Below are positions 1-64,000 of a DNA stretch of 64,000 nt, in pieces (position 1 is the first letter of the stretch; each line of letters opens with the position of its first letter). The position numbers and the translations under genes are program-made. The notes under the pieces are model-generated. The model was not told the DNA's origin. It saw only the letters and a list, made by a program, of their open reading frames with translations, and did no database searches. Source of the stretch: Flagellimonas sp. HMM57 (GTDB lineage: Bacteria > Bacteroidota > Bacteroidia > Flavobacteriales > Flavobacteriaceae); NCBI RefSeq assembly GCF_021390175.1, contig NZ_CP090004.1, positions 1,488,001 to 1,552,000 on the forward strand. The letters run 5' to 3'.

Positions 1-61
1 CCAATATCATAAGAGCTATCCCTGCTTGGGCACTATTTTGGATAAAATACCTTCTTTTCAT
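1..61 (-). CDS. Start of a Tat-exported protein, cut by the left window edge
   Basis: An ATG at 61 on the minus strand opens a frame that stays open to the window edge. The first residues are MKRRYFIQNSAQAGIALM, a twin-arginine start (R3-R4 followed by a hydrophobic stretch) typical of Tat signal peptides in Bacteroidota sugar-metabolism proteins. Only about 20 codons are present, so the enzyme cannot be named. It is divergent from the GMC oxidoreductase at 198, and such pairs often sit beside Tat-exported TIM-barrel isomerases or Gfo/Idh/MocA enzymes; that is a context guess only. Confidence 0.55.
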   Translation of the reverse strand, partial: MKRRYFIQNSAQAGIALMIL

Positions 62-197
62 AAAAATTAATTGTAATACGTCAAAAAGAATCAAAAAACT
101 ACAACGTTATAGTAGGGAATTCTCAATAAACGTAGGGATTAAATGTAGAAAATTAATTTAATAATTAATACATTTAGGAAATAAACAATACTGTTAA

Positions 198-1916
198 ATG
201 AGTAAATTTTATTACAACGAAGAGCAGGAATCTTATGATGCCATTGTAGTAGGAACGGGCATTAGTGGAGGTTGGGCCGCCAAAGAGCTCTGCGAGAACG
301 GACTAAAGACATTGGTCTTGGAACGTGGTCGTATGGTTAACCATATTACGGACTATCCCACGGCAAACCTAGATCCCTGGGATTTTCCCAACAATGGGGA
401 ACTGTCTCCTGAGAAAATTGCAAGACAAGAAAAGCAAAATAGAACAGGTTACACGGTAAAAGCAGCGCACCATTTTTGGTTTGTGGATGATATTGACCAT
501 CCCTACAATGAAACAAAACGCTTCGATTGGATGAGAGGCTACCATGTAGGCGGGAGATCATTATTGTGGGGAAGACATAGCTATCGATGGAGTGAAATGG
601 ATTTTGAGGCCAATAAAAAGGAGGGTGTTGCTGTAGATTGGCCAGTGCGCTATAAGGATATTGCCCCTTGGTACGATAAAGTGGAAAGTTATATAGGGGT
701 TACCGGGGAAACTCTCGGATTATCACAACTGCCCGATGGCATTTTTGAGCCCATGATGCAGTTGAACTGTGTAGAACAACATGTTCGTGAGCAAGTAGCG
801 GAACATTTTGATGGACGGGTGATTACGGCAGGTAGAGTGGCCCATATTAATAGTGATAAAAAATTTGAGGGCCTAAACCGAAGTTCGTGTAAATTTAGGA
901 ACAGATGTATAAGAGGTTGTCCTTTTGGGGCATATTTTAGCAGCAATTCGTCTACTTTGCCCGCAGCTGAACGTACCGGAAACATGACACTTAGACCGGA
1001 TTCCATTGTCCATGAGATTATTTATGATGCGGACACCAAGAAGGCTACCGGTGTAAAAGTAATTGACAGGGTCACAAAGGAAACTTATGAGTTCAAGGCA
1101 AAGGTTATTTTCCTCTGTGCTTCTGCCGTGGCCTCAACTTCCATTCTTATGCAATCCAAATCGGATAGATTTCCTGATGGGATGGGCAATGATTCGGGAG
1201 AACTTGGACACAACATCATGGACCACCATTTTAAGGCAGGTGCACGAGGTAAAATGGATGGTTACGAAGACAAATATTACAAAGGAAGAAAGCCGAACGG
1301 AATTTACGTTCCCCGTTTTAGAAACCTCGGAGGTGCCAGTGAAATGAAAGATTTTAATCGCGGTTATGGCTATCAAGGAGGTGCATCCAGAGGAAATTAT
1401 GAGGATATAATTGCAGAGGTCTCCCACGGAAAAGAGCTTAAGGAAGCTATCTTGGGGGTCGGAGGATGGCAGGTGGGCATTAATGGTTTTGGTGAAATTT
1501 TACCCTATCACGAAAACAAGATGACCTTAGATTATGACAAATTAGACCAATGGGGTCTGCCTACGGTTACTTTTGATGCTGAAATAAAGGATAACGAGCT
1601 CAATATGCGCAAGGATATGCAGGAGCAGGCAGCGGCCATGTTGGAAAAATCAGGTGTTCGCGATATTGAAACCTACGATGAAACCTATGCGCTTGGCCTT
1701 GGTATACACGAAATGGGTACGGCCAGAATGGGCAAGAACCCAAAGACCTCCGTAGTTAATGCAAACAACCAATTGCATGCTGTTGAAAATGTTTATGTTA
1801 CAGATGGTGCCTTTATGACTTCCGCAAGTTGTGTAAATCCATCATTAACCTATATGGCTTTTACGGCCAGAGCTGCCAATCATGCAGTCCAAGAACTTAA
1901 AAAAGGAAATATCTAA
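198..1916 (+). CDS. GMC family oxidoreductase (FAD-dependent, sugar/alcohol dehydrogenase type)
   Basis: A 572-residue flavoenzyme, the usual length for the glucose-methanol-choline family as found in membrane-bound gluconate/sorbitol-type dehydrogenases. The FAD dinucleotide motif GTGISG lies at residues 19-24. The C-terminal GMC domain contains GIHEMGTARMG, with a conserved histidine near residue 504, and a late VNPSLTYMAF segment typical of the active site. It likely oxidises a sugar or polyol and passes electrons to a partner. Its stop codon overlaps the start of the next gene (TAATG), so it is translationally coupled to the subunit-3-like gene. The substrate cannot be read from the sequence. 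No secretion signal is visible on this subunit; export could rely on the partner's twin-arginine start, which is inference. Confidence 0.9.
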   Translation: MSKFYYNEEQESYDAIVVGTGISGGWAAKELCENGLKTLVLERGRMVNHITDYPTANLDPWDFPNNGELSPEKIARQEKQNRTGYTVKAAHHFWFVDDIDHPYNETKRFDWMRGYHVGGRSLLWGRHSYRWSEMDFEANKKEGVAVDWPVRYKDIAPWYDKVESYIGVTGETLGLSQLPDGIFEPMMQLNCVEQHVREQVAEHFDGRVITAGRVAHINSDKKFEGLNRSSCKFRNRCIRGCPFGAYFSSNSSTLPAAERTGNMTLRPDSIVHEIIYDADTKKATGVKVIDRVTKETYEFKAKVIFLCASAVASTSILMQSKSDRFPDGMGNDSGELGHNIMDHHFKAGARGKMDGYEDKYYKGRKPNGIYVPRFRNLGGASEMKDFNRGYGYQGGASRGNYEDIIAEVSHGKELKEAILGVGGWQVGINGFGEILPYHENKMTLDYDKLDQWGLPTVTFDAEIKDNELNMRKDMQEQAAAMLEKSGVRDIETYDETYALGLGIHEMGTARMGKNPKTSVVNANNQLHAVENVYVTDGAFMTSASCVNPSLTYMAFTARAANHAVQELKKGNI

Positions 1917-2566
1917 TGGAAAGAAGAGTTGCATTAAAAAACATGGGGCTTGCCTTTGGGTATACCATTGTCGCCCCCACACTTTTGGGAATTGTACAAA
2001 GCTGTAGCACCAAAAAGGTATTGGATTGGACACCAGACTTTTTTACCAAAGATGAAGGTGTTGTCCTGCATACCCTTGTAGACATGATATTGCCCAAAAC
2101 AGATACTCCTTCTGCCACAGAAGTGAATGTACATGTCTTTATAGACAAGTTTGTGAACGAAGTATTGCCAAAAGAGCATCAGGACTTTCTAAAAAACGGT
2201 ATGGACAAATTCATGAACACCGTTTTGACAGTAGCACAAAAAGAAACACTTGCCGAACTGGGCGAAGAAGACTTAGAACCTACTCTGGCCAAGTACTTAA
2301 AGAAAAGAACAGATGCTATTGAAGAGTCACACGAAAAAGCAGTAGAGGATTATTTCATTGCGGTAAAAGAAAATGGCAGTGCAATTATAGACGATGAGAT
2401 TGCCCACTTTAGCTTTGCCACTTCTTTGCGGGACATGGCTATTTGGTCATATAAGACGTCCGAATATGTAGGGGAAGAGGTCTTGGCCTATTTACCAGTT
2501 CCTGGAGAATATATTGCCTGTGAGGATGAACAGACCTTGACACAAGGTAAGGCATGGTCGCTTTAG
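1916..2566 (+). CDS. Gluconate 2-dehydrogenase subunit 3 family protein
   Basis: A 216-residue protein resembling the small gamma subunit (subunit 3) of membrane-bound gluconate/polyol dehydrogenases. It begins MERRVALKNMGLAFG, a twin-arginine-like start, followed by a hydrophobic segment and a cysteine at about residue 30 (VQSC), which suggests Tat export and perhaps lipid anchoring. The family's role is to escort and stabilise the GMC flavin subunit, here the gene immediately upstream with a 1-base overlap. Conserved segments include the EGVVLHTLVDMILPKTDTPS stretch near the N-terminus. A short heptanucleotide array starts directly after its stop codon. The pairing supports a two-subunit periplasmic dehydrogenase. 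Confidence 0.85.
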   Translation: MERRVALKNMGLAFGYTIVAPTLLGIVQSCSTKKVLDWTPDFFTKDEGVVLHTLVDMILPKTDTPSATEVNVHVFIDKFVNEVLPKEHQDFLKNGMDKFMNTVLTVAQKETLAELGEEDLEPTLAKYLKKRTDAIEESHEKAVEDYFIAVKENGSAIIDDEIAHFSFATSLRDMAIWSYKTSEYVGEEVLAYLPVPGEYIACEDEQTLTQGKAWSL

Positions 2567-2606
2567 AGGTGTTAGGTGTTAGGTGTTAGGTGTTAGGTGT
2601 TAGGTG
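2567..2606. repeat. Heptanucleotide tandem repeat (AGGTGTT)n
   Basis: Five full copies and one partial copy of AGGTGTT run head to tail from the base after the stop codon of the dehydrogenase subunit. All copies are identical. It is non-coding here. Arrays of this unit length can change copy number by slippage. Another, longer heptanucleotide array lies at 14486-14588. Confidence 0.9.
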
Positions 2607-3021
2607 AAAAGTACGAAATGTAATTTTATGGATGCTCACTTATAAGCTCTAAAGTTTAGTTTTTGTTTCTTGATTTTTTTTGAGTCAAGGGTAAAACGTA
2701 AAAGTTAATTATACCTTTTAAGTTCAAAACTAATTCTGAATCTAAATCTATTTTTTTGACTTCCGATAAACGGTCAGGGGTTGAACATCTCGACAAGCGC
2801 GTAGTGTGATTTCTTAGATGTTTGGTTTATTTAGAGCCTTAGTTCATCAAAATAAATGAGTTAGGGGATATATTTTCTAAATTCTGACATTGGATTCAGT
2901 TTCAGACATCTTTTATCTCAATAATCAATAAAAACACCCCGAGAAAGGTTCGTTATTTAAGGAACTTTCCCGAGGCGTCTATTTAATAAACACTATCACA
3001 TACTGATAAGTTCAGTATAAA
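2607..3021. other. Intergenic region without a gene
   Basis: The space between the dehydrogenase pair and nrdA holds no credible ORF or RNA gene. It contains a TCTCGACAAGCGCGTAGT stretch near 2789-2806, similar to short repeat-like elements near 23025 and 47108, and the nrd terminator listed separately. Confidence 0.6.
2928..2975 (-). terminator. Intrinsic terminator of the nrdBA operon
   Basis: Read on the minus strand, a stem of about 14 bp (arms 2962-2975 and 2937-2951, with one bulged base and a few G-U pairs) and a short AT-rich loop is followed by a T-rich run (TGTTTTTATT). It lies 47 bases beyond the nrdA stop codon, where a rho-independent terminator is expected. Confidence 0.75.
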
Positions 3022-5499
3022 CTATGATCCACACATTAAGCAATCATCGTCCGCTTGGCCTTCTTTGGCCCGTGCAATCATTTCTTTCATCTCTTCTGCC
3101 GTCATTGGCTGTATATCTACTTCTTGTTGATTTACCGGAGTAGGATCAACTTTAAGTTCTTCAGTAGCATTAGGAGTAGCTGCGACCACTTCAGCTTCAG
3201 CGGCAACACTAACTGGAACTTCTTTCTTTTTGGTATTGTCCAGCGTAAACTTGATAGCATCAACGGCAGCCTTGGTCCTTAGATAGTACATACCCGTTTT
3301 GAGACCACTCTTCCATGCGTAAAAATGCATAGAAGTCAATTTTGGATAATTGGCATTTTCCATGAACAAGTTCAAGGATTGACTCTGATCGATAAAATAG
3401 CCCCGTTGCCTGCTCATATCTATAATGTCCTTCATGCTAAGCTCCCATACCGTTCGGTATAGTTCCTTTATATCTTCTGGAATACCATCTATATGTTGTA
3501 TGGAACCGTTGGCACGCATTAATTCTTGCTTTAGGTTCTCGTTCCAAAGTCCTAGTTTTACCAAGTCTTCTAAAAGATGTTTATTAACTACGATAAATTC
3601 TCCAGAAAGTACTCTTCTTGTATAAATGTTTGAGGTATAGGGTTCAAAACATTCATTGTTACCTAAAATTTGTGAAGTTGAAGCCGTGGGCATGGGAGCG
3701 ACCAATAACGAGTTGCGTACACCATGTTTTTTAACTTCTTTTCTCAGTTTGCCCCAATCCCATCTACCAGATAGCTCTTCGTCATCAATTCCCCAAAGAT
3801 TATGCTGAAACTCTCCTTTGGCTATAGGTGATTCCTTGTAGCTTGAGTAAGGTCCATCTTCTTTTGCTTCCTCCATTGAAGCTGTAACTGCCGCGTAATA
3901 AAGCGTTTCAAAGATTTCTTGATTCAACTTTTTAGCTTCATCACTTGTAAAAGGCAATCGTAACATGATAAAAGCATCTGCAAGTCCCTGCACTCCCAAT
4001 CCAATTGGTCTATGCCTCATGTTGGAGTTTTCCGCTTCTTTTACAGGATAATAGTTGCGGTCTATTACTCGGTTTAAATTTTTAGTGACCCTCTTGGTGA
4101 CCTTAAAAAGTTCTTTATGGTCAAACGCTCCGTTCTTTACGAACATGGGCAATGCAATTGACGCAAGGTTACAGACAGCAACCTCATCTGGTGAGGTATA
4201 CTCCAAAATCTCGGTACAAAGGTTGGATGAACGAATGGTTCCTAGATTTTTCTGGTTGCTCTTACGGTTTGCTGCATCCTTATAAAGCATATATGGTGTT
4301 CCCGTTTCTATTTGGGATTCCAAAATCTTCTCCCAAAGCTCTCTGGCTCTTATGGTCTTACGACCTTTTCCTTCAGCTTCATATTTGGTGTACAGGGCCT
4401 CAAACTCTTCACTGTGGGTAGTGAAAAGGTTTGGGCACTCGTTAGGACACATTAACGTCCAATCCCCATCTGCTTCTACCCGTTTCATGAACAAATCGGG
4501 AATCCACATCGCATAAAAGAGGTCACGGGCTCGCATTTCTTCTTTACCGTGATTCTTTTTCAAATCCAAAAAGTCAAAAATGTCGGCATGCCATGGTTCT
4601 ACATAAATGGCAAAGCTTCCTTTTCTTTTGCCTCCGCCTTGATCTACGTAGCGGGCAGTGTCGTTAAATACACGAAGCATGGGCACAATTCCGTTGGAAG
4701 TACCATTAGTTCCTGCAATATAGGACCCAGTAGCCCTAACGTTATGTATAGAGAGACCTATTCCACCGGCTGACTGAGAAATTTTAGCAGTTTGTTTTAG
4801 GGTATCGTAAATGCCATCTATACTGTCGTCCTTCATCGCCAGAAGAAAACAAGAGGACATTTGCGGTTTTGGTGTTCCAGAATTAAAAAGGGTAGGTGTA
4901 GCGTGCGTAAAGTATTTTTTGGACATGAGCTCATAGGTCTCCACTACCGAATCCAAATCGTTTAAATGAATCCCAACGGCAACTCTCATGAGCATGTGTT
5001 GTGGACGTTCTGCTATTTTACCATTGATCTTCAGCAAATAAGAGCGTTCCAATGTTTTAAAGCCAAAGTAATCGTAGCCAAAATCCCGATTATAGATAAT
5101 CGTTGAATCCAATTTATCGGCATTTTCAGAAATTACCTTATACACCTCGTCCGATAACAACGGGGCCTTTTTTCCAGTTCTTGGATTGACATACTCATAC
5201 AAATCCTTCATGGTTTCCGAGAAGGATTTTTTACTGTTTTTATGTAGGTTTGAAACTGAAATACGAGCTGCCAGTTTAGCGTAATCCGGATGGGTAGTCG
5301 TCATTGTCGCTGCAATTTCAGCAGCAAGGTTATCAAGTTCTGAAGTAGTCACTCCGTCATACAAACCTTCAATCACCCGCATGGCCACTTTCACAGGGTC
5401 GACCAAATCGTTGAGGCCATAACAAAGCTTTCTTACTCTGGCCGTGATTTTATCGAACATCATCGGCTCTTTTCTTCCATCTCTTTTTACTACAAACAT
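3022..5499 (-). CDS. nrdA: Ribonucleoside-diphosphate reductase, class Ia alpha subunit
   Basis: The 825-residue large subunit reduces ribonucleoside diphosphates to deoxyribonucleotides with the NrdB radical subunit. An N-terminal ATP-cone (about residues 1-95) for allosteric activity control is followed by the ten-stranded barrel. Active-site residues are visible: C217 (SSCFLL), N426/C428/E430 in NLCTE, and C443 (AVCNLA), matching the redox pair, thiyl cysteine and general acid of the family. The C-terminal tail ends with C820-L-M-C823, the swinging dithiol that thioredoxin or glutaredoxin re-reduces. It is the second gene after nrdB, 148 bp downstream on the same strand, with a terminator beyond it. 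The sequence shows no truncation. Confidence 0.97.
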
Positions 5500-5647
5500 A
5501 GGCTACGAATATTTTTAATATGGCATGAAAAATCAAGCCATGGTTACATTTTGCTATGCATTACGGGTTTCGCAATGCAAGTTGGTCAAGAACAGTTAAG
5601 AACGGTTGGGGTAATGGGGTTTCTTTTTAAGGCCGTGCGTGGTCTAT

Positions 5648-6634
5648 TTAAAAATCAGCATCGAAACTGATTTTTTGGGCATCAGTATCTTTTTCTTTGT
5701 TTAAAACGCCCGCTTTTTGATATTCTGACACCCGCTTTTCAAAGAAATTGGTCTTTCCTTGTAATGAAATCATATCCATAAAATCAAAAGGATTGGTCGA
5801 ATTGTATACTTTTTCACACTCTAATTCTACCAAAAGCCTATCCGTTACAAACTCTAGATACTGAGTCATTAATTTGGAGTTCATTCCAATAAGGCTTACG
5901 GGAAGTGACTCTGTGATAAACTCGCGTTCTATATTAAGGGCATCTACAATAATTTCAGTGATGCGTTCTTTGGACACTTTGTTTATCAGATGTTTATTAT
6001 GAAGATGTACTGCATAATCGCAATGCATTCCTTCATCTCTGGAAATAAGCTCATTAGAAAATGTCAATCCAGGCATAAGGCCTCTTTTTTTGAGCCAAAA
6101 AATGGAACAGAACGCTCCTGAGAAGAAAATACCCTCTACTGCTGCAAAAGCAATTAATCGCTCTGCAAAGCTTGGGGAATCTATCCATTTTAACGCCCAG
6201 TCCGCCTTCTTTTTAATTGCAGGAAAGTTCTCTATTGCTTTAAAAAGAACATTCTTTTCTTTTTCATCTTTTACGTAGGTATCTATCAGTAGCGAATATG
6301 TTTCTGAATGGATGTTTTCCATCATAATCTGAAACCCATAAAAGAACTTGGCTTCAGAGTATTGTACTTCATTTACAAAGTTTTCGGCCAAATTTTCATT
6401 GACGATACCATCCGAGGCGGCAAAAAATGCCAAAATATGCTTTATAAAATAGCGCTCGTCGTCATTTAATTTATTGTTCCAATCCCTTAGGTCTTGGTGT
6501 AAATCGATTTCTTCAGCAGTCCAAAAACAGGCTTCACATTTTTTGTACCATTCCCATAAATCATGATGTTGAATAGGGAAAATCACAAATCTGTCTTCAT
6601 TCTCTTCTAAAATAGGTTCTACTGCTACGGACAT
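5648..6634 (-). CDS. nrdB: Ribonucleoside-diphosphate reductase, class I beta subunit
   Basis: The 328-residue small subunit houses the di-metal centre and stable radical. The expected ligands are present: D44, E106 and H109 (ENIH), E167, E201 and H204 (EGMH). The radical tyrosine is Y113, in the ExxHxxxY spacing of class I enzymes, so this is not a tyrosine-less subclass. It precedes nrdA on the minus strand and likely shares its promoter. A strong terminator about 220 bp upstream shields the operon from minus-strand read-through. The 148-bp gap between nrdB and nrdA shows no other gene. Confidence 0.97.
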
Positions 6635-6845
6635 TTTTTTTTGTTAAAAGTTTATACTCTGGAAGAAACAACTTACTGCAAGCTAAACAAAGATTTAAAA
6701 ATGTAATCAGATTGTAAAGTTTGTTTCATCAAATTGAAAACAAAGTTTTTAACACAACATGTTGAAATCTAGGTTCGCAAGTGATGTTCGCTAGGCTTTT
6801 TAAACTATAGTCTTTGGATGTGTTTTTGGACAAGATTCAACAATA

Positions 6846-6889
6846 ACAAAAAAGACCAAAAAGTATTTATAAATATACTTTTTGGTCTT
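6846..6889 (-). terminator. Strong intrinsic terminator, minus strand
   Basis: A perfect 15-bp stem (6852-6866 with 6875-6889; arms AAGACCAAAAAGTAT and complement) and an 8-base loop is followed on the minus strand by six or more T residues. No annotated gene ends upstream on that strand; the only candidates are the small ORF at 7132-7251 and the structured element at 6928-7106. On the plus strand there is no T run. Confidence 0.8.
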
Positions 6890-6927
6890 GAGCTACTATA
6901 TTTATGATAAGGTTCATGGAGCGATAT

Positions 6928-7106
6928 AACATTACCAAAATTGTACGGCCAACTTAGTTGTACCTTAGAATTATTTTGTCCTTAGGTAGTTCCCCCGAAA
7001 CCCAAAGCCAACTTTCTTTCTAAAACCCAACCAAAGGTTATACGTTGCAAGCAGTTTCTATAATCAAGAGTTTGGTTGCCCTGGCCGTACTTTTATTGGT
7101 AATGTT
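6928..7106 (-). ncRNA. Candidate structured RNA or 3' UTR element (long inverted repeat)
   Basis: The two ends are complementary: 6928-6938 pairs perfectly with 7096-7106 (11 bp), then after a small internal loop GTACGGCC at 6943-6950 pairs with GGCCGTAC at 7083-7090, then AAC/GTT continues after a bulge. The whole 179-base stretch could fold as one long rod. It lies between a 39-codon ORF and a strong minus-strand terminator, which favours transcription on the minus strand. It could be a free small RNA (a 6S-like rod is one possibility), a structured 3' UTR, or a small MITE-like remnant. No family match can be claimed by eye. Confidence 0.4.
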
Positions 7107-7131
7107 TATGAACTTGTTACTGTCGAAAATT

Positions 7132-7251
7132 TTAGTCTTTTGCAACTACCTTTTCCCAGTTTGACTGCATTTTCAATTCTTTATTCTCTAAAACCGCAGC
7201 AAAAATTAGAGCAAATATCAAAATCGCGAATAATACAACACATTTTCTCAT
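7132..7251 (-). CDS. Small hydrophobic peptide of 39 residues
   Basis: The frame starts with ATG at 7251 and ends with TAA at 7132. The product begins MRKCVVLFAILIFALIF, a basic start plus a 16-18 residue hydrophobic run that would act as a signal or membrane anchor, followed by a charged tail ending VVAKD. No family is recognised. Support is indirect: the hydrophobic design, and a strong terminator on the same strand about 240 bases downstream with no other gene to serve. The ORF could still be chance. If real, it is a membrane-inserted or exported micropeptide in front of a structured 3' region. Confidence 0.4.
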   Translation of the reverse strand: MRKCVVLFAILIFALIFAAVLENKELKMQSNWEKVVAKD

Positions 7252-7491
7252 TTGAGTTTGGTTTTGGCTGTCTATTTATTTTTGACATTGTGAAAGTATG
7301 AAACGAAAAGATCGTAAATAACACAGTATGTATAAACGGTTATTTTTTGTGTATAGTTGGTTTTTAGTCTTTTAGCTTGAATGCAAGGGCGATAGAAAAA
7401 AGAAATTAGCTTTTAAGAAAAATGCTACAATATGTACATCGCCTAAGTTTTCTTACCAGTTATAAGCCTAAAATGTCCATTAGCACATATT
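7252..7491. other. AT-rich upstream region, divergent
   Basis: Non-coding stretch between the small minus-strand ORF and the LytTR regulator promoter. No exact TAnnTTTG box was found for the minus strand, and no ORF is supported. It completes the 915-base interval between nrdB and the regulator. Confidence 0.5.
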
Positions 7492-7525
7492 TTTGAATAG
7501 CTTGAGCAGAATAATCTTAAATTTG
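7492..7525 (+). promoter_or_regulatory. Bacteroidota-type promoter of the LytTR regulator
   Basis: A TTTG at 7492-7495 and an exact TAAATTTG at 7518-7525 are separated by 22 bases, matching the -33 TTG / -7 TAnnTTTG pattern described for Bacteroidota primary sigma factors (spacer about 17-23). The start codon follows 24 bases beyond the -7 box. Confidence 0.6.
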
Positions 7526-7549
7526 ATACTATAGCATATAAATTAAGGA

Positions 7550-8284
7550 ATGTTAGAAGCAGTTATAGTTGATGATGAGGTAAAAGCCTTGCAAAGCTTG
7601 AGTTGGGAGTTGACCAACTTAAGCGATGAAGTGGATATCATAGCTTCCTTTACAGATGTCCAAGAAGCATTGGATTACCTTGAAAAAAACACTCCAGATT
7701 GTCTTTTTTTGGATATAGAAATGCCGACTATGGACGGTTTTCAATTTATTAAGAATCTAAAAAACAAAGATTTCCCAGTCGTCATTACTACGGCTTACAA
7801 TCAATATGCCCTACAGGCTTTAAAAAACGAAGCCATTGATTATTTGTTGAAGCCCATAGATACGGATGATCTTCGCGAGACACTTACCAAAATCAAAAAG
7901 TACAATGCAAAAAATCTGACGATTGACAAGTTGGAAAAAATTCTACTAAACTTCAATGCAGAATCCAAGAGTAAAAAAATAACCATAAATACGGATGGTA
8001 AATTGTTGTTCCTTAACAGTGATGACATATTATATGCAGAGTCGGATGGAAACTACAGTACTATCTTTCTTAGTGATGGACAAAAAATTTTACTTACCAA
8101 AAAACTTAAAGAGGTGAACAATCTACTCCCAGATAATAGTTTCTTTAGGATACACAATTCATACATCATCAACCTCAATAAGATAAAAGAGTTTTTAAAA
8201 ACGGACGGTTATGTGGTTTTGGAGTCCAATCATAAAATTCCCGTCTCCCGGCAAAAGAAATCCGATTTTTTGGATATGCTGTAA
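7550..8284 (+). CDS. LytTR-family response regulator
   Basis: A 244-residue two-component regulator. The N-terminal receiver domain (about 1-120) has the acidic pair D8-D9, the phosphoacceptor D55 (CLFLDIEMP) and K101 (LLKPID). The C-terminal LytTR DNA-binding domain (about 145-244) contains the typical ILYAESDGNYS and FFRIHNSYIINL segments. It lies 15 bp upstream of a matching 7TMR/LytS-style histidine kinase with which it almost certainly forms a pair. Targets are not visible. A good promoter lies just upstream, so the two genes likely form one operon. Confidence 0.93.
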   Translation: MLEAVIVDDEVKALQSLSWELTNLSDEVDIIASFTDVQEALDYLEKNTPDCLFLDIEMPTMDGFQFIKNLKNKDFPVVITTAYNQYALQALKNEAIDYLLKPIDTDDLRETLTKIKKYNAKNLTIDKLEKILLNFNAESKSKKITINTDGKLLFLNSDDILYAESDGNYSTIFLSDGQKILLTKKLKEVNNLLPDNSFFRIHNSYIINLNKIKEFLKTDGYVVLESNHKIPVSRQKKSDFLDML

Positions 8285-8299
8285 CTTCCCAAACCGACT

Positions 8300-10258
8300 G
8301 TGCTTAAAAAACTATTGATAACACCCGGAAACCTACTATCACAAAAAAAACTTACACTTCTTTTTTTTCTGGCTTTTTATACCATAAACGCTCAAGAAAT
8401 TCCAGATTCATTTAAAGAAAAAGCAGAAAGAATCGTATCCATGAGGCCCAAGACCTATCTTACTTTGGATACCGAGTTGCAAATTGAAAAAAGAGATACA
8501 ACACTCTTGCGTTATTTTGCCGATTTATGCAAAGAAGAAAACTATTTGGAAGGCGAATCCTATGCCCTAGACCAAATTGGTGCCAAGTATAGAAACATAT
8601 CACAATTTAAAAAGGCGGCAGACCTTCATCAGGAAGCATTGCGTATTGCTGAAGAGGCAAACAACACAGAACTCAAAGTAAGAGCTCTAAACATGTTGGG
8701 GGTAGTCTATAGAAGAACGGATGCCATTAAAACTGCTTTGGACTATAATCAAAAAGCACTTGAATTGGCAGAAGATGTCGTAAATCCTTCGCACCACATA
8801 AAAAGAAGTATCAATGTCTCACTCAACTGCATTGGAAATCTCTATAAAGCACTGGAACAATACGATTTAGCTATAATACAGTTTAAAAGAGCACTAAAGT
8901 TTGAAGAGGAGCTCGACAATAAGCTTGGTTTGGCCATTAACCATCAAAACATTGGGGGTTGTCTTGAACAAAAGGGAGATTTAGAAGGTGCACTTGAAAA
9001 CTATAGAAAATCATTGGCTTACAATGATGAAATCGACTCCAACTTTGGGCGAATCTATTGTAAAAACAGTATAGCTCAAATCTATTTAAAGCAGAATATG
9101 CCATACGCTGCCCTGGTTCTTCTAGAGCCACTTTATGAACAAACCAGAAATGTTGGCGATTTTTATGTTACCTCCTCTGTTTTCATAAATACCGGATGGG
9201 CACATACAGAGCTTGGCAATTTTGATAAAGCGGAAGAATTTATACAAGATGGCCTGAATATGGCAAAAACTCACAGTATGCCTGGCAACATACTCTATGG
9301 TTATCAAAAACTTTCAGATTTTGAGTTAAGAAGGGGCAACTACCAAAAAGCATATGAATTCTATAAAAAAGCGGACGAATACGACGAAGAGATTTCCAGT
9401 GCCACCAATTTTAGGTATATGAACGATATCATCGTTCGTTATGAAGCAGATAAAAAAAACAACCAAATCTCTGTTCTTGCCAAGGAAAATGAGATTGTTC
9501 GGTTAAGGCTTAGAAAAAATCAGACAACATTGCTCGTCAGTACCCTCATAGTAGGCCTAATCGCATCAATTCTCTATATTCTTTACAGACAATACCAGAG
9601 CAAAAATGAAAAAAGGGTGCTAAGCTTGGAACAAAATCTGTTGCGCAGTCAGATGAACCCTCATTTTCTGTTCAACTCATTAAATTCCATAAAACTTTAT
9701 ATCATTAACAATGAGCAAAAAAATGCTGTCCATTATCTGAACAAATTTTCCAAATTGGTGCGCAAGATATTGGAAGCGTCTTCATTAAAGGAGATTACCC
9801 TTGCAGAGGAATTAGAGACCGTAGAACTCTACATGAATATTGAAAACATACGATTCTCAAATGAAATAGATTTTAAGATTACCGTAGATGATACCGTTAA
9901 TCCCGAAAACATAAAGGTCCCCTCTTTGGCATTACAGCCATTTTTAGAGAATTCCCTATGGCATGGCCTATCTCCTAAGGAAGGGGAAAAGAAAATCCAT
10001 GTAAACATCAAAAAGAAAAACGAAAGCCATATTTCTATAGAAATTACGGATAACGGGGTAGGAAGAAGTGCGGCACAGACCAATAAAGAAAATAGAGTGT
10101 TAAAAAGGAAATCCGTAGGCATTCGTATTACCAAAGAACGCTTGGCAAACTTTTCAAAGGACTACCAAAACAAATTCGAAGTTGATATTATAGATCTGTT
10201 CAATGAAAATGGAAATCCCAAAGGGACCAAAGTTATCTTGGATATTCCTACGATTTAG
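8300..10258 (+). CDS. TPR-containing sensor histidine kinase (HisKA_7TM/LytS type)
   Basis: A 652-residue kinase starting with GTG; this start gives a signal peptide ending near TINAQE. The periplasmic part (about 60-390) is built from TPR-like helical repeats (for example KAADLHQEALRIAEEA). A single membrane segment at about 411-431 is followed by a coiled linker and the PF06580-type kinase core: H455 lies in QMNPHFLFNSLNS, and the ATP-binding part has LENSLWHG and ITDNGVG motifs. This class phosphorylates LytTR regulators such as the gene 15 bp upstream. The TPR sensor suggests detection of a protein or peptide partner rather than a small molecule, which is inference. Its 3' end overlaps the convergent DUF3109 gene by 11 bp. 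Confidence 0.92.
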   Translation: MLKKLLITPGNLLSQKKLTLLFFLAFYTINAQEIPDSFKEKAERIVSMRPKTYLTLDTELQIEKRDTTLLRYFADLCKEENYLEGESYALDQIGAKYRNISQFKKAADLHQEALRIAEEANNTELKVRALNMLGVVYRRTDAIKTALDYNQKALELAEDVVNPSHHIKRSINVSLNCIGNLYKALEQYDLAIIQFKRALKFEEELDNKLGLAINHQNIGGCLEQKGDLEGALENYRKSLAYNDEIDSNFGRIYCKNSIAQIYLKQNMPYAALVLLEPLYEQTRNVGDFYVTSSVFINTGWAHTELGNFDKAEEFIQDGLNMAKTHSMPGNILYGYQKLSDFELRRGNYQKAYEFYKKADEYDEEISSATNFRYMNDIIVRYEADKKNNQISVLAKENEIVRLRLRKNQTTLLVSTLIVGLIASILYILYRQYQSKNEKRVLSLEQNLLRSQMNPHFLFNSLNSIKLYIINNEQKNAVHYLNKFSKLVRKILEASSLKEITLAEELETVELYMNIENIRFSNEIDFKITVDDTVNPENIKVPSLALQPFLENSLWHGLSPKEGEKKIHVNIKKKNESHISIEITDNGVGRSAAQTNKENRVLKRKSVGIRITKERLANFSKDYQNKFEVDIIDLFNENGNPKGTKVILDIPTI

Positions 10259-10820
10259 AATTTTCCGCAGCCACGGTTTCCAATTCTTCGTACCAAGCCT
10301 TTCCAAATTTTTTGATCAGCGCATCTTTTACAAACTTATAGATAGGGACTTTAAGTTCTTCGCCTAAACTACATGCGGGATCACAAATTTCCCATTTATG
10401 GTAGTTCACTGCCGTAAACTCACTGTACTCTCTGGTTCGTATGGGATATAAATGGCAAGAGACCGGTTTTTTCCAAGTTGTGGCCCCATCATTATAAGCC
10501 GCTTCCAAACCGCACTTTGCAATTCCTTTTTCAGAAAAAATAACATAGGCACACTCACTCTTGTTCACCAAAGGTGTTTCCCATTCGCCATCCTCTCCCT
10601 TAACAAAGGCACCTTGTTCCATAATGGCATCTACTCCCTCTGGTCTTAAATATGGTTTTACAGCCTCAAAAACATTCACCAGTATTTCAGTTTCATAATC
10701 TTCCAAGGGAGCGCCATATTCGCCATCCACACAGCAAGCACCTTTACATGCACTTAAATTACATACAAAATCATTTTCAATAATCTCCTCAGAGACAATA
10801 GTTTTTCCAATTTGGAACAT
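10248..10820 (-). CDS. DUF3109 family cysteine-rich protein
   Basis: A 190-residue protein of a family widespread in Bacteroidota. The N-terminal CNLSACKGACC cluster and later cysteines (ECAY, KCGLEA, VSCHLYPI, CDPACSLG) resemble YkgJ-like proteins thought to hold a metal or Fe-S cluster. The reaction is unknown. It stands alone on the minus strand and its end overlaps the convergent histidine kinase gene by 11 bp. No signal peptide is seen, so it is likely cytoplasmic. Confidence 0.85.
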   Translation of the reverse strand: MFQIGKTIVSEEIIENDFVCNLSACKGACCVDGEYGAPLEDYETEILVNVFEAVKPYLRPEGVDAIMEQGAFVKGEDGEWETPLVNKSECAYVIFSEKGIAKCGLEAAYNDGATTWKKPVSCHLYPIRTREYSEFTAVNYHKWEICDPACSLGEELKVPIYKFVKDALIKKFGKAWYEELETVAAENSKS

Positions 10821-10913
10821 GATAGTATCAACTTTTGCGGTAAAGGTAATTCAAAACATAAAATTTGATGTTTTCTATACATTTTTATATTATCTAAAAG
10901 TAATTTTTACACG

Positions 10914-10921
10914 TAAATTTG
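10914..10921 (+). promoter_or_regulatory. TAnnTTTG box upstream of the MarC gene
   Basis: An exact TAAATTTG lies 19 bases before the start codon at 10941. No clear TTTG is found at the right distance upstream, so only the -7 element supports it. Confidence 0.4.
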
Positions 10922-10940
10922 CACCCTTAAAATTTGAACA

Positions 10941-11519
10941 ATGCATTTTAATTTTAAAGAAATAATAACGGCCAGCATGATTCTCTTTGCGGTAATCGAT
11001 ATTTTGGGCAGTATCCCTATCATTATCTCTTTACGGAATAAAGTGGGCCATATTCAATCTGAAAAAGCTTCTATAGTAGCTGCCTTTATTATGACTGCTT
11101 TTCTTTTTGTAGGCGAGAGTATTCTTGGATTGATCGGAATTGATGTGAATTCCTTTGCGGTTGCCGGTGCTTTTGTAATTTTTTTCCTAGCTATTGAAAT
11201 GGTATTGGGCGTTACACTTTTTAGGGACGACATGCCCGAAACTGCTTCTATTGTTCCCATTGCCTTTCCACTTATAGCCGGTGCAGGTACATTGACCTCC
11301 ATTTTAACATTGCGGGCAGAATATCATGTTGAAAACATTATCGTAGCAATTATTGTAAATATTATCTTTGTATATCTTGTATTAAAGTCCAGTTCCAGAA
11401 TAGAACGGGTTTTGGGCAAAAACGGACTTAGCGTTATTCGCAAGGTCTTCGGGGTCATTTTATTGGCAATTGCGGTAAAGCTCTTTGCCACTAATGTAAA
11501 TCAGATGTTTGCAACCTAA
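10941..11519 (+). CDS. MarC family integral membrane protein
   Basis: A 192-residue protein with six predicted membrane segments and the family signatures IDILGSIPI near the N-terminus and PLIAGAGTLTSIL near residue 115. MarC/UPF0056 proteins are inner-membrane proteins without a proven substrate; the old link to multiple antibiotic resistance has not held up for E. coli MarC. The gene is followed after a short gap by a small membrane protein on the same strand. Confidence 0.9.
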   Translation: MHFNFKEIITASMILFAVIDILGSIPIIISLRNKVGHIQSEKASIVAAFIMTAFLFVGESILGLIGIDVNSFAVAGAFVIFFLAIEMVLGVTLFRDDMPETASIVPIAFPLIAGAGTLTSILTLRAEYHVENIIVAIIVNIIFVYLVLKSSSRIERVLGKNGLSVIRKVFGVILLAIAVKLFATNVNQMFAT

Positions 11520-11535
11520 CATCAAAGTAGCAACT

Positions 11536-11745
11536 ATGAAAAAGACACTTTTTATTATCTTGATTATTTTGGCTTTGGCATTGATTGCCTATAATGTAAC
11601 CTTGTTGGATTTCAATAACCCCCTACAAGGCGATAGTAGTATTGCCCTAATAGGAATTTTGGCTTCGTTATGTGCTGTGGTATTGCTTCTTATTTTTATG
11701 ATATCCAAAAAAATAGATAAGAAAATAAAAGGGCATCAATCCTGA
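11536..11745 (+). CDS. Small two-segment membrane protein
   Basis: The ATG at 11536 gives 69 residues beginning MKKTLFIILIILALALIAY. A longer reading from 11509 is possible but overlaps marC and lacks a better signal. Two hydrophobic segments (about 4-20 and 35-57) are followed by a lysine-rich tail, so it probably crosses the membrane twice with both ends inside. The family is not recognised. The 3' end overlaps the convergent S41 protease gene by 10 bp. Confidence 0.7.
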   Translation: MKKTLFIILIILALALIAYNVTLLDFNNPLQGDSSIALIGILASLCAVVLLLIFMISKKIDKKIKGHQS

Positions 11746-13364
11746 AGCTTTAACACTCCAACTTCTCGTTGTTCAAAGATTGATGAATCCAATTTCTTGA
11801 CTCTTTCCAGCATAGCATCGTAATCTCCTTTTATCTGGGCGGACAGATTGGGCGAGAATAATTGTTCAGCAATGTTTGCTTTTAAATATGCTTTTATGCG
11901 CTCCTCCTGCGCATAAAAATCAAGTTTTATTTTTCTATTGAGCGTAAAATCTATGAATTCGTCAAAGAGTATGTCATCTACTTGGTATTCTTCCAAAAAT
12001 TGATTTTTCGAGAGACTGGAATATTGTAGCCTGTCTTTTTCCAAGTGTTCAAAAATAAAGCGTGAAAAGAATTCGTAGGTATCGTCCATACTATCTATAG
12101 CTTCTTCTTCATTGCTTCCTATGGGCACAAACACATCTGGAATTATTCCGCCACCACCATATACAATTTTTCCTTTTGGGGTCTTAAAAATTAAGGAATC
12201 GGCCACTTTTATACTATCCACGGAAATGAGCTCTCCACTACGATAACGGTCCAAGAATGTTTGGTAATAGTCCTTATGGCCTTTTTTGTATGATTTTTGA
12301 ATAGATCTTCCTGTTGGGGTATAATATCTTGAAACTGTTAGGCGTACTGCTGAGCCATCTCCTAAATCCATTTCGCGCTGTACAAGACCTTTACCAAAAG
12401 ACCTTCTTCCAACGATAGTACCAATATCATTATCCTGAAGAGCACCGGCAATAATCTCGCTGGCTGATGCCGAGCGTTCATTGATCAGAACGTACACGGG
12501 TTTGTTTTCAAAATCACCTTTTCTAGTAGCAAAAGCTTTTTTGATTCTCCCCTTTTTATTCTTTGTGAAGAGAATGAGTTTGTCATCTGTCAAAAATTCA
12601 TCGGCAAGCTTCTCTGCAATACCCAAATAACCTCCTGGATTATCCCTTAAATCCAACACTAATTTTTCAGCGCCACGAAGCTTTAGTTTTCGCAATGCAT
12701 CTTTAAACTCACTATAGGTAGATTCAGCAAAACGATTTATTTTGATGTAGCCCATATCCCTTTTGAGCATGTAGTATGCATCAACGCTCTTAATGGGCAC
12801 TCTATCCCTAACCACGGTAATATCTAAAATTTTATTTTTTGACTTTCGGTATACCTTCAAATCTACTTTGGTTCCTATCTTTCCTTTTAGCGTAGAGACT
12901 ACGGTTTTATTAGGTATTCGCCTTCCAAAAAGTGTATCGTTATCTGCAACCAATATTCTATCCCCAGGCTTAATACCACTCATATAACTGGGGCCGTTTT
13001 TTATGGTTCGTATCACCGTGATGGTGTCTTTGTACATATAAAAACTGACTCCTATCCCTACAAAATCCCCTTTCATACTTTCAGAGACCTGCTCCATTTC
13101 ACTATTGGGTATGTAAACCGAATGTGGGTCTAACTTCCCCAATATATTGTTCACGGTAACGTCCACGATACTGTCAGTGTCTATTTCATCAACATATTCA
13201 TGGTCAATGTAATCTATGAGTCTGTTCAGCTTATCTTTTTTGGAATTGGTAGAAAATAATTTTTCCGGGGTATCGCCAAAGTGAAGCTTTCCCCCTATAA
13301 AAATTCCAATAGCCACCGCAAAAGCGAGCAGTGTAGGCCATAAATAATTGTTTTTCTTCTCCAT
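11736..13364 (-). CDS. C-terminal processing peptidase, S41 family (CtpA/Prc-like)
   Basis: A 542-residue protease with an N-terminal membrane anchor (about 8-25), a PDZ domain (about 95-180) for substrate C-termini, and the S41 catalytic domain. The Ser-Lys dyad is visible as S300 in RSASASEI and K325 in SFGKGLVQ, with the 25-residue spacing of Ctp enzymes. A C-terminal extension of about 150 residues follows. It likely acts in the periplasm on envelope proteins. The dCMP deaminase gene ends only 14 bp upstream, and HupE lies before that; this trio recurs in Flavobacteriaceae in my recollection. Function beyond proteolysis is not deducible. Confidence 0.93.
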   Translation of the reverse strand: MEKKNNYLWPTLLAFAVAIGIFIGGKLHFGDTPEKLFSTNSKKDKLNRLIDYIDHEYVDEIDTDSIVDVTVNNILGKLDPHSVYIPNSEMEQVSESMKGDFVGIGVSFYMYKDTITVIRTIKNGPSYMSGIKPGDRILVADNDTLFGRRIPNKTVVSTLKGKIGTKVDLKVYRKSKNKILDITVVRDRVPIKSVDAYYMLKRDMGYIKINRFAESTYSEFKDALRKLKLRGAEKLVLDLRDNPGGYLGIAEKLADEFLTDDKLILFTKNKKGRIKKAFATRKGDFENKPVYVLINERSASASEIIAGALQDNDIGTIVGRRSFGKGLVQREMDLGDGSAVRLTVSRYYTPTGRSIQKSYKKGHKDYYQTFLDRYRSGELISVDSIKVADSLIFKTPKGKIVYGGGGIIPDVFVPIGSNEEEAIDSMDDTYEFFSRFIFEHLEKDRLQYSSLSKNQFLEEYQVDDILFDEFIDFTLNRKIKLDFYAQEERIKAYLKANIAEQLFSPNLSAQIKGDYDAMLERVKKLDSSIFEQREVGVLKLQD

Positions 13365-13378
13365 AACATCAATGGCAA

Positions 13379-13816
13379 TTATACCATTTCTTCTAAAATA
13401 GGCAGATGATGAGTCGTTACTCCCGCACGTTCCAAAAACTGTAATCCAGAATCATCTTTATATGCGGTTTGATACACCACACGTTTTATGCCAGATTGAT
13501 GAATGAGCTTACTGCATTCCCTACAAGGTGATAGTGTTATGTACAGCGTGGCTCCCTCACATGATTGCGTAGAGGAGGCTACCTTTGAGATAGCATTGGC
13601 CTCTGCATGCAGAACGTACCACTTTGTATACCCTTCATCATCTTCACATATATTTTCGAAACCAGTTGGCGTTCCGTTATATCCATCGGATATAATCATT
13701 CTATCTTTTACGATGATAGCGCCGACCTGTTTTCGTTTACAATAGGAAAGTTTCCCCCATTCTTTGGCCATGCGCAGATAAGCTTTGTCGTACTTCTCTT
13801 GTTTACCCTCCTTCAT
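13379..13816 (-). CDS. Deoxycytidylate (dCMP) deaminase family protein
   Basis: A 145-residue zinc deaminase. The zinc and proton-shuttle motif is H70-A-E72 and the second motif is P-C98-x-x-C101, as in dCMP deaminases and ComEB-like enzymes. The family converts dCMP to dUMP to feed dTMP synthesis. Length and motif spacing fit, and no extra domain is present. It is located between hupE and the S41 protease gene on the same strand with a 14-bp gap to the latter, so it is likely co-transcribed. Cytosine deaminase or a related nucleotide substrate cannot be excluded. Confidence 0.88.
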   Translation of the reverse strand: MKEGKQEKYDKAYLRMAKEWGKLSYCKRKQVGAIIVKDRMIISDGYNGTPTGFENICEDDEGYTKWYVLHAEANAISKVASSTQSCEGATLYITLSPCRECSKLIHQSGIKRVVYQTAYKDDSGLQFLERAGVTTHHLPILEEMV

Positions 13817-13900
13817 ACATTGGAAATAGCCAATTTTTAAATAAATATACCTGCTTTAACAGACCCTTACAACCTTATTCGATTAAATTTAACGAAGGCT

Positions 13901-14485
13901 CTACTTGGGAAACGTGGCAATTAGTAAGGGTATTGTAATGCATATGACCAAAATAGATGCGCCAGCAATAAAATGGATTCTTTTTACCTTCACCAAGTCT
14001 TGAACCATAAATGCGATACCAAGTATCGACAAAATGATGGCTACTTGTGAAAACTCGATTCCCGTGGCAAAACCCAATAAAGGTTTGAGCTTATTTTCTT
14101 CTTCGGCCATTAGCATTTTAAAATAATTGGAAAACCCAAATCCATGTATGAGTCCAAAGAAAGCGGTAACCAATGTGTGCAGAAACATTCCAACATCTTT
14201 GGTACCCCTTGTCATGTAGATTAAATTAAAGAGGGCCGTAAGCAAAATAGTTACTGGAATAAAAAATTCTACCAATCCTACATCCACTGTAAATATATCG
14301 AAAGCGGATAGCGCCAATGAGATACAATGCGCAACAGTAAAAACCGTTGCCAAAATAACTACCCTTTTCCAGTTTTTAAAAGTAAAAGGAATAGCCAATG
14401 CCGATAAAAACAGTATGTGGTCATAAGCGCCAAAATCCAGTACATGGTTCAGTCCCAATTTTACGTAAAACCAAAATTCTTGCAT
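13901..14485 (-). CDS. HupE/UreJ family membrane protein
   Basis: The preferred start is ATG at 14485 (MQEFWFYVKLGLNHVLDFG), giving 194 residues. A longer frame from a TTG at 14590 only adds a translated heptanucleotide array (NNEQRTT repeats) and is not credible as protein. The product has about six membrane segments and the family pattern with histidines in LNHVLDFGAYDHILF and GLIHGFGFSN. HupE/UreJ proteins are linked to nickel or cobalt entry, but this Bacteroidota branch is uncharacterised. The array sits immediately upstream of the start codon, in the likely 5' leader, and may affect expression. Confidence 0.85.
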   Translation of the reverse strand: MQEFWFYVKLGLNHVLDFGAYDHILFLSALAIPFTFKNWKRVVILATVFTVAHCISLALSAFDIFTVDVGLVEFFIPVTILLTALFNLIYMTRGTKDVGMFLHTLVTAFFGLIHGFGFSNYFKMLMAEEENKLKPLLGFATGIEFSQVAIILSILGIAFMVQDLVKVKRIHFIAGASILVICITIPLLIATFPK

Positions 14486-14588
14486 TGTTCGTTGTTCGTT
14501 GTTCGTTGTTCGTTGTTCGTTGTTCGTTGTTCGTTGTTCGTTGTTCGTTGTTCGTTGTTCGTTGTTCGTTGTTCGTTGTTCGTTGTTC
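14486..14588. repeat. Heptanucleotide tandem array (GTTCGTT/AACGAAC), about 14.7 copies
   Basis: A 103-bp perfect array of a 7-bp unit abuts the start codon of hupE. Because 7 is not a multiple of 3, the array is open in several frames on both strands, which creates spurious ORFs reading (NNEQRTT)n or (FVVRCSL)n. It carries no promoter-like motif itself. A TACATTTTTG stretch lies just upstream on the minus strand. Slippage in the array would change leader length by 7 bases per unit. Confidence 0.95.
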
Positions 14589-14732
14589 AAAAATGTACTT
14601 TTCTACAGAAAAATCATTTTTCCACCATCACTCTTTACCTTTCAACCCTTCATCTATCAGCCAAAAACTGTAATGACCATGGCTTAGAGTACAAACTTCA
14701 TTTCATGCCTTGTAGCTTAAACATCGCTAAGC

Positions 14733-14746
14733 TGACCACTGACCAC
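14733..14746. repeat. Two-copy heptanucleotide repeat (TGACCAC)
   Basis: Two perfect adjacent copies of TGACCAC lie just after the end of the DjlA-like gene. With only two copies it may be chance, but it is a third 7-bp unit in this window. Confidence 0.5.
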
Positions 14747-14750
14747 TAAG

Positions 14751-15488
14751 TTACACAAATCCCCGCTCCTTTTGGATGGTATCATATGCCTTTTGTACTT
14801 CTTTGAACTTTTCTTCAGCTCCTTTTTTTATAGCCTCATTTTCAGTAACCACTTTATCGGGATGGTATTTTTTTGCCATTTTTCTGTAGGCCTTTTTTAC
14901 TTCATCATCAGAAGCTGATTTTTCTATTTCAAGAATTTTATATGCGTTGTCCGCGGACTTTATGAACATGGCCTTGATACTCTCAAAATCGTGATGCCCT
15001 ATTCTTAAATACCCTGCAAGTTCTTTCAATTTATTGATTTCCAGATTACTGAGCTGGCCATCGGCTTGCGCAATTCCAAACAGAAAATGTACCAGCTGTA
15101 ATCTTACTTCGTACCGGGTTCGCTGAACTAAATACGTACAGATTCGCTGTGCGGAAACCTCTCTCTTTTTGACCACATCGTTAAACGTTCGGAAAATAGC
15201 ATTTGCTTTTTCTTTACCATACGTGCTCAAAAAATACTGCCGTACGTAGTCCAATTCCCTTTGACTAACTTGTCCATCCGCTTTTATTACTATAGAGCAT
15301 AGTGAAAGTAAATTCAATTCAAAATCTGCGGGAGATACATTTTGTTGGGTAAAATCCTTAAAAACCGTTCTAGCTCCTCCATTGGAACCTCCAAGATTAT
15401 CCAAAAGACTCCCAACAATAAATCCTAATATAGCCCCTGGAAACCGAAATATAAAATAGCCTAGAAAGGCGGCTACCCATTTGATCAT
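14751..15488 (-). CDS. DjlA-like TerB/J-domain co-chaperone
   Basis: The start is taken at ATG 15488 ([18 protein letters not shown]), giving 245 residues. An upstream extension to 15575 would run across an exact -7 box (15508-15515, minus strand). The N-terminus has a short membrane or glycine-rich anchor, the middle (about 50-165) is a TerB-like helical domain, and the C-terminus (about 180-245) is a J-domain with the HPD tripeptide in KKYHPDKV. This order matches DjlA, which recruits DnaK to the membrane. It is divergent from the bacilliredoxin gene. Substrates are unknown. Confidence 0.87.
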
Positions 15489-15507
15489 GATTAAAGATAT
15501 TAAACCC

Positions 15508-15515
15508 CAAAGATA
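15508..15515 (-). promoter_or_regulatory. -7 box of the DjlA-like gene
   Basis: On the minus strand this reads TATCTTTG, an exact TAnnTTTG match, 19 bases before the ATG at 15488. It supports that start over the longer frame. No -33 TTG is found at the usual distance. Confidence 0.45.
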
Positions 15516-15581
15516 GGGCTTTGCAGGGGAAAGAAACCGTTGCCCAATAGTAAGGAACATGAAAAAAATCGACAAAAGCCG

Positions 15582-15589
15582 TATCTTTG
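15582..15589 (+). promoter_or_regulatory. -7 box of the bacilliredoxin gene
   Basis: An exact TATCTTTG on the plus strand, 22 bases before the ATG at 15612. The same octamer serves the divergent gene, so the region is a compact divergent promoter. No good -33 element is seen. Confidence 0.45.
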
Positions 15590-15611
15590 ACAGTGAATTA
15601 AAAATAAGACT

Positions 15612-16022
15612 ATGTATCCTGAAGAATTGGTAAAACCTATGAGAGCGGACCTAGCTTCTGCCGGGTTTGAAGAATTATATACAAGTGAAGCAGTTGAAAA
15701 TGCACTAAAACAAGAAGGAACCACATTGGTAGTGGTCAATTCTGTTTGTGGATGTGCAGCTGCAAATGCAAGACCTGCCGCTAAGCTGAGTCTTCAAAAT
15801 GACAAAAAGCCTGCTAATTTAGTGACTGTTTTTGCAGGTGTGGACACAGATGCTGTTGATACGGCAAGAAATCACATGGTGCCGTTCCCCCCTTCATCGC
15901 CAAGTATGGCCTTGTTCAAAAATGGTGAATTGGTGCACATGATAGAAAGACACCATATTGAAGGTAGACCAGCAGAATTAATCGCGGAAAACTTAATGGA
16001 GGCCTATAACGAATTCTGTTAA
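15612..16022 (+). CDS. BrxA/BrxB family bacilliredoxin
   Basis: A 136-residue protein of the YphP/YqiW family, with the CGC active-site motif at C46-G-C48 ([14 protein letters not shown]). In Firmicutes these proteins remove bacillithiol from mixed disulfides; many Bacteroidota are reported or predicted to make bacillithiol, so a similar thiol-repair role is likely. The length is that of the family. The gene stands alone with its own -7 box and a clear terminator. Confidence 0.93.
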
Positions 16023-16041
16023 GCAACGTTCTGAACAAATT

Positions 16042-16078
16042 AAAAAGCCACCTTGTTTTGAGGTGGTTTTCTTTTTTT
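16042..16078 (+). terminator. Intrinsic terminator of the bacilliredoxin gene
   Basis: The hairpin AAAAGCCACCT-loop-AGGTGGTTTT is followed by CTTTTTTT, 20 bases after the stop codon. This is a canonical plus-strand terminator. Confidence 0.85.
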
Positions 16079-16163
16079 ATATGTTTTGTGTATAAAAAAG
16101 ATACTATTTCATCAGTAAAATTGTTGAGATTTTACCAAATTGGCTTTTAAATAGAATGTAGTG

Positions 16164-16901
16164 ATGCAAAAATTGCTTTCTTATCCTTTGACCGTACTCT
16201 TTTTCATTTTTTTTGGATTGGCTTTGGTCATATTTCACCCAATACAATGGTTTTGTTTAAAAGTTTTTGGGTATAACGCACATAGGGAAAGTGTCGCAAT
16301 CTTAAACTGGTTTTTGATGCGGTGTACCAATGTTTTGGGCACCCGCTACAGTTTTGAAAACACCCAAGATATTCCAACCAATAGACCTCTCATAATCGTA
16401 TCGAACCATCAAAGCATGTACGACATTCCGCCCATCATATGGTACATGCGAAAACACCATCCAAAATTCGTTAGTAAGATTGAATTGGGTAAGGGTATCC
16501 CTAGTGTCTCGTTCAATTTGAGACATGGGGGTTCAGCGCTTATCGATAGAAAAGATTCCAAACAATCCATTCAAGAATTGAGAAAGCTAGGTGCTTACAT
16601 AGAAAAACACAATAGGAGTGCCGTTATATTTCCTGAAGGTACCCGCAGCCGAAAGGGAGTTCCCAAAAAATTTCATGCTACAGGTTTAAAGATCCTTATG
16701 AAGAATGCCCCATCTGCCCTAATTGTACCGATAAGTATTAATAATTCGTGGAAGTTGCTCCGTTTTGGTAAGTTTCCAATGGGACTAGGCTCTTATTTAA
16801 GGTTTAAAGTCCATGAACCCTTTGAAAACAATGGAGATTTGGATGCTCTCATTGCCAAAACCGAACAAGAGATAACGCAAAGTGTGGTAACATCAGCATG
16901 A
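16164..16901 (+). CDS. plsC: 1-acyl-sn-glycerol-3-phosphate acyltransferase (PlsC family)
   Basis: About 245 residues; the ATG at 16164 follows an in-frame GTG at 16161, so the start is uncertain by one codon. A hydrophobic N-terminal segment (about 10-30) anchors it at the inner membrane. The HX4D motif is in VSNHQSMYDIPP and the glycerol-phosphate motif is FPEGTRSRKG. The family adds the second acyl chain to lysophosphatidic acid in phospholipid synthesis. Its last codon overlaps the next gene (ATGA), so translation is coupled to the HD hydrolase. Another lipid acceptor is possible. Confidence 0.9.
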   Translation: MQKLLSYPLTVLFFIFFGLALVIFHPIQWFCLKVFGYNAHRESVAILNWFLMRCTNVLGTRYSFENTQDIPTNRPLIIVSNHQSMYDIPPIIWYMRKHHPKFVSKIELGKGIPSVSFNLRHGGSALIDRKDSKQSIQELRKLGAYIEKHNRSAVIFPEGTRSRKGVPKKFHATGLKILMKNAPSALIVPISINNSWKLLRFGKFPMGLGSYLRFKVHEPFENNGDLDALIAKTEQEITQSVVTSA

Positions 16902-17557
16902 AGAATTCCGAACTTATAGAAGCCACCGTCGATTTTGTGAAACAAAAACTACATGGTGCTGAAGGAGGGCACGATTGGTTTCATATTGAACGTGTTTTCA
17001 ACACCGCAAAATTGATTTCAAGCTCAGAAAGAGTAGATACATTGGTAGTGCAATTGGCAGCATTGCTCCACGACATTGCAGACCCCAAATTTCATAATGG
17101 GGATGAATCCGTTGGACCTAGAACTGCAAGGGAATTCTTAGAGTCGAAGCAAGTCGGACCTGAGATAATCGAACATGTTGTCAACATCATAAAAAACCTA
17201 TCGTTCAAAAATAGTTTGGAAAAACAGCATCTATTTTCTTCAAAAGAACTGCATGTAGTACAAGATGCTGACCGGCTGGACGCCATTGGGGCCGTTGGTA
17301 TTGCCAGGGCTTTTAATTATGGTGGATTCAAGAACAGGGAACTTTACAACCCGAGTGTTTCTCCCAACTTGAATATGACCAAAGAGGAGTACAAAAAATC
17401 CAACACGCCTACCATAAATCACTTTTATGAAAAGTTATTGTTATTAAAAGATAAAATGAATACCGAAACTGGTAAAAAAATGGCAGAGAAGCGGCATCAA
17501 TACATGTTGGGGTTTCTGGAACAGTTCTATAGTGAATGGAATCCTTCGAAAAAATAG
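16898..17557 (+). CDS. HD-domain phosphohydrolase
   Basis: A 219-residue metal-dependent phosphohydrolase of the YedJ/PA4398-like group. The metal ligands are visible as H in HDWFHIERV, the HD pair in AALLHDIADPKF, and a later D in VVQDADRLDAIGA. It overlaps plsC by 4 bp. The family acts on nucleotides or other phosphate esters; the substrate is unknown. The last bases of the gene form one arm of the minus-strand terminator of the convergent glycosyltransferase. Confidence 0.88.
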   Translation: MKNSELIEATVDFVKQKLHGAEGGHDWFHIERVFNTAKLISSSERVDTLVVQLAALLHDIADPKFHNGDESVGPRTAREFLESKQVGPEIIEHVVNIIKNLSFKNSLEKQHLFSSKELHVVQDADRLDAIGAVGIARAFNYGGFKNRELYNPSVSPNLNMTKEEYKKSNTPTINHFYEKLLLLKDKMNTETGKKMAEKRHQYMLGFLEQFYSEWNPSKK

Positions 17558-17591
17558 CCAGCTGCAAAAACATGCCTTTTACAACTGGCTA
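17549..17591 (-). terminator. Intrinsic terminator of the GT2 gene, minus strand
   Basis: The arms TAGCCAG (17555-17561) and CTGGCTA (17585-17591) pair perfectly, with further pairs inward. On the minus strand the stem is followed by six T residues. The stem overlaps the stop codon of the convergent HD-domain gene. It lies 28 bases past the GT2 stop. Confidence 0.7.
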
Positions 17592-17618
17592 ACTAATGGA
17601 CTTAATTCTAAATTCAAT

Positions 17619-19049
17619 CTATTTTTTTTCAGGTAGGCCGCGGGTCAACCAACCGCCTCTTTTAACCGTTGCAATGGCATAGGGTGTAATCCATGATAAG
17701 CCAAAAGTGAACAAAATACTGTATGAATATGCCCACAGGGATTCTGATAATTCGTAACGCTTTGCATAGATTAAAACGGGAAAGGTAGATACTATAAGAA
17801 TACTGAAAAGTGTTGAACTTAAAAATAATAATGGGTGAGTTATGATGAAGAAGAGCATAAAGATCAAAAATGGATAGCTCATGATTATTTTCAAAGATTG
17901 ATTAATGAACAAGAGCCTTGTTCCCAATTTAGCGCCCTTTCTAAAATTTGTAAAAACGTATTTGGACATAGCTATATTCTCGCGAACATTACTTCTGCCC
18001 CATCTGATGAACATTTTATACAATCCTCGATATTTTTCAGGAACGTTTGTATAGGCATATGCGTTTCTTTGGAACAATACATGATACCCTTGTTTAAGAA
18101 TCATGTTTGTCAATGCACAATCTTCACCAATATCTGAGGGCTTTCCCATAAAAGTTTGATTTATCCAATCTTCAAGACATGCAAAAACTGCTTTGTTCCG
18201 ATAGGCAGCAAGAGCTCCTGGCGTACAGAGCACCGATTTAAGACTGCTTTCTGTTGAACGAATAAATTCAAAGCTCAAAACAAAACTTACATCCAACATT
18301 TTGGGCAGTAAAGCTCGCTCATTGTTCAAAACTCGAATATTACCTGCAACGGCGCCACAATCTTTGTTGGTAACAAATGGACTTACCAGGTTCCTCAAAG
18401 TATCTTTTTTTACTATGGAATCACTATCGACCGTTACAAAAATCTCACCTGTTGCTTCATTAAAACCTCGATACAAGGCGTGACGTTTACCCATATTTTT
18501 GGGTTGTTTATAAATCATCAAGCATTCACCTATTTCCTTTTTTGCTTCTTGAATCCAATCCCAAGTATCGTCTTGACTACCATCATCGATTGCAAGGAGC
18601 TGCAGTTTTTCCTTAGGAAAATCACTATCCGCCAAGCTCATCAAAGTATCCCAAACTTGTTTGCCTTCGTTATAAGCAGGTACGATCACAGTACAGGTTG
18701 GCAACTCTTCATCAGATACCGTATTAATAGGTTTATATTTAAAATACAGATAAAGCGTATAAGCAAAAAAAACTGCTTTGAATACAAACAAGCTACTTGC
18801 AACGATCATAAAAGTCAACCCAATGGTAGAATCCATTCTTTCCAAATTAAATTTGGTGAAATCGTTTTGTAGAATATATATTAAATACGCTGCTCCAATC
18901 ATTAGCACAAAAGTGCTCCCCATGACAAAAACACCCCAAGCATCTGCTGTTTCAAAAAAAGTCTGAATCTTATTTTTCAACCCTAAATTTTTTGAGTTGA
19001 ATTGGGAATTATGAGATGTATTTTTAATTTTCATATAGTTATCATTCAA
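17619..19049 (-). CDS. Processive family 2 glycosyltransferase, membrane bound
   Basis: A 476-residue enzyme resembling hyaluronan synthase, NodC and poly-N-acetylglucosamine synthases. Two N-terminal membrane segments (about 38-60 and 75-100) precede the GT-A domain, with DDGSQDDTW, the metal-binding VTVDSDS, the GEDCALTN acid motif and a RWGRS motif in place of QxxRW. Three to four C-terminal membrane segments follow, forming an export channel. A start at 19034 (MKIKNTSHN) is also possible. It likely makes a cell-surface beta-linked polysaccharide, but no partner genes (deacetylase, periplasmic exporter) are next to it. Confidence 0.88.
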   Translation of the reverse strand: MNDNYMKIKNTSHNSQFNSKNLGLKNKIQTFFETADAWGVFVMGSTFVLMIGAAYLIYILQNDFTKFNLERMDSTIGLTFMIVASSLFVFKAVFFAYTLYLYFKYKPINTVSDEELPTCTVIVPAYNEGKQVWDTLMSLADSDFPKEKLQLLAIDDGSQDDTWDWIQEAKKEIGECLMIYKQPKNMGKRHALYRGFNEATGEIFVTVDSDSIVKKDTLRNLVSPFVTNKDCGAVAGNIRVLNNERALLPKMLDVSFVLSFEFIRSTESSLKSVLCTPGALAAYRNKAVFACLEDWINQTFMGKPSDIGEDCALTNMILKQGYHVLFQRNAYAYTNVPEKYRGLYKMFIRWGRSNVRENIAMSKYVFTNFRKGAKLGTRLLFINQSLKIIMSYPFLIFMLFFIITHPLLFLSSTLFSILIVSTFPVLIYAKRYELSESLWAYSYSILFTFGLSWITPYAIATVKRGGWLTRGLPEKK

Positions 19050-19270
19050 ATATCATAGTGTTATACGCAGCCAATTCTTTTTTAGATGACCTTTTAAACT
19101 TTTTTAACGTTAAATCCACAACGAGTTCTATTATTAACGGGAATCTGTCATTTTTACAATGGTAAATGAGCGCATATTGGTCGCATATGATCGATTTATT
19201 TTGAGCAAATCAAACCGTAAAACGACTATCACTTTTTTGTATCTTCAAGGCAACATCTAATTCCAGTAAA

Positions 19271-20695
19271 ATGCAAAGAAGAAAGTTCCTTAAACAGGCG
19301 GCAGCAACCTCTACCGTATTTTCAATCGTCCCAAGTTATGTGTTAGGAAAAACACATGTTCCACCAAGTGACACCCTTTATGTCGCAGCCTTCGGCGTAG
19401 GCGGAAGGGGCAATGGTGTAATACAGGGTTTGGCCAATACGGGAAAAGTAAAGTTTGTTTCTTTTTGCGATGTGGACGAAAGACGCGCACAAAAGACTTA
19501 TGAACTCTTTCCTGATGTAAAACGCTTTAAGGACTTCAGAAAAGTTTACGATGCACATGTAAAGGATATAGATGCTGTAATGGTCGCTACCCCCGATCAT
19601 ACACATGCTTCCATTGCACTTCCTTTTATGCGCGAAAAAAAACATGCCTATGTTGAAAAACCATTGACCCATAATATTCATGAAGCAAGATTGATGACCA
19701 AAGTTGCAGCTGAAAACGGAATTGTAACCCAAATGGGAAATCAAGGCGCTTCTAGTGATGGTAGTCGTATTGCCCGTGAATGGGTAGACCTTGGGTTACT
19801 GGGCAAAATCCATACTATCGATTGTTGGACCAATCGCCCCGTATGGCCACAGGGTGTTCCATTGCCTTCAAAAAAACAACGGGTACCAAAGGAATTGGAC
19901 TGGGACCTATGGCTTGGTCCTGCTGCCATGCGGGACTATAATGCTGCTTACTTGCCTTTTAAATGGCGTGGTTGGTGGGATTTTGGAACAGGAGCCTTGG
20001 GAGACATGGGGTGCCATATCATGGAAACTCCTTTTAGTGTTTTGGACCTAGGTTATCCTACCGAGGCAGAGGCCAGTTGTACAACGGTTTGGGTAGGGGA
20101 TTTTGTTGAGGCCGATTATAGCCCCTCTTGCCCTCCCTCATCCAAAATACACCTGAAGTTTGAACATGAACATCATGGCGATATAGCGTTGAACTGGTAC
20201 GATGGTGGTATAAAACCGGACCTTCCGGATGAGCTTAAAGATGATGAAACTATCGGCGATAATGGTGGTGGTACTATAATGTATGGCGAAAAAGGAATCT
20301 TGATATGTGATACCTATTCTAAAAACCCACGTTTACTACCCTCAGAGATGACAGGTCTTATAAATTCCCCAGAACCAAAATATCCCAGAATTGCGGGCGG
20401 AGCTGATGGACATATTGCCAATTTTGTGGATGGATGCATGAATGGAACGACCACCTCTTCAAACTTTGCCAAAGCAGGTCCGCTTACGGAAACAGTTCTT
20501 ATGGGAAACCTTGCCGTAAAAGCATATCAATATAAAGTATTGCAAGAAGGTAAAAAAGTAGGTGATTGGGCGCCTTATGACTACCCGGGTAGAAGAAAAT
20601 TGCTTTGGGACGGCAAGAATATGAAAATCACCAATTACGATAAGGCAAATGAATGGGTTACCCGTCAATATCGCAAGGGGTGGGAATTGAGCTAG
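19271..20695 (+). CDS. Gfo/Idh/MocA family oxidoreductase, Tat-exported
   Basis: A 474-residue NAD(P)-binding protein with a Tat signal (MQRRKFLKQAAATSTVFS). The Rossmann motif FGVGGRGNG starts near residue 41, and the family EKP motif is in YVEKPLTHN. A C-terminal substrate domain contains WDFGTGALGDMGCH, common in the large exported Bacteroidota group of this family, which includes glycosidase-like members that use NAD as a bound cofactor. It lies upstream of a GNAT gene on the same strand with a 12-bp gap. The substrate, probably a sugar derivative, is unknown. Confidence 0.9.
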   Translation: MQRRKFLKQAAATSTVFSIVPSYVLGKTHVPPSDTLYVAAFGVGGRGNGVIQGLANTGKVKFVSFCDVDERRAQKTYELFPDVKRFKDFRKVYDAHVKDIDAVMVATPDHTHASIALPFMREKKHAYVEKPLTHNIHEARLMTKVAAENGIVTQMGNQGASSDGSRIAREWVDLGLLGKIHTIDCWTNRPVWPQGVPLPSKKQRVPKELDWDLWLGPAAMRDYNAAYLPFKWRGWWDFGTGALGDMGCHIMETPFSVLDLGYPTEAEASCTTVWVGDFVEADYSPSCPPSSKIHLKFEHEHHGDIALNWYDGGIKPDLPDELKDDETIGDNGGGTIMYGEKGILICDTYSKNPRLLPSEMTGLINSPEPKYPRIAGGADGHIANFVDGCMNGTTTSSNFAKAGPLTETVLMGNLAVKAYQYKVLQEGKKVGDWAPYDYPGRRKLLWDGKNMKITNYDKANEWVTRQYRKGWELS

Positions 20696-20707
20696 TATTT
20701 TTGGTCA

Positions 20708-21172
20708 ATGGAAAGTACTGGAAAAATACAGATCATTAGGTTATCGAAAACAGACCTACTTCTTTTTAAAAAGCTAGTTACGCTGTTTAATGAAGTTTTT
20801 GAGGAAAACAGTACAATTGCATCAGATGCCCATTTGCAAAAACTAATCGCCAAGCCAGAATTTTACGCTGTAGTTGCAATCACCAATGATATACTTTTAG
20901 GGGGACTTACTGCCTATGAACTTCAAAGCTATTATAATGATAAAAGCGAATTGTACATTTATGATATTGCCATAAAGAGTGAATTTCAAAACAAAGGGAT
21001 TGGCAAACAACTAATTCAACACCTAAAAGAATTGGGTTCTGAAAATAGCATATCAACCATTTTTGTTGATGCACATTCTGAAGATAAACAAGCAGTTGCG
21101 TTTTACGGATCGGTATTTGGAGAACGTGAAAAGGTAGACCATTTTAATTTTGAGATTCAATCAAGTTCGTGA
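20708..21172 (+). CDS. GNAT acetyltransferase resembling AAC(3)-I
   Basis: A 154-residue acetyltransferase. The central SELYIYDIAIKSEFQNKGIG segment holds the acetyl-CoA pyrophosphate-binding loop (QNKGIGKQL). The C-terminal part (VDAHSEDKQAVAFYGSVFG, then VDHFNFEI) closely follows the pattern of aminoglycoside 3-N-acetyltransferases of type I. The gene lies 12 bp after the Gfo/Idh/MocA gene. Whether it acts on aminoglycosides or another amine is unknown; a chromosomal housekeeping role is more likely than acquired resistance, since no mobile element is nearby. Confidence 0.82.
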   Translation: MESTGKIQIIRLSKTDLLLFKKLVTLFNEVFEENSTIASDAHLQKLIAKPEFYAVVAITNDILLGGLTAYELQSYYNDKSELYIYDIAIKSEFQNKGIGKQLIQHLKELGSENSISTIFVDAHSEDKQAVAFYGSVFGEREKVDHFNFEIQSSS

Positions 21173-21174
21173 AA

Positions 21175-22422
21175 TCACTTTTTTAATTTTTTCCTAAGGT
21201 GCTCTTTCATCAATTCGTTCTCTGTTAAATCAATGGCTTTTTGAAGTGTTGAGTTGTACTTTTTTAAACTTTTGGATTCTAGCAATAGCGTTGCCTTAAT
21301 CGCAAAAAATAATCCAGTGGTATCAAAATCATTATTTTTTGCAACTTTTTGTAACTCTTCAAGCCCTTTTTCTGAGCCTTGGACCTTGGCGAATGGTACT
21401 ATTCGGTTCAACGCCAGCATGGGTGTGTATTGTATCCGTAATTGCACATCGTACAAATACAGAATACTTTTCCAGTCTGTTTGTTGAAATGTCTTCGCAA
21501 TACAATGGTAATACGAACGTGCAGCCTCTAAATGATAACTTGAAGGATTTTTGTCCGCTGTTCCGGCATTTTCCAAATGATGGATTCCTATTCGAATCAA
21601 TTCTTGATTGTACAAACTCCTATCATGATGTTCCAAAGAGACTAAACTCCCTTCTTTATCCAATCGAGCATCAAACCGGGAGGCATGAAAGCACATCAAG
21701 GCAATCAACGCTTCCAGATTTGGGTGGGAGCAATATCTATTTTTCCGCAACAACAACGCCAACCTCAGTGCCTCATAGCAAATATCCCTTTTCAACAGTT
21801 GTGCTCCAGTGGTGGCGGCATATCCTTCAGAAAACAATAAATAAATGATGCGAAGCACCTGGAACAATCGTGACTGCAAACCCATCTGAACCGGTATCTG
21901 AAGGAACTGCACCTTCTCCCTAAACTGTTTCTTGGCCCTAGTAAACGATTTTGCAATGGTTTCCTCTTTCTTTAACAAAGCATCGGCAAGTTCTTTGTTA
22001 CTGAATCCCCCCATCAGTTTAAGGCTCAATATGATTTGGTATTCTTGGGAGAGCGCTGGATGGCAACATGCAAAAATCATGTTCAACTGGCTATCTTCAA
22101 GAGCGTCTTCCAACACAATTTCACTCTCTTTTTTACCCTTTTCTATCGAAAAAGGTTTGTTCCCCACCAAATCCGATTTCTTGTCTCGGCGAAGTATATC
22201 AATAAGCCGATTTTGCGCTACCCGAAATAACCATGCCGTAGGATTATCAGGAATAGATTTATACCCCCATACCTGCATCGCTTTTAAAAATGTGTCCTGT
22301 GCCGCATCTTCAATTTGCTCAAGAAAACTGGTCCCATATTTATTCGTGAGCAAGGCCACAATTTTTCCGTATTCGTTACGAAAAAGATGTTCAAGCGTTT
22401 GATTAAGTTGGTGGGTTGACAT
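21175..22422 (-). CDS. ECF sigma factor with long C-terminal domain (ECF42-like)
   Basis: The start is taken at 22422 (MSTHQLNQTLEHLFRNEYG), giving 415 residues; an upstream ATG at 22473 is possible. The N-terminal sigma2 (about 10-75) and sigma4 (about 110-165) regions are followed by a 230-residue helical domain of the DUF6596/TPR-like type. This build is that of ECF41/42-type factors that have no anti-sigma factor and are self-regulated by the C-terminal part. The adjacent upstream YCII/DGPF protein is the known genomic partner of ECF42, which supports the assignment. Targets are unknown. Confidence 0.87.
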   Translation of the reverse strand: MSTHQLNQTLEHLFRNEYGKIVALLTNKYGTSFLEQIEDAAQDTFLKAMQVWGYKSIPDNPTAWLFRVAQNRLIDILRRDKKSDLVGNKPFSIEKGKKESEIVLEDALEDSQLNMIFACCHPALSQEYQIILSLKLMGGFSNKELADALLKKEETIAKSFTRAKKQFREKVQFLQIPVQMGLQSRLFQVLRIIYLLFSEGYAATTGAQLLKRDICYEALRLALLLRKNRYCSHPNLEALIALMCFHASRFDARLDKEGSLVSLEHHDRSLYNQELIRIGIHHLENAGTADKNPSSYHLEAARSYYHCIAKTFQQTDWKSILYLYDVQLRIQYTPMLALNRIVPFAKVQGSEKGLEELQKVAKNNDFDTTGLFFAIKATLLLESKSLKKYNSTLQKAIDLTENELMKEHLRKKLKK

Positions 22423-22514
22423 AATCCGTTGTATGGTAACAGCAAAAGGCCATATTGTGTTATGTATATCCACATCATGGCCTAAAGACTAATTGGTCGG
22501 TATAGCTTTTTTGC

Positions 22515-22868
22515 CTAATATTCATCAAGGTCCATAATCTGGCGTACTTCAACGGTACTGCCTTCATAGTCGAAAATAGGGCATCCCTTGGATATTTCCG
22601 TAGCCTCCTCCAAGCTTTTGGCAGAAATTATCAGATAACCTCCTACCAATTCTGCGCCTTCGGCATGGGGGCCGTTAGTGACCACTTCTCCACGGTTATG
22701 CACTACTTTTCCATCCGCGTCCAATGGGAGGCCATCCAAAAGATGGCCCTTTTCTTGAAGACCTCCCATCCACTTTCCCCATACTTCCATATGGGCCTGC
22801 TTTTCTTCTTGGGACAATTTCTCATAGGCTTCGTCCCCACCTCTAAACAAATACAAAAAATTACTCAT
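22515..22868 (-). CDS. YCII/DGPF-domain protein, partner of the ECF sigma factor
   Basis: About 117 residues from ATG 22868 (MSNFLYLFRGGDEAYEKLS); a start 21 bases upstream at 22889 is also open. It has the YCII fold pattern, with a central histidine (VVHNRGEVV) and the GAELVGGYLIISAKSLEEA segment of DGPF proteins. It precedes the ECF42-like sigma factor on the same strand with a 92-bp gap. In other bacteria DGPF genes are targets and neighbours of ECF42 factors. The enzyme activity is unknown. Confidence 0.85.
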   Translation of the reverse strand: MSNFLYLFRGGDEAYEKLSQEEKQAHMEVWGKWMGGLQEKGHLLDGLPLDADGKVVHNRGEVVTNGPHAEGAELVGGYLIISAKSLEEATEISKGCPIFDYEGSTVEVRQIMDLDEY

Positions 22869-23074
22869 TGGTTTACGTTTTATGTCCATTGCTGAATGGA
22901 CCGGTTTATACTTTGTTTCATCTTATTGACGAAAATGAATTATCGAATTGGACAGTTCTTTAAATTTATTTAAAAAATTCTAGTTCTCATTTCTAACGAA
23001 CGTGAGAAATCTTTGGTCGATACTTCTCGACTGCTCCTTCGACTACGCTTAGGGTATCAGCTCGAAATGGCATA

Positions 23075-24148
23075 TCAGAACAATTTCATCTGTCCATCTT
23101 TGTATGCTGCATGCAAATCTTTTCGCAAAGCGGGAAACTCTCTGCCTTGAAAATACTTTTTTCTGGCCAGCTTCGCCATATCGTGAATTTGTTTTGCCAC
23201 ATGACCTTCACCTCTGTTTCGCAATCCAAATCTACTGTCGTTAATGCTTCCTCCATGACATTCTTGAATCAAGTGCAGCACTTTTTCGGCCCTATCCGGC
23301 ATGGCTTTTTTAATCCAATCGGTAAAAATCTGACCAATGGCGCCATTTAATCTAACAACCGTAAAGGCAAAAGAGACCGCACCATTATCTGCTACCGCTT
23401 TTGCAAGTTTCAACAATTCGTGACTGTTGATTCCCGGAATCATTGGAGCGAGCATGGCATTGACCGGAATTTTATTTTCTGACAATACTTTGATGGTGTT
23501 CAAACGTTTTTGAATGGAAGCTGTTCTCGGTTCCAGTTTCCTTCTTGTTTTTTCTGAAAGTGAGGTGACCGAAATGTTCACCCCCACCAACTGATGGGCA
23601 TTCAATTCCTTTAAGACATCCAAATCCCGAAGTATCAAAGCGTTTTTTGTGATGATACCCACTGGATGGCGATACTTTAAAAAAACCTTTAGACAAGCTC
23701 TGGTAATCTCAAATTGTTTCTCCGCAGGTTGATAGCAATCCGTGTTCCCGGACATGACGATGGTCTGTGCCTTCCAATTCTTATGTTTTATTTTGGTTTC
23801 CAACAGCTCCGGGGCAGACTTCTTCACCAAAATCTTTCGCTCAAAATCCAGTCCGGCACTATACCCCCAATATTCGTGGGCGTTGCGCGCGTAGCAATAC
23901 ACGCAGCCATGCTCACAACCTTGGTAGGGATTCATGGAATAGGACATGCCCACATCTGGGCTGTCCACTTTGTTTACAATGGTCTTGGGAAATATAGGGA
24001 TGTACTCGGTCTTGGTCTTTTCAGGTTCTTCATCTTCCAAACGACAGAATTCCAAGAAGTCCTCACGCATTTCATACACATGTTGAAGAAATCTATTGGG
24101 TGTGTTTTTCTGGGCACCGTGACTTTTTAGGAATTCTTTGGATTTCAT
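23075..24148 (-). CDS. PA0069-family radical SAM protein
   Basis: A 357-residue radical SAM enzyme. The 4Fe-4S cluster cysteines are C78, C82 and C85 (GCEHGCVYCYARN), in the CxxxCxxC spacing. The family is often annotated as SplB-like because of distant similarity to spore photoproduct lyase, but it lacks proof of a DNA-repair role and the organism is not a spore former. The N-terminus is polar, with no export signal. It stands alone on the minus strand. Confidence 0.88.
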   Translation of the reverse strand: MKSKEFLKSHGAQKNTPNRFLQHVYEMREDFLEFCRLEDEEPEKTKTEYIPIFPKTIVNKVDSPDVGMSYSMNPYQGCEHGCVYCYARNAHEYWGYSAGLDFERKILVKKSAPELLETKIKHKNWKAQTIVMSGNTDCYQPAEKQFEITRACLKVFLKYRHPVGIITKNALILRDLDVLKELNAHQLVGVNISVTSLSEKTRRKLEPRTASIQKRLNTIKVLSENKIPVNAMLAPMIPGINSHELLKLAKAVADNGAVSFAFTVVRLNGAIGQIFTDWIKKAMPDRAEKVLHLIQECHGGSINDSRFGLRNRGEGHVAKQIHDMAKLARKKYFQGREFPALRKDLHAAYKDGQMKLF

Positions 24149-24205
24149 TTATTGGATTTATTCCAAATTTATGGAATTTATCCAATATTTTATATCGTCC
24201 ATACA

Positions 24206-24236
24206 TAAAAAAAGCTGGGCGACCTGCCCAGCTTTT
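24206..24236 (-). terminator. Intrinsic terminator of the collagen-like lipoprotein gene
   Basis: A perfect 11-bp stem AAAAGCTGGGC/GCCCAGCTTTT with a 5-base loop (24221-24225). On the minus strand it is followed by a run of T residues. It lies about 45 bases past the stop at 24283. Confidence 0.85.
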
Positions 24237-24282
24237 CAATTGATTAATTTAAAAATGACATAAAGTCAAAAGAACAATCTTG

Positions 24283-24930
24283 TTATAATCCAAAGTGATC
24301 GACCATAGCATGGTAATCGTTAGTGTCGACGCCTGCTGCTTTAAGTTCATCCACTATGCTTTGGGAAGCACCTTTACCAGGCGATTGAACCAAAGCCTCA
24401 ATGGCGATTATTCTTAATTCATCATACTTGCCTTCAGGAACATTATATATGCTGTCATCTATAGTATTGTGAAAACGAATTATCAAGAGCCCTGTCTCCT
24501 CATTTATATAGTATCTAGTATATTTAGAGTTTGATTCTATGGGTCCAGGTACCGAATAAATTAAATTATTATCTTCTAGATAAATAAACCAAGCATACTT
24601 GGGTATTTCCTCTAATGCGATGAAACTGGTAGTTAGATCATAGACAAGCTCACTACCAGAGAATCCGCTAACGTCCACGTCCATACGAAATACATTGGCA
24701 TTACCATCATCACCCTGTTCTCCTTGCTCTCCCTTACAATCAAGGGCATCAAAGTTGCCATCATCATTGACATCCTCTTCTGCATCTCCAGTTCCGTTAC
24801 CATTAAGGTCCCAACAGCTTACACCATCGGCACCGGGCAGTCCGTCCGTTCCATTCTCACCATTGGAGCATGCGCATAAAGTCAATGCTGTACAAAGTAG
24901 GGCCATGTTCATTAATTTAATTGTTTTCAT
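24283..24930 (-). CDS. Lipoprotein with short collagen-like and calcium-loop segments
   Basis: A 215-residue protein. The signal MKTIKLMNMALLCTALTLC ends in a lipobox-like LTLCAC, so it is probably lipid anchored. Residues about 25-80 contain GxY-rich stretches (NGTDGLPGADG and KGEQGEQGDDG) flanking an acidic DLNGNGTGDAEEDVNDDGN loop that resembles paired EF-hand-like calcium sites between two cysteines. The rest (about 85-215) is a globular beta-rich part with no recognised family. This mosaic is common in Bacteroidota surface proteins. It has its own terminator. Confidence 0.75.
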   Translation of the reverse strand: MKTIKLMNMALLCTALTLCACSNGENGTDGLPGADGVSCWDLNGNGTGDAEEDVNDDGNFDALDCKGEQGEQGDDGNANVFRMDVDVSGFSGSELVYDLTTSFIALEEIPKYAWFIYLEDNNLIYSVPGPIESNSKYTRYYINEETGLLIIRFHNTIDDSIYNVPEGKYDELRIIAIEALVQSPGKGASQSIVDELKAAGVDTNDYHAMVDHFGL

Positions 24931-24958
24931 CGGTTTACTTTTTTATGGGTTATACCGT

Positions 24959-24966
24959 CAAAAGTA
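24959..24966 (-). promoter_or_regulatory. -7 box upstream of the collagen-like lipoprotein gene
   Basis: On the minus strand this reads TACTTTTG, an exact TAnnTTTG, 28 bases before the ATG at 24930. The nearest TTG lies about 27 bases further upstream, slightly long for the usual spacer. Confidence 0.4.
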
Positions 24967-25239
24967 GTTTGGCCTTAAAGTTCATTTATAGTACAATTGA
25001 CCTTTGCCCTATATAGATTGATGGATGCCTAGATTGAGTTGATATGAGGCGATTTTTGAGCGGCTTTTCTTGTTTCCAACCCATAGATAACCATGGATAT
25101 AGTTCAACTATAACCTGTAACCGCTAGGAAAACCCCATTTGGGTATTACGAACATTTTAGTACAACAACAAAAACCTTCTTAAAGAAGGTCTCTTGGATT
25201 TTCATTCTAAAAATATATGGTAAGAATTAAGTGCTCAAT
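24967..25239. other. Intergenic region with a small palindrome
   Basis: Part of a 309-bp gap. It contains a perfect palindrome TATAGTT-C-AACTATA at 25098-25112 that could be an operator, and a weak 7-bp hairpin near 25174-25190. No ORF or RNA gene is supported. Confidence 0.5.
25171..25190 (-). terminator. Possible weak terminator after the 516-residue protein gene
   Basis: The stem ACCTTCT/AGAAGGT (25174-25180 with 25184-25190) and a 3-base loop is followed on the minus strand by TTTTGTTG. It lies about 50 bases past the stop at 25240. The stem is short. Confidence 0.45.
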
Positions 25240-26790
25240 CTATTTGAAGTTCACTTTAACCAGCTGTTTTTTGTTCCCTCGTTTTGCATAGAAGAGCATT
25301 TTTTTCTCATCTATATCTTTTAAAGGTTTTGAGACCATTAACGGTAAGCGTGCCTCTTGATTATCTATTATCTTTTCATAATCCATAACCCCATTTTCAT
25401 CCAATGAAATCATGAAGACGTTCCTGTTTCTGCTTAGACCTTGCTTAAAAATAAGACGTTCATTATTGATAAGCTGTGGATTTTCTGAAGCCGTACAGAT
25501 AAAGAAATACGTCTTTCCATCTTTGGAATACGAACTGTAGGAAGCATAAGCACCATCACCTTGGGTCACCTCTGCTTTGTTAATGTTTCGTGCCCACGCC
25601 AGATCGCCATTGGTCTTTAACTTGGCGCTTACAATATCATTATGATGGTATCGCTCCACTTTTACCCGTTGTCCCGCACCCGTAGCTTGTATGCTGTTGG
25701 TGACAAAGTATTCTTCGGCATTAAAAAAGATTTCGCTTTGCGGTGTCACCTCCACTCCCTTAAAAACGAGGTTCTTGATGACCTTGTCCTCATCCCTTCC
25801 AAACTTGTCTTCCATAAACTGTTGGGAGAACGGATTGTATTTTTTTGTGTTGATGGTAAGGGTAGTCGGATTTACATCAAAATAGGCAATTCCATTGTAT
25901 CGATTATCCTTTCTATCCGCATAAAAACCTGTACAGACCAGTCTGTCATTCAAAATTATTGGAAACAAACTCTCCGAATATTTTCCGGGGTCATCAAAGG
26001 ATTGGGTTTGGCTTCCTCCTTTAGAAACTTTCACCAATTCATATTGAAACTTTCGTTCTTCGACCCGAAAACGCTTCTTTTTAAAGTATGCCTTCCCAAC
26101 GATATAGGCAGTCTGTAAATTTTTTGAAAAGGCTACGTTTTCAAAGGCATAGTTTTTCTCCTCGATCTCATAGGAAAAGTCATGTTCAAACTTTTTGTTC
26201 AACGCTGTATCGTACATATGGATAATATGCTTGTTACTTTTCCCTTTCTTGTGGTGGGTACTGATAATAAAACCTGTCTTCTCTTGATTAAAGAGTATCG
26301 CCGTTGAAAACCCATTGGAAAAATTACGGTTGTAATAATTCTTGCCCACAGGGTTTCTAACTTCTTCAGAAGAAATTGAAAGTAGCTTTTGTGGCCTAAA
26401 ATTGATATCGATTATCGGGGTCCTATGAATCCAGTACTCATATTGGCCCGTTCCATAATTGTAGTTCAGAAACAAAAGGTTTAGCTGTCCGTTGGTCAAA
26501 AAACCATCTATAAAGTCCAAGCCTTTGAGTTTGTAATTGTATTCAGAAATCAATTCTAGGTCGCTATTGTAATGTTCTATCAAATAACCCTTTGGTTTTA
26601 GGATCATTCCCTGGAAATAGCCTCGAACCAAAATATAGCCACCTTCTCCATCTTCTTCAATGGTGAGCAGGTTTGAATAACGGTGCCTGTCATTGAACTT
26701 TTCTCCAAAATCATAGGAAACGGGCATCTTCTGGGCATACCCGAGTACTCCCACTAAAAGGAGGCATAGTACTACTAGCTGTTTCGTCAT
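25240..26790 (-). CDS. Exported protein of unknown function, 516 residues
   Basis: The signal peptide MTKQLVVLCLLLVGVLGYAQ is followed by a mature part rich in beta strands and aromatic residues, with repeated patterns such as GGYILVRGYFQG and DRLVCTGFYAD that suggest a beta-propeller. No conserved catalytic motif or sorting domain is recognised. It lies 27 bp downstream of the enoyl-CoA hydratase gene on the same strand and may be co-transcribed with it, although a shared role is not obvious. Confidence 0.7.
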   Translation of the reverse strand: MTKQLVVLCLLLVGVLGYAQKMPVSYDFGEKFNDRHRYSNLLTIEEDGEGGYILVRGYFQGMILKPKGYLIEHYNSDLELISEYNYKLKGLDFIDGFLTNGQLNLLFLNYNYGTGQYEYWIHRTPIIDINFRPQKLLSISSEEVRNPVGKNYYNRNFSNGFSTAILFNQEKTGFIISTHHKKGKSNKHIIHMYDTALNKKFEHDFSYEIEEKNYAFENVAFSKNLQTAYIVGKAYFKKKRFRVEERKFQYELVKVSKGGSQTQSFDDPGKYSESLFPIILNDRLVCTGFYADRKDNRYNGIAYFDVNPTTLTINTKKYNPFSQQFMEDKFGRDEDKVIKNLVFKGVEVTPQSEIFFNAEEYFVTNSIQATGAGQRVKVERYHHNDIVSAKLKTNGDLAWARNINKAEVTQGDGAYASYSSYSKDGKTYFFICTASENPQLINNERLIFKQGLSRNRNVFMISLDENGVMDYEKIIDNQEARLPLMVSKPLKDIDEKKMLFYAKRGNKKQLVKVNFK

Positions 26791-26817
26791 AATCGTCTGG
26801 TTGGGTTAAACCAAAGG

Positions 26818-27600
26818 TTACGATCCAGGGAAATCGGCTTTTCGTTTTTCAAGAAAGGCAGTAGTACCTTCTTTAAAGTCGTTGGTGCCGAAACACGCTC
26901 CAAAAGCATCGATTTCTATGGCATAACCATTTTCATCATACTTAAAACCTGCATTTATGGCATTTATTGCATATTTTATCGCCACAGTGGAGTTATTCGA
27001 TATCTTGCTCGCAATTTTAAGAGAAAGTGGCAATAATTCTTCTTGAGGCACTACATGATTGACCAATCCGTAGCCAAGAGCTTTTTCGGCATCGATCATT
27101 CCTGCCGTCATGATAATTTCCATCGCTCTTCCTTTTCCTATAAGTTGGGGCAAGCGCTGGGTTCCTCCATAACCGGGAATTACTCCCAAAGAAACCTCTG
27201 GCAATCCCATTTTGGCATTGGTGCTTGCTATTCTAAAATGACAAGACATGGCCAGTTCCAATCCCCCTCCCAACGCAAACCCATTGACCGCGGCTATTAC
27301 CGGTGTGGATAGATTTTCCACAAAATCAAAAAGTATTCGTTGCCCTTCCGCAGCTAATTTTCCACCTTCCGCTACCGAGAAATCAGCGAACTCAGATATA
27401 TCCGCTCCAGCTACAAATGCTTTTTCGCCTGTGCCGGTTATCACAATTACCTTTATTTCTTTATCATCGTCCAGTTCTTTGAAGGCTGTATGGAGCTCTT
27501 CGATAGTCCTTTTATTAAGTGCATTCAGTTTTTTAGGCCGATTTATAGTGATTGTTGCAATCTTGTTTTCTTCTTCGATATAGATGTTTTCGTAATTCAT
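26818..27600 (-). CDS. Enoyl-CoA hydratase (crotonase family)
   Basis: A 260-residue enzyme that hydrates trans-2-enoyl-CoA in fatty-acid beta-oxidation. The oxyanion-hole and catalytic regions are intact: FVAGADISEF (about 62-71), FALGGGLELAM with E115, and LPEVSLGVIPGYGGTQRLP with E135. Both catalytic glutamates of true hydratases are present, which argues against an isomerase-only member. The gene stands next to the 516-residue exported protein. No other beta-oxidation gene is in the window. Confidence 0.92.
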   Translation of the reverse strand: MNYENIYIEEENKIATITINRPKKLNALNKRTIEELHTAFKELDDDKEIKVIVITGTGEKAFVAGADISEFADFSVAEGGKLAAEGQRILFDFVENLSTPVIAAVNGFALGGGLELAMSCHFRIASTNAKMGLPEVSLGVIPGYGGTQRLPQLIGKGRAMEIIMTAGMIDAEKALGYGLVNHVVPQEELLPLSLKIASKISNNSTVAIKYAINAINAGFKYDENGYAIEIDAFGACFGTNDFKEGTTAFLEKRKADFPGS

Positions 27601-27823
27601 TTTGATGCTATTTTAAGTATAAAATGATGATATAAATTATAGTAAAATTAATCCTTTCCATACATTGATAATTGTTAAACTTGAAGCATTTTCCTGAATT
27701 TGTTTCAAGGTCAGGTTATAGATTATCGCTTCAGGTTTTATAGGGAGCTATAATGAGTTCACCATTACATTGAAAGACCATTATGAAAACATGTAAAGGT
27801 TCGAAAGGTTTTTAAAGCTACTT

Positions 27824-29272
27824 TTATTCTTTTGGGAATTTTACGGTAAAAACAGTTCCTTTATTGACCTGTGAAGTAAATTGAATTGTTCCATTGTAGT
27901 TTTCGACAATATTTTTAACCATCCCCAAGCCAAGCCCCATACCACTTGTTTTAGAGGTAAACTTTGGCTCAAATATCTTTTCCTTGAACTCGTCTGCTAT
28001 TCCGATACCGTTATCGGCGACTGAGATTTTTACATGGCCCCCTTCAGATGCAACTGTTACCAGAATACGTGGAGATCCTACCTCTGGAACTGCTTGGATA
28101 GCATTCTTGACCAAATTAGTGACCACCCGAATCAATTGTGTGCGATCTAGTTTGGCAATGATTTCCTTTTCGTCGGTTAGAAAATGAATGTAATCTTCAT
28201 TAAAGATGTCCAAAGCCAACTTCACGATTTTCACCACATTCAGTGTTTCGTTCTGTTGAGCCGGCATCTTGGCAAAGTTGGAAAAAGCAGAGGCTATATT
28301 GCTCATGGTGTCTATCTGCTGAATCAAGGTTTTTGAAAACTCTTTTACTTTCAATTCAGCCTTAGGATCATTAGGGTCAAACTTGCGTTCAAAGCTCTGT
28401 ACGGTAAGTCTTAACGGTGTCAATGGGTTTTTGATTTCGTGGGCCACTTGTTTTGCCATTTCTCGCCATGCCTGTTCCCGTTCGCTACGTGCCAACTTTA
28501 CGGCACTTTCTTCCAATTCATCAATCATTCCATTGTAGGAGTCTACTAACTTTCCAATTTCTTCAGTGGTATCCTTTATAAAGATTTTTTCATTCCGTTT
28601 TGTCAAATCTGTCAACGCCATCATTTCAGAAACCGTCTGCAACGAACGGGTGATATATTTTGAAATAAAATAAGCCAAGATAATTGCCGAAAGCAGCATT
28701 AACAGATACACTCCGCCCAAGCGAAATAAAAATTCCCTAAGTTCCATATTGTTAAAGGAGTTGTCCTCAAAATAGGGAAGATTCATTATGCCGATGGGCT
28801 TAAACTTGGTATCATTGATATAGGTATAAGAAGCTTTATAGTTATCCCCAGCAGCAGATTTTTCTTCTACATATCGTTTATCCGCGCTCATACTTAGACT
28901 ATTCAGAACTTCGGCATCCAAACAATTTGACACGGAGTCTATTTCAAAACTGGGACGAGAACTTCGTATCAATGTTCCATCAAGGTCATAGATATTGAAA
29001 GATACATTTTGCACATCTGCTATCTTATAAATCTCGTTCTTAAAAATATGCTGAAGGTTTTCGGTAATCTCAGGGTACGTGGTTTCCTTAAGCACATAAG
29101 CGATGCTTTGAAGAATCTGTTCTTCCTTCCGTTCCAGTCTATTTTCGTGATAATCTCTGCTCTGTTCTTGATATTGATAAAGCGTTACCCCAGCTATGAG
29201 TACAGATGCTATGAGCACCAATAATATCATTGTGAAGAAAATACGGGACCGTAACGATAACTTTTTGAACAA
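27824..29272 (-). CDS. NtrY-like sensor histidine kinase without a nearby regulator
   Basis: A 482-residue membrane kinase. Two membrane segments (about 10-32 and 184-205) enclose a periplasmic sensor of about 150 residues. A HAMP domain (about 206-258) is followed by the HisKA domain with H278 in AKQVAHEIKNPLTPLRL and by an HATPase domain with NLVKNAIQAV and VADNGIGI. The PLTPLRL pattern is that of the NtrY group. No response regulator gene lies within several kilobases, so it is an orphan here. The signal sensed is unknown. Confidence 0.9.
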   Translation of the reverse strand: MFKKLSLRSRIFFTMILLVLIASVLIAGVTLYQYQEQSRDYHENRLERKEEQILQSIAYVLKETTYPEITENLQHIFKNEIYKIADVQNVSFNIYDLDGTLIRSSRPSFEIDSVSNCLDAEVLNSLSMSADKRYVEEKSAAGDNYKASYTYINDTKFKPIGIMNLPYFEDNSFNNMELREFLFRLGGVYLLMLLSAIILAYFISKYITRSLQTVSEMMALTDLTKRNEKIFIKDTTEEIGKLVDSYNGMIDELEESAVKLARSEREQAWREMAKQVAHEIKNPLTPLRLTVQSFERKFDPNDPKAELKVKEFSKTLIQQIDTMSNIASAFSNFAKMPAQQNETLNVVKIVKLALDIFNEDYIHFLTDEKEIIAKLDRTQLIRVVTNLVKNAIQAVPEVGSPRILVTVASEGGHVKISVADNGIGIADEFKEKIFEPKFTSKTSGMGLGLGMVKNIVENYNGTIQFTSQVNKGTVFTVKFPKE

Positions 29273-29424
29273 TTCGCGCTGAATTTGGACTTAAAGTTAG
29301 CAATAATCGAACCAGACTCAAACTTAAAACTCAAATACAAATTCAAGTTCAAATCTATGCTTGATTATAATCTCTTTGTTTCCAATTATTGCTTAAGGCT
29401 TTACGCTTACAGCTTTTATACTTG

Positions 29425-29973
29425 TCAAGCATTCGGATTCTTATCCCTTACACGCTTGTACAATCGAATTCCCAACATGAGAAGTATGGCCAACACAAAA
29501 ATTCCAATCACTCCATAAATCCAATTGAAAGCATTCTTTAAGACCACTAAAAAAACTACCGCGAAAAGAATAAGTGTAGATCCCTCATTCCAGATACGCA
29601 TAAAGCGGGAAGTATATTTTACCTCATCCCGCTGCAATTGTTTGAAGATTTGATGGCATTTTCCGTGATACACAAATAAAAGAAGGACAAATAACAGCTT
29701 TACATGCATCCATCCTTGCTGAAGCCAGACCGGCATTAAAAATAACAGCCAGATGGCAAAAATAGTACACAAGACGGCAGACGGCCATGTGATGATATAC
29801 CAAAGTCTCTTGGTCATCAACTTTAATTGGTCGGCAAGAATCTCCTTTTCAGGTGATGGTTTTTGCCATGCTTCAATATGATAGATAAACAATCGAGGAA
29901 TATAAAACAGCCCCGCAAACCAGGTAACCACAAAAATGAGATGCAATGCTTTTATATAATTGTAATATTCCAC
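29425..29973 (-). CDS. hemJ: Protoporphyrinogen IX oxidase, HemJ type (CopD-like)
   Basis: A 182-residue membrane protein with five hydrophobic segments. The HemJ hallmark histidine H11 (KALHLIFVVTWFAGLFYIPRL has H11 and the WFAGLFY motif) and H32 in FIYHIEAW are present. HemJ oxidises protoporphyrinogen IX to protoporphyrin IX, the step before HemH; it would thus fill the gap between hemF (55857) and hemH (47131) in this window. CopD-family copper import is the alternative reading of the fold, but the WFAGLFYxPRLF pattern favours HemJ. Confidence 0.83.
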   Translation of the reverse strand: MEYYNYIKALHLIFVVTWFAGLFYIPRLFIYHIEAWQKPSPEKEILADQLKLMTKRLWYIITWPSAVLCTIFAIWLLFLMPVWLQQGWMHVKLLFVLLLFVYHGKCHQIFKQLQRDEVKYTSRFMRIWNEGSTLILFAVVFLVVLKNAFNWIYGVIGIFVLAILLMLGIRLYKRVRDKNPNA

Positions 29974-30056
29974 TTTTAGGTAAAAGGAGTTAAGGGCAAA
30001 GGTAAAAAGAAGAGAAGCAAGACCCTTTACTTTTAGCCCAAAACCTTATTTGCTTT

Positions 30057-33000
30057 TTAAAGTTGTATAGCTCCAATTCCTGCTTCCCATAATTTTTTGT
30101 TGAAGGCTGGAATCTTTACATTTTCAAATGCTTTTCCTCTTTGTTTAAATCCTTTCCATTGCTCATCCAATTCTTTTCTACGATCAATTGAAGATTTGTT
30201 GACTCTTGGCAAGGTGCTATTGGTTGCGTTTATCAAAAATAGATATTCCGCGGTAAACTTGTTTGGAAAATTCTCTACATCATCGTATGCTTTTGACTTT
30301 CGCTGCACCATCTCTTTGTCCCAAGTATCCAACTCATCCATCAATGCTTTGCCCTCTTTCTTTAGTGATTCGTCCTTTACTTTTTTGAGTACCTCTTTCA
30401 GTTTATTCTTGGCATTGAAAAGCGTGTTCACCATAGTATGCATCTCGGTCAGATTGGCTTCAGTCTCCGTCATGAAAACATCAAATGCCTTGTATTGCTC
30501 GGGTTTGATATTGTATTTAGGTAGCTCTTTGATTATCCCTTTGGTTTCCAAAATGGTGTTGTCAACTTTGAGCTTAATCGTATACGTACCTGGAATGGCA
30601 CGATGCCCTCTGTAATTGGCTTCAATGTAAGTATCCTTCACGCCAGGCATTATTTTGTGTCCCATATTCCATACAAAACGGTTGAGGCCTTCTTTTTTGT
30701 CAAGCTTTGGGGCAGGTGGCGGCCCGCCATCATATTTCTTATAGTTCGCATCCTTTTTTGATGAAAATGAATTGACTTGTTTTCCGTTAGTGTCAAAAAT
30801 CTCCATACTAATTTCGGTAGAATCCAATTTGGGCAACTCATAGTACAACACCAATCCATTCGCCGGATTTACTCCAGTAAAAGCTTGACTTCCTTTAAAT
30901 TTAGCAGAATTACCGTTCAATACACTACCCCAAGATGCGTTGTAGGCAGGTTCAGGCTCATACAGCTTTGCCACTTTTTGAGGTTTATCATACCCTTTAA
31001 GCAATCCTAAATCATCCAAAATCCAAAAAGACCGACCTGAAGTAGCCACAATCAAATCCCCTTGATGGACCATTAAATCCAATATTGGGGTTTTTGGCAG
31101 ATTCAATTGGAACGATTCCCAATTCTGACCTCCGTTCCAAGAAATATACATTCCTTTTTCCGTTCCCGCGTACAATAGATTCTTTCTGTCCTTGTCCTCG
31201 CGAACCACTCTGGTAAATGAACCGTCAGGAATTCCGGAACTGATGTTGGTCCAGCTTTTTCCATAATTGGTGGACTTGTATATGGCCGGTGTATGATCAT
31301 TGAATTTATACCGTGTGGTTGCAATGTAAACCGTTGCAGGATCGTGAGGCGATACTTCGATGGCATTGATCAGACATTCCTGCAATCCTTTTGGAGTGAC
31401 ATTTTCCCAGGTTTCACCTCCGTTTTTTGTGATGTGTACCAATCCATCATCGCTTCCTGTATAAAAAACATCCTTTTCATGAGGTGACTCTATCATGTAC
31501 GCAATGGTTCCATAATTTTCTGCACCTACAGCCTCGTTGGTGTAGGGTCTGCCCCCTTCTCCTTGCTTGTCATCTTGGTTTCGGGTCAAATCTGGGGAAA
31601 TCTCTTCCCAGGTCACTCCATTATCCCTTGTTCTAAGCACCAATTGCGCACAATGATAAAAGGTGCCGGGTTCATGCTTGGACCAAATAATGGGAGCATT
31701 CCAATTGTAGAGATACTTCATATCCCTTGCGGCACGTCCCAAATATTGAATAGGAGAAGCCATAACCTTGGTAGAGGCCTTGGTATGGGTATCCAATAAA
31801 TTGATGGTCCCCAAATAGCTGCCACCCATAACGTATCTAGGGTTATCCGGATCAAATGCCAAGAAAGCACTTTCCCCTCCTGCGGAATAGCTCCAATCTT
31901 CCCTGCTGATACTTCGTCTCCCTATAGAAAGACTGGCAATCTTTACCGAAGTGTTATCCTGCTGACCCCCATAGATATTGTATGGAAAAAGGTTATCTGC
32001 ATTAATACGATAAAATTGAGCGGTAGGCATTATAGCCTGGGTTGACCAGCTTTTGCCATAATTGAAGCTGATTGCAGCACCTCCATCATTGGCTATTACC
32101 ATATTATTCGAGTTATTCGGATTAATCCATAGGTCGTGATAATCCCCATGAGTACCAGAAAGTCTACTCCATGTCTTTCCACCATCAATAGAGCGCAAAG
32201 CAGGAGCGCTTAATACGTAAACCACATTTTCATTGTTGGGGTCCGTAAACACTTCTGTGTAATACCAAGCCCTTTGCGTTAAACGATTGTCACCACTTAC
32301 CATACTCCAGCTTTCACCAGCATTATTGGAAACAAAAAGTCCTCCTTTGTCCGCGTTGGAATCACTTTCCACCAGTGCAAAAACTTTATTTGAATTTGCA
32401 GGGCTCACGGATATCGCCATCTTTCCCTTTTCCTTTGGAAGCCCTTTTTCAATCTTCTTCCAAGTTTCCCCACCATCCACTGATTTGTAGACGCCACTGC
32501 CTCCACCTCCACTTATCACAACTTCGGGTTTGCGTTGATGTTCCCACATGGTGGCATAGAGTATATCGGGAAAATTGGCATCCATGGAAAGCTCTGAACA
32601 GCCAGTGAGATTGTTTACAAACAATACATTCTTCCAAGTCTTTCCGCCATCGGTAGTTTTAAAAATTCCCCTTTCTTTATTTGGGCCGTACAATGCTCCT
32701 TGAGCAGCTACGAATACAATGTCGGGATTGGTTGGGTGGATCACGATCCTTGCGATATGCTGCGTTTCTTTCAAACCAATATGTTGCCATGTTTTCCCAG
32801 CATCAATGGATTTATAGACGCCATCTCCGTAGGACGTCATTACACCACGAGGAGCATGCTCTCCCATTCCCACATACACTATGTTGGTACTGGATTGGGA
32901 AACAGCAACCGCCCCAACAGAGCCCATTTCAAAAAAACCATCGGAAATATTGTTCCAGTGCTGACCTGCATCGGTAGTTTTCCAAAGGCCACCTCCTGTT

Positions 33001-33173
33001 GTTCCCATATAATAGGTCATGGCATCGCCTACAACCCCGGTGGCGCAAACAGAGCGTCCACCCCTGAAGGGACCAATATTTCTGTACTTAACTGGTTTAA
33101 AGTATTCTTCAGCTGTTTGCGCAAAAGAAGTAGCCCCAAGAATTAGGGCTACTACACACATAATATTTTTCAT
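30057..33173 (-). CDS. Large exported Asp-box (sortilin/VPS10-like) beta-propeller protein, copy 2
   Basis: 1038 residues with a signal peptide ([19 protein letters not shown]). About ten Asp-box repeats of the BNR type are visible, such as [36 protein letters not shown] and RSIDGGKTW. This indicates a seven- to ten-bladed propeller like the sortilin N-terminal domain, over about residues 25-720. A linker and C-terminal beta and helical part (about 720-1038) follow. No sorting domain or catalytic glycosidase residues are evident. It is a tandem paralogue of the 33182 gene, separated by only 8 bp, so both are on one transcript. The ligand is unknown. Confidence 0.85.
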
Positions 33174-33181
33174 AGCGTTGG

Positions 33182-36100
33182 TTATTCTTCTATACTTAAG
33201 TACTCCAAACCTAGTTGATTAAACTCCACATTAAATGCCTTCATCTCATCATCGACTAGTTTATCGAAAGTGGTTAATTGCGTATTGATCTTTGTGGTCA
33301 TTTCATTCTTCACAGCTATATCTTGGGCCGTAGGCGGAAAGTCATCAATTGAAACCAAACTATTTAAATGCCCAAGCTTATTGGTCAATCGTATCGGGAA
33401 ATTCAACGGGTCTTGGTTACTTCTATTTTTGGTTTGGTACAAGGCCTTTTCAATCTTACCAAAATTCTCTTTCATTTTTTCCGCCTTCTCCACCAAGTCT
33501 TTGGTCTGTTCGTTGCCCTTATATTGTTTGGTAAAGACATCTAACTTTGTATTGATTTTTCTGATTTTCTTAATCGATTTATGTGCTCGGTCAATAGTTC
33601 TATTGATATCCGATATAAAATCATACTGTTTTTGCATATCGGCTACAGAAACCTCAGCTCTAGGATCCGGAATAATCTTGAACTCTTTGGATTGCTCTGA
33701 ACCGTTTACATTTAATGAGACCTTATAAGTTCCTGGTACTGCTTTTGCTCCACTAAAATTGGCCCACCAGAAAATCATCCCTTTCAATTTTTCGGCTCCT
33801 TTGCCTCGTGTGTCCCAAACATGGGTATTCCCGCCTTTTTCAACTTTTAGCTTTTTATCCTTATCCTTGGAAAAATTGCTGAACGTAGCTAACGTATCCC
33901 CAGATTTGGAAAAATATGTTAGACTGATGCTGTCTTTTTCACTCATATTCTTAAGATAAAAGTGAGTAATAACACCATTGGGATGATTTTGCCCTTCTGT
34001 CTTGGATGGCTCTTTGGCAGCTCTTCCTTTGGTACGATAGCTATCTTTGGGTCGGTATAATTTTATGTTGGCACTTTTGTCAGAAGCTTCCAATTGATGA
34101 AGTACCGTTAAGTCATCAATGATCCATAAACTTCTTCCTTGGGTCGCTACAATAAGGTTATTGTCTTTTAATGCCAAATCGGTTATTGGAACGATGGGCA
34201 GGTTTAGCTGGAACGGACTCCAATTGCTTCCATCATCAAAAGAAACATACATCCCAGTTTCGGTTCCCGCGTAAAGCAATCCTTTTCTTTTTGGATCTTC
34301 TCTAACCACTCTGGTAAAATGTTCATCAGGAATACCGTTGGTAATTTTAGACCATGTTTTTCCATAATCAGTGGTTTTGTAGAGATAGGGTTTAAAATCA
34401 CCTAATTTGTATCGAGTTGCCGCTACATAGCAAGTGCCTTCATCAAAAACTGAAGGTTCTATGCTGTTGATCATATTCCATTCTGGCATTCCCGAAGGCG
34501 TAACATTTTCCCAGTTTTGTCCCCCATCTTTGGAGACATGAACCAATCCATCATCACTTCCAACCCAAAGCAAACCTTCCTTTAAGGGGCTTTCATTGGC
34601 CGCAAAAATGGTACAGTAATATTCTACACCCGTATTGTCCTGAGTAATGGGGCCTCCACTGGACACCAATTTTGTTGGATCATTGCGCGTTAAATCATCG
34701 CTCAATAGTTCCCAGCTTTGCCCTTCGTTTGTACTCATATGCACATGATTCGAAAACGTATACAGTTTTTTGGGATTATGTTTGCTGAACATGATGGGGA
34801 AGTTCCATTGAAAACGGTATTTCATGCCTTCGGCGCCATACCCCATTGGATTATCTGGCCATACGTTAATACCCCTAACCGTTCCTGTTTTATGGTTAAC
34901 CCTAGTCAAGAAGCCACCATAACTTCCTCCATATACAATATCATTATTGTTTGGGTCTACAGCAATATGGGCCGATTCACCTCCTGCGGTAGATTCCCAA
35001 TCGTCTTCACCTATACTACCGTCATCGCTACGATGATTTACACGCAACGTAGAATTGTCTTGCTGAGCTACATAAATACGATATGGATGTGAATTATCTG
35101 TGGTCACTCGATAATACTGTGCCGTTGGTTGGTTGTAGTATGTGCTCCAGGTCTCCCCACCATCGTAGGAAACTTGTGCACCTCCATCATCCCCAATAAT
35201 CATTCGTTTGGAATTTTCTGGGGCAATCCAAAGATCATGATGATCGCCATGCGGCGCATTGAAGGTATTGAAACTTTTACCTCCATCTGTTGATTTATGG
35301 TAGCGCACATTTAAAACATAAACAATATTTTCATCTTCGGTATCGGCATAAACCCGAGTATAGTACCAGGCACGTTGTCTCAATTTGCGTTCGCTATTGA
35401 CCAGAGCCCATTTTTTACCTCCATCTTCAGAGCGATACAAACCTCCCTTTTCCTTGTTTTCAACAATGGCCCAGACCCGCTCGCTGTTTTTTGGAGAAAC
35501 CGTGACTCCAATGATTCCAAGGGTATCTTTAGGAAAGCCTTCGTTCTTAGAGATTTCCGTCCAAGTTTCACCACTATCTGTACTTTTCCATAATCCTGAA
35601 CCATCTCCACCACTGCTCAAACTATATGGAGTACGTTTTGCACGCCATGAAGAAGCATATAAAATACGGGGATTGTTCGGGTCTAAGGTCAAATCAACAA
35701 AACCTGATTGTTCGTTGACAAATAATTTTTTGCTCCATGTTTTTCCACCATCCGTACTCTTATAAATGCCACGATCTTGTGTGGGCTTATAAATATTGCC
35801 CAATACCGCAGCATATATGATGTTATGGTCTTTTGGGTGAATGCGGATACGTGGCACATGACGACTATTCTTTAGTCCGGCTGATTTCCATGTTTTCCCG
35901 CCATCTTCAGTTTTCCAAATACCATAGCCAGAAGATACGTTTCCACGAAGAGTTTTTTCACCACCTCCAACATAAAGCACGTTGGGGTCACTTTGGGCCA
36001 CTTCAACAGCTCCGATACTACCTCCAAAATAACCATCGGAAATATTCTCCCATGTACGTCCACCATCAAGGGTTTTCCATACACCGCCGCCTGCAGCACC

Positions 36101-36319
36101 AAAATAAAATAGGTTGGGCTCACCAGGCACTCCGGTCACAGCAGCCGAACGCCCACCACGGTGCGGTCCAATAGATCTATACTCCAAACTGGAATATAGC
36201 TCTTGCGGATAAGCAGTTTTAACGGTTGATGATTTCTTTTTTCGTTGGGATTGTGCAGATGTGCAGAATAGCGTAAATACCAGCAATAGGGTGCCAGCTC
36301 TGGAAAGCAGTTGTTTCAT
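33182..36319 (-). CDS. Large exported Asp-box (sortilin/VPS10-like) beta-propeller protein, copy 1
   Basis: 1045 residues with a signal peptide ending near SAQSQ. Asp-box repeats include [36 protein letters not shown] and VSKDGGQNW. The start of the mature part ([12 protein letters not shown]) matches that of the neighbouring paralogue ([12 protein letters not shown]). The C-terminal 300 residues include a helical, lysine-rich segment. It is the first gene of the pair on the minus strand. Proteins of this family are widespread in Bacteroidota and are often annotated as glycosyl hydrolases, but no active site can be pointed out; a binding or protease-linked role is equally possible. Confidence 0.85.
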
Positions 36320-36535
36320 TTTTTGTGTTGTATTAGTCAGTACTAAAAGTAAGGAAAAACCCAGAAATGTAAACAGTTAAGTTGTTACTAAAAAGGAGAT
36401 TAACTATTTTGAAATTTTTGAGAACATAAAAAGACCTTAAAACAGTTCAAAAATTGATGACCAAACATTGTAATAGAGTCATCAAATTCTCCGAAATTGA
36501 AATCGCTATTTTTACATAAAGACCAGATTAATTCC

Positions 36536-37768
36536 ATGGAAAAGAAATCAGCAAAAATATATATCATAGGTGCAGGAATAAGCGGCTTGATTGCTGCCAA
36601 AACCTTAGAAGAAAAAGGCTATGCCCCAACACTTCTCGAAGCAACGAATTCAGTCGGAGGCCGAGTTAAGACCGACGTAATCGAAGGAACTTTTTTTGAC
36701 CACGGCTTTCAGGTTTTGCTCTCGGCATATCCGCAAGCAAAAAAGCATCTAAACTATGCTGATTTAAAGTTACATCAATTTAAGCCCGGTGCTTTAATTT
36801 TTAAAAATGGAAAAGCTCAGCGTATTGGTGACCCTTTACGTGATATTTCAGCATTGCTTCCCACGGTTTTTTCTTCAATAGGTTCCATTTCCGATAAAAT
36901 CAAGATTTTCACTTTGACACAGCGGTTAAAAAAGAAATCGATTCAGGATATTTTTACTTCAGTAGAAACCACCACATTAAAATACCTTAAAGGCTACGGG
37001 TTTTCCAGCCGCATCATTTCGGATTTCTTTAAGCCATTTTTTACAGGAATTTTTTTAGAGGAAGCATTGCAGACTTCTTCTCGAATGTTCGAGTTTGTCT
37101 TTAAAATGTTTGGGGAAGGTTACGCTACACTTCCAGAGAACGGAATTGGCGCTATTCCAGAGCAACTTTTCAATCAGTTACATCATAGCCAATTTAGGTA
37201 TGGGCAAAAAGTAAAAGCCATAGATTCCCAAGGTATCCATATGGAAAGCGGTGAAATTTTAGAAAGTGATGCCACTTTGGCAACCATACCTATAGATGCT
37301 AAGACAGGGGCAGTGAATTTCTCCGCGGTTGATTGGAAAAGTTGCGATAATCTCTACTTTGCTGTGGAAAAGAGAACTTTTGAAGAAGGTATTATTGGAT
37401 TGATTGCCGATAACGATGCACTAACAAACAATCTATACTATCCGTTTGGTCAAACTGTTTCAGGGGATGTTGTGCTTTCTGTGACCGTTGTCAAATCCCA
37501 TACCTTGAATGAAGCGGATTTGGTAGACACTATTAGTTCAGAACTATTGGAGCACTGTGGAATTACCATCAAAAGCTTTTTGAAAAAGTATACCATAAGA
37601 CAGGCACTTCCTGATGTCAAAGATTTAAAAATGGAGCTTTCGCCCGATAATGTCCAAGTTTTCAAAAAAGTCTTTTTGGCAGGTGATTACGTATTGAATG
37701 GTTCTTTGAATGCTGCAATGGCTTCGGGTGAGGCTACTGCCAAGCAATTAATGAGTGTTATTAAATAG
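36536..37768 (+). CDS. FAD-dependent amine-oxidase/phytoene-desaturase-like enzyme
   Basis: The start is taken at ATG 36536 (MEKKSAKIYIIGAGISG), giving 410 residues; upstream codons from 36497 lack support. The N-terminal FAD motif GAGISGLIAAKTLEEKG and the GGR motif in NSVGGRVKTD are those of the flavin amine oxidase and carotenoid desaturase superfamily. The C-terminal GDYVLNGSLNAAMASGEATA is the second flavin-binding part. The substrate is unknown. The gene ends 8 bp inside the convergent DUF2237 gene. Confidence 0.85.
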   Translation: MEKKSAKIYIIGAGISGLIAAKTLEEKGYAPTLLEATNSVGGRVKTDVIEGTFFDHGFQVLLSAYPQAKKHLNYADLKLHQFKPGALIFKNGKAQRIGDPLRDISALLPTVFSSIGSISDKIKIFTLTQRLKKKSIQDIFTSVETTTLKYLKGYGFSSRIISDFFKPFFTGIFLEEALQTSSRMFEFVFKMFGEGYATLPENGIGAIPEQLFNQLHHSQFRYGQKVKAIDSQGIHMESGEILESDATLATIPIDAKTGAVNFSAVDWKSCDNLYFAVEKRTFEEGIIGLIADNDALTNNLYYPFGQTVSGDVVLSVTVVKSHTLNEADLVDTISSELLEHCGITIKSFLKKYTIRQALPDVKDLKMELSPDNVQVFKKVFLAGDYVLNGSLNAAMASGEATAKQLMSVIK

Positions 37769-38126
37769 CCACATGTTTATGTTCTAAAAGGGCTTCAAAA
37801 TCAATGATCTGTAATGCCTTTTCGTGGGTTGCCTCCAAAATCACATCTGGTGCCTTGCCAACTTTCCATGCCTGCTTCCAACGAGATGCACACAAACACC
37901 ATGTATCACCGGGTTTAAGACCCGGAAAATTGTACATCGGTATGGGAGTGCTCAAATCATTGCCCTGGTTTTTTGTATAGATTAAAAATTCTTCGGTCAT
38001 GATAGCACAGACCACATGGGTTCCTATATCTTCAGGTCCAGTTCTGCAAAAGCCATCACGATAAAATCCGGTTTTAGGGGCATAACAACAGGGTTGAAGT
38101 TCTGTTCCCAGTACATTTTTTTCCAT
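37761..38126 (-). CDS. DUF2237 family protein
   Basis: A 121-residue protein with the strong family pattern NVLGTELQPCCYAPKTGFYR, GPEDIGTHVVCAIMT, GNDLSTP and GDTWCLCASRW. Several conserved cysteines suggest metal binding. The function is unknown across the family. It is found widely in bacteria as a stand-alone cytoplasmic protein. Its 3' end overlaps the FAD enzyme gene by 8 bp. Confidence 0.9.
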   Translation of the reverse strand: MEKNVLGTELQPCCYAPKTGFYRDGFCRTGPEDIGTHVVCAIMTEEFLIYTKNQGNDLSTPIPMYNFPGLKPGDTWCLCASRWKQAWKVGKAPDVILEATHEKALQIIDFEALLEHKHVAI

Positions 38127-38304
38127 TGGAGCTTTTCTTGACAGTAAAAATACTATTAAAAGCAGTTATTTTTCTTTTTCACCACTCTTCCTCCATAAAT
38201 TGAAACTTCCATGTAACGTTGTGAATAATTTTATACTAATGTATTGAAGGATTCACTCATCCATTTTTCTTAGCTTTAGAACATTAACATAAAAACACAT
38301 TACC

Positions 38305-39444
38305 ATGGATATTTTTGGGAAAATAAAAGAGAAGCTCACCAATGAGTTTATCGATATTATCGAATGGCTCGATTATACGGATGACACTATAGCTCATCGC
38401 TTTGAGCGCTACCAAAACGAAATAAAGAACGGTGCTAAACTTATTGTGCGCGAAGGGCAAACCGCCGTATTTATAAATGAAGGGCAACTGGCGGATGTCT
38501 TTACACCCGGAACCTATGACCTTACCACACAAAACTTACCAATTCTCACCACATTAAAAGGTTGGAAATATGGTTTCAACTCTCCGTTCAAAGCGGAGGT
38601 TTATTTTGTGAACACCCACCTCTTTACTGATGAAAAATGGGGAACCAAGAGCCCCATTACACTAAGTGATGACCGTTTTGGATTGGTAGAAATTCGTGCT
38701 TTTGGCACATATGCCTTTAAAATATCAGATCCAGGAAAATTTATCGTTGACATTGTGGGTACGGACAGTAACTTCACCAATTTTGAAATTAACGAGCATT
38801 TAAAAAGTCTTATCGCTACTCGTTTTACGGATACAGTTGGGGAAGCCAATCTTCCTATAGAACTTTACGCAGCAAATACCTCAGAACTTTCAGAGACCTG
38901 CCAAGAAGTGATGAATGCTGAGTTTCTTTCCGTGGGTATTTCCCTTGAAAAATTCTATATTGAAAATGTCTCCATGCCCGAAGACCTCAAAAAGGAAATC
39001 TTCGAGTATAGCCGTATAGATAAATTGGATTTGGATAAGTTGACCAAATTCAAAACTGCCAAAGCGATTGAAGCTGCTGCCAAAAACGAAGGCGGTACCG
39101 CAGGTGCTGGAATGGGCATGGGAATGGGCTTTGTACTCGCTCAACAAATGGGCGGCATGATGGCGGGGAGCTCGCAGGCAAATACTCAAATGGGCAACCA
39201 ACAACAAACAGGTGCTTTTCCACCTCCAATGCCTACGGCAGTACAATATTTTTATGCAGTCAATGGAACACAGCAAGGTCCTGTTTCTTTTGAACAATTA
39301 CAAGCACTTTTTGCCGGCCGCACCATCAACAGGGATAGTTTGGTTTGGAAACAAGGCATGGCAGCATGGACGGCGCTCAAAGAGGTCGATGAATTAAAAT
39401 CATTTTTGGGAGGAAGTACCCCTCCACCATTACCTACAGCATAA
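38305..39444 (+). CDS. SPFH-domain protein with C-terminal GYF_2 domain (YdjI-like)
   Basis: 379 residues. The SPFH region (about 25-255) belongs to the soluble virion-core-like or YdjI type rather than to a classic membrane flotillin, since no N-terminal membrane segment is visible. It is followed by a glycine- and methionine-rich linker (GAGMGMGMGF, then MGGMMAG), then a GYF_2 domain (about 320-375) with QYFYAVNGTQQGPVSF and the WKQGMAAW signature. In Bacillus, YdjI works with YdjG and YdjH to bring PspA to damaged membranes. The next gene is a YdjG-like zinc-ribbon membrane protein, which supports a related role here. No PspA homologue is in the window. Confidence 0.83.
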   Translation: MDIFGKIKEKLTNEFIDIIEWLDYTDDTIAHRFERYQNEIKNGAKLIVREGQTAVFINEGQLADVFTPGTYDLTTQNLPILTTLKGWKYGFNSPFKAEVYFVNTHLFTDEKWGTKSPITLSDDRFGLVEIRAFGTYAFKISDPGKFIVDIVGTDSNFTNFEINEHLKSLIATRFTDTVGEANLPIELYAANTSELSETCQEVMNAEFLSVGISLEKFYIENVSMPEDLKKEIFEYSRIDKLDLDKLTKFKTAKAIEAAAKNEGGTAGAGMGMGMGFVLAQQMGGMMAGSSQANTQMGNQQQTGAFPPPMPTAVQYFYAVNGTQQGPVSFEQLQALFAGRTINRDSLVWKQGMAAWTALKEVDELKSFLGGSTPPPLPTA

Positions 39445-39480
39445 GTTTTCTAGTTGGCAATCCATAAATAAGAGAAGTCT

Positions 39481-40572
39481 TTGGAGAAAATTATCCAAAA
39501 AACAGAGCTTAAAAAATCCTGTGCCAACTGTGGGGCTGAGCTCAAGTACAAACCTGGCACAACCAATATCACCTGTGAGTATTGTGGCCATGAGGAGTCC
39601 ATAACCATTGATGAAAATGGTTTTGAAGAGCTAGAGTTATATCCCTATCTGAAAGAGATGGGTGCTCAAAAGCACAGTGAAGAGATCTCCATGCTCCATT
39701 GCAAAAACTGTGGCGCCAATCAGCATGTGGAGGAAAACTATAAGTCTTTGCATTGTGTGTATTGTAGTATGCCTTTGGTGATTGCCGATGCCTACAAGGA
39801 AGAATGGATTTTGCCGGGAGCTGTTCTCCCATTTCAAATTGAAAAAGAAAAGTCATTCACCATTTTTAAAAAATGGGTGGATCGATTGTGGTGGGCACCC
39901 AACAAATTGAAAAAAGCAGCACTTGACCCACAATTTACCAAGGGATTGTATCTGCCCTACTGGACTTTTGATGCACAACTCTACGCTTCGTATACCGGAA
40001 AACGGGGTGAATATTATTATGAAACCCAAAGCTACCGGGACAGTAACGGTAAAAAACAGACGCGAAGAGTTCGTAAGACCAGATGGTATTCTGCCTCTGG
40101 AAATGTATCTGGTTTTGTGGACGATACCTTAATCAAGGCATCCAAACAAAAAACAGGTAGAATCCCCAATAAAATTGCCCGTTGGAACTTGAAAAAGCTA
40201 CAGCCCTTCAACAGTAATTTTTTATCTGGTTTTGTTACGGAAAAATATACGATTCCATTAGAGCAAGGTCATCTGCAATCCAAAGAGGTGGCACACAATA
40301 TTGCCACACGTTGGTGCAAGCAGGATATAGGCGGCGATACCCAACGGATAAACAGCATGGACATGAGCTTGTCCGAGGAGACTTTTAAGCATATTCTGTT
40401 ACCCGTTTATGTGAGTGCCTATCGCTTTAAGGGGAAAGAATATAACTTCTTTATCAATGGCGAAAACGGACAGATTTCGGGAACACGGCCCTATAGCTTT
40501 TGGAAAATATTTTTTGCAGTCCTCTTTGTAGTTATATTGATTCTGATAATTATCTACTTTACACAGGGGTAA
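39481..40572 (+). CDS. Double zinc-ribbon protein with C-terminal membrane segment (YdjG-like)
   Basis: 363 residues if translation starts at the TTG at 39481; the next in-frame ATG would lose the first zinc ribbon, so TTG is preferred. The ribbons are C14/C17/C32/C35 and C75/C78/C93/C96. A central domain with several aromatic residues (LYLPYWTFDAQLYASYTG) is followed by a single C-terminal membrane helix (about 338-360). Such proteins are sometimes misannotated as PriA helicase because of the ribbons. It follows the SPFH gene by 36 bp. Together they likely form a membrane-associated module. Confidence 0.8.
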   Translation: MEKIIQKTELKKSCANCGAELKYKPGTTNITCEYCGHEESITIDENGFEELELYPYLKEMGAQKHSEEISMLHCKNCGANQHVEENYKSLHCVYCSMPLVIADAYKEEWILPGAVLPFQIEKEKSFTIFKKWVDRLWWAPNKLKKAALDPQFTKGLYLPYWTFDAQLYASYTGKRGEYYYETQSYRDSNGKKQTRRVRKTRWYSASGNVSGFVDDTLIKASKQKTGRIPNKIARWNLKKLQPFNSNFLSGFVTEKYTIPLEQGHLQSKEVAHNIATRWCKQDIGGDTQRINSMDMSLSEETFKHILLPVYVSAYRFKGKEYNFFINGENGQISGTRPYSFWKIFFAVLFVVILILIIIYFTQG

Positions 40573-40592
40573 TACCAAACAAAATCTTCATT

Positions 40593-41099
40593 ATGAAAAA
40601 CACCTTCCTTTTGTTGCTTCTTATCATTCTCTCTTCATGTGTAGGGCGACAGCAACGTTCAAATGATTGGCATATAGTTTTAAAAACGGATAGGGATGGA
40701 AGTATTCTGAAAGGATCCAAACAAGAGTTGATCAATGCCATTAGAAATGGTCAAGACCTAAAAATTGGATGGGGTGGAAAGCGTGAAAATCTGTCTATTG
40801 AACATTTGTCCGCACCCATTTGGCTTGCCATTCTCAATGAAAAAGAAGTTATGGCACATTTGGACCCTCAAGTTTTGTCGCACATTGACTGGGACAGCTT
40901 AAATGTTAGCTATAAAGATTCTATTAAGTTACAACAAGAGTGGCGTGTAGTACTATCTACCAAAAGTAACTTTGATGCGGTCTGGTATGATAAAAAAGCC
41001 GATACCCTGATCAGAAGATGGCCGCAAAAACATATTATGACATGGTTCGCCAAAGGTGGTTCAAACAAAACTTCGGTTCCTTTGTTTAGCAAGGAGTAA
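40593..41099 (+). CDS. Small lipoprotein of unknown function
   Basis: The ATG at 40593 gives 168 residues with a lipoprotein signal (MKNTFLLLLLIILSSC, cysteine at 16). A longer frame from 40500 would run in the end of the previous gene and lacks a signal, so it is rejected. The mature part has no recognised family. Its tail is basic and ends VPLFSKE. It lies 20 bp after the zinc-ribbon gene on the same strand and may be the third member of that operon. Confidence 0.75.
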   Translation: MKNTFLLLLLIILSSCVGRQQRSNDWHIVLKTDRDGSILKGSKQELINAIRNGQDLKIGWGGKRENLSIEHLSAPIWLAILNEKEVMAHLDPQVLSHIDWDSLNVSYKDSIKLQQEWRVVLSTKSNFDAVWYDKKADTLIRRWPQKHIMTWFAKGGSNKTSVPLFSKE

Positions 41100-41113
41100 A
41101 AGACCAAAAGTTA

Positions 41114-42211
41114 TTATAAAAACTCTAAGCAAACAGGTGAAGGGATAGAAATATCATTAAGGTAAGTGAGCGTCCCTTTCTCCGTATTGCGTTCAAAAAC
41201 AGCAATGTTATTACTTCTTTGATTGGCCACCAACAGAAAATTCCCAGAAGGATCGATTGAAAAATTCCGGGGCCAGTCCCCATGAACCGATTCACGACCT
41301 ACCAAACCGAGTTTTCCAGTTTTTGAATCCACCTCAAAAATCACAATGGTATTTTCACCCCTATTCGACCCATATAGAAATCTTCCATCTGGGGACAAAT
41401 GAATATCTGCACAAGACTTGACCCCTTCCCAATCGGGAGCTAGAGTATTTTCAGTTTGAATTGGATTGTAACTCCCTTCATCGTCCCGTTTGAATGCAGT
41501 AATTGTAGCATTCAATTCATTGATGACATACAGAAAAGACCTATCGGTATTAAACGTAAAGTGCCTTGGTCCTGCACCATCAGGAAAATCCAAAGAAAAT
41601 TGATGGGCTGGTTTCCAATTTCCATCTTGCTTACTGTACCTTTTCAAAGCGTCCAACCCCAAATCAGATACAAACAGACCATCTTCATTAAAATGGGCTT
41701 TGTGCACATGTGCTGCCTTTACGGTATCCAATACCTTATGGTCTATAAGCTGTGGATTTGGTTTTAGTGCCCCATCATCTTCCAATTCAAAAATTGACAA
41801 GTTACCCCCAGTATAATTTGACACGGCCAAATGCCCATCACCCGATAATGTAACATGACAAGGGTGTGCCCCTCCTGTACCCATACTGTTTTGAAGCTCT
41901 AAAAACCCCTCTTTTAATCTAAAAGCCGTAACACCACCACCCAAACTATCAAAATCCGCAGTTTCATGTACTGCATACAAGTTTGCTTTGTCCTTGGATA
42001 TGGCCAAAAAAGAAGGGTTGGCCAATACTGCGGCTAAGGTTTTCCGCTCAAGTTCCCCAGAGTTGGTATTAAAGGTAAAACGATAGATGCCTTCGCTATC
42101 TCCATCGGTATATGTGCCGACAAACAAACTGTATGTTTTCATGGGCATCTCTTTTTCTTTACAGCTCAAGGCAACAATTGCCAATATGGATATGATGAAT
42201 TGTTTTTTCAA
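41114..42211 (-). CDS. Lactonase-family (6-phosphogluconolactonase-like) lipoprotein
   Basis: 365 residues with a lipoprotein signal (MKKQFIISILAIVALSC). The mature protein is a seven-bladed propeller of the YbhE/Pgl lactonase family, with the blades marked by YLFVGTY-like and DGRFLYGSNRGENTI segments. Cytoplasmic Pgl hydrolyses 6-phosphogluconolactone, but an exported lipid-anchored copy more likely acts on another lactone or binds a ligand. Its 3' end faces the small lipoprotein gene 14 bp away. Confidence 0.87.
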   Translation of the reverse strand: MKKQFIISILAIVALSCKEKEMPMKTYSLFVGTYTDGDSEGIYRFTFNTNSGELERKTLAAVLANPSFLAISKDKANLYAVHETADFDSLGGGVTAFRLKEGFLELQNSMGTGGAHPCHVTLSGDGHLAVSNYTGGNLSIFELEDDGALKPNPQLIDHKVLDTVKAAHVHKAHFNEDGLFVSDLGLDALKRYSKQDGNWKPAHQFSLDFPDGAGPRHFTFNTDRSFLYVINELNATITAFKRDDEGSYNPIQTENTLAPDWEGVKSCADIHLSPDGRFLYGSNRGENTIVIFEVDSKTGKLGLVGRESVHGDWPRNFSIDPSGNFLLVANQRSNNIAVFERNTEKGTLTYLNDISIPSPVCLEFL

Positions 42212-42394
42212 AATAATAGTGTTTTGGACTAAAATAAGAAATCGTTTCGTTTTTTAAGGTATCGTTATAGTACCAAGATAATAGATGTGTATTATGTGGC
42301 TCAATTATCCGAATTTCTCTTGAATTGATGTGAGGGAATCAATATTCTTCAAACTCATTTATTAGGTTTATGCACATCTTAGTAATTTTAAGGC

Positions 42395-43405
42395 GTGAAT
42401 CAAGACACCTTAATACTCGTCTTAAGTTGTTTGGGCCTAGTCCAAGCATTGTTCCTGTTTGTGTATCTAATCACGCTAAAAAAAGGCAGACGAAAAGCCA
42501 ATGTATTTTTGGCCTTTATAATTCTTGGGGTCACCATTCGGATAGGGAAATCGGTGCTCAACACTTATTTTCATTTAGAGCCTTGGCAGCGAAATCTAGG
42601 AATATCTGGTATTCTATTGACAGGCCCTTTTTTATGGTTCTATGGAAAAGCACTGTTTGATAAATCAAAAACGTTCTCTCCAAGAAATTATCTGCATCTT
42701 GTTCCTTTTGGTGTTTTTGTACTATTGTGCACTTTTATTCCTAACAGAGGTGATGCGTTGTCATACGGCATTTACATTGCTGTTTTTTTTCATTTGCTTC
42801 TATATATAGGCTTGTCCATTTACCTGCTGTATTCGAAGGGTAGATCAGTACATAAACAATTACACAACTGGTACAGGAACCTGATTATAGGCATTGGTAT
42901 TATTTGGTGCTTTTATATGGGACATCTTGCAGGATTTTTTTCTTGGTACATTGGTGGAGCGGTTTTCTTTTCATTTTTGATTTATATTTTTTCCTTTCTC
43001 TTCTTACAGAAACATGCGTTTCAATTGGGAAAATATACCAAATCAACTTTGGATGGCGATACCTCAAAAAAATTGGTTACTTCTTTAAAAGCTCTTTTTG
43101 CACAAGAGGAAATGTACTTGCATAAAACCATTTCCTTGGAAATCATTGCGGAAAAATTAAATACTTCCCCAAGAAAATTGTCCCAGGCCATTAACGAGAA
43201 TGAGCAAAAGAATTTTTCTGAATTCGTTAACCATTATCGAATAAAAAAGGCCAAGCAATTGTTGTCGGAGCCAGATTCCATCCAACAAAAAATAGCAACA
43301 ATAGCGTATGACTGTGGATTTGGCAATGTCACCTCTTTCAATTTGGCGTTCAAGGCCATAACCCAACTGACCCCTTCGGAATATAGAAGCCGATTTAGTT
43401 CCTAA
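42395..43405 (+). CDS. AraC-family regulator with N-terminal membrane domain
   Basis: 336 residues starting with GTG (AAGG is seen just upstream). The N-terminal 210 residues hold about seven hydrophobic segments (for example LGLVQALFLFVYLITL and FSFLIYIFSFLFLQK). The C-terminal 100 residues form the AraC HTH: EIIAEKLNTSPRKLSQAINE and IAYDCGFGNVTSFNLAFKAI. Such membrane-tethered AraC proteins are common in Flavobacteriia and likely act directly at the membrane. The gene lies 85 bp before a PQQ-type sugar dehydrogenase, a possible target. Confidence 0.88.
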   Translation: MNQDTLILVLSCLGLVQALFLFVYLITLKKGRRKANVFLAFIILGVTIRIGKSVLNTYFHLEPWQRNLGISGILLTGPFLWFYGKALFDKSKTFSPRNYLHLVPFGVFVLLCTFIPNRGDALSYGIYIAVFFHLLLYIGLSIYLLYSKGRSVHKQLHNWYRNLIIGIGIIWCFYMGHLAGFFSWYIGGAVFFSFLIYIFSFLFLQKHAFQLGKYTKSTLDGDTSKKLVTSLKALFAQEEMYLHKTISLEIIAEKLNTSPRKLSQAINENEQKNFSEFVNHYRIKKAKQLLSEPDSIQQKIATIAYDCGFGNVTSFNLAFKAITQLTPSEYRSRFSS

Positions 43406-43490
43406 GTTTCTTTTTCGTTTTAAGAATCATGATTTTTAAAGCATTTTAATCAGTGCTTGGACATCTTTGCTTCAACATTTCAACGACGCA

Positions 43491-44669
43491 GTGAAAACAT
43501 ATATCTTAATTGCAGTATTGACTTTAGGGATAATCGGTTGTAAGGAACAAACCATTTCTGATAAAAATCATTATCCTACTGTACCTATTAAACAACTAGT
43601 CTTGGACAGTCTCAACCACCCTTGGAGCATTACCTTTATTTCTGAAGATGAAGCCCTTATTTCTGAGAAAGATGGGAATCTGCTACGGGTTAATCTTGAG
43701 TCCAAGGAGAAGAAAATCATCAAGGGTTTTCCAATCAATTTAACCGATAGTATCCGAGCCATTCATTTTGGTGATAATTCAGGAATTTTTGAAGTTTTAG
43801 TCGACCCAGATTTTAAAAATGACCCATGGGTCTATGTTTCGTACGCTGCTAAGAAAGGCTTTGGAACTACTACCAAAGTAATTCGAGCCCAATTGAAAAA
43901 TGATTCCTTGACCAATCATAAAACCTTGATTGAAGCTGCTCCGTATACCAGGGAATATTTTCATTATGGAGGGGGAATGACCTTCGGAACCGATGGAAAA
44001 CTCTACGTGACCATAGGTGAACGCTTGTTTTGGGAACGTGATGAACCCGAAATTCCCATAGCACAAGACGTAACGGACAAAAGAGGAAAAATATACCGAA
44101 TCAACCCAGATGGAAGTATTCCAGAGGACAATCCGGATTTTGGTAATGATGCTGTTCCTGGATTGTATGCTATGGGCATCCGTGCTGCACAAGGCATAAC
44201 GGTCGAACCCAAAACTGGAAACATCTGGTTCAGTGAGCACGGTACCATTCAAGGTGATGAAGTCAATATCCTAAAAGCTGGAGCCAATTATGGTTGGCCC
44301 AATGTGACCTCGGGAAAACTTAGAAGTAAAGATTATACACCTCCAAAGATTGAGGGAGCGGTTTTTACAGCCCCAATTTGGTTTTGGCCACACACCGTAG
44401 CACCAACTGGACTTATTTTTTACACGGGCAACGAATTTCCAGAATGGAAAGATAATTTAATCGTTCCCGGACTTTCACGCGGAAGTTTATGGCGATTCCG
44501 AATTGAAAACGATACCATAAAAAGTGCTGAAGAACTCTTTATTGATGACCGTGTTCGCTCAAGAAAGGTAATGCAAAGTCCAGAGGGTAAGCTATACATG
44601 CTCACCGATGAGGATAATGGAAAACTATTACGAATACTACCTAAACCCAATAATTTAACTGTTGAATAA
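43491..44669 (+). CDS. PQQ-dependent aldose/sorbosone-type dehydrogenase lipoprotein
   Basis: The GTG at 43491 is preferred (MKTYILIAVLTLGIIGC, lipobox cysteine at 17); a TTG at 43467 adds eight poor residues. The mature part is a six-bladed propeller of the GSDH/Asd family, with HPWSITF near the start, HYGGGMTFGTDGKLYVTIG and WFSEHGTIQGDEVN as typical PQQ and calcium-site segments. It would oxidise a sugar in the periplasm if PQQ is available. It is directly followed by a Nudix-like gene without a gap. Confidence 0.87.
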   Translation: MKTYILIAVLTLGIIGCKEQTISDKNHYPTVPIKQLVLDSLNHPWSITFISEDEALISEKDGNLLRVNLESKEKKIIKGFPINLTDSIRAIHFGDNSGIFEVLVDPDFKNDPWVYVSYAAKKGFGTTTKVIRAQLKNDSLTNHKTLIEAAPYTREYFHYGGGMTFGTDGKLYVTIGERLFWERDEPEIPIAQDVTDKRGKIYRINPDGSIPEDNPDFGNDAVPGLYAMGIRAAQGITVEPKTGNIWFSEHGTIQGDEVNILKAGANYGWPNVTSGKLRSKDYTPPKIEGAVFTAPIWFWPHTVAPTGLIFYTGNEFPEWKDNLIVPGLSRGSLWRFRIENDTIKSAEELFIDDRVRSRKVMQSPEGKLYMLTDEDNGKLLRILPKPNNLTVE

Positions 44670-45212
44670 ATGAGAAATAGAATACTTGTTTTTGTTTTAT
44701 GCCTATCTATTGGAAGCGTATCGGCACAAGAAATCGAAAAACCAGTGGACAACTATACCATAAAAAGGCTTTTGATCTGCAATGATAAAGATGAGATTGC
44801 CATGGTTAAATACAATGGAACATGGAATGTACCACCACTTCGGTTTAACAAGTCAGAAACGTATAATGAATCCCTATTGCATTTAGCCAAAGATATTGGC
44901 TTAGAAATATCCAAACCTAAATTGGCAGGTGTTTTTTCATTTAAGTACGGCTTTAAATCTACTGCTGCTCTTAGAATGTTCTATATGGCAAAATACAAAT
45001 CGGGAACGCTTAAGGTCAAAGAAGGATGGGAAGCTATAAAGTGGATGCCAGAGGAAGAATTTTTACAATTAAAAAGTCAAGATGTCTATAGCCTAATGGC
45101 CACTAAAATTATTGAAGATGTGTCAACACTATGGGGTGGTGCATTCTTTCTCTATAAAGAAAATGAAGAAATAAAATTTAAAATCACTGAAGATTTTTAT
45201 TCCTTGAGGTAA
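44670..45212 (+). CDS. Exported Nudix-fold protein with a degenerate Nudix box
   Basis: 180 residues with a signal peptide (MRNRILVFVLCLSIGSVSAQ). The middle resembles a Nudix fold (LLICNDKDEIAMVKYNGTWNVPP), but the Nudix box position (YNESLLHLAKDIGLEI) lacks the REUxEE acids needed for metal binding, so it is probably not a hydrolase. The gene starts right after the PQQ dehydrogenase stop codon, and a small lumazine-binding/NTF2-like gene follows 14 bp later, giving a three-gene unit. Its role is unknown. A periplasmic location makes nucleotide hydrolysis unlikely. Confidence 0.7.
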   Translation: MRNRILVFVLCLSIGSVSAQEIEKPVDNYTIKRLLICNDKDEIAMVKYNGTWNVPPLRFNKSETYNESLLHLAKDIGLEISKPKLAGVFSFKYGFKSTAALRMFYMAKYKSGTLKVKEGWEAIKWMPEEEFLQLKSQDVYSLMATKIIEDVSTLWGGAFFLYKENEEIKFKITEDFYSLR

Positions 45213-45226
45213 CAAACCCCCAACTT

Positions 45227-45649
45227 ATGAAAAAAATACTGTTCTTAGTATCGTTCGTATTCTTTAGTGCCTCTTTAATAGCTCAAACCGAGGAGGACAG
45301 CATTAAAGCAACCCTACAAAAATATCTTGATGGCTCGTCTTACAATAATCAAGAATTGATTGAAGCTGCCTTTTATGAAGAAGCTGATCTCTTTTTGTCC
45401 AAAAAAGACCAAGAGTTATGGGTGCTATCCCCAAAAGAATACAGTGACCTCTTCAAAAACAGGGAAAAAGGAAAATTCAATGGAAGGGTCGGAAAAATTT
45501 TGATGGTAGACTATGCCAACAACATTGCTTGTGCCAAAGCGGAAATCCTAATTCCGAAAAGAAACCTAAAGTTCATCGATATAATCTTATTGAAAAAACT
45601 TGAAGGGGAATGGAAAATCATCAGCAAAGCAGCTACTCAAATTGAATAG
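45227..45649 (+). CDS. Exported NTF2-like (putative lumazine-binding) protein
   Basis: 140 residues with a signal peptide (MKKILFLVSFVFFSASLIAQ). The rest fits the small NTF2/SnoaL-like fold: EDSIKATLQKYLDGSSYNN at the start, then KAEILIPKRNLKFIDIILL and WKIISKAAT at the end. The Bacteroidota family is labelled putative lumazine-binding without proof. It follows the degenerate Nudix gene in what looks like one operon. The substrate or ligand is unknown. Its 3' end converges on the MATE gene 17 bp away. Confidence 0.75.
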   Translation: MKKILFLVSFVFFSASLIAQTEEDSIKATLQKYLDGSSYNNQELIEAAFYEEADLFLSKKDQELWVLSPKEYSDLFKNREKGKFNGRVGKILMVDYANNIACAKAEILIPKRNLKFIDIILLKKLEGEWKIISKAATQIE

Positions 45650-45666
45650 AAAAAACTATTTCAATT

Positions 45667-47046
45667 TCATGTTTTCAGCTTAGTTTTCACTTCCCTAACC
45701 AAGTAAATGCCGGTAACGATAGTTGCAAGTACGTCGGCTATGGGGAAGGAAAGCCAAACACCAAGTTCCCCAAAATAACCGGGTAAAATCAGAATAAGCG
45801 GAATAAAAAAGAAGCCTTGTCGGGTCAAGGTCAGAAGCAACGCTGGGGTGGCTTTCCCTACCGCCTGAAAATACGCTGCCCCGATCAGCTGCAATGCAAT
45901 AATAGGTGTCGCTGCAAAGACCCATCGCATAGCGTTAGGCGCATGTTCCAAAACGAAAGCATTCGTTAGTAATTCTTCGGCCGGTAAATTCTCCTTATTG
46001 CTCAAAAAAAGTGATGTGATGGCTTCTGGGAAAAGCATCAGTCCAACAAACACCAACGTAGCTACCAAAGCGGCATATTTGATTGCCGTAGAGATGGATT
46101 CTTTTACACGTTCGTACTTTAAGGCTCCATAGTTGAATCCGGCGATTGGCAAAAAACCTTGGGTAACTCCAAAAACTGGAAACAATGCGAACATCAGCAT
46201 TCTACCGATAATAGCGTATACAGCAACCATCGCCTCGCCTCCCAAATTGAATAGAATGTTGTTCATTAAAAGGTAAGTGATACTGGTTACTGCTTGCCGT
46301 GCCAAGGTTACAAAACCAAGCGACCCTATTTCCTTTAAAATCGGCATGTCCAATCCAAAATGGGCAGGACCTATCTTCAATTCTGAATTTTTAGAAGTAA
46401 AAAAATAGAAGATATAAGCAAAACACATCAAATACCCTGCAGTCGTTGCCCAGGCCGCTCCGTGCATGCCCCAATCAAAAATATAAATAAAGACATAATC
46501 CATGAGCAAATTCCCAACGGAAGGAATGATCATGGCTACCATAGCGAACTTTGGTTTGCCCTCCGCTCGAATTACCGTATTGCCCATCATACACAGTGCA
46601 AGAAACGGCACTCCATATAAAATGATGGTATAATAAATCTTCGCAGGGTCAAAGATGGTTCCTTTACCACCAAAGGCGGGGATAAGGTCATCTACAAAAT
46701 AGAGCCCCAAGGCAACCATGCTTATGGTCACCAAAAGGGTAAGGGTGATTTGATTACCAAACGTTTTTAATGCCTTTTCCTTGTTTTCCGCACCAAGTGC
46801 TCTAGAAATGATACTCGACCCACCGATACCGATGGCCATTCCCAAAGCCGCAATAAAAAAAGAAACGGGGAGCACCACGTTGATGGCGGCTATAGCAATG
46901 GAACCAATCCAATTTCCTACAAAAATGGAGTCCACCAGAATGTTCAGAGACATGACCAGTATGCCTATGGAAGCAGGTACGGCTTGTTTGATCAGCAACT
47001 TGCCAATAGGTTCTTCGCCCAGTTGATCTGATGAAACCTTTGCCAT
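45667..47046 (-). CDS. MATE-family efflux transporter
   Basis: 459 residues with about twelve membrane segments. The first half has AVPASIGILVMSLNILVDSI and the second repeat has LGFVTLARQAVTSI, fitting the internal two-fold repeat of MATE proteins of the NorM/DinF class. It would export cationic drugs or metabolites using Na+ or H+. It stands alone on the minus strand, upstream of nothing co-directed nearby except hemH behind it by 84 bp. Which substrates are moved cannot be told. Confidence 0.92.
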   Translation of the reverse strand: MAKVSSDQLGEEPIGKLLIKQAVPASIGILVMSLNILVDSIFVGNWIGSIAIAAINVVLPVSFFIAALGMAIGIGGSSIISRALGAENKEKALKTFGNQITLTLLVTISMVALGLYFVDDLIPAFGGKGTIFDPAKIYYTIILYGVPFLALCMMGNTVIRAEGKPKFAMVAMIIPSVGNLLMDYVFIYIFDWGMHGAAWATTAGYLMCFAYIFYFFTSKNSELKIGPAHFGLDMPILKEIGSLGFVTLARQAVTSITYLLMNNILFNLGGEAMVAVYAIIGRMLMFALFPVFGVTQGFLPIAGFNYGALKYERVKESISTAIKYAALVATLVFVGLMLFPEAITSLFLSNKENLPAEELLTNAFVLEHAPNAMRWVFAATPIIALQLIGAAYFQAVGKATPALLLTLTRQGFFFIPLILILPGYFGELGVWLSFPIADVLATIVTGIYLVREVKTKLKT

Positions 47047-47063
47047 ACTAATGGGCTGTCATA

Positions 47064-47119
47064 TCGAACGCAGTTTGGATATGGACAACAATTGTGATTT
47101 AGGTCTTGACTACGCTCGA
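47064..47119. repeat. Short inverted-repeat element (TCGAACGCAGT ... GACTACGCTCGA)
   Basis: The left arm TCGAACGCAGT (47064-47074) and right arm GACTACGCTCGA (47108-47119) are imperfect inverted complements. Similar pieces lie at 23025-23050 and about 2789-2806. It may be a REP-like family or a terminator between MATE and hemH. Confidence 0.45.
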
Positions 47120-47130
47120 CCAGACGTTAA

Positions 47131-48162
47131 CTAAACGGGCAGGACTTCGTTAGATTTCCATTCATTGACCCATTTGCCCATTAAAGCAACCCAAGCATCA
47201 CTATCGTTCAAACATGGAATATGCTTGTAGTGTTCTCCTCCTGCCTCTTCAAACTGTTCTTTGCCTTCCATGGCAATTTCTTCTAAAGTTTCCAAGCAAT
47301 CGCTTACAAAGGCAGGTGTAATCACAGCAAGTCGCTTTTTTCCTTCTTTCGCCAAACGCTCAAATTCGTAATCGGTATACGGTTTCAACCATGGGTCACC
47401 AGCCAATCGCGACTGAAATGAAGAACTCACTTTATCTTCGGGAAGGTCAAGATATGCTTTTACCAATTCTGTAGTATCGTAACACTGATGCCTATAACAG
47501 GTGTGGTGTGCTACCGAATTGATTTTACAGCAGCTACCATCAATCTTACAATGGAATTTGGTCGGGTCCGATTTTCTAATATGTCGTTCTGGAATACCAT
47601 GGTACGAGAAGAGAATATGGTCATATTCAAAATCCTTCAGACCATCTGCAATACTTTCCGATAGTACTTTAATATACTCTGGACTATTATAAAATGCAGG
47701 CAAGGTGGTCAAATGGACTTCTGGAAAATATTCTTGTTGTACTTCCATCACTTTTACCACAACGGTCTCATAGGAAGACATGGCATAATGTGGATATAAT
47801 GGCACTAATAAAACCTCATCCACTCCCTTGTCTTTTAATTCTTGAAGTGCATTCTTAATGGTCATGCTACCGTAACGCATCCCTAGAGCAACGGGCATAT
47901 CTGTTTGCTCCTGAACTTTTTCCATAAATCGTTCCGAAATAACAATTAGCGGAGAACCTTCCTCCCACCAGATTTTGGCATATGCCTCCGCGGATTTTTT
48001 GGGACGGGTCTGAAGAATAATTCCTCGTACTAAAAGATTCCGCAACAATTTTGGAACATCAATTACCCGTTCGTCCATCAGAAATTCATCCAGATATGGT
48101 TTTACATCTTTTGCGGTAGGGCTATCCGGTGAGCCCAAATTAACCAACAATACTCCTTTCAT
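47131..48162 (-). CDS. hemH: Ferrochelatase
   Basis: 343 residues. The N-terminal LLVNLGSPDSPTAKDVKPYL motif and catalytic FSYHGIPERHIRKSDP (the histidine binds porphyrin or metal) are both present. A cysteine-rich stretch (DGSCCKINSVAHHTCYRHQC) is an insert that in many ferrochelatases binds an Fe-S cluster. The enzyme inserts Fe2+ into protoporphyrin IX, the last step of the route whose early genes lie at 50972-58232. It is on the opposite strand and not in their operon. Confidence 0.95.
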   Translation of the reverse strand: MKGVLLVNLGSPDSPTAKDVKPYLDEFLMDERVIDVPKLLRNLLVRGIILQTRPKKSAEAYAKIWWEEGSPLIVISERFMEKVQEQTDMPVALGMRYGSMTIKNALQELKDKGVDEVLLVPLYPHYAMSSYETVVVKVMEVQQEYFPEVHLTTLPAFYNSPEYIKVLSESIADGLKDFEYDHILFSYHGIPERHIRKSDPTKFHCKIDGSCCKINSVAHHTCYRHQCYDTTELVKAYLDLPEDKVSSSFQSRLAGDPWLKPYTDYEFERLAKEGKKRLAVITPAFVSDCLETLEEIAMEGKEQFEEAGGEHYKHIPCLNDSDAWVALMGKWVNEWKSNEVLPV

Positions 48163-48284
48163 AGCAATTCGTTAAGAGCAGTAAAAATACTATTTGAGGT
48201 TGATTTAATATTTGATTCTGTCAATTTGTTTCTCTATTATTCCATAGATAATCCTAATTTAGTTTGATGAACCCAAAATAGGCT

Positions 48285-49133
48285 ATGTTTCGTACGGTTT
48301 TATTTTATCTCCTTTTGATTTTCGGATTTGTTGCGCAGGCACAGATTACCTGCACTTCTAAAGATTCTACGTTATTTTACTCCAAGTTGAAAGACATTCA
48401 AAAAATTGAAGAAGAGGCTACAGGAAATACAATTGTTTCCATAGGAAAAACATTTTTGGGAATACCTTATGTTGAGAAAACACTGGAAGTTGGCGAAACC
48501 GAGACCCTTGTAGTGAATCTAAGGGGTTTGGATTGTACGACTTTTGTCGAAAATGTTGTGGCTTTTGGTTTGCTACACAAAAACCAACAATATGAGTTTA
48601 CGGATTTTACCAAAAATCTTCAAACTATTCGGTATAGGAATGGAGAGTTAAATGGCTATCCTTCTCGTTTACATTATTTTACAGAATGGATTAGAAACAA
48701 TGAACAAAAAGGTTTGGTCATGGACGTTACTTCCAAATTGGGAGGTGTCGAGACTAAAAAGGCAATTAACTTTATGGGTACGCACAGAAAGTTGTATCCA
48801 TTTTTAAAGCAAAATGACAACTACAATGCAATTTTAGAAGTTGAGAAAATGATAGCCGAGGAGAATCTATGTATTCTTCCACAACATCAAATTAAACAAA
48901 ACGAAAGCCTTATTCAATCTGGTGATATCATTGCACTGGCAACTTCTATAAAAGGGTTGGATGTAACCCATACTGGAATCGCTATTCGCCAACCAAACGG
49001 TAGAATTCACTTACTACATGCTTCGAGTTCTGGGTCGGTAATGATTACCGAAGAACCCTTGGTCGACTATCTCAAAAAAATAAAAAACAATATTGGAATT
49101 ATAGTGGCAAGACCTGTTTTAATTCCTTCCTAA
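48285..49133 (+). CDS. DUF1460 exported cysteine hydrolase, NlpC/P60-like
   Basis: 282 residues with a signal peptide (MFRTVLFYLLLIFGFVAQAQ). A cysteine in LDCTTFVENV (C84) and a histidine in DVTHTGIAI are the expected catalytic pair; later residues LHASSSGSVMI are typical for DUF1460. Known structures of this family are NlpC/P60-like cysteine hydrolases acting on peptidoglycan peptides or amides. Exported location fits cell-wall work. The gene overlaps the convergent ThuA gene by 15 bp. Confidence 0.85.
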   Translation: MFRTVLFYLLLIFGFVAQAQITCTSKDSTLFYSKLKDIQKIEEEATGNTIVSIGKTFLGIPYVEKTLEVGETETLVVNLRGLDCTTFVENVVAFGLLHKNQQYEFTDFTKNLQTIRYRNGELNGYPSRLHYFTEWIRNNEQKGLVMDVTSKLGGVETKKAINFMGTHRKLYPFLKQNDNYNAILEVEKMIAEENLCILPQHQIKQNESLIQSGDIIALATSIKGLDVTHTGIAIRQPNGRIHLLHASSSGSVMITEEPLVDYLKKIKNNIGIIVARPVLIPS

Positions 49134-49874
49134 ACACCATATAATTGCCCCTAGCAAGTGCTTTTTAAAATCAGGTTCATCAAAAGAAGCTTCGGTATGA
49201 CCACCACCAGTATAAAACGAGCGGCCACCATCAAATTCATGATACCAAGCTATAGGGTGGTTTTCACCATTTGTCCCACCTTCATAACTGGTTTCATCCA
49301 AGTTGAGCAAAACGGAAATATTAGGGTTTAAATTTTTGTAATTGTACCATTCATCACTTCGTTGCCACGTATCTTTTAAGTGTGCCGTAGATGGATGTTC
49401 CTTATTTACAACGTCTATTTTAGCATCACGAATATTTGGGTCGTTCGGGTGACCATTAAAATAGCCTCCTACTAGTTTTCCATACCAAGGCCAGTTATAT
49501 TCGGTATCGGTGGCAGCGTGTATCCCTAAAAAACTTCCTCCGTTCTTTATATAGTTTTCAAATGCCGTTTGTTCGTTGTCCGCTAAAACTTCAGAAGTCG
49601 TACTAAGGAAAACGACCAGTTTATAATTTTTTAAATTTTGGGGATTAAAATCAGCGCTTGTTTCGGTCTGTAATACAATGAACCCGTTTTGTCGTCCCAA
49701 CTCTTTTAAGGTTTTTACTCCTTTTTCTATAGATTTATGGCGATATCCTGTTGTCTTGCTAAATACCAATACCAATTCTGGGGCTTTGGGTACATCTTCT
49801 GTCTTAGGTTTATCTTGGGCATTTGTGCATCCTAGAAAAAAAACAACCAAAAAAAGAAAACTATAAAACTTCAT
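49119..49874 (-). CDS. ThuA-domain lipoprotein
   Basis: The ATG at 49874 gives 251 residues with a lipoprotein signal (MKFYSFLFLVVFFLGCTNAQ). The ATG at 49892 would overlap the AraC gene by 8 bp. The ThuA fold is shown by LVVFLSTTSEVLADNEQTA, GSFLGIHAATDTEYNWPWYG and a final SFYTGGGHTEASF. Related ThuA proteins take part in sugar metabolism, but the role of this exported class is unknown. It lies 10 bp after the AraC regulator on the same strand and may be in its operon. Confidence 0.85.
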   Translation of the reverse strand: MKFYSFLFLVVFFLGCTNAQDKPKTEDVPKAPELVLVFSKTTGYRHKSIEKGVKTLKELGRQNGFIVLQTETSADFNPQNLKNYKLVVFLSTTSEVLADNEQTAFENYIKNGGSFLGIHAATDTEYNWPWYGKLVGGYFNGHPNDPNIRDAKIDVVNKEHPSTAHLKDTWQRSDEWYNYKNLNPNISVLLNLDETSYEGGTNGENHPIAWYHEFDGGRSFYTGGGHTEASFDEPDFKKHLLGAIIWCLGRN

Positions 49875-49884
49875 CTTATATCCT

Positions 49885-50763
49885 TTAAACATTGGAAGTT
49901 AAATATTTTTTTGGTGTGGTACCGTACTTCTTTTTGAAAGATGCTATAAAGTGGCTTGCGGTACTGTAACCCACACGCAACCCAACTTCGTTAACGTTAT
50001 GGCTTCCGGTCTCCAGCATTTTTCTGGCATACTCCATTTTGTAATCAAACAGAAAACCATAGACGGAGTCACCATAGATTTGTTTAAACCCTTCTTTCAA
50101 TTTCTTTAGACTAAGCCCAATTTCCTTGGAAAGCTCAGCTAATGTGGGAGGCTCTGACATTCTTGAAATTATGATTTCCTTTGCCATTTTTAAACGCCTT
50201 ACATTTTCTTCATCGGCCAAGAAAGGGCATTGTTCCAAGTCTGCATTCTGGGTCTTGTTGAAATACAAGGAAATTAGTTCGTATGCTTTTCCCTTTACAT
50301 ACAGTTCTTTTATGGATGGATGTAGGTTATAAGTCATCAATTGGCTCAATACTACCGCAATTGCAGGTGAGACCGCCTCCTGCGAATAGTATTTCTTCTC
50401 CTTGTTGTCCTCACTTAAAAAAGGAATATAGTTTGCTTCACTCGAAAAAAGTGAATGAAATCTTCTTATGGTCATAACTACGGACAACAACCATGTGTTT
50501 GGAGAAACATTTAAATGTAGGGGCAGGTCTTTTTGTGTGTTATATAATAGTAATGAGTTTTCCTCAGATACTTCTAAATGATATTGTCCTTTGTTAAAAT
50601 AAAACCGGGACCTTCCTTTTAGGCAAAAATGAAACTGAATGAAAGAACTGTTGATTTCTCTTTCAATTATCCTACTCTCATCGGTATCGTTCTGAATTTT
50701 AAGAATGTAAAATCCATTTTCTATCAAAATTTCCTCATATGAACCTTGGGCGACATTTTCCAT
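49885..50763 (-). CDS. AraC-family regulator divergent from the heme operon
   Basis: 292 residues. An N-terminal beta-rich sensor (about 1-170) is followed by the AraC HTH with LAELSKEIGLSLKKLKEGFK and VGLRVGYSTASHFIASFKKK. The gene is divergent from hemA with 208 bp between the starts. In my recollection this arrangement recurs in Flavobacteriaceae, so the regulator is a candidate controller of heme synthesis; PchR-type AraC proteins that sense iron or siderophores share this build. Which effector it binds cannot be read. Confidence 0.85.
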   Translation of the reverse strand: MENVAQGSYEEILIENGFYILKIQNDTDESRIIEREINSSFIQFHFCLKGRSRFYFNKGQYHLEVSEENSLLLYNTQKDLPLHLNVSPNTWLLSVVMTIRRFHSLFSSEANYIPFLSEDNKEKKYYSQEAVSPAIAVVLSQLMTYNLHPSIKELYVKGKAYELISLYFNKTQNADLEQCPFLADEENVRRLKMAKEIIISRMSEPPTLAELSKEIGLSLKKLKEGFKQIYGDSVYGFLFDYKMEYARKMLETGSHNVNEVGLRVGYSTASHFIASFKKKYGTTPKKYLTSNV

Positions 50764-50829
50764 CTCTAAATACTACTTTTTGAAATGATTAATTCTATTT
50801 AGAATGACTCTAAATTGTTTTTAATAATT

Positions 50830-50837
50830 CAAATTTA
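50830..50837 (-). promoter_or_regulatory. -7 box candidate for the AraC regulator
   Basis: On the minus strand this reads TAAATTTG, an exact TAnnTTTG, 66 bases before the regulator's start codon. No -33 TTG is found at the usual distance, so the call is weak. Confidence 0.35.
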
Positions 50838-50926
50838 TCAATAAATACAGTGTTTTTGAAGAATTTAAGCTAAAAGTACAGATAATTGTCCAAAGCATGA
50901 TATTTATAGTTCCGCTAGCGTTATTT

Positions 50927-50952
50927 TTTGAAATATGACACCCCTATTTTTG
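50927..50952 (+). promoter_or_regulatory. Promoter candidate for the hem operon
   Basis: An exact TATTTTTG lies at 50945-50952, 19 bases before the hemA ATG. TTTG at 50927-50930 is only 14 bases upstream of it, which is shorter than the usual spacer, so the -33 part is uncertain. Confidence 0.4.
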
Positions 50953-50971
50953 TGTCGCGATTTAATCCTTT

Positions 50972-52228
50972 ATGAGGAATTACCATATTTCCAAACATAA
51001 CTCATTTTATGCCATTGGCCTTAGCTACAAAAAAGCTGATGCCGAGATTAGGGGAAAGTTTAGCCTAGACGTTCCTGCCATAGATAACATCATGGTACAG
51101 GCAAAGGAGCAGGGTATAGATGTTCTTCTTGCCATATCTACTTGCAACCGAACAGAGTTTTATGGTTTCGCACAGCATCCTTATCAACTTATTAAAATGC
51201 TCTGTGACCAGACCCAAGGTACTGTGGAGGAGTTTCAGAAAGTTGCCTATGTATATAAGAACCATGATGCCATTTCACACATGTTCAAGGTGGGTACTGG
51301 TTTAGATAGTCAAATTCTTGGTGATTTTGAAATCATAAGCCAGATTAAACAAGGGTTTTACCGTTCCAAAAAACACGAAATGGCCAATCCTTTTCTGGAG
51401 CGTTTGTGCAACGCTGTTATACAGGCAAGCAAGCGTATTAAAAATGAAACTGAACTATCATCGGGTGCTACTTCGGTAGCTTTTGCTTCTGTTAGGTACA
51501 TTCTAGATACGGTTCCCAATATCTCAGAAAAAAATATTTTACTCTTTGGTACGGGAAAAATAGGACGAAATACCTGTAAAAATTTAGTAAAGCACTCCAA
51601 GAATTCTCAAATCACCCTTATCAATAGAACAAGGGAAAAAGCTGAGGTGGTTGCAGGAAAATTTGATTTAACGGTTAAGGACTACGGGGACCTACAAAGC
51701 GAAATACGAAGAGCGGATATTTTAGTCGTTGCCACCGGAGCACAACTGCCAACAATTTCCAAAGCACTTATTTACACAAAAAAACCATTGCTTATTCTAG
51801 ATCTTTCTGTTCCTAAAAACGTGTCCGATGACGTCTTGGAACTTGAAAATGTATCCTTGGTACATCTAGACCAGCTTTCCCAGATTACAGACGATACGTT
51901 GAACAAAAGAAAAGAATTCGTCCCCAAGGCAGAAGCAATAATAGACCATGTAAGGGAAGAGTTTTTAAAATGGTTGGAAACAAGGAAGTTTGCCCCTGTT
52001 ATCAACGCTCTAAAGGAGAAACTAAAAACAATGAAAGCCGAAGAAATCGACTTTCATTCCAGAAAGTTATCTGACTTTAACGAAAATCAGGCAGAAATCA
52101 TTTCCGAACGTATCATTCAAAAAATAACCAAGCAATTTGCAAACCATTTAAAAAGTTCAGAGGTCGATACCGAAGATAGTCTAGAGCTTATCCAAAAAGT
52201 TTTTCAGCTAGAAATCGATTCTAAATGA
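50972..52228 (+). CDS. hemA: Glutamyl-tRNA reductase
   Basis: 418 residues; catalyses the first committed step of the C5 route to heme, reducing glutamyl-tRNA to glutamate-1-semialdehyde. The active-site cysteine is C58 in AISTCNRTEFYGF. The NADPH domain has ILLFGTGKIGRNTCKNL (about 190-206), and the C-terminal dimerisation helices follow. It is the first gene of the operon and overlaps hemC by 4 bp. Nothing in the sequence is missing. Confidence 0.96.
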   Translation: MRNYHISKHNSFYAIGLSYKKADAEIRGKFSLDVPAIDNIMVQAKEQGIDVLLAISTCNRTEFYGFAQHPYQLIKMLCDQTQGTVEEFQKVAYVYKNHDAISHMFKVGTGLDSQILGDFEIISQIKQGFYRSKKHEMANPFLERLCNAVIQASKRIKNETELSSGATSVAFASVRYILDTVPNISEKNILLFGTGKIGRNTCKNLVKHSKNSQITLINRTREKAEVVAGKFDLTVKDYGDLQSEIRRADILVVATGAQLPTISKALIYTKKPLLILDLSVPKNVSDDVLELENVSLVHLDQLSQITDDTLNKRKEFVPKAEAIIDHVREEFLKWLETRKFAPVINALKEKLKTMKAEEIDFHSRKLSDFNENQAEIISERIIQKITKQFANHLKSSEVDTEDSLELIQKVFQLEIDSK

Positions 52229-53151
52229 GCAAAATCATACGAATTGGAACCCGCGATAGCGAATTGGCATTGTGGCAAGCAACAACAGTACAGCAAAAAC
52301 TGGAAGCATTAGGCTACGATACTACGTTAGTACCCATTAAATCTACAGGCGACCAGGTTTTGGACAAACCACTCTATGAATTGGGAATTACGGGAATTTT
52401 TACCAAGACCTTGGATATTGCATTATTAAAAGGCCAAATTGATATTGCAGTACATTCCATGAAGGATGTTCCTACGCAATTACCAAAAGGTATTGTCCAA
52501 ACCGCGGTTTTAGAACGTGCCGTAACCAATGATATTCTGGTTCACAAAGGATTGGATTTTATGGAATCTGACAACGAAGCTACGATAGCTACCGGTAGTC
52601 TGCGGAGAAAAGCACAATGGTTGCATAAATATCCGCATCATAACGTAGTGGATTTGAGGGGTAATGTAAATTCAAGGCTCTTAAAACTTATTGAAAACGA
52701 CTGGAGCGGTGCCATTTTTGCCCAAGCAGGATTGGAACGCATCAAATTATTGCCCAAAGATGCTTTGGAATTGGACTGGATGATTCCTGCACCAGCACAA
52801 GGAGCAATGCTTATAGTAGCACAGGAAAATGATGAGTTTTCCAAAGATGCTTCTCAAAAGCTCAATCACAAAGATTCTGAGATTACGACCACAATTGAAC
52901 GTGAGTTTTTAAGAACGCTTGAAGGCGGTTGTACGGCTCCCATTGGGGCTTTGGCTCAAATAAAAGACCAATCAGTTCATTTTGAAGGAGTTATTTTTTC
53001 TTTGGATGGCAAGCAAAAAATTGAAATCCAAAAAGAGACTGAACCAAAAAATTCGTCAGGGTTTGGACAAGCTTGTGCCAAAGAGGTCTTGAATATGGGT
53101 GGAGATAAACTTATGGACGCAATACGAAATGAAAACAGTGCTCTCCACTAA
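52225..53151 (+). CDS. hemC: Hydroxymethylbilane synthase (porphobilinogen deaminase)
   Basis: 308 residues; joins four porphobilinogen units into the linear tetrapyrrole. The start MSKIIRIGTRDSELALWQA is typical. The dipyrromethane cofactor cysteine is C236 in EGGCTAPIGA, and the arginine-rich TGSLRRKAQWL and DLRGNVNSRLLKL segments bind substrate. It overlaps hemA by 4 bp and hemD by 23 bp, so translation is coupled. It is full length. Confidence 0.96.
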   Translation: MSKIIRIGTRDSELALWQATTVQQKLEALGYDTTLVPIKSTGDQVLDKPLYELGITGIFTKTLDIALLKGQIDIAVHSMKDVPTQLPKGIVQTAVLERAVTNDILVHKGLDFMESDNEATIATGSLRRKAQWLHKYPHHNVVDLRGNVNSRLLKLIENDWSGAIFAQAGLERIKLLPKDALELDWMIPAPAQGAMLIVAQENDEFSKDASQKLNHKDSEITTTIEREFLRTLEGGCTAPIGALAQIKDQSVHFEGVIFSLDGKQKIEIQKETEPKNSSGFGQACAKEVLNMGGDKLMDAIRNENSALH

Positions 53152-53794
53152 ATTACTCTCCCCTTCGCAAAAGGAATTATTTCTCAACTCGGGAATAGGT
53201 ATGGTCGAGTATGATGCGCTCCATATTGAATTTTTGGACATAGCGATTCCTGATAATTACCAAAATTATATTTTCACCAGTAAGAATGCTGTAAAAGCAT
53301 TTTTGAATCGTTCAAAACACCTCGATAGAAACAAATGCAATGCTTTTTGTGTGGGTGAAAAAACAAGGATGCTTTTGGAAGAAAGTGGCATGAAAGTCAT
53401 TAAAGCTGAAGAAAATGCCTCAGATTTAGGTGATTTTATCATCAAAAATCATGAAAATGAGAAGTTTTTGTTTTTATGTGGAAACTTAAGAAGAGAGGAA
53501 TTACCGGAGATGTTATCAAGAAATAAAATACGGTGTACTCAAATTATAGCCTATAATACTCATTTGATTCCTAGAAAATTCAATCGCATTTTTGACGGTA
53601 TTCTTTTTTTTAGCCCGAGCGGTATAAAAAGTTATACGCAAGAAAATTCAATTTCAAAAAGTTTGGCCTTCTGTATTGGCAATACTACTGCCAATGAAGT
53701 AAAAAAGCACACAGATAAAATTATAATCGCCAACAGACCAACTGTGGAAAATGTATTGGTTCAAGCTATAAAATATTTTAAAAAACATGATTAA
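53129..53794 (+). CDS. hemD: Uroporphyrinogen-III synthase
   Basis: The ATG at 53129 is preferred ([14 protein letters not shown]), giving 221 residues; a GTG at 53099 lies deeper inside hemC. The family is weakly conserved, but [10 protein letters not shown] near the N-terminus, [14 protein letters not shown] in the middle and [15 protein letters not shown] at the end are characteristic. It cyclises hydroxymethylbilane to uroporphyrinogen III. Position between hemC and hemE supports the call. It overlaps hemE by 8 bp. Confidence 0.9.
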
Positions 53795-54811
53795 AAACGA
53801 CCTATTTCTAAGAGCCTTAAAAGGTGAAACTGTAGACAGACCACCTGTATGGATGATGCGCCAGGCTGGACGTTATCTTCCCGAATTTATGGAACTTAAA
53901 GAGAAGTACGATTTCTTTACACGCTGTCAAACTCCAGAACTGGCTTCTGAAATAACGATACAACCCATTCGTCGTTTTGGTATGGATGCGGCTATACTGT
54001 TCAGTGATATTTTGGTCATTCCACAGGCAATGGATATCGAGGTTCAAATGAAACCTAATTTTGGGCCCTATCTCCCAGACCCTATTAGGTCTGCAGAAGA
54101 TTTGGATAGGGTCATCGTCCCAAGCATAGAGGAATCACTTGGTTATGTGCTGGATGCCATAAGCATGACCAAGGAAAAATTAGAGGATGAGATTCCATTA
54201 ATAGGTTTTGCAGGGTCTCCATGGACCATTCTTTGCTACTGTGTCGAAGGACAGGGAAGCAAAAGTTTTGATAAAGCGCGCGGATTTTGTTTTACCCAGC
54301 CCGAAGCTGCCCATCAACTACTTCAAAAAATTACAGATACCACCATCGCCTATTTAAAGGCCAAAGTAAAAGCAGGTGTAAACGCTGTTCAAGTTTTTGA
54401 TTCTTGGGGGGAATGTTGTCTCCCGTGGATTATCAAGAATTTTCATTTCAATACATTCAGCAAATCGTAGATGCCTTAAAAGATGATGCTCCTGTAATCG
54501 TTTTTGGAAAAGGTTGTTGGTTTGCCTTAAAAGAAATGGCACAATCTGGGGCTTCTGCATTGGGTGTGGATTGGACCTGTTCTGCACAAAATGCCAGATA
54601 TCTAACAGGAGGAAATATTACATTACAAGGGAATTTTGATCCTGCACGGTTACTTTCTCCGCCAGAGACCATCAAAAAAATGGTCACTCAAATGATTCGT
54701 GAATTCGGTAAAGACAAATATGTGGTCAACTTGGGGCACGGTATCCTTCCTCATATTCCAGTAGAAAATGCAAGAGCTTTTATTGATGCCGTAAAAAAAT
54801 ATACCGAATAG
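53787..54811 (+). pseudogene. hemE: Uroporphyrinogen decarboxylase, interrupted by an apparent frameshift
   Basis: The gene is the right length for a 341-residue HemE but is split between two frames. The first part (53787-54470) carries [28 protein letters not shown] and [14 protein letters not shown], then reads normally to VQVFDSWG before veering off. The remaining 135 residues continue in another frame from 54404 ([12 protein letters not shown] onward) through GNFDPARLL and [15 protein letters not shown] to the end at 54811. The break lies in a run of six G at 54406-54411, where seven would restore the frame. The enzyme decarboxylates uroporphyrinogen III to coproporphyrinogen III and has no second copy here. 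Sequencing error, true mutation, or slippage are all possible. Confidence 0.9.
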
Positions 54812-54820
54812 TTTTTTATC

Positions 54821-55369
54821 ATGCAAATCGATTTTGAAAACTATAGTATTAGCCCAATTCAAGAAAAAGATGCTTGGAGGCTTTGCGATTTTGTGGTTTC
54901 AAATTCAGAACGATTAAAAGCGGATTTTCCAAAAACGTTACAACAAAATCTAACCCCAACTTTGGCCGAATTGTTTGTAGCAAAAAAGGTTAAGGAGTTT
55001 GTCTCAAAAGACGAATTCTTGTTTACAATTAAAGAAAATACCAATAGGTCTATTATTGGACTGTTATATGTAAAAGAGCTTCAAAAAGTAGCAGGTCAGG
55101 GAGAGTTGGCCTATTGTATTAGTTATCGTTATGAAGGACTGGGCATTACGAAAACTTGTGTTGAAAAAATGATTCCATGGTGTTTTAAAGAGGCAAAACT
55201 ACATACACTTCAAATCATTGTTCATGACCGTAACTTGGCCAGTAAACAAATTGCAAAAAGGAATGGATTTGCTTGGAAACGAACTTTGCCAAAAGAGCAC
55301 ACAACAGGAAATGGAGAAATTCTCGATATGGAATTGTTTGAGCTTCATCATCCAAAAACCATACACTAA
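54821..55369 (+). CDS. GNAT acetyltransferase of the RimJ/RimL group
   Basis: 182 residues. The segments SIIGLLYVKELQKV-like core and ISYRYEGLGITKTCVEKMI hold the acetyl-CoA loop, and IVHDRNLASKQIAKRNGF is the conserved C-terminal part of RimJ/RimL proteins. The family acetylates N-termini of proteins, small amines or amino acids. It lies between hemE and the DUF6973 gene with only a 9-bp gap after hemE, so it is in the hem operon. Whether it has a heme-related role is unknown. Confidence 0.85.
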   Translation: MQIDFENYSISPIQEKDAWRLCDFVVSNSERLKADFPKTLQQNLTPTLAELFVAKKVKEFVSKDEFLFTIKENTNRSIIGLLYVKELQKVAGQGELAYCISYRYEGLGITKTCVEKMIPWCFKEAKLHTLQIIVHDRNLASKQIAKRNGFAWKRTLPKEHTTGNGEILDMELFELHHPKTIH

Positions 55370-55372
55370 ACA

Positions 55373-55867
55373 ATGAATGCAATTAGGGCATTTAAACAAT
55401 TGGATTCAAAAAGTATTGGGATTTTGGTCAAATTATGTTTTCGGTTTCCTTTGTTTGTTTTCCCTACGCTGTCCGCCACAAGAAAATGTATGTCAGTTTC
55501 CACACAACATTATGGCCGTGCGCACTATGAAAATGGTCCTGCCAATGCTTTTCGACATGCACTTTGGAATTATTTGATTGCTAAAAGTTGCTATCGCTGG
55601 AGTAAAAATAAAATCAGAGTCCTAAGCTGGTCAGAAAAAATTACTGATTGGCACGAACATGCCTTCCCTAACCGAAAACTGGCAAAAAATATGGATTTGC
55701 ACAATAATGAAATCGGTCGGTATATTTTTAAGAAACATCCCAACAAAACAATACTTGAAGTAATCGAAATCTTTAGGGAAATGACGGCAACATCCTCAAA
55801 AGTAGATGCCACTTCCAACTTTGCTACCTTTAAAAACAAATTAGTTCATATAACCGATGAAAGATAA
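55373..55867 (+). CDS. DUF6973-type protein within the heme operon
   Basis: 164 residues with several histidines in a regular pattern (NGPANAFRHALWNYLIA, ITDWHEHAFPN, NMDLHNNEIGRYIF), suggesting a metal site like those of small phospholipase-type helical proteins. It matches my recollection of DUF6973, without known function. It starts 3 bp after the GNAT gene and overlaps hemF by 11 bp, so it is co-translated with hemF. The overlap makes a role in the heme route or in handling its intermediates worth testing. No signal peptide is visible; the first 40 residues are mildly hydrophobic. Confidence 0.75.
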   Translation: MNAIRAFKQLDSKSIGILVKLCFRFPLFVFPTLSATRKCMSVSTQHYGRAHYENGPANAFRHALWNYLIAKSCYRWSKNKIRVLSWSEKITDWHEHAFPNRKLAKNMDLHNNEIGRYIFKKHPNKTILEVIEIFREMTATSSKVDATSNFATFKNKLVHITDER

Positions 55868-56759
55868 ATTCTACGCATATATACAAACCCTTCAAGATAC
55901 CATTACAAACAAGCTTGAAGAAGTTGATGGGAAAGCCAAATTTCAAGAAGACCTTTGGAAACGTCCTGAAGGCGGAGGTGGCAGAACGCGGGTCATAGAA
56001 AATGGAGCGGTTTTTGAAAAAGGTGGTGTCAACATTTCTGGCGTGCATGGGGAACTGCCAAAAAGCATGCAGCAATATTTTGGTGTTGAAAATGCTGATT
56101 TTTTTGCTTGTGGCCTAAGTCTAGTGTTGCATCCTAAAAACCCAATGGTGCCCACAGTACATGCCAATTGGCGGTATTTTGAAATGTATGATAAGAACGG
56201 GAGTATTATCGATCAATGGTTTGGAGGAGGACAAGACCTTACGCCGTATTACTTATTTGAAGAAGATGGAAAACACTTTCACACCATTTGTAAAAAAGCA
56301 TGTGATGCGCATAATCCTGAATTCTATTTCAACTATAAAAAGCGTTGTGATGAATACTTTTGGAACTCACATCGTAATGAAGCGAGAGGATTAGGTGGGC
56401 TTTTCTTTGATTATTGTAAAGCAATCGATACCATGACCATGGAAGATTGGTACAACTTTGTAACCGAAGTTAGCAATAGTTTTTTAGAAGCATATATACC
56501 GATTGTTTCAAAAAGAAAAATGCTTCCATACAACCAAAAACAAAGGGATTGGCAGGAAATAAGACGCGGAAGGTATGTGGAGTTTAACCTAGTACATGAT
56601 AAAGGAACCTTGTTTGGATTAAAGACAAATGGACGTATCGAAAGTATTTTGATGAGCCTTCCGCCGCATGTACAATGGAGATATGACCACCATCCAGAAA
56701 AAGGAAGTGACGAGGAGAAATTGATTGAAGTACTGCAAAGTCCCAAGGAATGGGTATAA
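55857..56759 (+). CDS. hemF: Oxygen-dependent coproporphyrinogen III oxidase
   Basis: 300 residues; converts coproporphyrinogen III to protoporphyrinogen IX using O2. The family motifs GGGGRTRVIENGAVFEKGG, NISGVHGELP and WFGGGQDLTPYYLFEED are all present. The invariant substrate arginine region (RGRYVEFNLVHDKGTLFGL) is near residue 240. It overlaps the DUF6973 gene by 11 bp. The use of HemF indicates aerobic heme synthesis; a HemN is not in the window. Confidence 0.96.
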   Translation: MKDKFYAYIQTLQDTITNKLEEVDGKAKFQEDLWKRPEGGGGRTRVIENGAVFEKGGVNISGVHGELPKSMQQYFGVENADFFACGLSLVLHPKNPMVPTVHANWRYFEMYDKNGSIIDQWFGGGQDLTPYYLFEEDGKHFHTICKKACDAHNPEFYFNYKKRCDEYFWNSHRNEARGLGGLFFDYCKAIDTMTMEDWYNFVTEVSNSFLEAYIPIVSKRKMLPYNQKQRDWQEIRRGRYVEFNLVHDKGTLFGLKTNGRIESILMSLPPHVQWRYDHHPEKGSDEEKLIEVLQSPKEWV

Positions 56760-56769
56760 ATTATGATTA

Positions 56770-56791
56770 GTTTTAAGCATTAAGTGAAAAG
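56770..56791. repeat. Left flank repeat of the four-helix-bundle gene
   Basis: The stretch at 56770-56791 (GTTTTAAGCATTAAGTGAAA and two more bases) is imperfectly inverted in the region after the gene (about 57180-57201), with some 18 of 22 positions matching. It directly precedes the inserted gene between hemF and hemB. Confidence 0.5.
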
Positions 56792-56809
56792 TTTTAAGTG
56801 TTACGAGCT

Positions 56810-57169
56810 ATGGTGAATTATAAAAACTACAAAGTGTGGCAGCGTTCCCATAATTTAGTACTTAAAATTTATAAAATAACTGAACAATATCCTAAATCCG
56901 AGCAATTTGGATTGGTCTCACAAATGAATAGGGCATCCGTTTCAATTCCAACCAACATCGCTGAAGGTTGTGGCAGGGAAACACAGAAAGAACTGATTCG
57001 ATTTTTATATATTTCATCTGGCTCTGCGCATGAATTGGACTATCTAATTCTGGTTTCAAAAGAACTTGGCCTCATAAATCCGAAAAAAGCGGAGGACTTA
57101 TTGGTAGAAATCGATGAAATCAAAAAAATGCTGGCAGCACTCATAAAAACCATCAAAAAAACACTTTAG
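56810..57169 (+). CDS. Four-helix-bundle protein (23S rRNA intervening-sequence type)
   Basis: 119 residues from ATG 56810 (MVNYKNYKVWQRSHNLVLKI); a GTG at 56798 is also open. It has the clear TIGR02436/S23 pattern: YKVWQRSHNLVLKIYK, SQMNRASVSIPTNIAEG and a FLYISSGSAHELDYLI helix. Members were first found inside intervening sequences of 23S rRNA and are related to Avd proteins of diversity-generating retroelements; no reverse transcriptase or variable repeat is seen here. The gene lies between hemF and hemB and is flanked by imperfect inverted repeats, as if it were inserted. Its function is unknown. Confidence 0.85.
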   Translation: MVNYKNYKVWQRSHNLVLKIYKITEQYPKSEQFGLVSQMNRASVSIPTNIAEGCGRETQKELIRFLYISSGSAHELDYLILVSKELGLINPKKAEDLLVEIDEIKKMLAALIKTIKKTL

Positions 57170-57179
57170 ATATAGTAAC

Positions 57180-57236
57180 TTTCAACTTAAAGCTTAAAAC
57201 CAAATACTTATAGCTTCCAGCTTAAAACTTAGAACA
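57180..57236. repeat. Right flank repeats of the four-helix-bundle gene
   Basis: The stretch carries repeated CTTAAA-type units (CAACTTAAAGCTTAAAAC, then CCAGCTTAAAACTTAGAAC) and is the imperfect inverse of the left flank. It fills the 73-bp space before hemB. Confidence 0.5.
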
Positions 57237-57242
57237 AAAGAT

Positions 57243-58232
57243 ATGTATCCACTTATAAGAAATAGAAGATTGCGTGCATCGGAATCCATAAGAAGATTGG
57301 TTCGTGAAACCATTGTGACCCCAGATGACTTTTTAGTCCCGCTATTTGTAGTTGAAGGAAAAGGGATTAAAGAAGAGATTCCTTCCATGCCCAACTATTA
57401 TCGCATGAGTCTGGACCACCTTGAGAAAGAAGTAAAAGAATTATGGCAAATGGGCCTTTGTTCCGTCTTATTGTTCGTGAAGGTTCCAGATAGCTTAAAG
57501 GACGACAAAGGAACAGAAGCGCTAAATCCTGAAGGATTGATGCAACGCGCCATCAAAAACGTAAAAAATGCTTGTCCAGAAATGTTGGTCATGACCGATG
57601 TCGCCCTGGACCCCTTCTCTTCCTACGGACACGATGGGATTGTTGCAGAAGGACAAATATTGAACGATGAAACTTCTGAGGTTTTAGCAGAAATGAGCGT
57701 TTCGCATGCACACGCTGGTGCCGATTTTGTTGCGCCAAGCGATATGATGGATGGTCGTATTCTAACTATTCGGGAAGCTTTGGAAGATGAGGGTTTTCAA
57801 AACACGGGGATTATGAGCTATTCCGCCAAATATGCCAGTGCCTTTTATGGGCCTTTTAGAGATGCTTTGGATTCTGCTCCCGTGGATATCGCCAACGTAC
57901 CAAAGGACAAAAAAACCTATCAGATGGATTATGCCAATCGGTTTGAAGCCATTCGAGAAACCCAAATGGATATTGACGAAGGGGCTGATATTGTTATGAT
58001 AAAACCTGGTTTGGCATATTTGGATATTGTTCGCGAAATAAAAAACGAAGTTGATGTACCTGTAGCTGTGTACCAAGTCTCCGGAGAATATGCCATGCTG
58101 AAAGCAGCTGCCGAAAAGGGTTGGCTGGACCATGACAGTGTCATGTTAGAACAATTGACCGCCATTAAAAGAGCCGGTGCCAACATCATTGCAAGTTATT
58201 TTGCGAAGGATTTTATCCGTGTGATGGGCTAA
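57243..58232 (+). CDS. hemB: Delta-aminolevulinic acid dehydratase
   Basis: 329 residues; joins two 5-aminolevulinates into porphobilinogen. The Schiff-base lysines are K196 (SAKYASAFYGPFRD) and K254 (MIKPG). The metal region is DVALDPFSSYGHDG (residues 119-132) rather than the three-cysteine zinc motif, so this is the zinc-independent, magnesium-type enzyme as in Pseudomonas. It is the last gene of the hem operon, separated from hemF by the inserted four-helix-bundle gene. It is full length. Confidence 0.96.
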   Translation: MYPLIRNRRLRASESIRRLVRETIVTPDDFLVPLFVVEGKGIKEEIPSMPNYYRMSLDHLEKEVKELWQMGLCSVLLFVKVPDSLKDDKGTEALNPEGLMQRAIKNVKNACPEMLVMTDVALDPFSSYGHDGIVAEGQILNDETSEVLAEMSVSHAHAGADFVAPSDMMDGRILTIREALEDEGFQNTGIMSYSAKYASAFYGPFRDALDSAPVDIANVPKDKKTYQMDYANRFEAIRETQMDIDEGADIVMIKPGLAYLDIVREIKNEVDVPVAVYQVSGEYAMLKAAAEKGWLDHDSVMLEQLTAIKRAGANIIASYFAKDFIRVMG

Positions 58233-58254
58233 ACGCTATATTAAAAAGCTTTTT

Positions 58255-59565
58255 ATGAAGACCCTCTTTTTGGCGATTCTCTCAATCTTCTTATTGATAT
58301 GGAACGCCCAAGCTCAGCAACTGTCCAAGGATAGAATACTATCAAAACCAAGTTTCGATTCAATATCCGTTGCGTTCAAAGTAGATTCAATAATGACCAA
58401 CGGTATACAAAACCATGCTTTTCCCGGAGCTCAGGTGTTGGTTGCCAAAAACAATGAGGTGATTTTTCATAAAGCTTACGGTTACCATACGTATGATAGT
58501 ATTCAAAAAGTAAGCCTGACCGATGTATACGATTTGGCCTCCGTGACCAAAATTACAGCACCTTTACCAGCTCTCATGAAACTGGTGGATGAGAAAAAAC
58601 TAAAGTTAGATGTCCCTTTTAGTGCGTATTGGAAACCTTGGCGCAATAGAAAAACTAAGAAGAGTATTACCTTAAGGGAGATACTAAGTCATCAAGCAGG
58701 TTTAACACCATATATTGTTTTTTTAAGTAAAGTGATGCAAAATGGGAAGCTGAAAAAAAGATTCATAAAAACCTCAACAAGCAAAAAATTCCAAAAACAG
58801 GCCTATCCTAATATTTATATCAAAAACCGCTTTAAACGAAAAATGTACCGTATCATTAATCGTTCAAAAGTTTCTGATGATAAAACCTACAAGTATTCAG
58901 GGCTGGCATTTCTTATTTTTCCTGAGCTTATTGCCCAATTGACCCAAACCGATTACCAAACCTATCTACAAAATCAATTCTACAAACCAATTGGCGCCCA
59001 TACTTTAGGGTTTAATCCATCCATGAAAGATTTTCCAAATGCAATTGTTCCCACCGAAAATGACACACTATTCCGAAAGGATTTGGTGCAAGGATGGGTT
59101 CATGATGAAAATGCCTCACTTTTGGGAGGGGTCTCGGGCAACGCAGGATTGTTTGGCACGGCAGATGACTTGGTCAAAATGATGTTGTTATATCAAAATT
59201 ATGGACTTCATAATGGAAAACAGATGATATCAAAAGAAACCATGAAAGAGTTTACCAGAATCCAGTTTCCGCAAAACGAAAACAGACGTGGGTTGGGTTT
59301 TGACAAACCTTTGATAGGGAATGACACGCTAAGCGTAGCAGACGCTTATCCATCTCCCTTAGCGAGCAAATCCAGTTTTGGTCATTCTGGATTCACAGGA
59401 ACTTTTGCTTGGGCAGACCCAGAAAACCAATTGGTATTTATTTTTCTTTCCAATAGGGTTTATCCAACAAGAGCGCATCGGAACCTCTACGAACTAAACA
59501 TAAGAACAACGTTACAGCATATTTTTTATGAAGCCTTCTTACTGAATGGGCCAAAAATTAAATAG
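58255..59565 (+). CDS. Exported serine beta-lactamase-like hydrolase
   Basis: 436 residues with a signal peptide (MKTLFLAILSIFLLIWNAQAQ). The SxxK motif is S96-V-T-K99 (DLASVTKI), the tyrosine motif is likely YSG in TYKYSGLAF, and a HSG replaces KTG in SFGHSGFTG. This is the class C/esterase branch (PF00144). True antibiotic hydrolysis is not implied; members include D-aminopeptidases and esterases. An internal basic stretch (about 160-210) is unusual for the family. It follows hemB by 22 bp and may be on the same transcript. Confidence 0.87.
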   Translation: MKTLFLAILSIFLLIWNAQAQQLSKDRILSKPSFDSISVAFKVDSIMTNGIQNHAFPGAQVLVAKNNEVIFHKAYGYHTYDSIQKVSLTDVYDLASVTKITAPLPALMKLVDEKKLKLDVPFSAYWKPWRNRKTKKSITLREILSHQAGLTPYIVFLSKVMQNGKLKKRFIKTSTSKKFQKQAYPNIYIKNRFKRKMYRIINRSKVSDDKTYKYSGLAFLIFPELIAQLTQTDYQTYLQNQFYKPIGAHTLGFNPSMKDFPNAIVPTENDTLFRKDLVQGWVHDENASLLGGVSGNAGLFGTADDLVKMMLLYQNYGLHNGKQMISKETMKEFTRIQFPQNENRRGLGFDKPLIGNDTLSVADAYPSPLASKSSFGHSGFTGTFAWADPENQLVFIFLSNRVYPTRAHRNLYELNIRTTLQHIFYEAFLLNGPKIK

Positions 59566-59599
59566 GTATTCATTATCTTGTTCGCTCTAGCTATAACCA

Positions 59600-60721
59600 A
59601 TGGGACTTCTTTTATTCTACGCATTCATTTCAATTTTCTTTTCATTCCTCTGTTCTATTTTGGAAGCAGTACTCTTGAGCATAACCCCCACGTTTTTAAA
59701 TCTAAAAAAGCAGGAGGGCAAGGAATACGCAGAGGAGCTGGAACAGTTAAAAAAGGATGTCGACAAGCCTCTAATTGCCATTCTGACTTTAAATACGATT
59801 GCCCATACCGTAGGCGCCATCCTCGTGGGCGTTCAGGCCAAAGTAGCTTATGCTGAGCTTTATGGCACCTCAACGTACAACATTTTTGGTATCGAATTTA
59901 CAGAAGACCTCATGGTAGGTGTCGTATCCACAGTAATGACCATTTTAATTTTGGTGGCATCTGAAATAATTCCAAAAACCATTGGAGCAACATATTGGAA
60001 ACAATTGGCAAACTTCACCTCCAAAGCCCTTAACATTATGGTCTTCGTACTTAAATGGACAGGTTTATTGTGGTTATTACAATTGTTCACTAGACTAATC
60101 GGCAAAAAGGGACATCATGGAAGTGTACTGAGCAGGGAGGATTTTACGGCCATGACAGATATCGCCCATGAGGAAGGTGTTTTCCAGGAATCTGAATCCA
60201 AAGTGATAAAAAATCTGTTGAAATTTGATGAAATATTGGCAAAAGATGTCATGACTCCAAGAACCGTCATGAAAATTGCATCAGAAGCGATGACAATCAA
60301 AGCCTTTTTTGAAGAGAACAGGCCCCTTCGATTTTCACGTATTCCCCTTTATAAAGAAAGCGTCGATAATATTACGGGCTACTTTTTAAAGGATGAACTC
60401 ATGGAGGCCATCATCAATAAAAAAGGCAATGAACCTTTAGCGACCATACAAAGGGAAATATTGATCACCAATAGAACCAAACCTATTCCTAACCTATTGG
60501 AAAAATTTGTTGAGCAAAAAGAGCATGTATCCCTAGTGGTTGATGAATATGGTTCTGTTAGCGGAATGGTAACCATGGAAGATGTAATCGAAACCTTGCT
60601 CGGATTGGAGATAATGGATGAAAGCGATAATGTGGAAGACCTTCAAGTACTGGCAAGAAAGAACTGGGAGAGCAGGGCTAAGCGCTTAGGCATTATTGAA
60701 GATAAAAATGAGATAGAGTAA
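59600..60721 (+). CDS. CNNM/CorC-type transporter with CBS domains
   Basis: 373 residues. The N-terminal DUF21 membrane domain (about 1-180) has four hydrophobic segments, starting LLFYAFISIFFSFLCSILEA. A CBS pair follows (about 200-350), with FDEILAKDVMTPRTVM and LVVDEYGSVSGMVTMEDVIE. The C-terminal CorC_HlyC domain is absent or very short. The family moves Mg2+ or other divalent ions. It shares a stop-start overlap (TAATGG) with ogt, so the two are coupled. Confidence 0.9.
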   Translation: MGLLLFYAFISIFFSFLCSILEAVLLSITPTFLNLKKQEGKEYAEELEQLKKDVDKPLIAILTLNTIAHTVGAILVGVQAKVAYAELYGTSTYNIFGIEFTEDLMVGVVSTVMTILILVASEIIPKTIGATYWKQLANFTSKALNIMVFVLKWTGLLWLLQLFTRLIGKKGHHGSVLSREDFTAMTDIAHEEGVFQESESKVIKNLLKFDEILAKDVMTPRTVMKIASEAMTIKAFFEENRPLRFSRIPLYKESVDNITGYFLKDELMEAIINKKGNEPLATIQREILITNRTKPIPNLLEKFVEQKEHVSLVVDEYGSVSGMVTMEDVIETLLGLEIMDESDNVEDLQVLARKNWESRAKRLGIIEDKNEIE

Positions 60722-61191
60722 TGGAAATAGCTTATTTGCAAACACCTGTAGGTTTGGCAGAGTTTCATGGCGATGAAAATGGGCTTGCTTCTGTATCTGT
60801 TTTGAACGAACAAAAACCTATTGGTATAATCCCAGAGGTTTTGGAAGACGTAGTATATCAATTTAAAGAATACTTTGAGGGAACCCGCAAACAATTTGAC
60901 CTTAAATTGAATCCTACCGGAACCGACTTTCAGAAAAAAGTTTGGGAAGCATTACAACAAATTCCTTATGGGAAAACCGTTTCTTATTTAGAACTTTCCA
61001 AAACACTGGGCGATACAAAAGCAATTCGCGCCGTAGCTGCGGCCAATGGTAAAAACCCATTATGGATCGTAGTTCCCTGTCATCGCGTCATTGGGAGCAA
61101 TGGAGATTTGGTTGGCTATGCCGGTGGACTACACCGAAAAAGGTGGCTATTGGAACACGAGAGCCCCGTAAAGCAAACTTCGCTATTTTAA
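60721..61191 (+). CDS. ogt: Methylated-DNA-protein cysteine methyltransferase
   Basis: 156 residues; repairs O6-methylguanine by moving the methyl group to C120 in the VVPCHRVIGSNG motif. A conserved IPYGKTVSYLELS segment upstream and the GYAGGLHRKRWLLEHE end are typical of the Ogt/AGT family. It overlaps the CNNM gene by one base. A second domain such as Ada is absent. Confidence 0.94.
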   Translation: MEIAYLQTPVGLAEFHGDENGLASVSVLNEQKPIGIIPEVLEDVVYQFKEYFEGTRKQFDLKLNPTGTDFQKKVWEALQQIPYGKTVSYLELSKTLGDTKAIRAVAAANGKNPLWIVVPCHRVIGSNGDLVGYAGGLHRKRWLLEHESPVKQTSLF

Positions 61192-61201
61192 GAGTTCTTT
61201 T

Positions 61202-62008
61202 TTAATCCCCACAAGTAATCTCACTCAAAGCATTTGCACTGTCAGTCGCATCATTTTTTGAAAATGAATCATTGAAAAGAACAAACTTATCAATAGCATG
61301 ACCAGAAGATCGCGCCGAAATTTCCATGGTGTACGTACCGGGAGCATCAAACGTTACAAAAATATCATGTGCATCATTATCCGATGTAGATGATTGCCAC
61401 TTAAAGCTTAAATCATTACCACTCCTATAAATTTTAAACCATCCGTCTTTACTTGAACCTTCTGGAGTAGGTGATTTATCCCTACCAGCCGGATATACGA
61501 TACTGCCATTTCCTTTTTCACCAAAAAAATCATCGGCGTCATCAAAGCGTAACCAGGTATCGTTATGTTCTGTGCCGTTATTACCTGTTTTTACGGAAGA
61601 CCTCCAAATAAATTGATAGGTTCCCGTATTGGTTATGCTGATTTTAAAAGTAGTTAGTCCACTCCCAGGATTTCCCAAGGATTGACTCCCCGTCCAAACC
61701 ATATAGCCTTCCCCAGTATGATCTGTATCCGTGCTTTGTAATTCCCAATCTCCAGAAAACTCCGCATTTTCAAACTCAACGTTTACCAAACCATCCTTTT
61801 CATTAAAAACAAAGCTGCCCGGGTCTGAACATTCGCTAACTGTATCTGGTGGGGTTTTTGGTTCTTCAGAACCTTCTTCAGGTATTTCACTTTCCGTCTG
61901 ACCATCTTCATCAGATGAATCTGAACACGAAACGCTCCATACCAATATGAGCGCCATGGATACATATTTTAAAGTTCTAATGGAAAAATCAATGTTTGGG
62001 GATTTCAT
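61202..62008 (-). CDS. Carbohydrate-binding-like surface lipoprotein
   Basis: The ATG at 62008 gives 268 residues with a lipoprotein signal (SMALILVWSVSC near residue 28). A low-complexity acidic and proline-rich spacer (DSSDEDGQTESEIPEEGSEE) follows. The rest (about 60-268) is one beta-sandwich with VNVEFENAEFSGDW, GYMVWTGSQSLGNPG and a GTYTMEISARSSGHAIDKFVLF end, a pattern of CBM6/35-like carbohydrate-binding modules. No catalytic domain is attached. The longer frame to 62065 has no support. Confidence 0.75.
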   Translation of the reverse strand: MKSPNIDFSIRTLKYVSMALILVWSVSCSDSSDEDGQTESEIPEEGSEEPKTPPDTVSECSDPGSFVFNEKDGLVNVEFENAEFSGDWELQSTDTDHTGEGYMVWTGSQSLGNPGSGLTTFKISITNTGTYQFIWRSSVKTGNNGTEHNDTWLRFDDADDFFGEKGNGSIVYPAGRDKSPTPEGSSKDGWFKIYRSGNDLSFKWQSSTSDNDAHDIFVTFDAPGTYTMEISARSSGHAIDKFVLFNDSFSKNDATDSANALSEITCGD

Positions 62009-62144
62009 TATAGTTGATTTGGGGTATGTTAAAAGCAAAAAGTTTATCTCTTTTAATAACGGCATTCCTTATCAATTCTTTTACCGGTTATCGATTAATC
62101 CTAAAATATTTATCTTTCCTAAAGATTTTACTTACTTAAAAACA

Positions 62145-62858
62145 ATGCTTTACAAACTTAACCTAGAACATATCCTCTTTTTGGATATAGAAACTGTACC
62201 CCAAAAACCAAGCTTCTCAGATTTAGATGAAGATTTTCAAATACTTTGGGAGCAGAAGTCCCAATATCAAAGAAAGGACGAAATAAGCGCCGAAGACTTT
62301 TATGAACGTGCAGGGATATGGGCAGAATTTGGAAGGGTGGTCTGTATTTCTGTGGGGTATTTTGTTTTGAAAGGAGAAATTCGAAATTTTAGGGTGACTT
62401 CTTTTTATGGAGAAGAGGTTGAATTGCTAAAACAATTTAAACAATTGCTCCAGGACCATTTTAATCAGGCCAGACATTTGCTCTGTGCCCATAATGGTAA
62501 GGAATTCGATTTTCCATACATTGCCCGGCGTATGGTCATTAACGGCATGAATCTTCCCTATAAACTGGACCTGTTCGGAAAAAAACCTTGGGAAGTATCA
62601 CATTTGGATACCATGGAACTTTGGAAATTTGGTGATTACAAACACTATACTTCCCTAAAGCTCCTGGCCCATGTATTGGGCATTCCATCTCCAAAAGAAG
62701 ACATGGACGGTAGCATGGTCAAAGATGTTTTTTATGAAGAAAATGATTTGGACCGAATTGTTTCGTACTGTGAATTGGATGTGATTACCACGGCACAGGT
62801 TTTCCTTAAATTGCGTAACGAAGCATTATTGGAGCAGGAAGAAATTAAAAGAGTATAA
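62145..62858 (+). CDS. PolB-type 3'-5' exonuclease
   Basis: The ATG at 62145 gives 237 residues (MLYKLNLEHILFLDIETVPQ); 66 codons further upstream in the same frame lack homology and are rejected. The DEDD motifs are visible: D14-I-E16, NGKEFDFPYIARR and YCELDVITTAQ with a final D. The family (PF10108) resembles the exonuclease domain of DNA polymerase B but lacks the polymerase. Its role in repair or RNA turnover is unknown. It is divergent from the lipoprotein gene. Confidence 0.88.
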   Translation: MLYKLNLEHILFLDIETVPQKPSFSDLDEDFQILWEQKSQYQRKDEISAEDFYERAGIWAEFGRVVCISVGYFVLKGEIRNFRVTSFYGEEVELLKQFKQLLQDHFNQARHLLCAHNGKEFDFPYIARRMVINGMNLPYKLDLFGKKPWEVSHLDTMELWKFGDYKHYTSLKLLAHVLGIPSPKEDMDGSMVKDVFYEENDLDRIVSYCELDVITTAQVFLKLRNEALLEQEEIKRV

Positions 62859-62887
62859 CTGTCAACTGAAGCAATGTTTTTTGTAGA

Positions 62888-62917
62888 AGTTTCAACTTTC
62901 CAAACTCGGTTGAAACT
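62888..62917. repeat. Perfect 9-bp inverted repeat
   Basis: AGTTTCAAC (62888-62896) and GTTGAAACT (62909-62917) lie between two convergent genes. The T run expected for a terminator is missing on the plus strand and weak on the minus strand. Confidence 0.5.
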
Positions 62918-62954
62918 ATTGAGCCTGTTTTGAAAAAGTACCTATGAGAACTAT

Positions 62955-64000
62955 TTAGTTTTTATAAAATTTAGAACTTTTCATTCCTGAGTGATCCTCC
63001 ACTACCAAAACGTATAGTCCAGATGCCAAATCTGAAACATTGATACGCTCGTCAATGGCACTCCCTTTTTTTACAATATTGCCAGAAGTGGTAACAATGG
63101 AATACATGGCATCTTCCGATAGTTTGGCATCTAAAGCTATCCATTCCGTTGCAGGGTTTGGAAAAACCTTTACCGTTAATTCTTCATTAAATCCTAAAGG
63201 CTCATAAATCAAAAGTTCTGTTTCCGTACCATTGAATTCAAACTTGACTTCATCAGAAAAATCGGAAACCATATTTTCGGTACAAATAGAGCGAATTCTT
63301 GCTGTGTATATAGTTCCAACTTGTAAATTGGTAAGTTCATAATTGTTCTTCCATAGCAACTCATTTTTCCAATTCTCCTCGGTAGAGGCTTTGTACTGAA
63401 CTTCAAAAAGTGTTTCCTCTGCGTCTGACCAAGCGATGTTTAAAGCATTATCTGATGACGAAAGCAAGGTTACTTCAGATGGTACATCAATAGTACATTT
63501 AGAAACTTGGACGCCAGAAACGATAAGCGAAAAATCCTGTAATCCATTTTTTAATCCACCTTTATGGGTAATCGTAATCGTATAGTCGCCTTTTGCATTC
63601 GCAACCTCTACCCGTTCAAAGGGATCCACCAAATTATCACCTTTTATGGCAGAATCATTTGCTTTTGCAGGATTCAATTTCCAGGGAAAATAAGTTGAGC
63701 CATTTTTTGTAATCCTAATGTCTAGGTCGTTCGTTAACGCAGCTGTCCTGTTATTCAAGTCACCTCTATTGATGTATTCACCTTCGGGGTCTGTCCAAGA
63801 AATAGAAGCCATTAATGTTTCTGTTCCATTGGCAGAGACCGTTAAGGAAAATGTATCCCCTTCAGCAAGGCTTTCTTCTTCCATAAGCGTACTGAAACCT
63901 TTGTTCTGTAATGTTACGGCAGCGGATTTTACATTTATTACACCCCACCCCATTTTATAGTCTGGTCCTTTTGCACCTACATCATCTGCTGTGTGCAATG
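62955..64000 (-). CDS. C-terminal part of a subtilisin-family (S8) protease with T9SS sorting domain
   Basis: The frame is open to the right edge, so the 5' part with the catalytic triad is outside the window. The first visible residues (HTADDVGAKGPDYKMGWGVIN) are the end of an S8 catalytic domain. Then follow a beta-sandwich P-like domain (about 40-160), a fibronectin type III domain (about 170-250) and a C-terminal T9SS type A domain starting near VKVFPNPATEWIALDAK and ending SKFYKN. The T9SS domain implies secretion through the type IX system. It is likely an extracellular or surface protease used for nutrient release. Confidence 0.88.
   Translation of the reverse strand, partial: LHTADDVGAKGPDYKMGWGVINVKSAAVTLQNKGFSTLMEEESLAEGDTFSLTVSANGTETLMASISWTDPEGEYINRGDLNNRTAALTNDLDIRITKNGSTYFPWKLNPAKANDSAIKGDNLVDPFERVEVANAKGDYTITITHKGGLKNGLQDFSLIVSGVQVSKCTIDVPSEVTLLSSSDNALNIAWSDAEETLFEVQYKASTEENWKNELLWKNNYELTNLQVGTIYTARIRSICTENMVSDFSDEVKFEFNGTETELLIYEPLGFNEELTVKVFPNPATEWIALDAKLSEDAMYSIVTTSGNIVKKGSAIDERINVSDLASGLYVLVVEDHSGMKSSKFYKN

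Follow-up and report, generated by a model that had tools for sequence, protein, structure and literature searches.

A probable error in the deposited sequence at a run of six G breaks hemE of Flagellimonas sp. HMM57

The uroporphyrinogen decarboxylase gene (hemE) of Flagellimonas sp. HMM57 is split between two reading frames at a run of six G. Comparison with related genomes makes an error in the deposited sequence the likeliest cause, the gene itself being most likely intact in the organism. The consensus would have dropped one base at the G run, the cause lying in sequencing or consensus calling and not in the cell. The deposited sequence is most likely wrong at hemE because, within the sampled part of the genome, two other genes have slipped in the same manner. 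In annotation, HemE should not be recorded as absent from this genome, nor the organism as a heme auxotroph.

In the window, by which is meant the whole 64,000-nucleotide stretch analysed, hemE spans 53787-54811 on the plus strand, in two frames joined at GGGGGG (Table 1); the sequence across the join is GATTCTTGGGGGGAATG. The upstream-frame codons at the run are TGG GGG GAA, and the ORF opened by the ATG at 53787 then runs to a stop at 54470, so that the N-terminal piece ends in 19 out-of-frame residues encoded past the G run; the -1 frame carries the downstream part of hemE onward. Membership in TIGR01464 (HemE, uroporphyrinogen decarboxylase) was defined as a single ORF scoring above the curated cut-off of 302.95. 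Neither piece reached this score, and the two combined span profile positions 2-338. The initial annotation had described a frameshift at six G that a -1 shift would repair; the frameshift was borne out by the match of two pieces in different frames to the N- and C-terminal parts of the profile, and the direction of the shift by the codon reading. A functional second hemE elsewhere had been named as something that would make the break less noteworthy, and PF01208 (URO-D) matched just the two hemE pieces in the whole genome, a single contig of 4,159,450 bases that is 100% complete. No Rfam match at gathering score was obtained over positions 50000-60000 of the window.

Table 1. Features of the heme gene region, in window positions
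Feature	Position	Strand	Remarks
ferrochelatase (hemH) domain match	47161..48159	-	PF00762; open frame; coordinates converted from whole-genome (G000) numbering
hemA	50972..52228	+	whole ORF; TIGR01035 above cut-off
hemC	52225..53151	+	whole ORF; TIGR00212 above cut-off
hemD-like uroporphyrinogen-III synthase	53099..53794	+	open frame; NF004594 below its cut-off
hemE N-terminal piece	53787..54470	+	227 aa; TIGR01464 profile 2-206, 292.2 bits
hemE C-terminal piece	54404..54811	+	135 aa; internal ATG 54413; TIGR01464 profile 204-338, 124.3 bits
GGGGGG at frame junction	54406..54411	+	one base shorter than relatives
hemF	55857..56759	+	whole ORF; NF003727 above cut-off
hemB	57243..58232	+	whole ORF; NF006762 above cut-off

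HemE is needed in the routes to heme that pass through HemF and HemH, and its loss would block heme synthesis. The remaining hem genes of the cluster, which the initial annotation had taken to be intact, were indeed found as whole ORFs, with hemA, hemC, hemF and hemB above their family cut-offs and the hemD-like gene below; the true start of the latter probably lies inside the ORF listed. The genome encodes two full-length COX1-family proteins. With a true run of six G, the organism would have oxidase genes and yet lack a single step of the heme pathway. A third, short COX1-family match (G000:C1:2918004-2918267, minus strand) lies in a 176-aa open frame and covers profile positions 305-396 only. 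Between hemF and hemB, a four-helix bundle protein (TIGR02436) is encoded at window positions 56798-57169 (plus strand).

The hemE DNA was searched in 59 genomes, that of HMM57 included, and 46 gave a match. Among same-genus relatives 33 of 35 matched; the two others (G007 and G014) are 83% and 75% complete. The site was read in the 29 same-genus relatives for which a locus was given, and in all 29 the frame runs unbroken through it (at least 342 aa, stop to stop). These sequences are one base longer than that of HMM57, with GGGG[A/C/T]GG in 28 and G7 in one; the closest relative (G034, 90% DNA identity) has GGGGAGG. Across the family the G6 pattern was found in 1 of 397 genomes, that of HMM57, and the G7 pattern in 8, both counts being lower bounds since the patterns were strict (serine as TCN; G6 ending in AATG, G7 in NATG). 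The proposal that a seventh G restores the gene is not borne out by these relatives as it was worded: they do have an additional base, which is G in a single one of the 29 and A, C or T in the other 28. Either the A itself is missing or an A-to-G change was followed by a run counted one short. Both are possible, because G034 has 673 aligned GGGGA sites and HMM57 shows the same five letters at 411 of them and GGGGG at 10. An intact form with seven G is accordingly one possibility of two.

In order to sample the assembly for similar events, 824 kb of the HMM57 genome, about a fifth of it, was compared with 685 kb of the G034 genome. The latter supplied 803 ORFs of at least 100 aa, 712 of which were matched in HMM57 (207,796 aligned residues), and three coding frameshifts, hemE included, were accepted by inspection. 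Each of these lacks one base immediately 3' of G4 or G5, at a place where G034 has GGGGA or GGGGGA, a pattern that points to consensus error at G runs. The two other sites were compared base by base with one relative, G034. One is a Na+/H+ exchanger (PF00999/TrkA_N; L074:10572-12430, G000 near 1784301) that has lost one base after GGGG near its C-terminus, leaving the final ~40 residues out of frame; the other is a MacB_PCD/FtsX permease (L077:1-1391, minus strand, G000 near 1833090) that has lost one base after GGGGG ~100 residues from its start. An A directly after four or more G makes up 678 of the 535,571 coding bases, so that all three losses would fall there by chance with a probability of ~2e-9, a figure that assumes one-base losses spread evenly over coding bases and a context picked after the three had been seen. 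The initial annotation had called sequencing error the simplest reading, and these two additional genes with the same one-base loss beside a G run strengthen that view. By extrapolation from three events in the sampled fifth, perhaps 15-20 genes of the whole genome carry such breaks.

The comparison used a looser filter, adopted after a stricter one had overlooked the hemE break of Polaribacter filamentus described below. With G034 ORFs placed onto the HMM57 genome it returned six events, of which the three not accepted were a loss of 5 bases that precedes a more probable start (rel_318719), an A8 in G034 against A7 in HMM57 ahead of an uninterrupted 150-aa ORF with an ATG start (rel_450097), and an overlapping match at 50% identity (rel_191860). 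In the reverse direction 11 events were returned, none of them convincing on inspection as a frameshift in G034; those listed were start extensions (own_321947, own_569787), a tandem repeat, low-complexity matches and paralogues at ~50% identity. Comparison with G025 under the stricter filter (132 of 234 ORFs matched) found only hemE broken, the two other sites lying outside its reach.

The downstream half of hemE was examined for decay. Against L004 it carries 14 synonymous and 2 nonsynonymous changes (dS 0.183, dN 0.0065). Its dN against L005 is 0.047, equal to that between L004 and L005, a control that is not independent, the C-halves of HMM57 and L004 being nearly alike. The break is the sole indel relative to G034. 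An old pseudogene was rejected on these grounds, there being neither relaxed constraint relative to L004 nor a further lesion relative to G034. As the downstream half has not decayed, the break is recent, absent from the cell, or bypassed. The two halves differ in dS from the closest relative (0.81 vs 0.18), and a recombination scar at the break was considered and rejected: the last difference before the G run is at 54386 and the first after it at 54466, and no abrupt change falls at the run itself.

The G6 form with its flanking codons was also scanned in genome_contigs (84,980 species). Six matches were found, again a lower bound given the strict pattern, of which five do not resemble hemE in any of the three frames displayed and one is hemE by translation, that of Polaribacter filamentus ATCC 700397 (L038, NZ_MQUA01000013.1). 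There the gene is single-copy, with only two hemE pieces in the genome, and is broken at the same GGGGGG; the P. filamentus relatives that were read have GGGGAGG in four of five cases and G8 in the fifth, with open frames in all five. Comparison with G455 gave four events in 79 matched ORFs, hemE included, far above the rate in the HMM57 genome, and one event in 81 ORFs in the reverse direction (region compared: L038 and G454 C13 183301-383300). Because its assembly shows four frameshifts in 79 compared ORFs, the P. filamentus break carries little weight. In the protein database, 15 of 22 sequences examined (from 448 matches) are C-terminal hemE fragments of 131-135 aa whose start is the internal ATG. 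No contig is as long as 6 kb for 13 of these fragments, and contig ends or frameshifts could explain such fragments alike.

Indel errors in the consensus at homopolymers occur in assemblies, and the hemE break resembles them: a single base is lost at a G run of a conserved gene whose downstream half has not decayed, and the event recurs in the genome, two further one-base G-run indels lying in the sampled 824 kb. An artefact is further favored by the unbroken hemE frames of all 29 congeners read and the retention of the other heme genes sought and of two full-length COX1-family proteins, and also by the position of the losses, which fall at an A after G4 or G5 and in none of the three cases at an A/T run of seven or more, of which the aligned coding sequence holds 482. 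What differs from the usual picture is the low frequency, 3 in 712 ORFs, and the A that follows the run in G034, which requires either loss of the A or an A-to-G change with contraction. The aligned coding sequence holds 23 G/C runs of exactly six and one of seven, that of hemE included, and in the DNA alignments to G034 the 23 tabulated besides hemE are ungapped. A genome in one contig at 100% completeness is also not a poor assembly overall. Real slips at G runs would look alike, and the other two interrupted genes may not be essential. Alternatively, the sequenced strain might truly have lost one base very recently, in nature or in culture, and would then be auxotrophic for heme or a leaky mutant using heme from the medium. 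True slippage could account for three G-run losses in the same genome, and one other species is broken at the same place; the absence of downstream decay requires a recent origin. The intact frame in every one of the 29 congeners read and the retention of the other heme genes sought and of full-length COX1-family proteins argue against such a deletion, which we regard as unlikely, ranking it second after an artefact.

Least likely of the three, and very improbable, is a real G6 that the cell bypasses, either by a ribosomal -1 slip of glycyl-tRNA on GGG or by RNA polymerase slippage on the six G, so that some full-length HemE is made. The direction is right, the G run would let a GGG-reading tRNA re-pair one base back, and the same site occurs in a second genus. 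The initial annotation had read the run as a -1 slippery heptamer, GGGGGGA, which did not survive inspection: as the upstream codons are TGG GGG GAA, G_GGG_GGA is not made of zero-frame codons, and no X_XXY_YYZ in phase with the upstream frame is present at the run. In folding tests of pseudoknot-free structures, two stretches that begin after the run were no better than their shuffles as a downstream stimulatory structure (z +0.99 and +2.05), and a stretch including the run gave z -0.61. Nor is the site conserved, the G6 pattern being that of HMM57 alone in the family count and of none of the 29 congeners read, 28 of which have no unbroken G run there. Programmed -1 ribosomal frameshifting of the dnaX type shares with hemE a -1 shift at a homopolymer; hemE differs in having no in-phase heptamer, no downstream structure that was found and no conservation. 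That hemE is truly G6 both here and in P. filamentus and is expressed by -1 slippage, the slip rate setting the heme supply, is scarcely credible. With an artefact of the deposited sequence thus ranked first, the hemE break is probably ordinary.

Divergence from G034 over window positions 48000-60000 is mosaic. Only 4 differences fall in 48000-48999. Much of 51000-60000 shows 10-35 differences in every 100 bases, and a single difference lies between 54566 and 54796. This pattern suggests recombination between the species.
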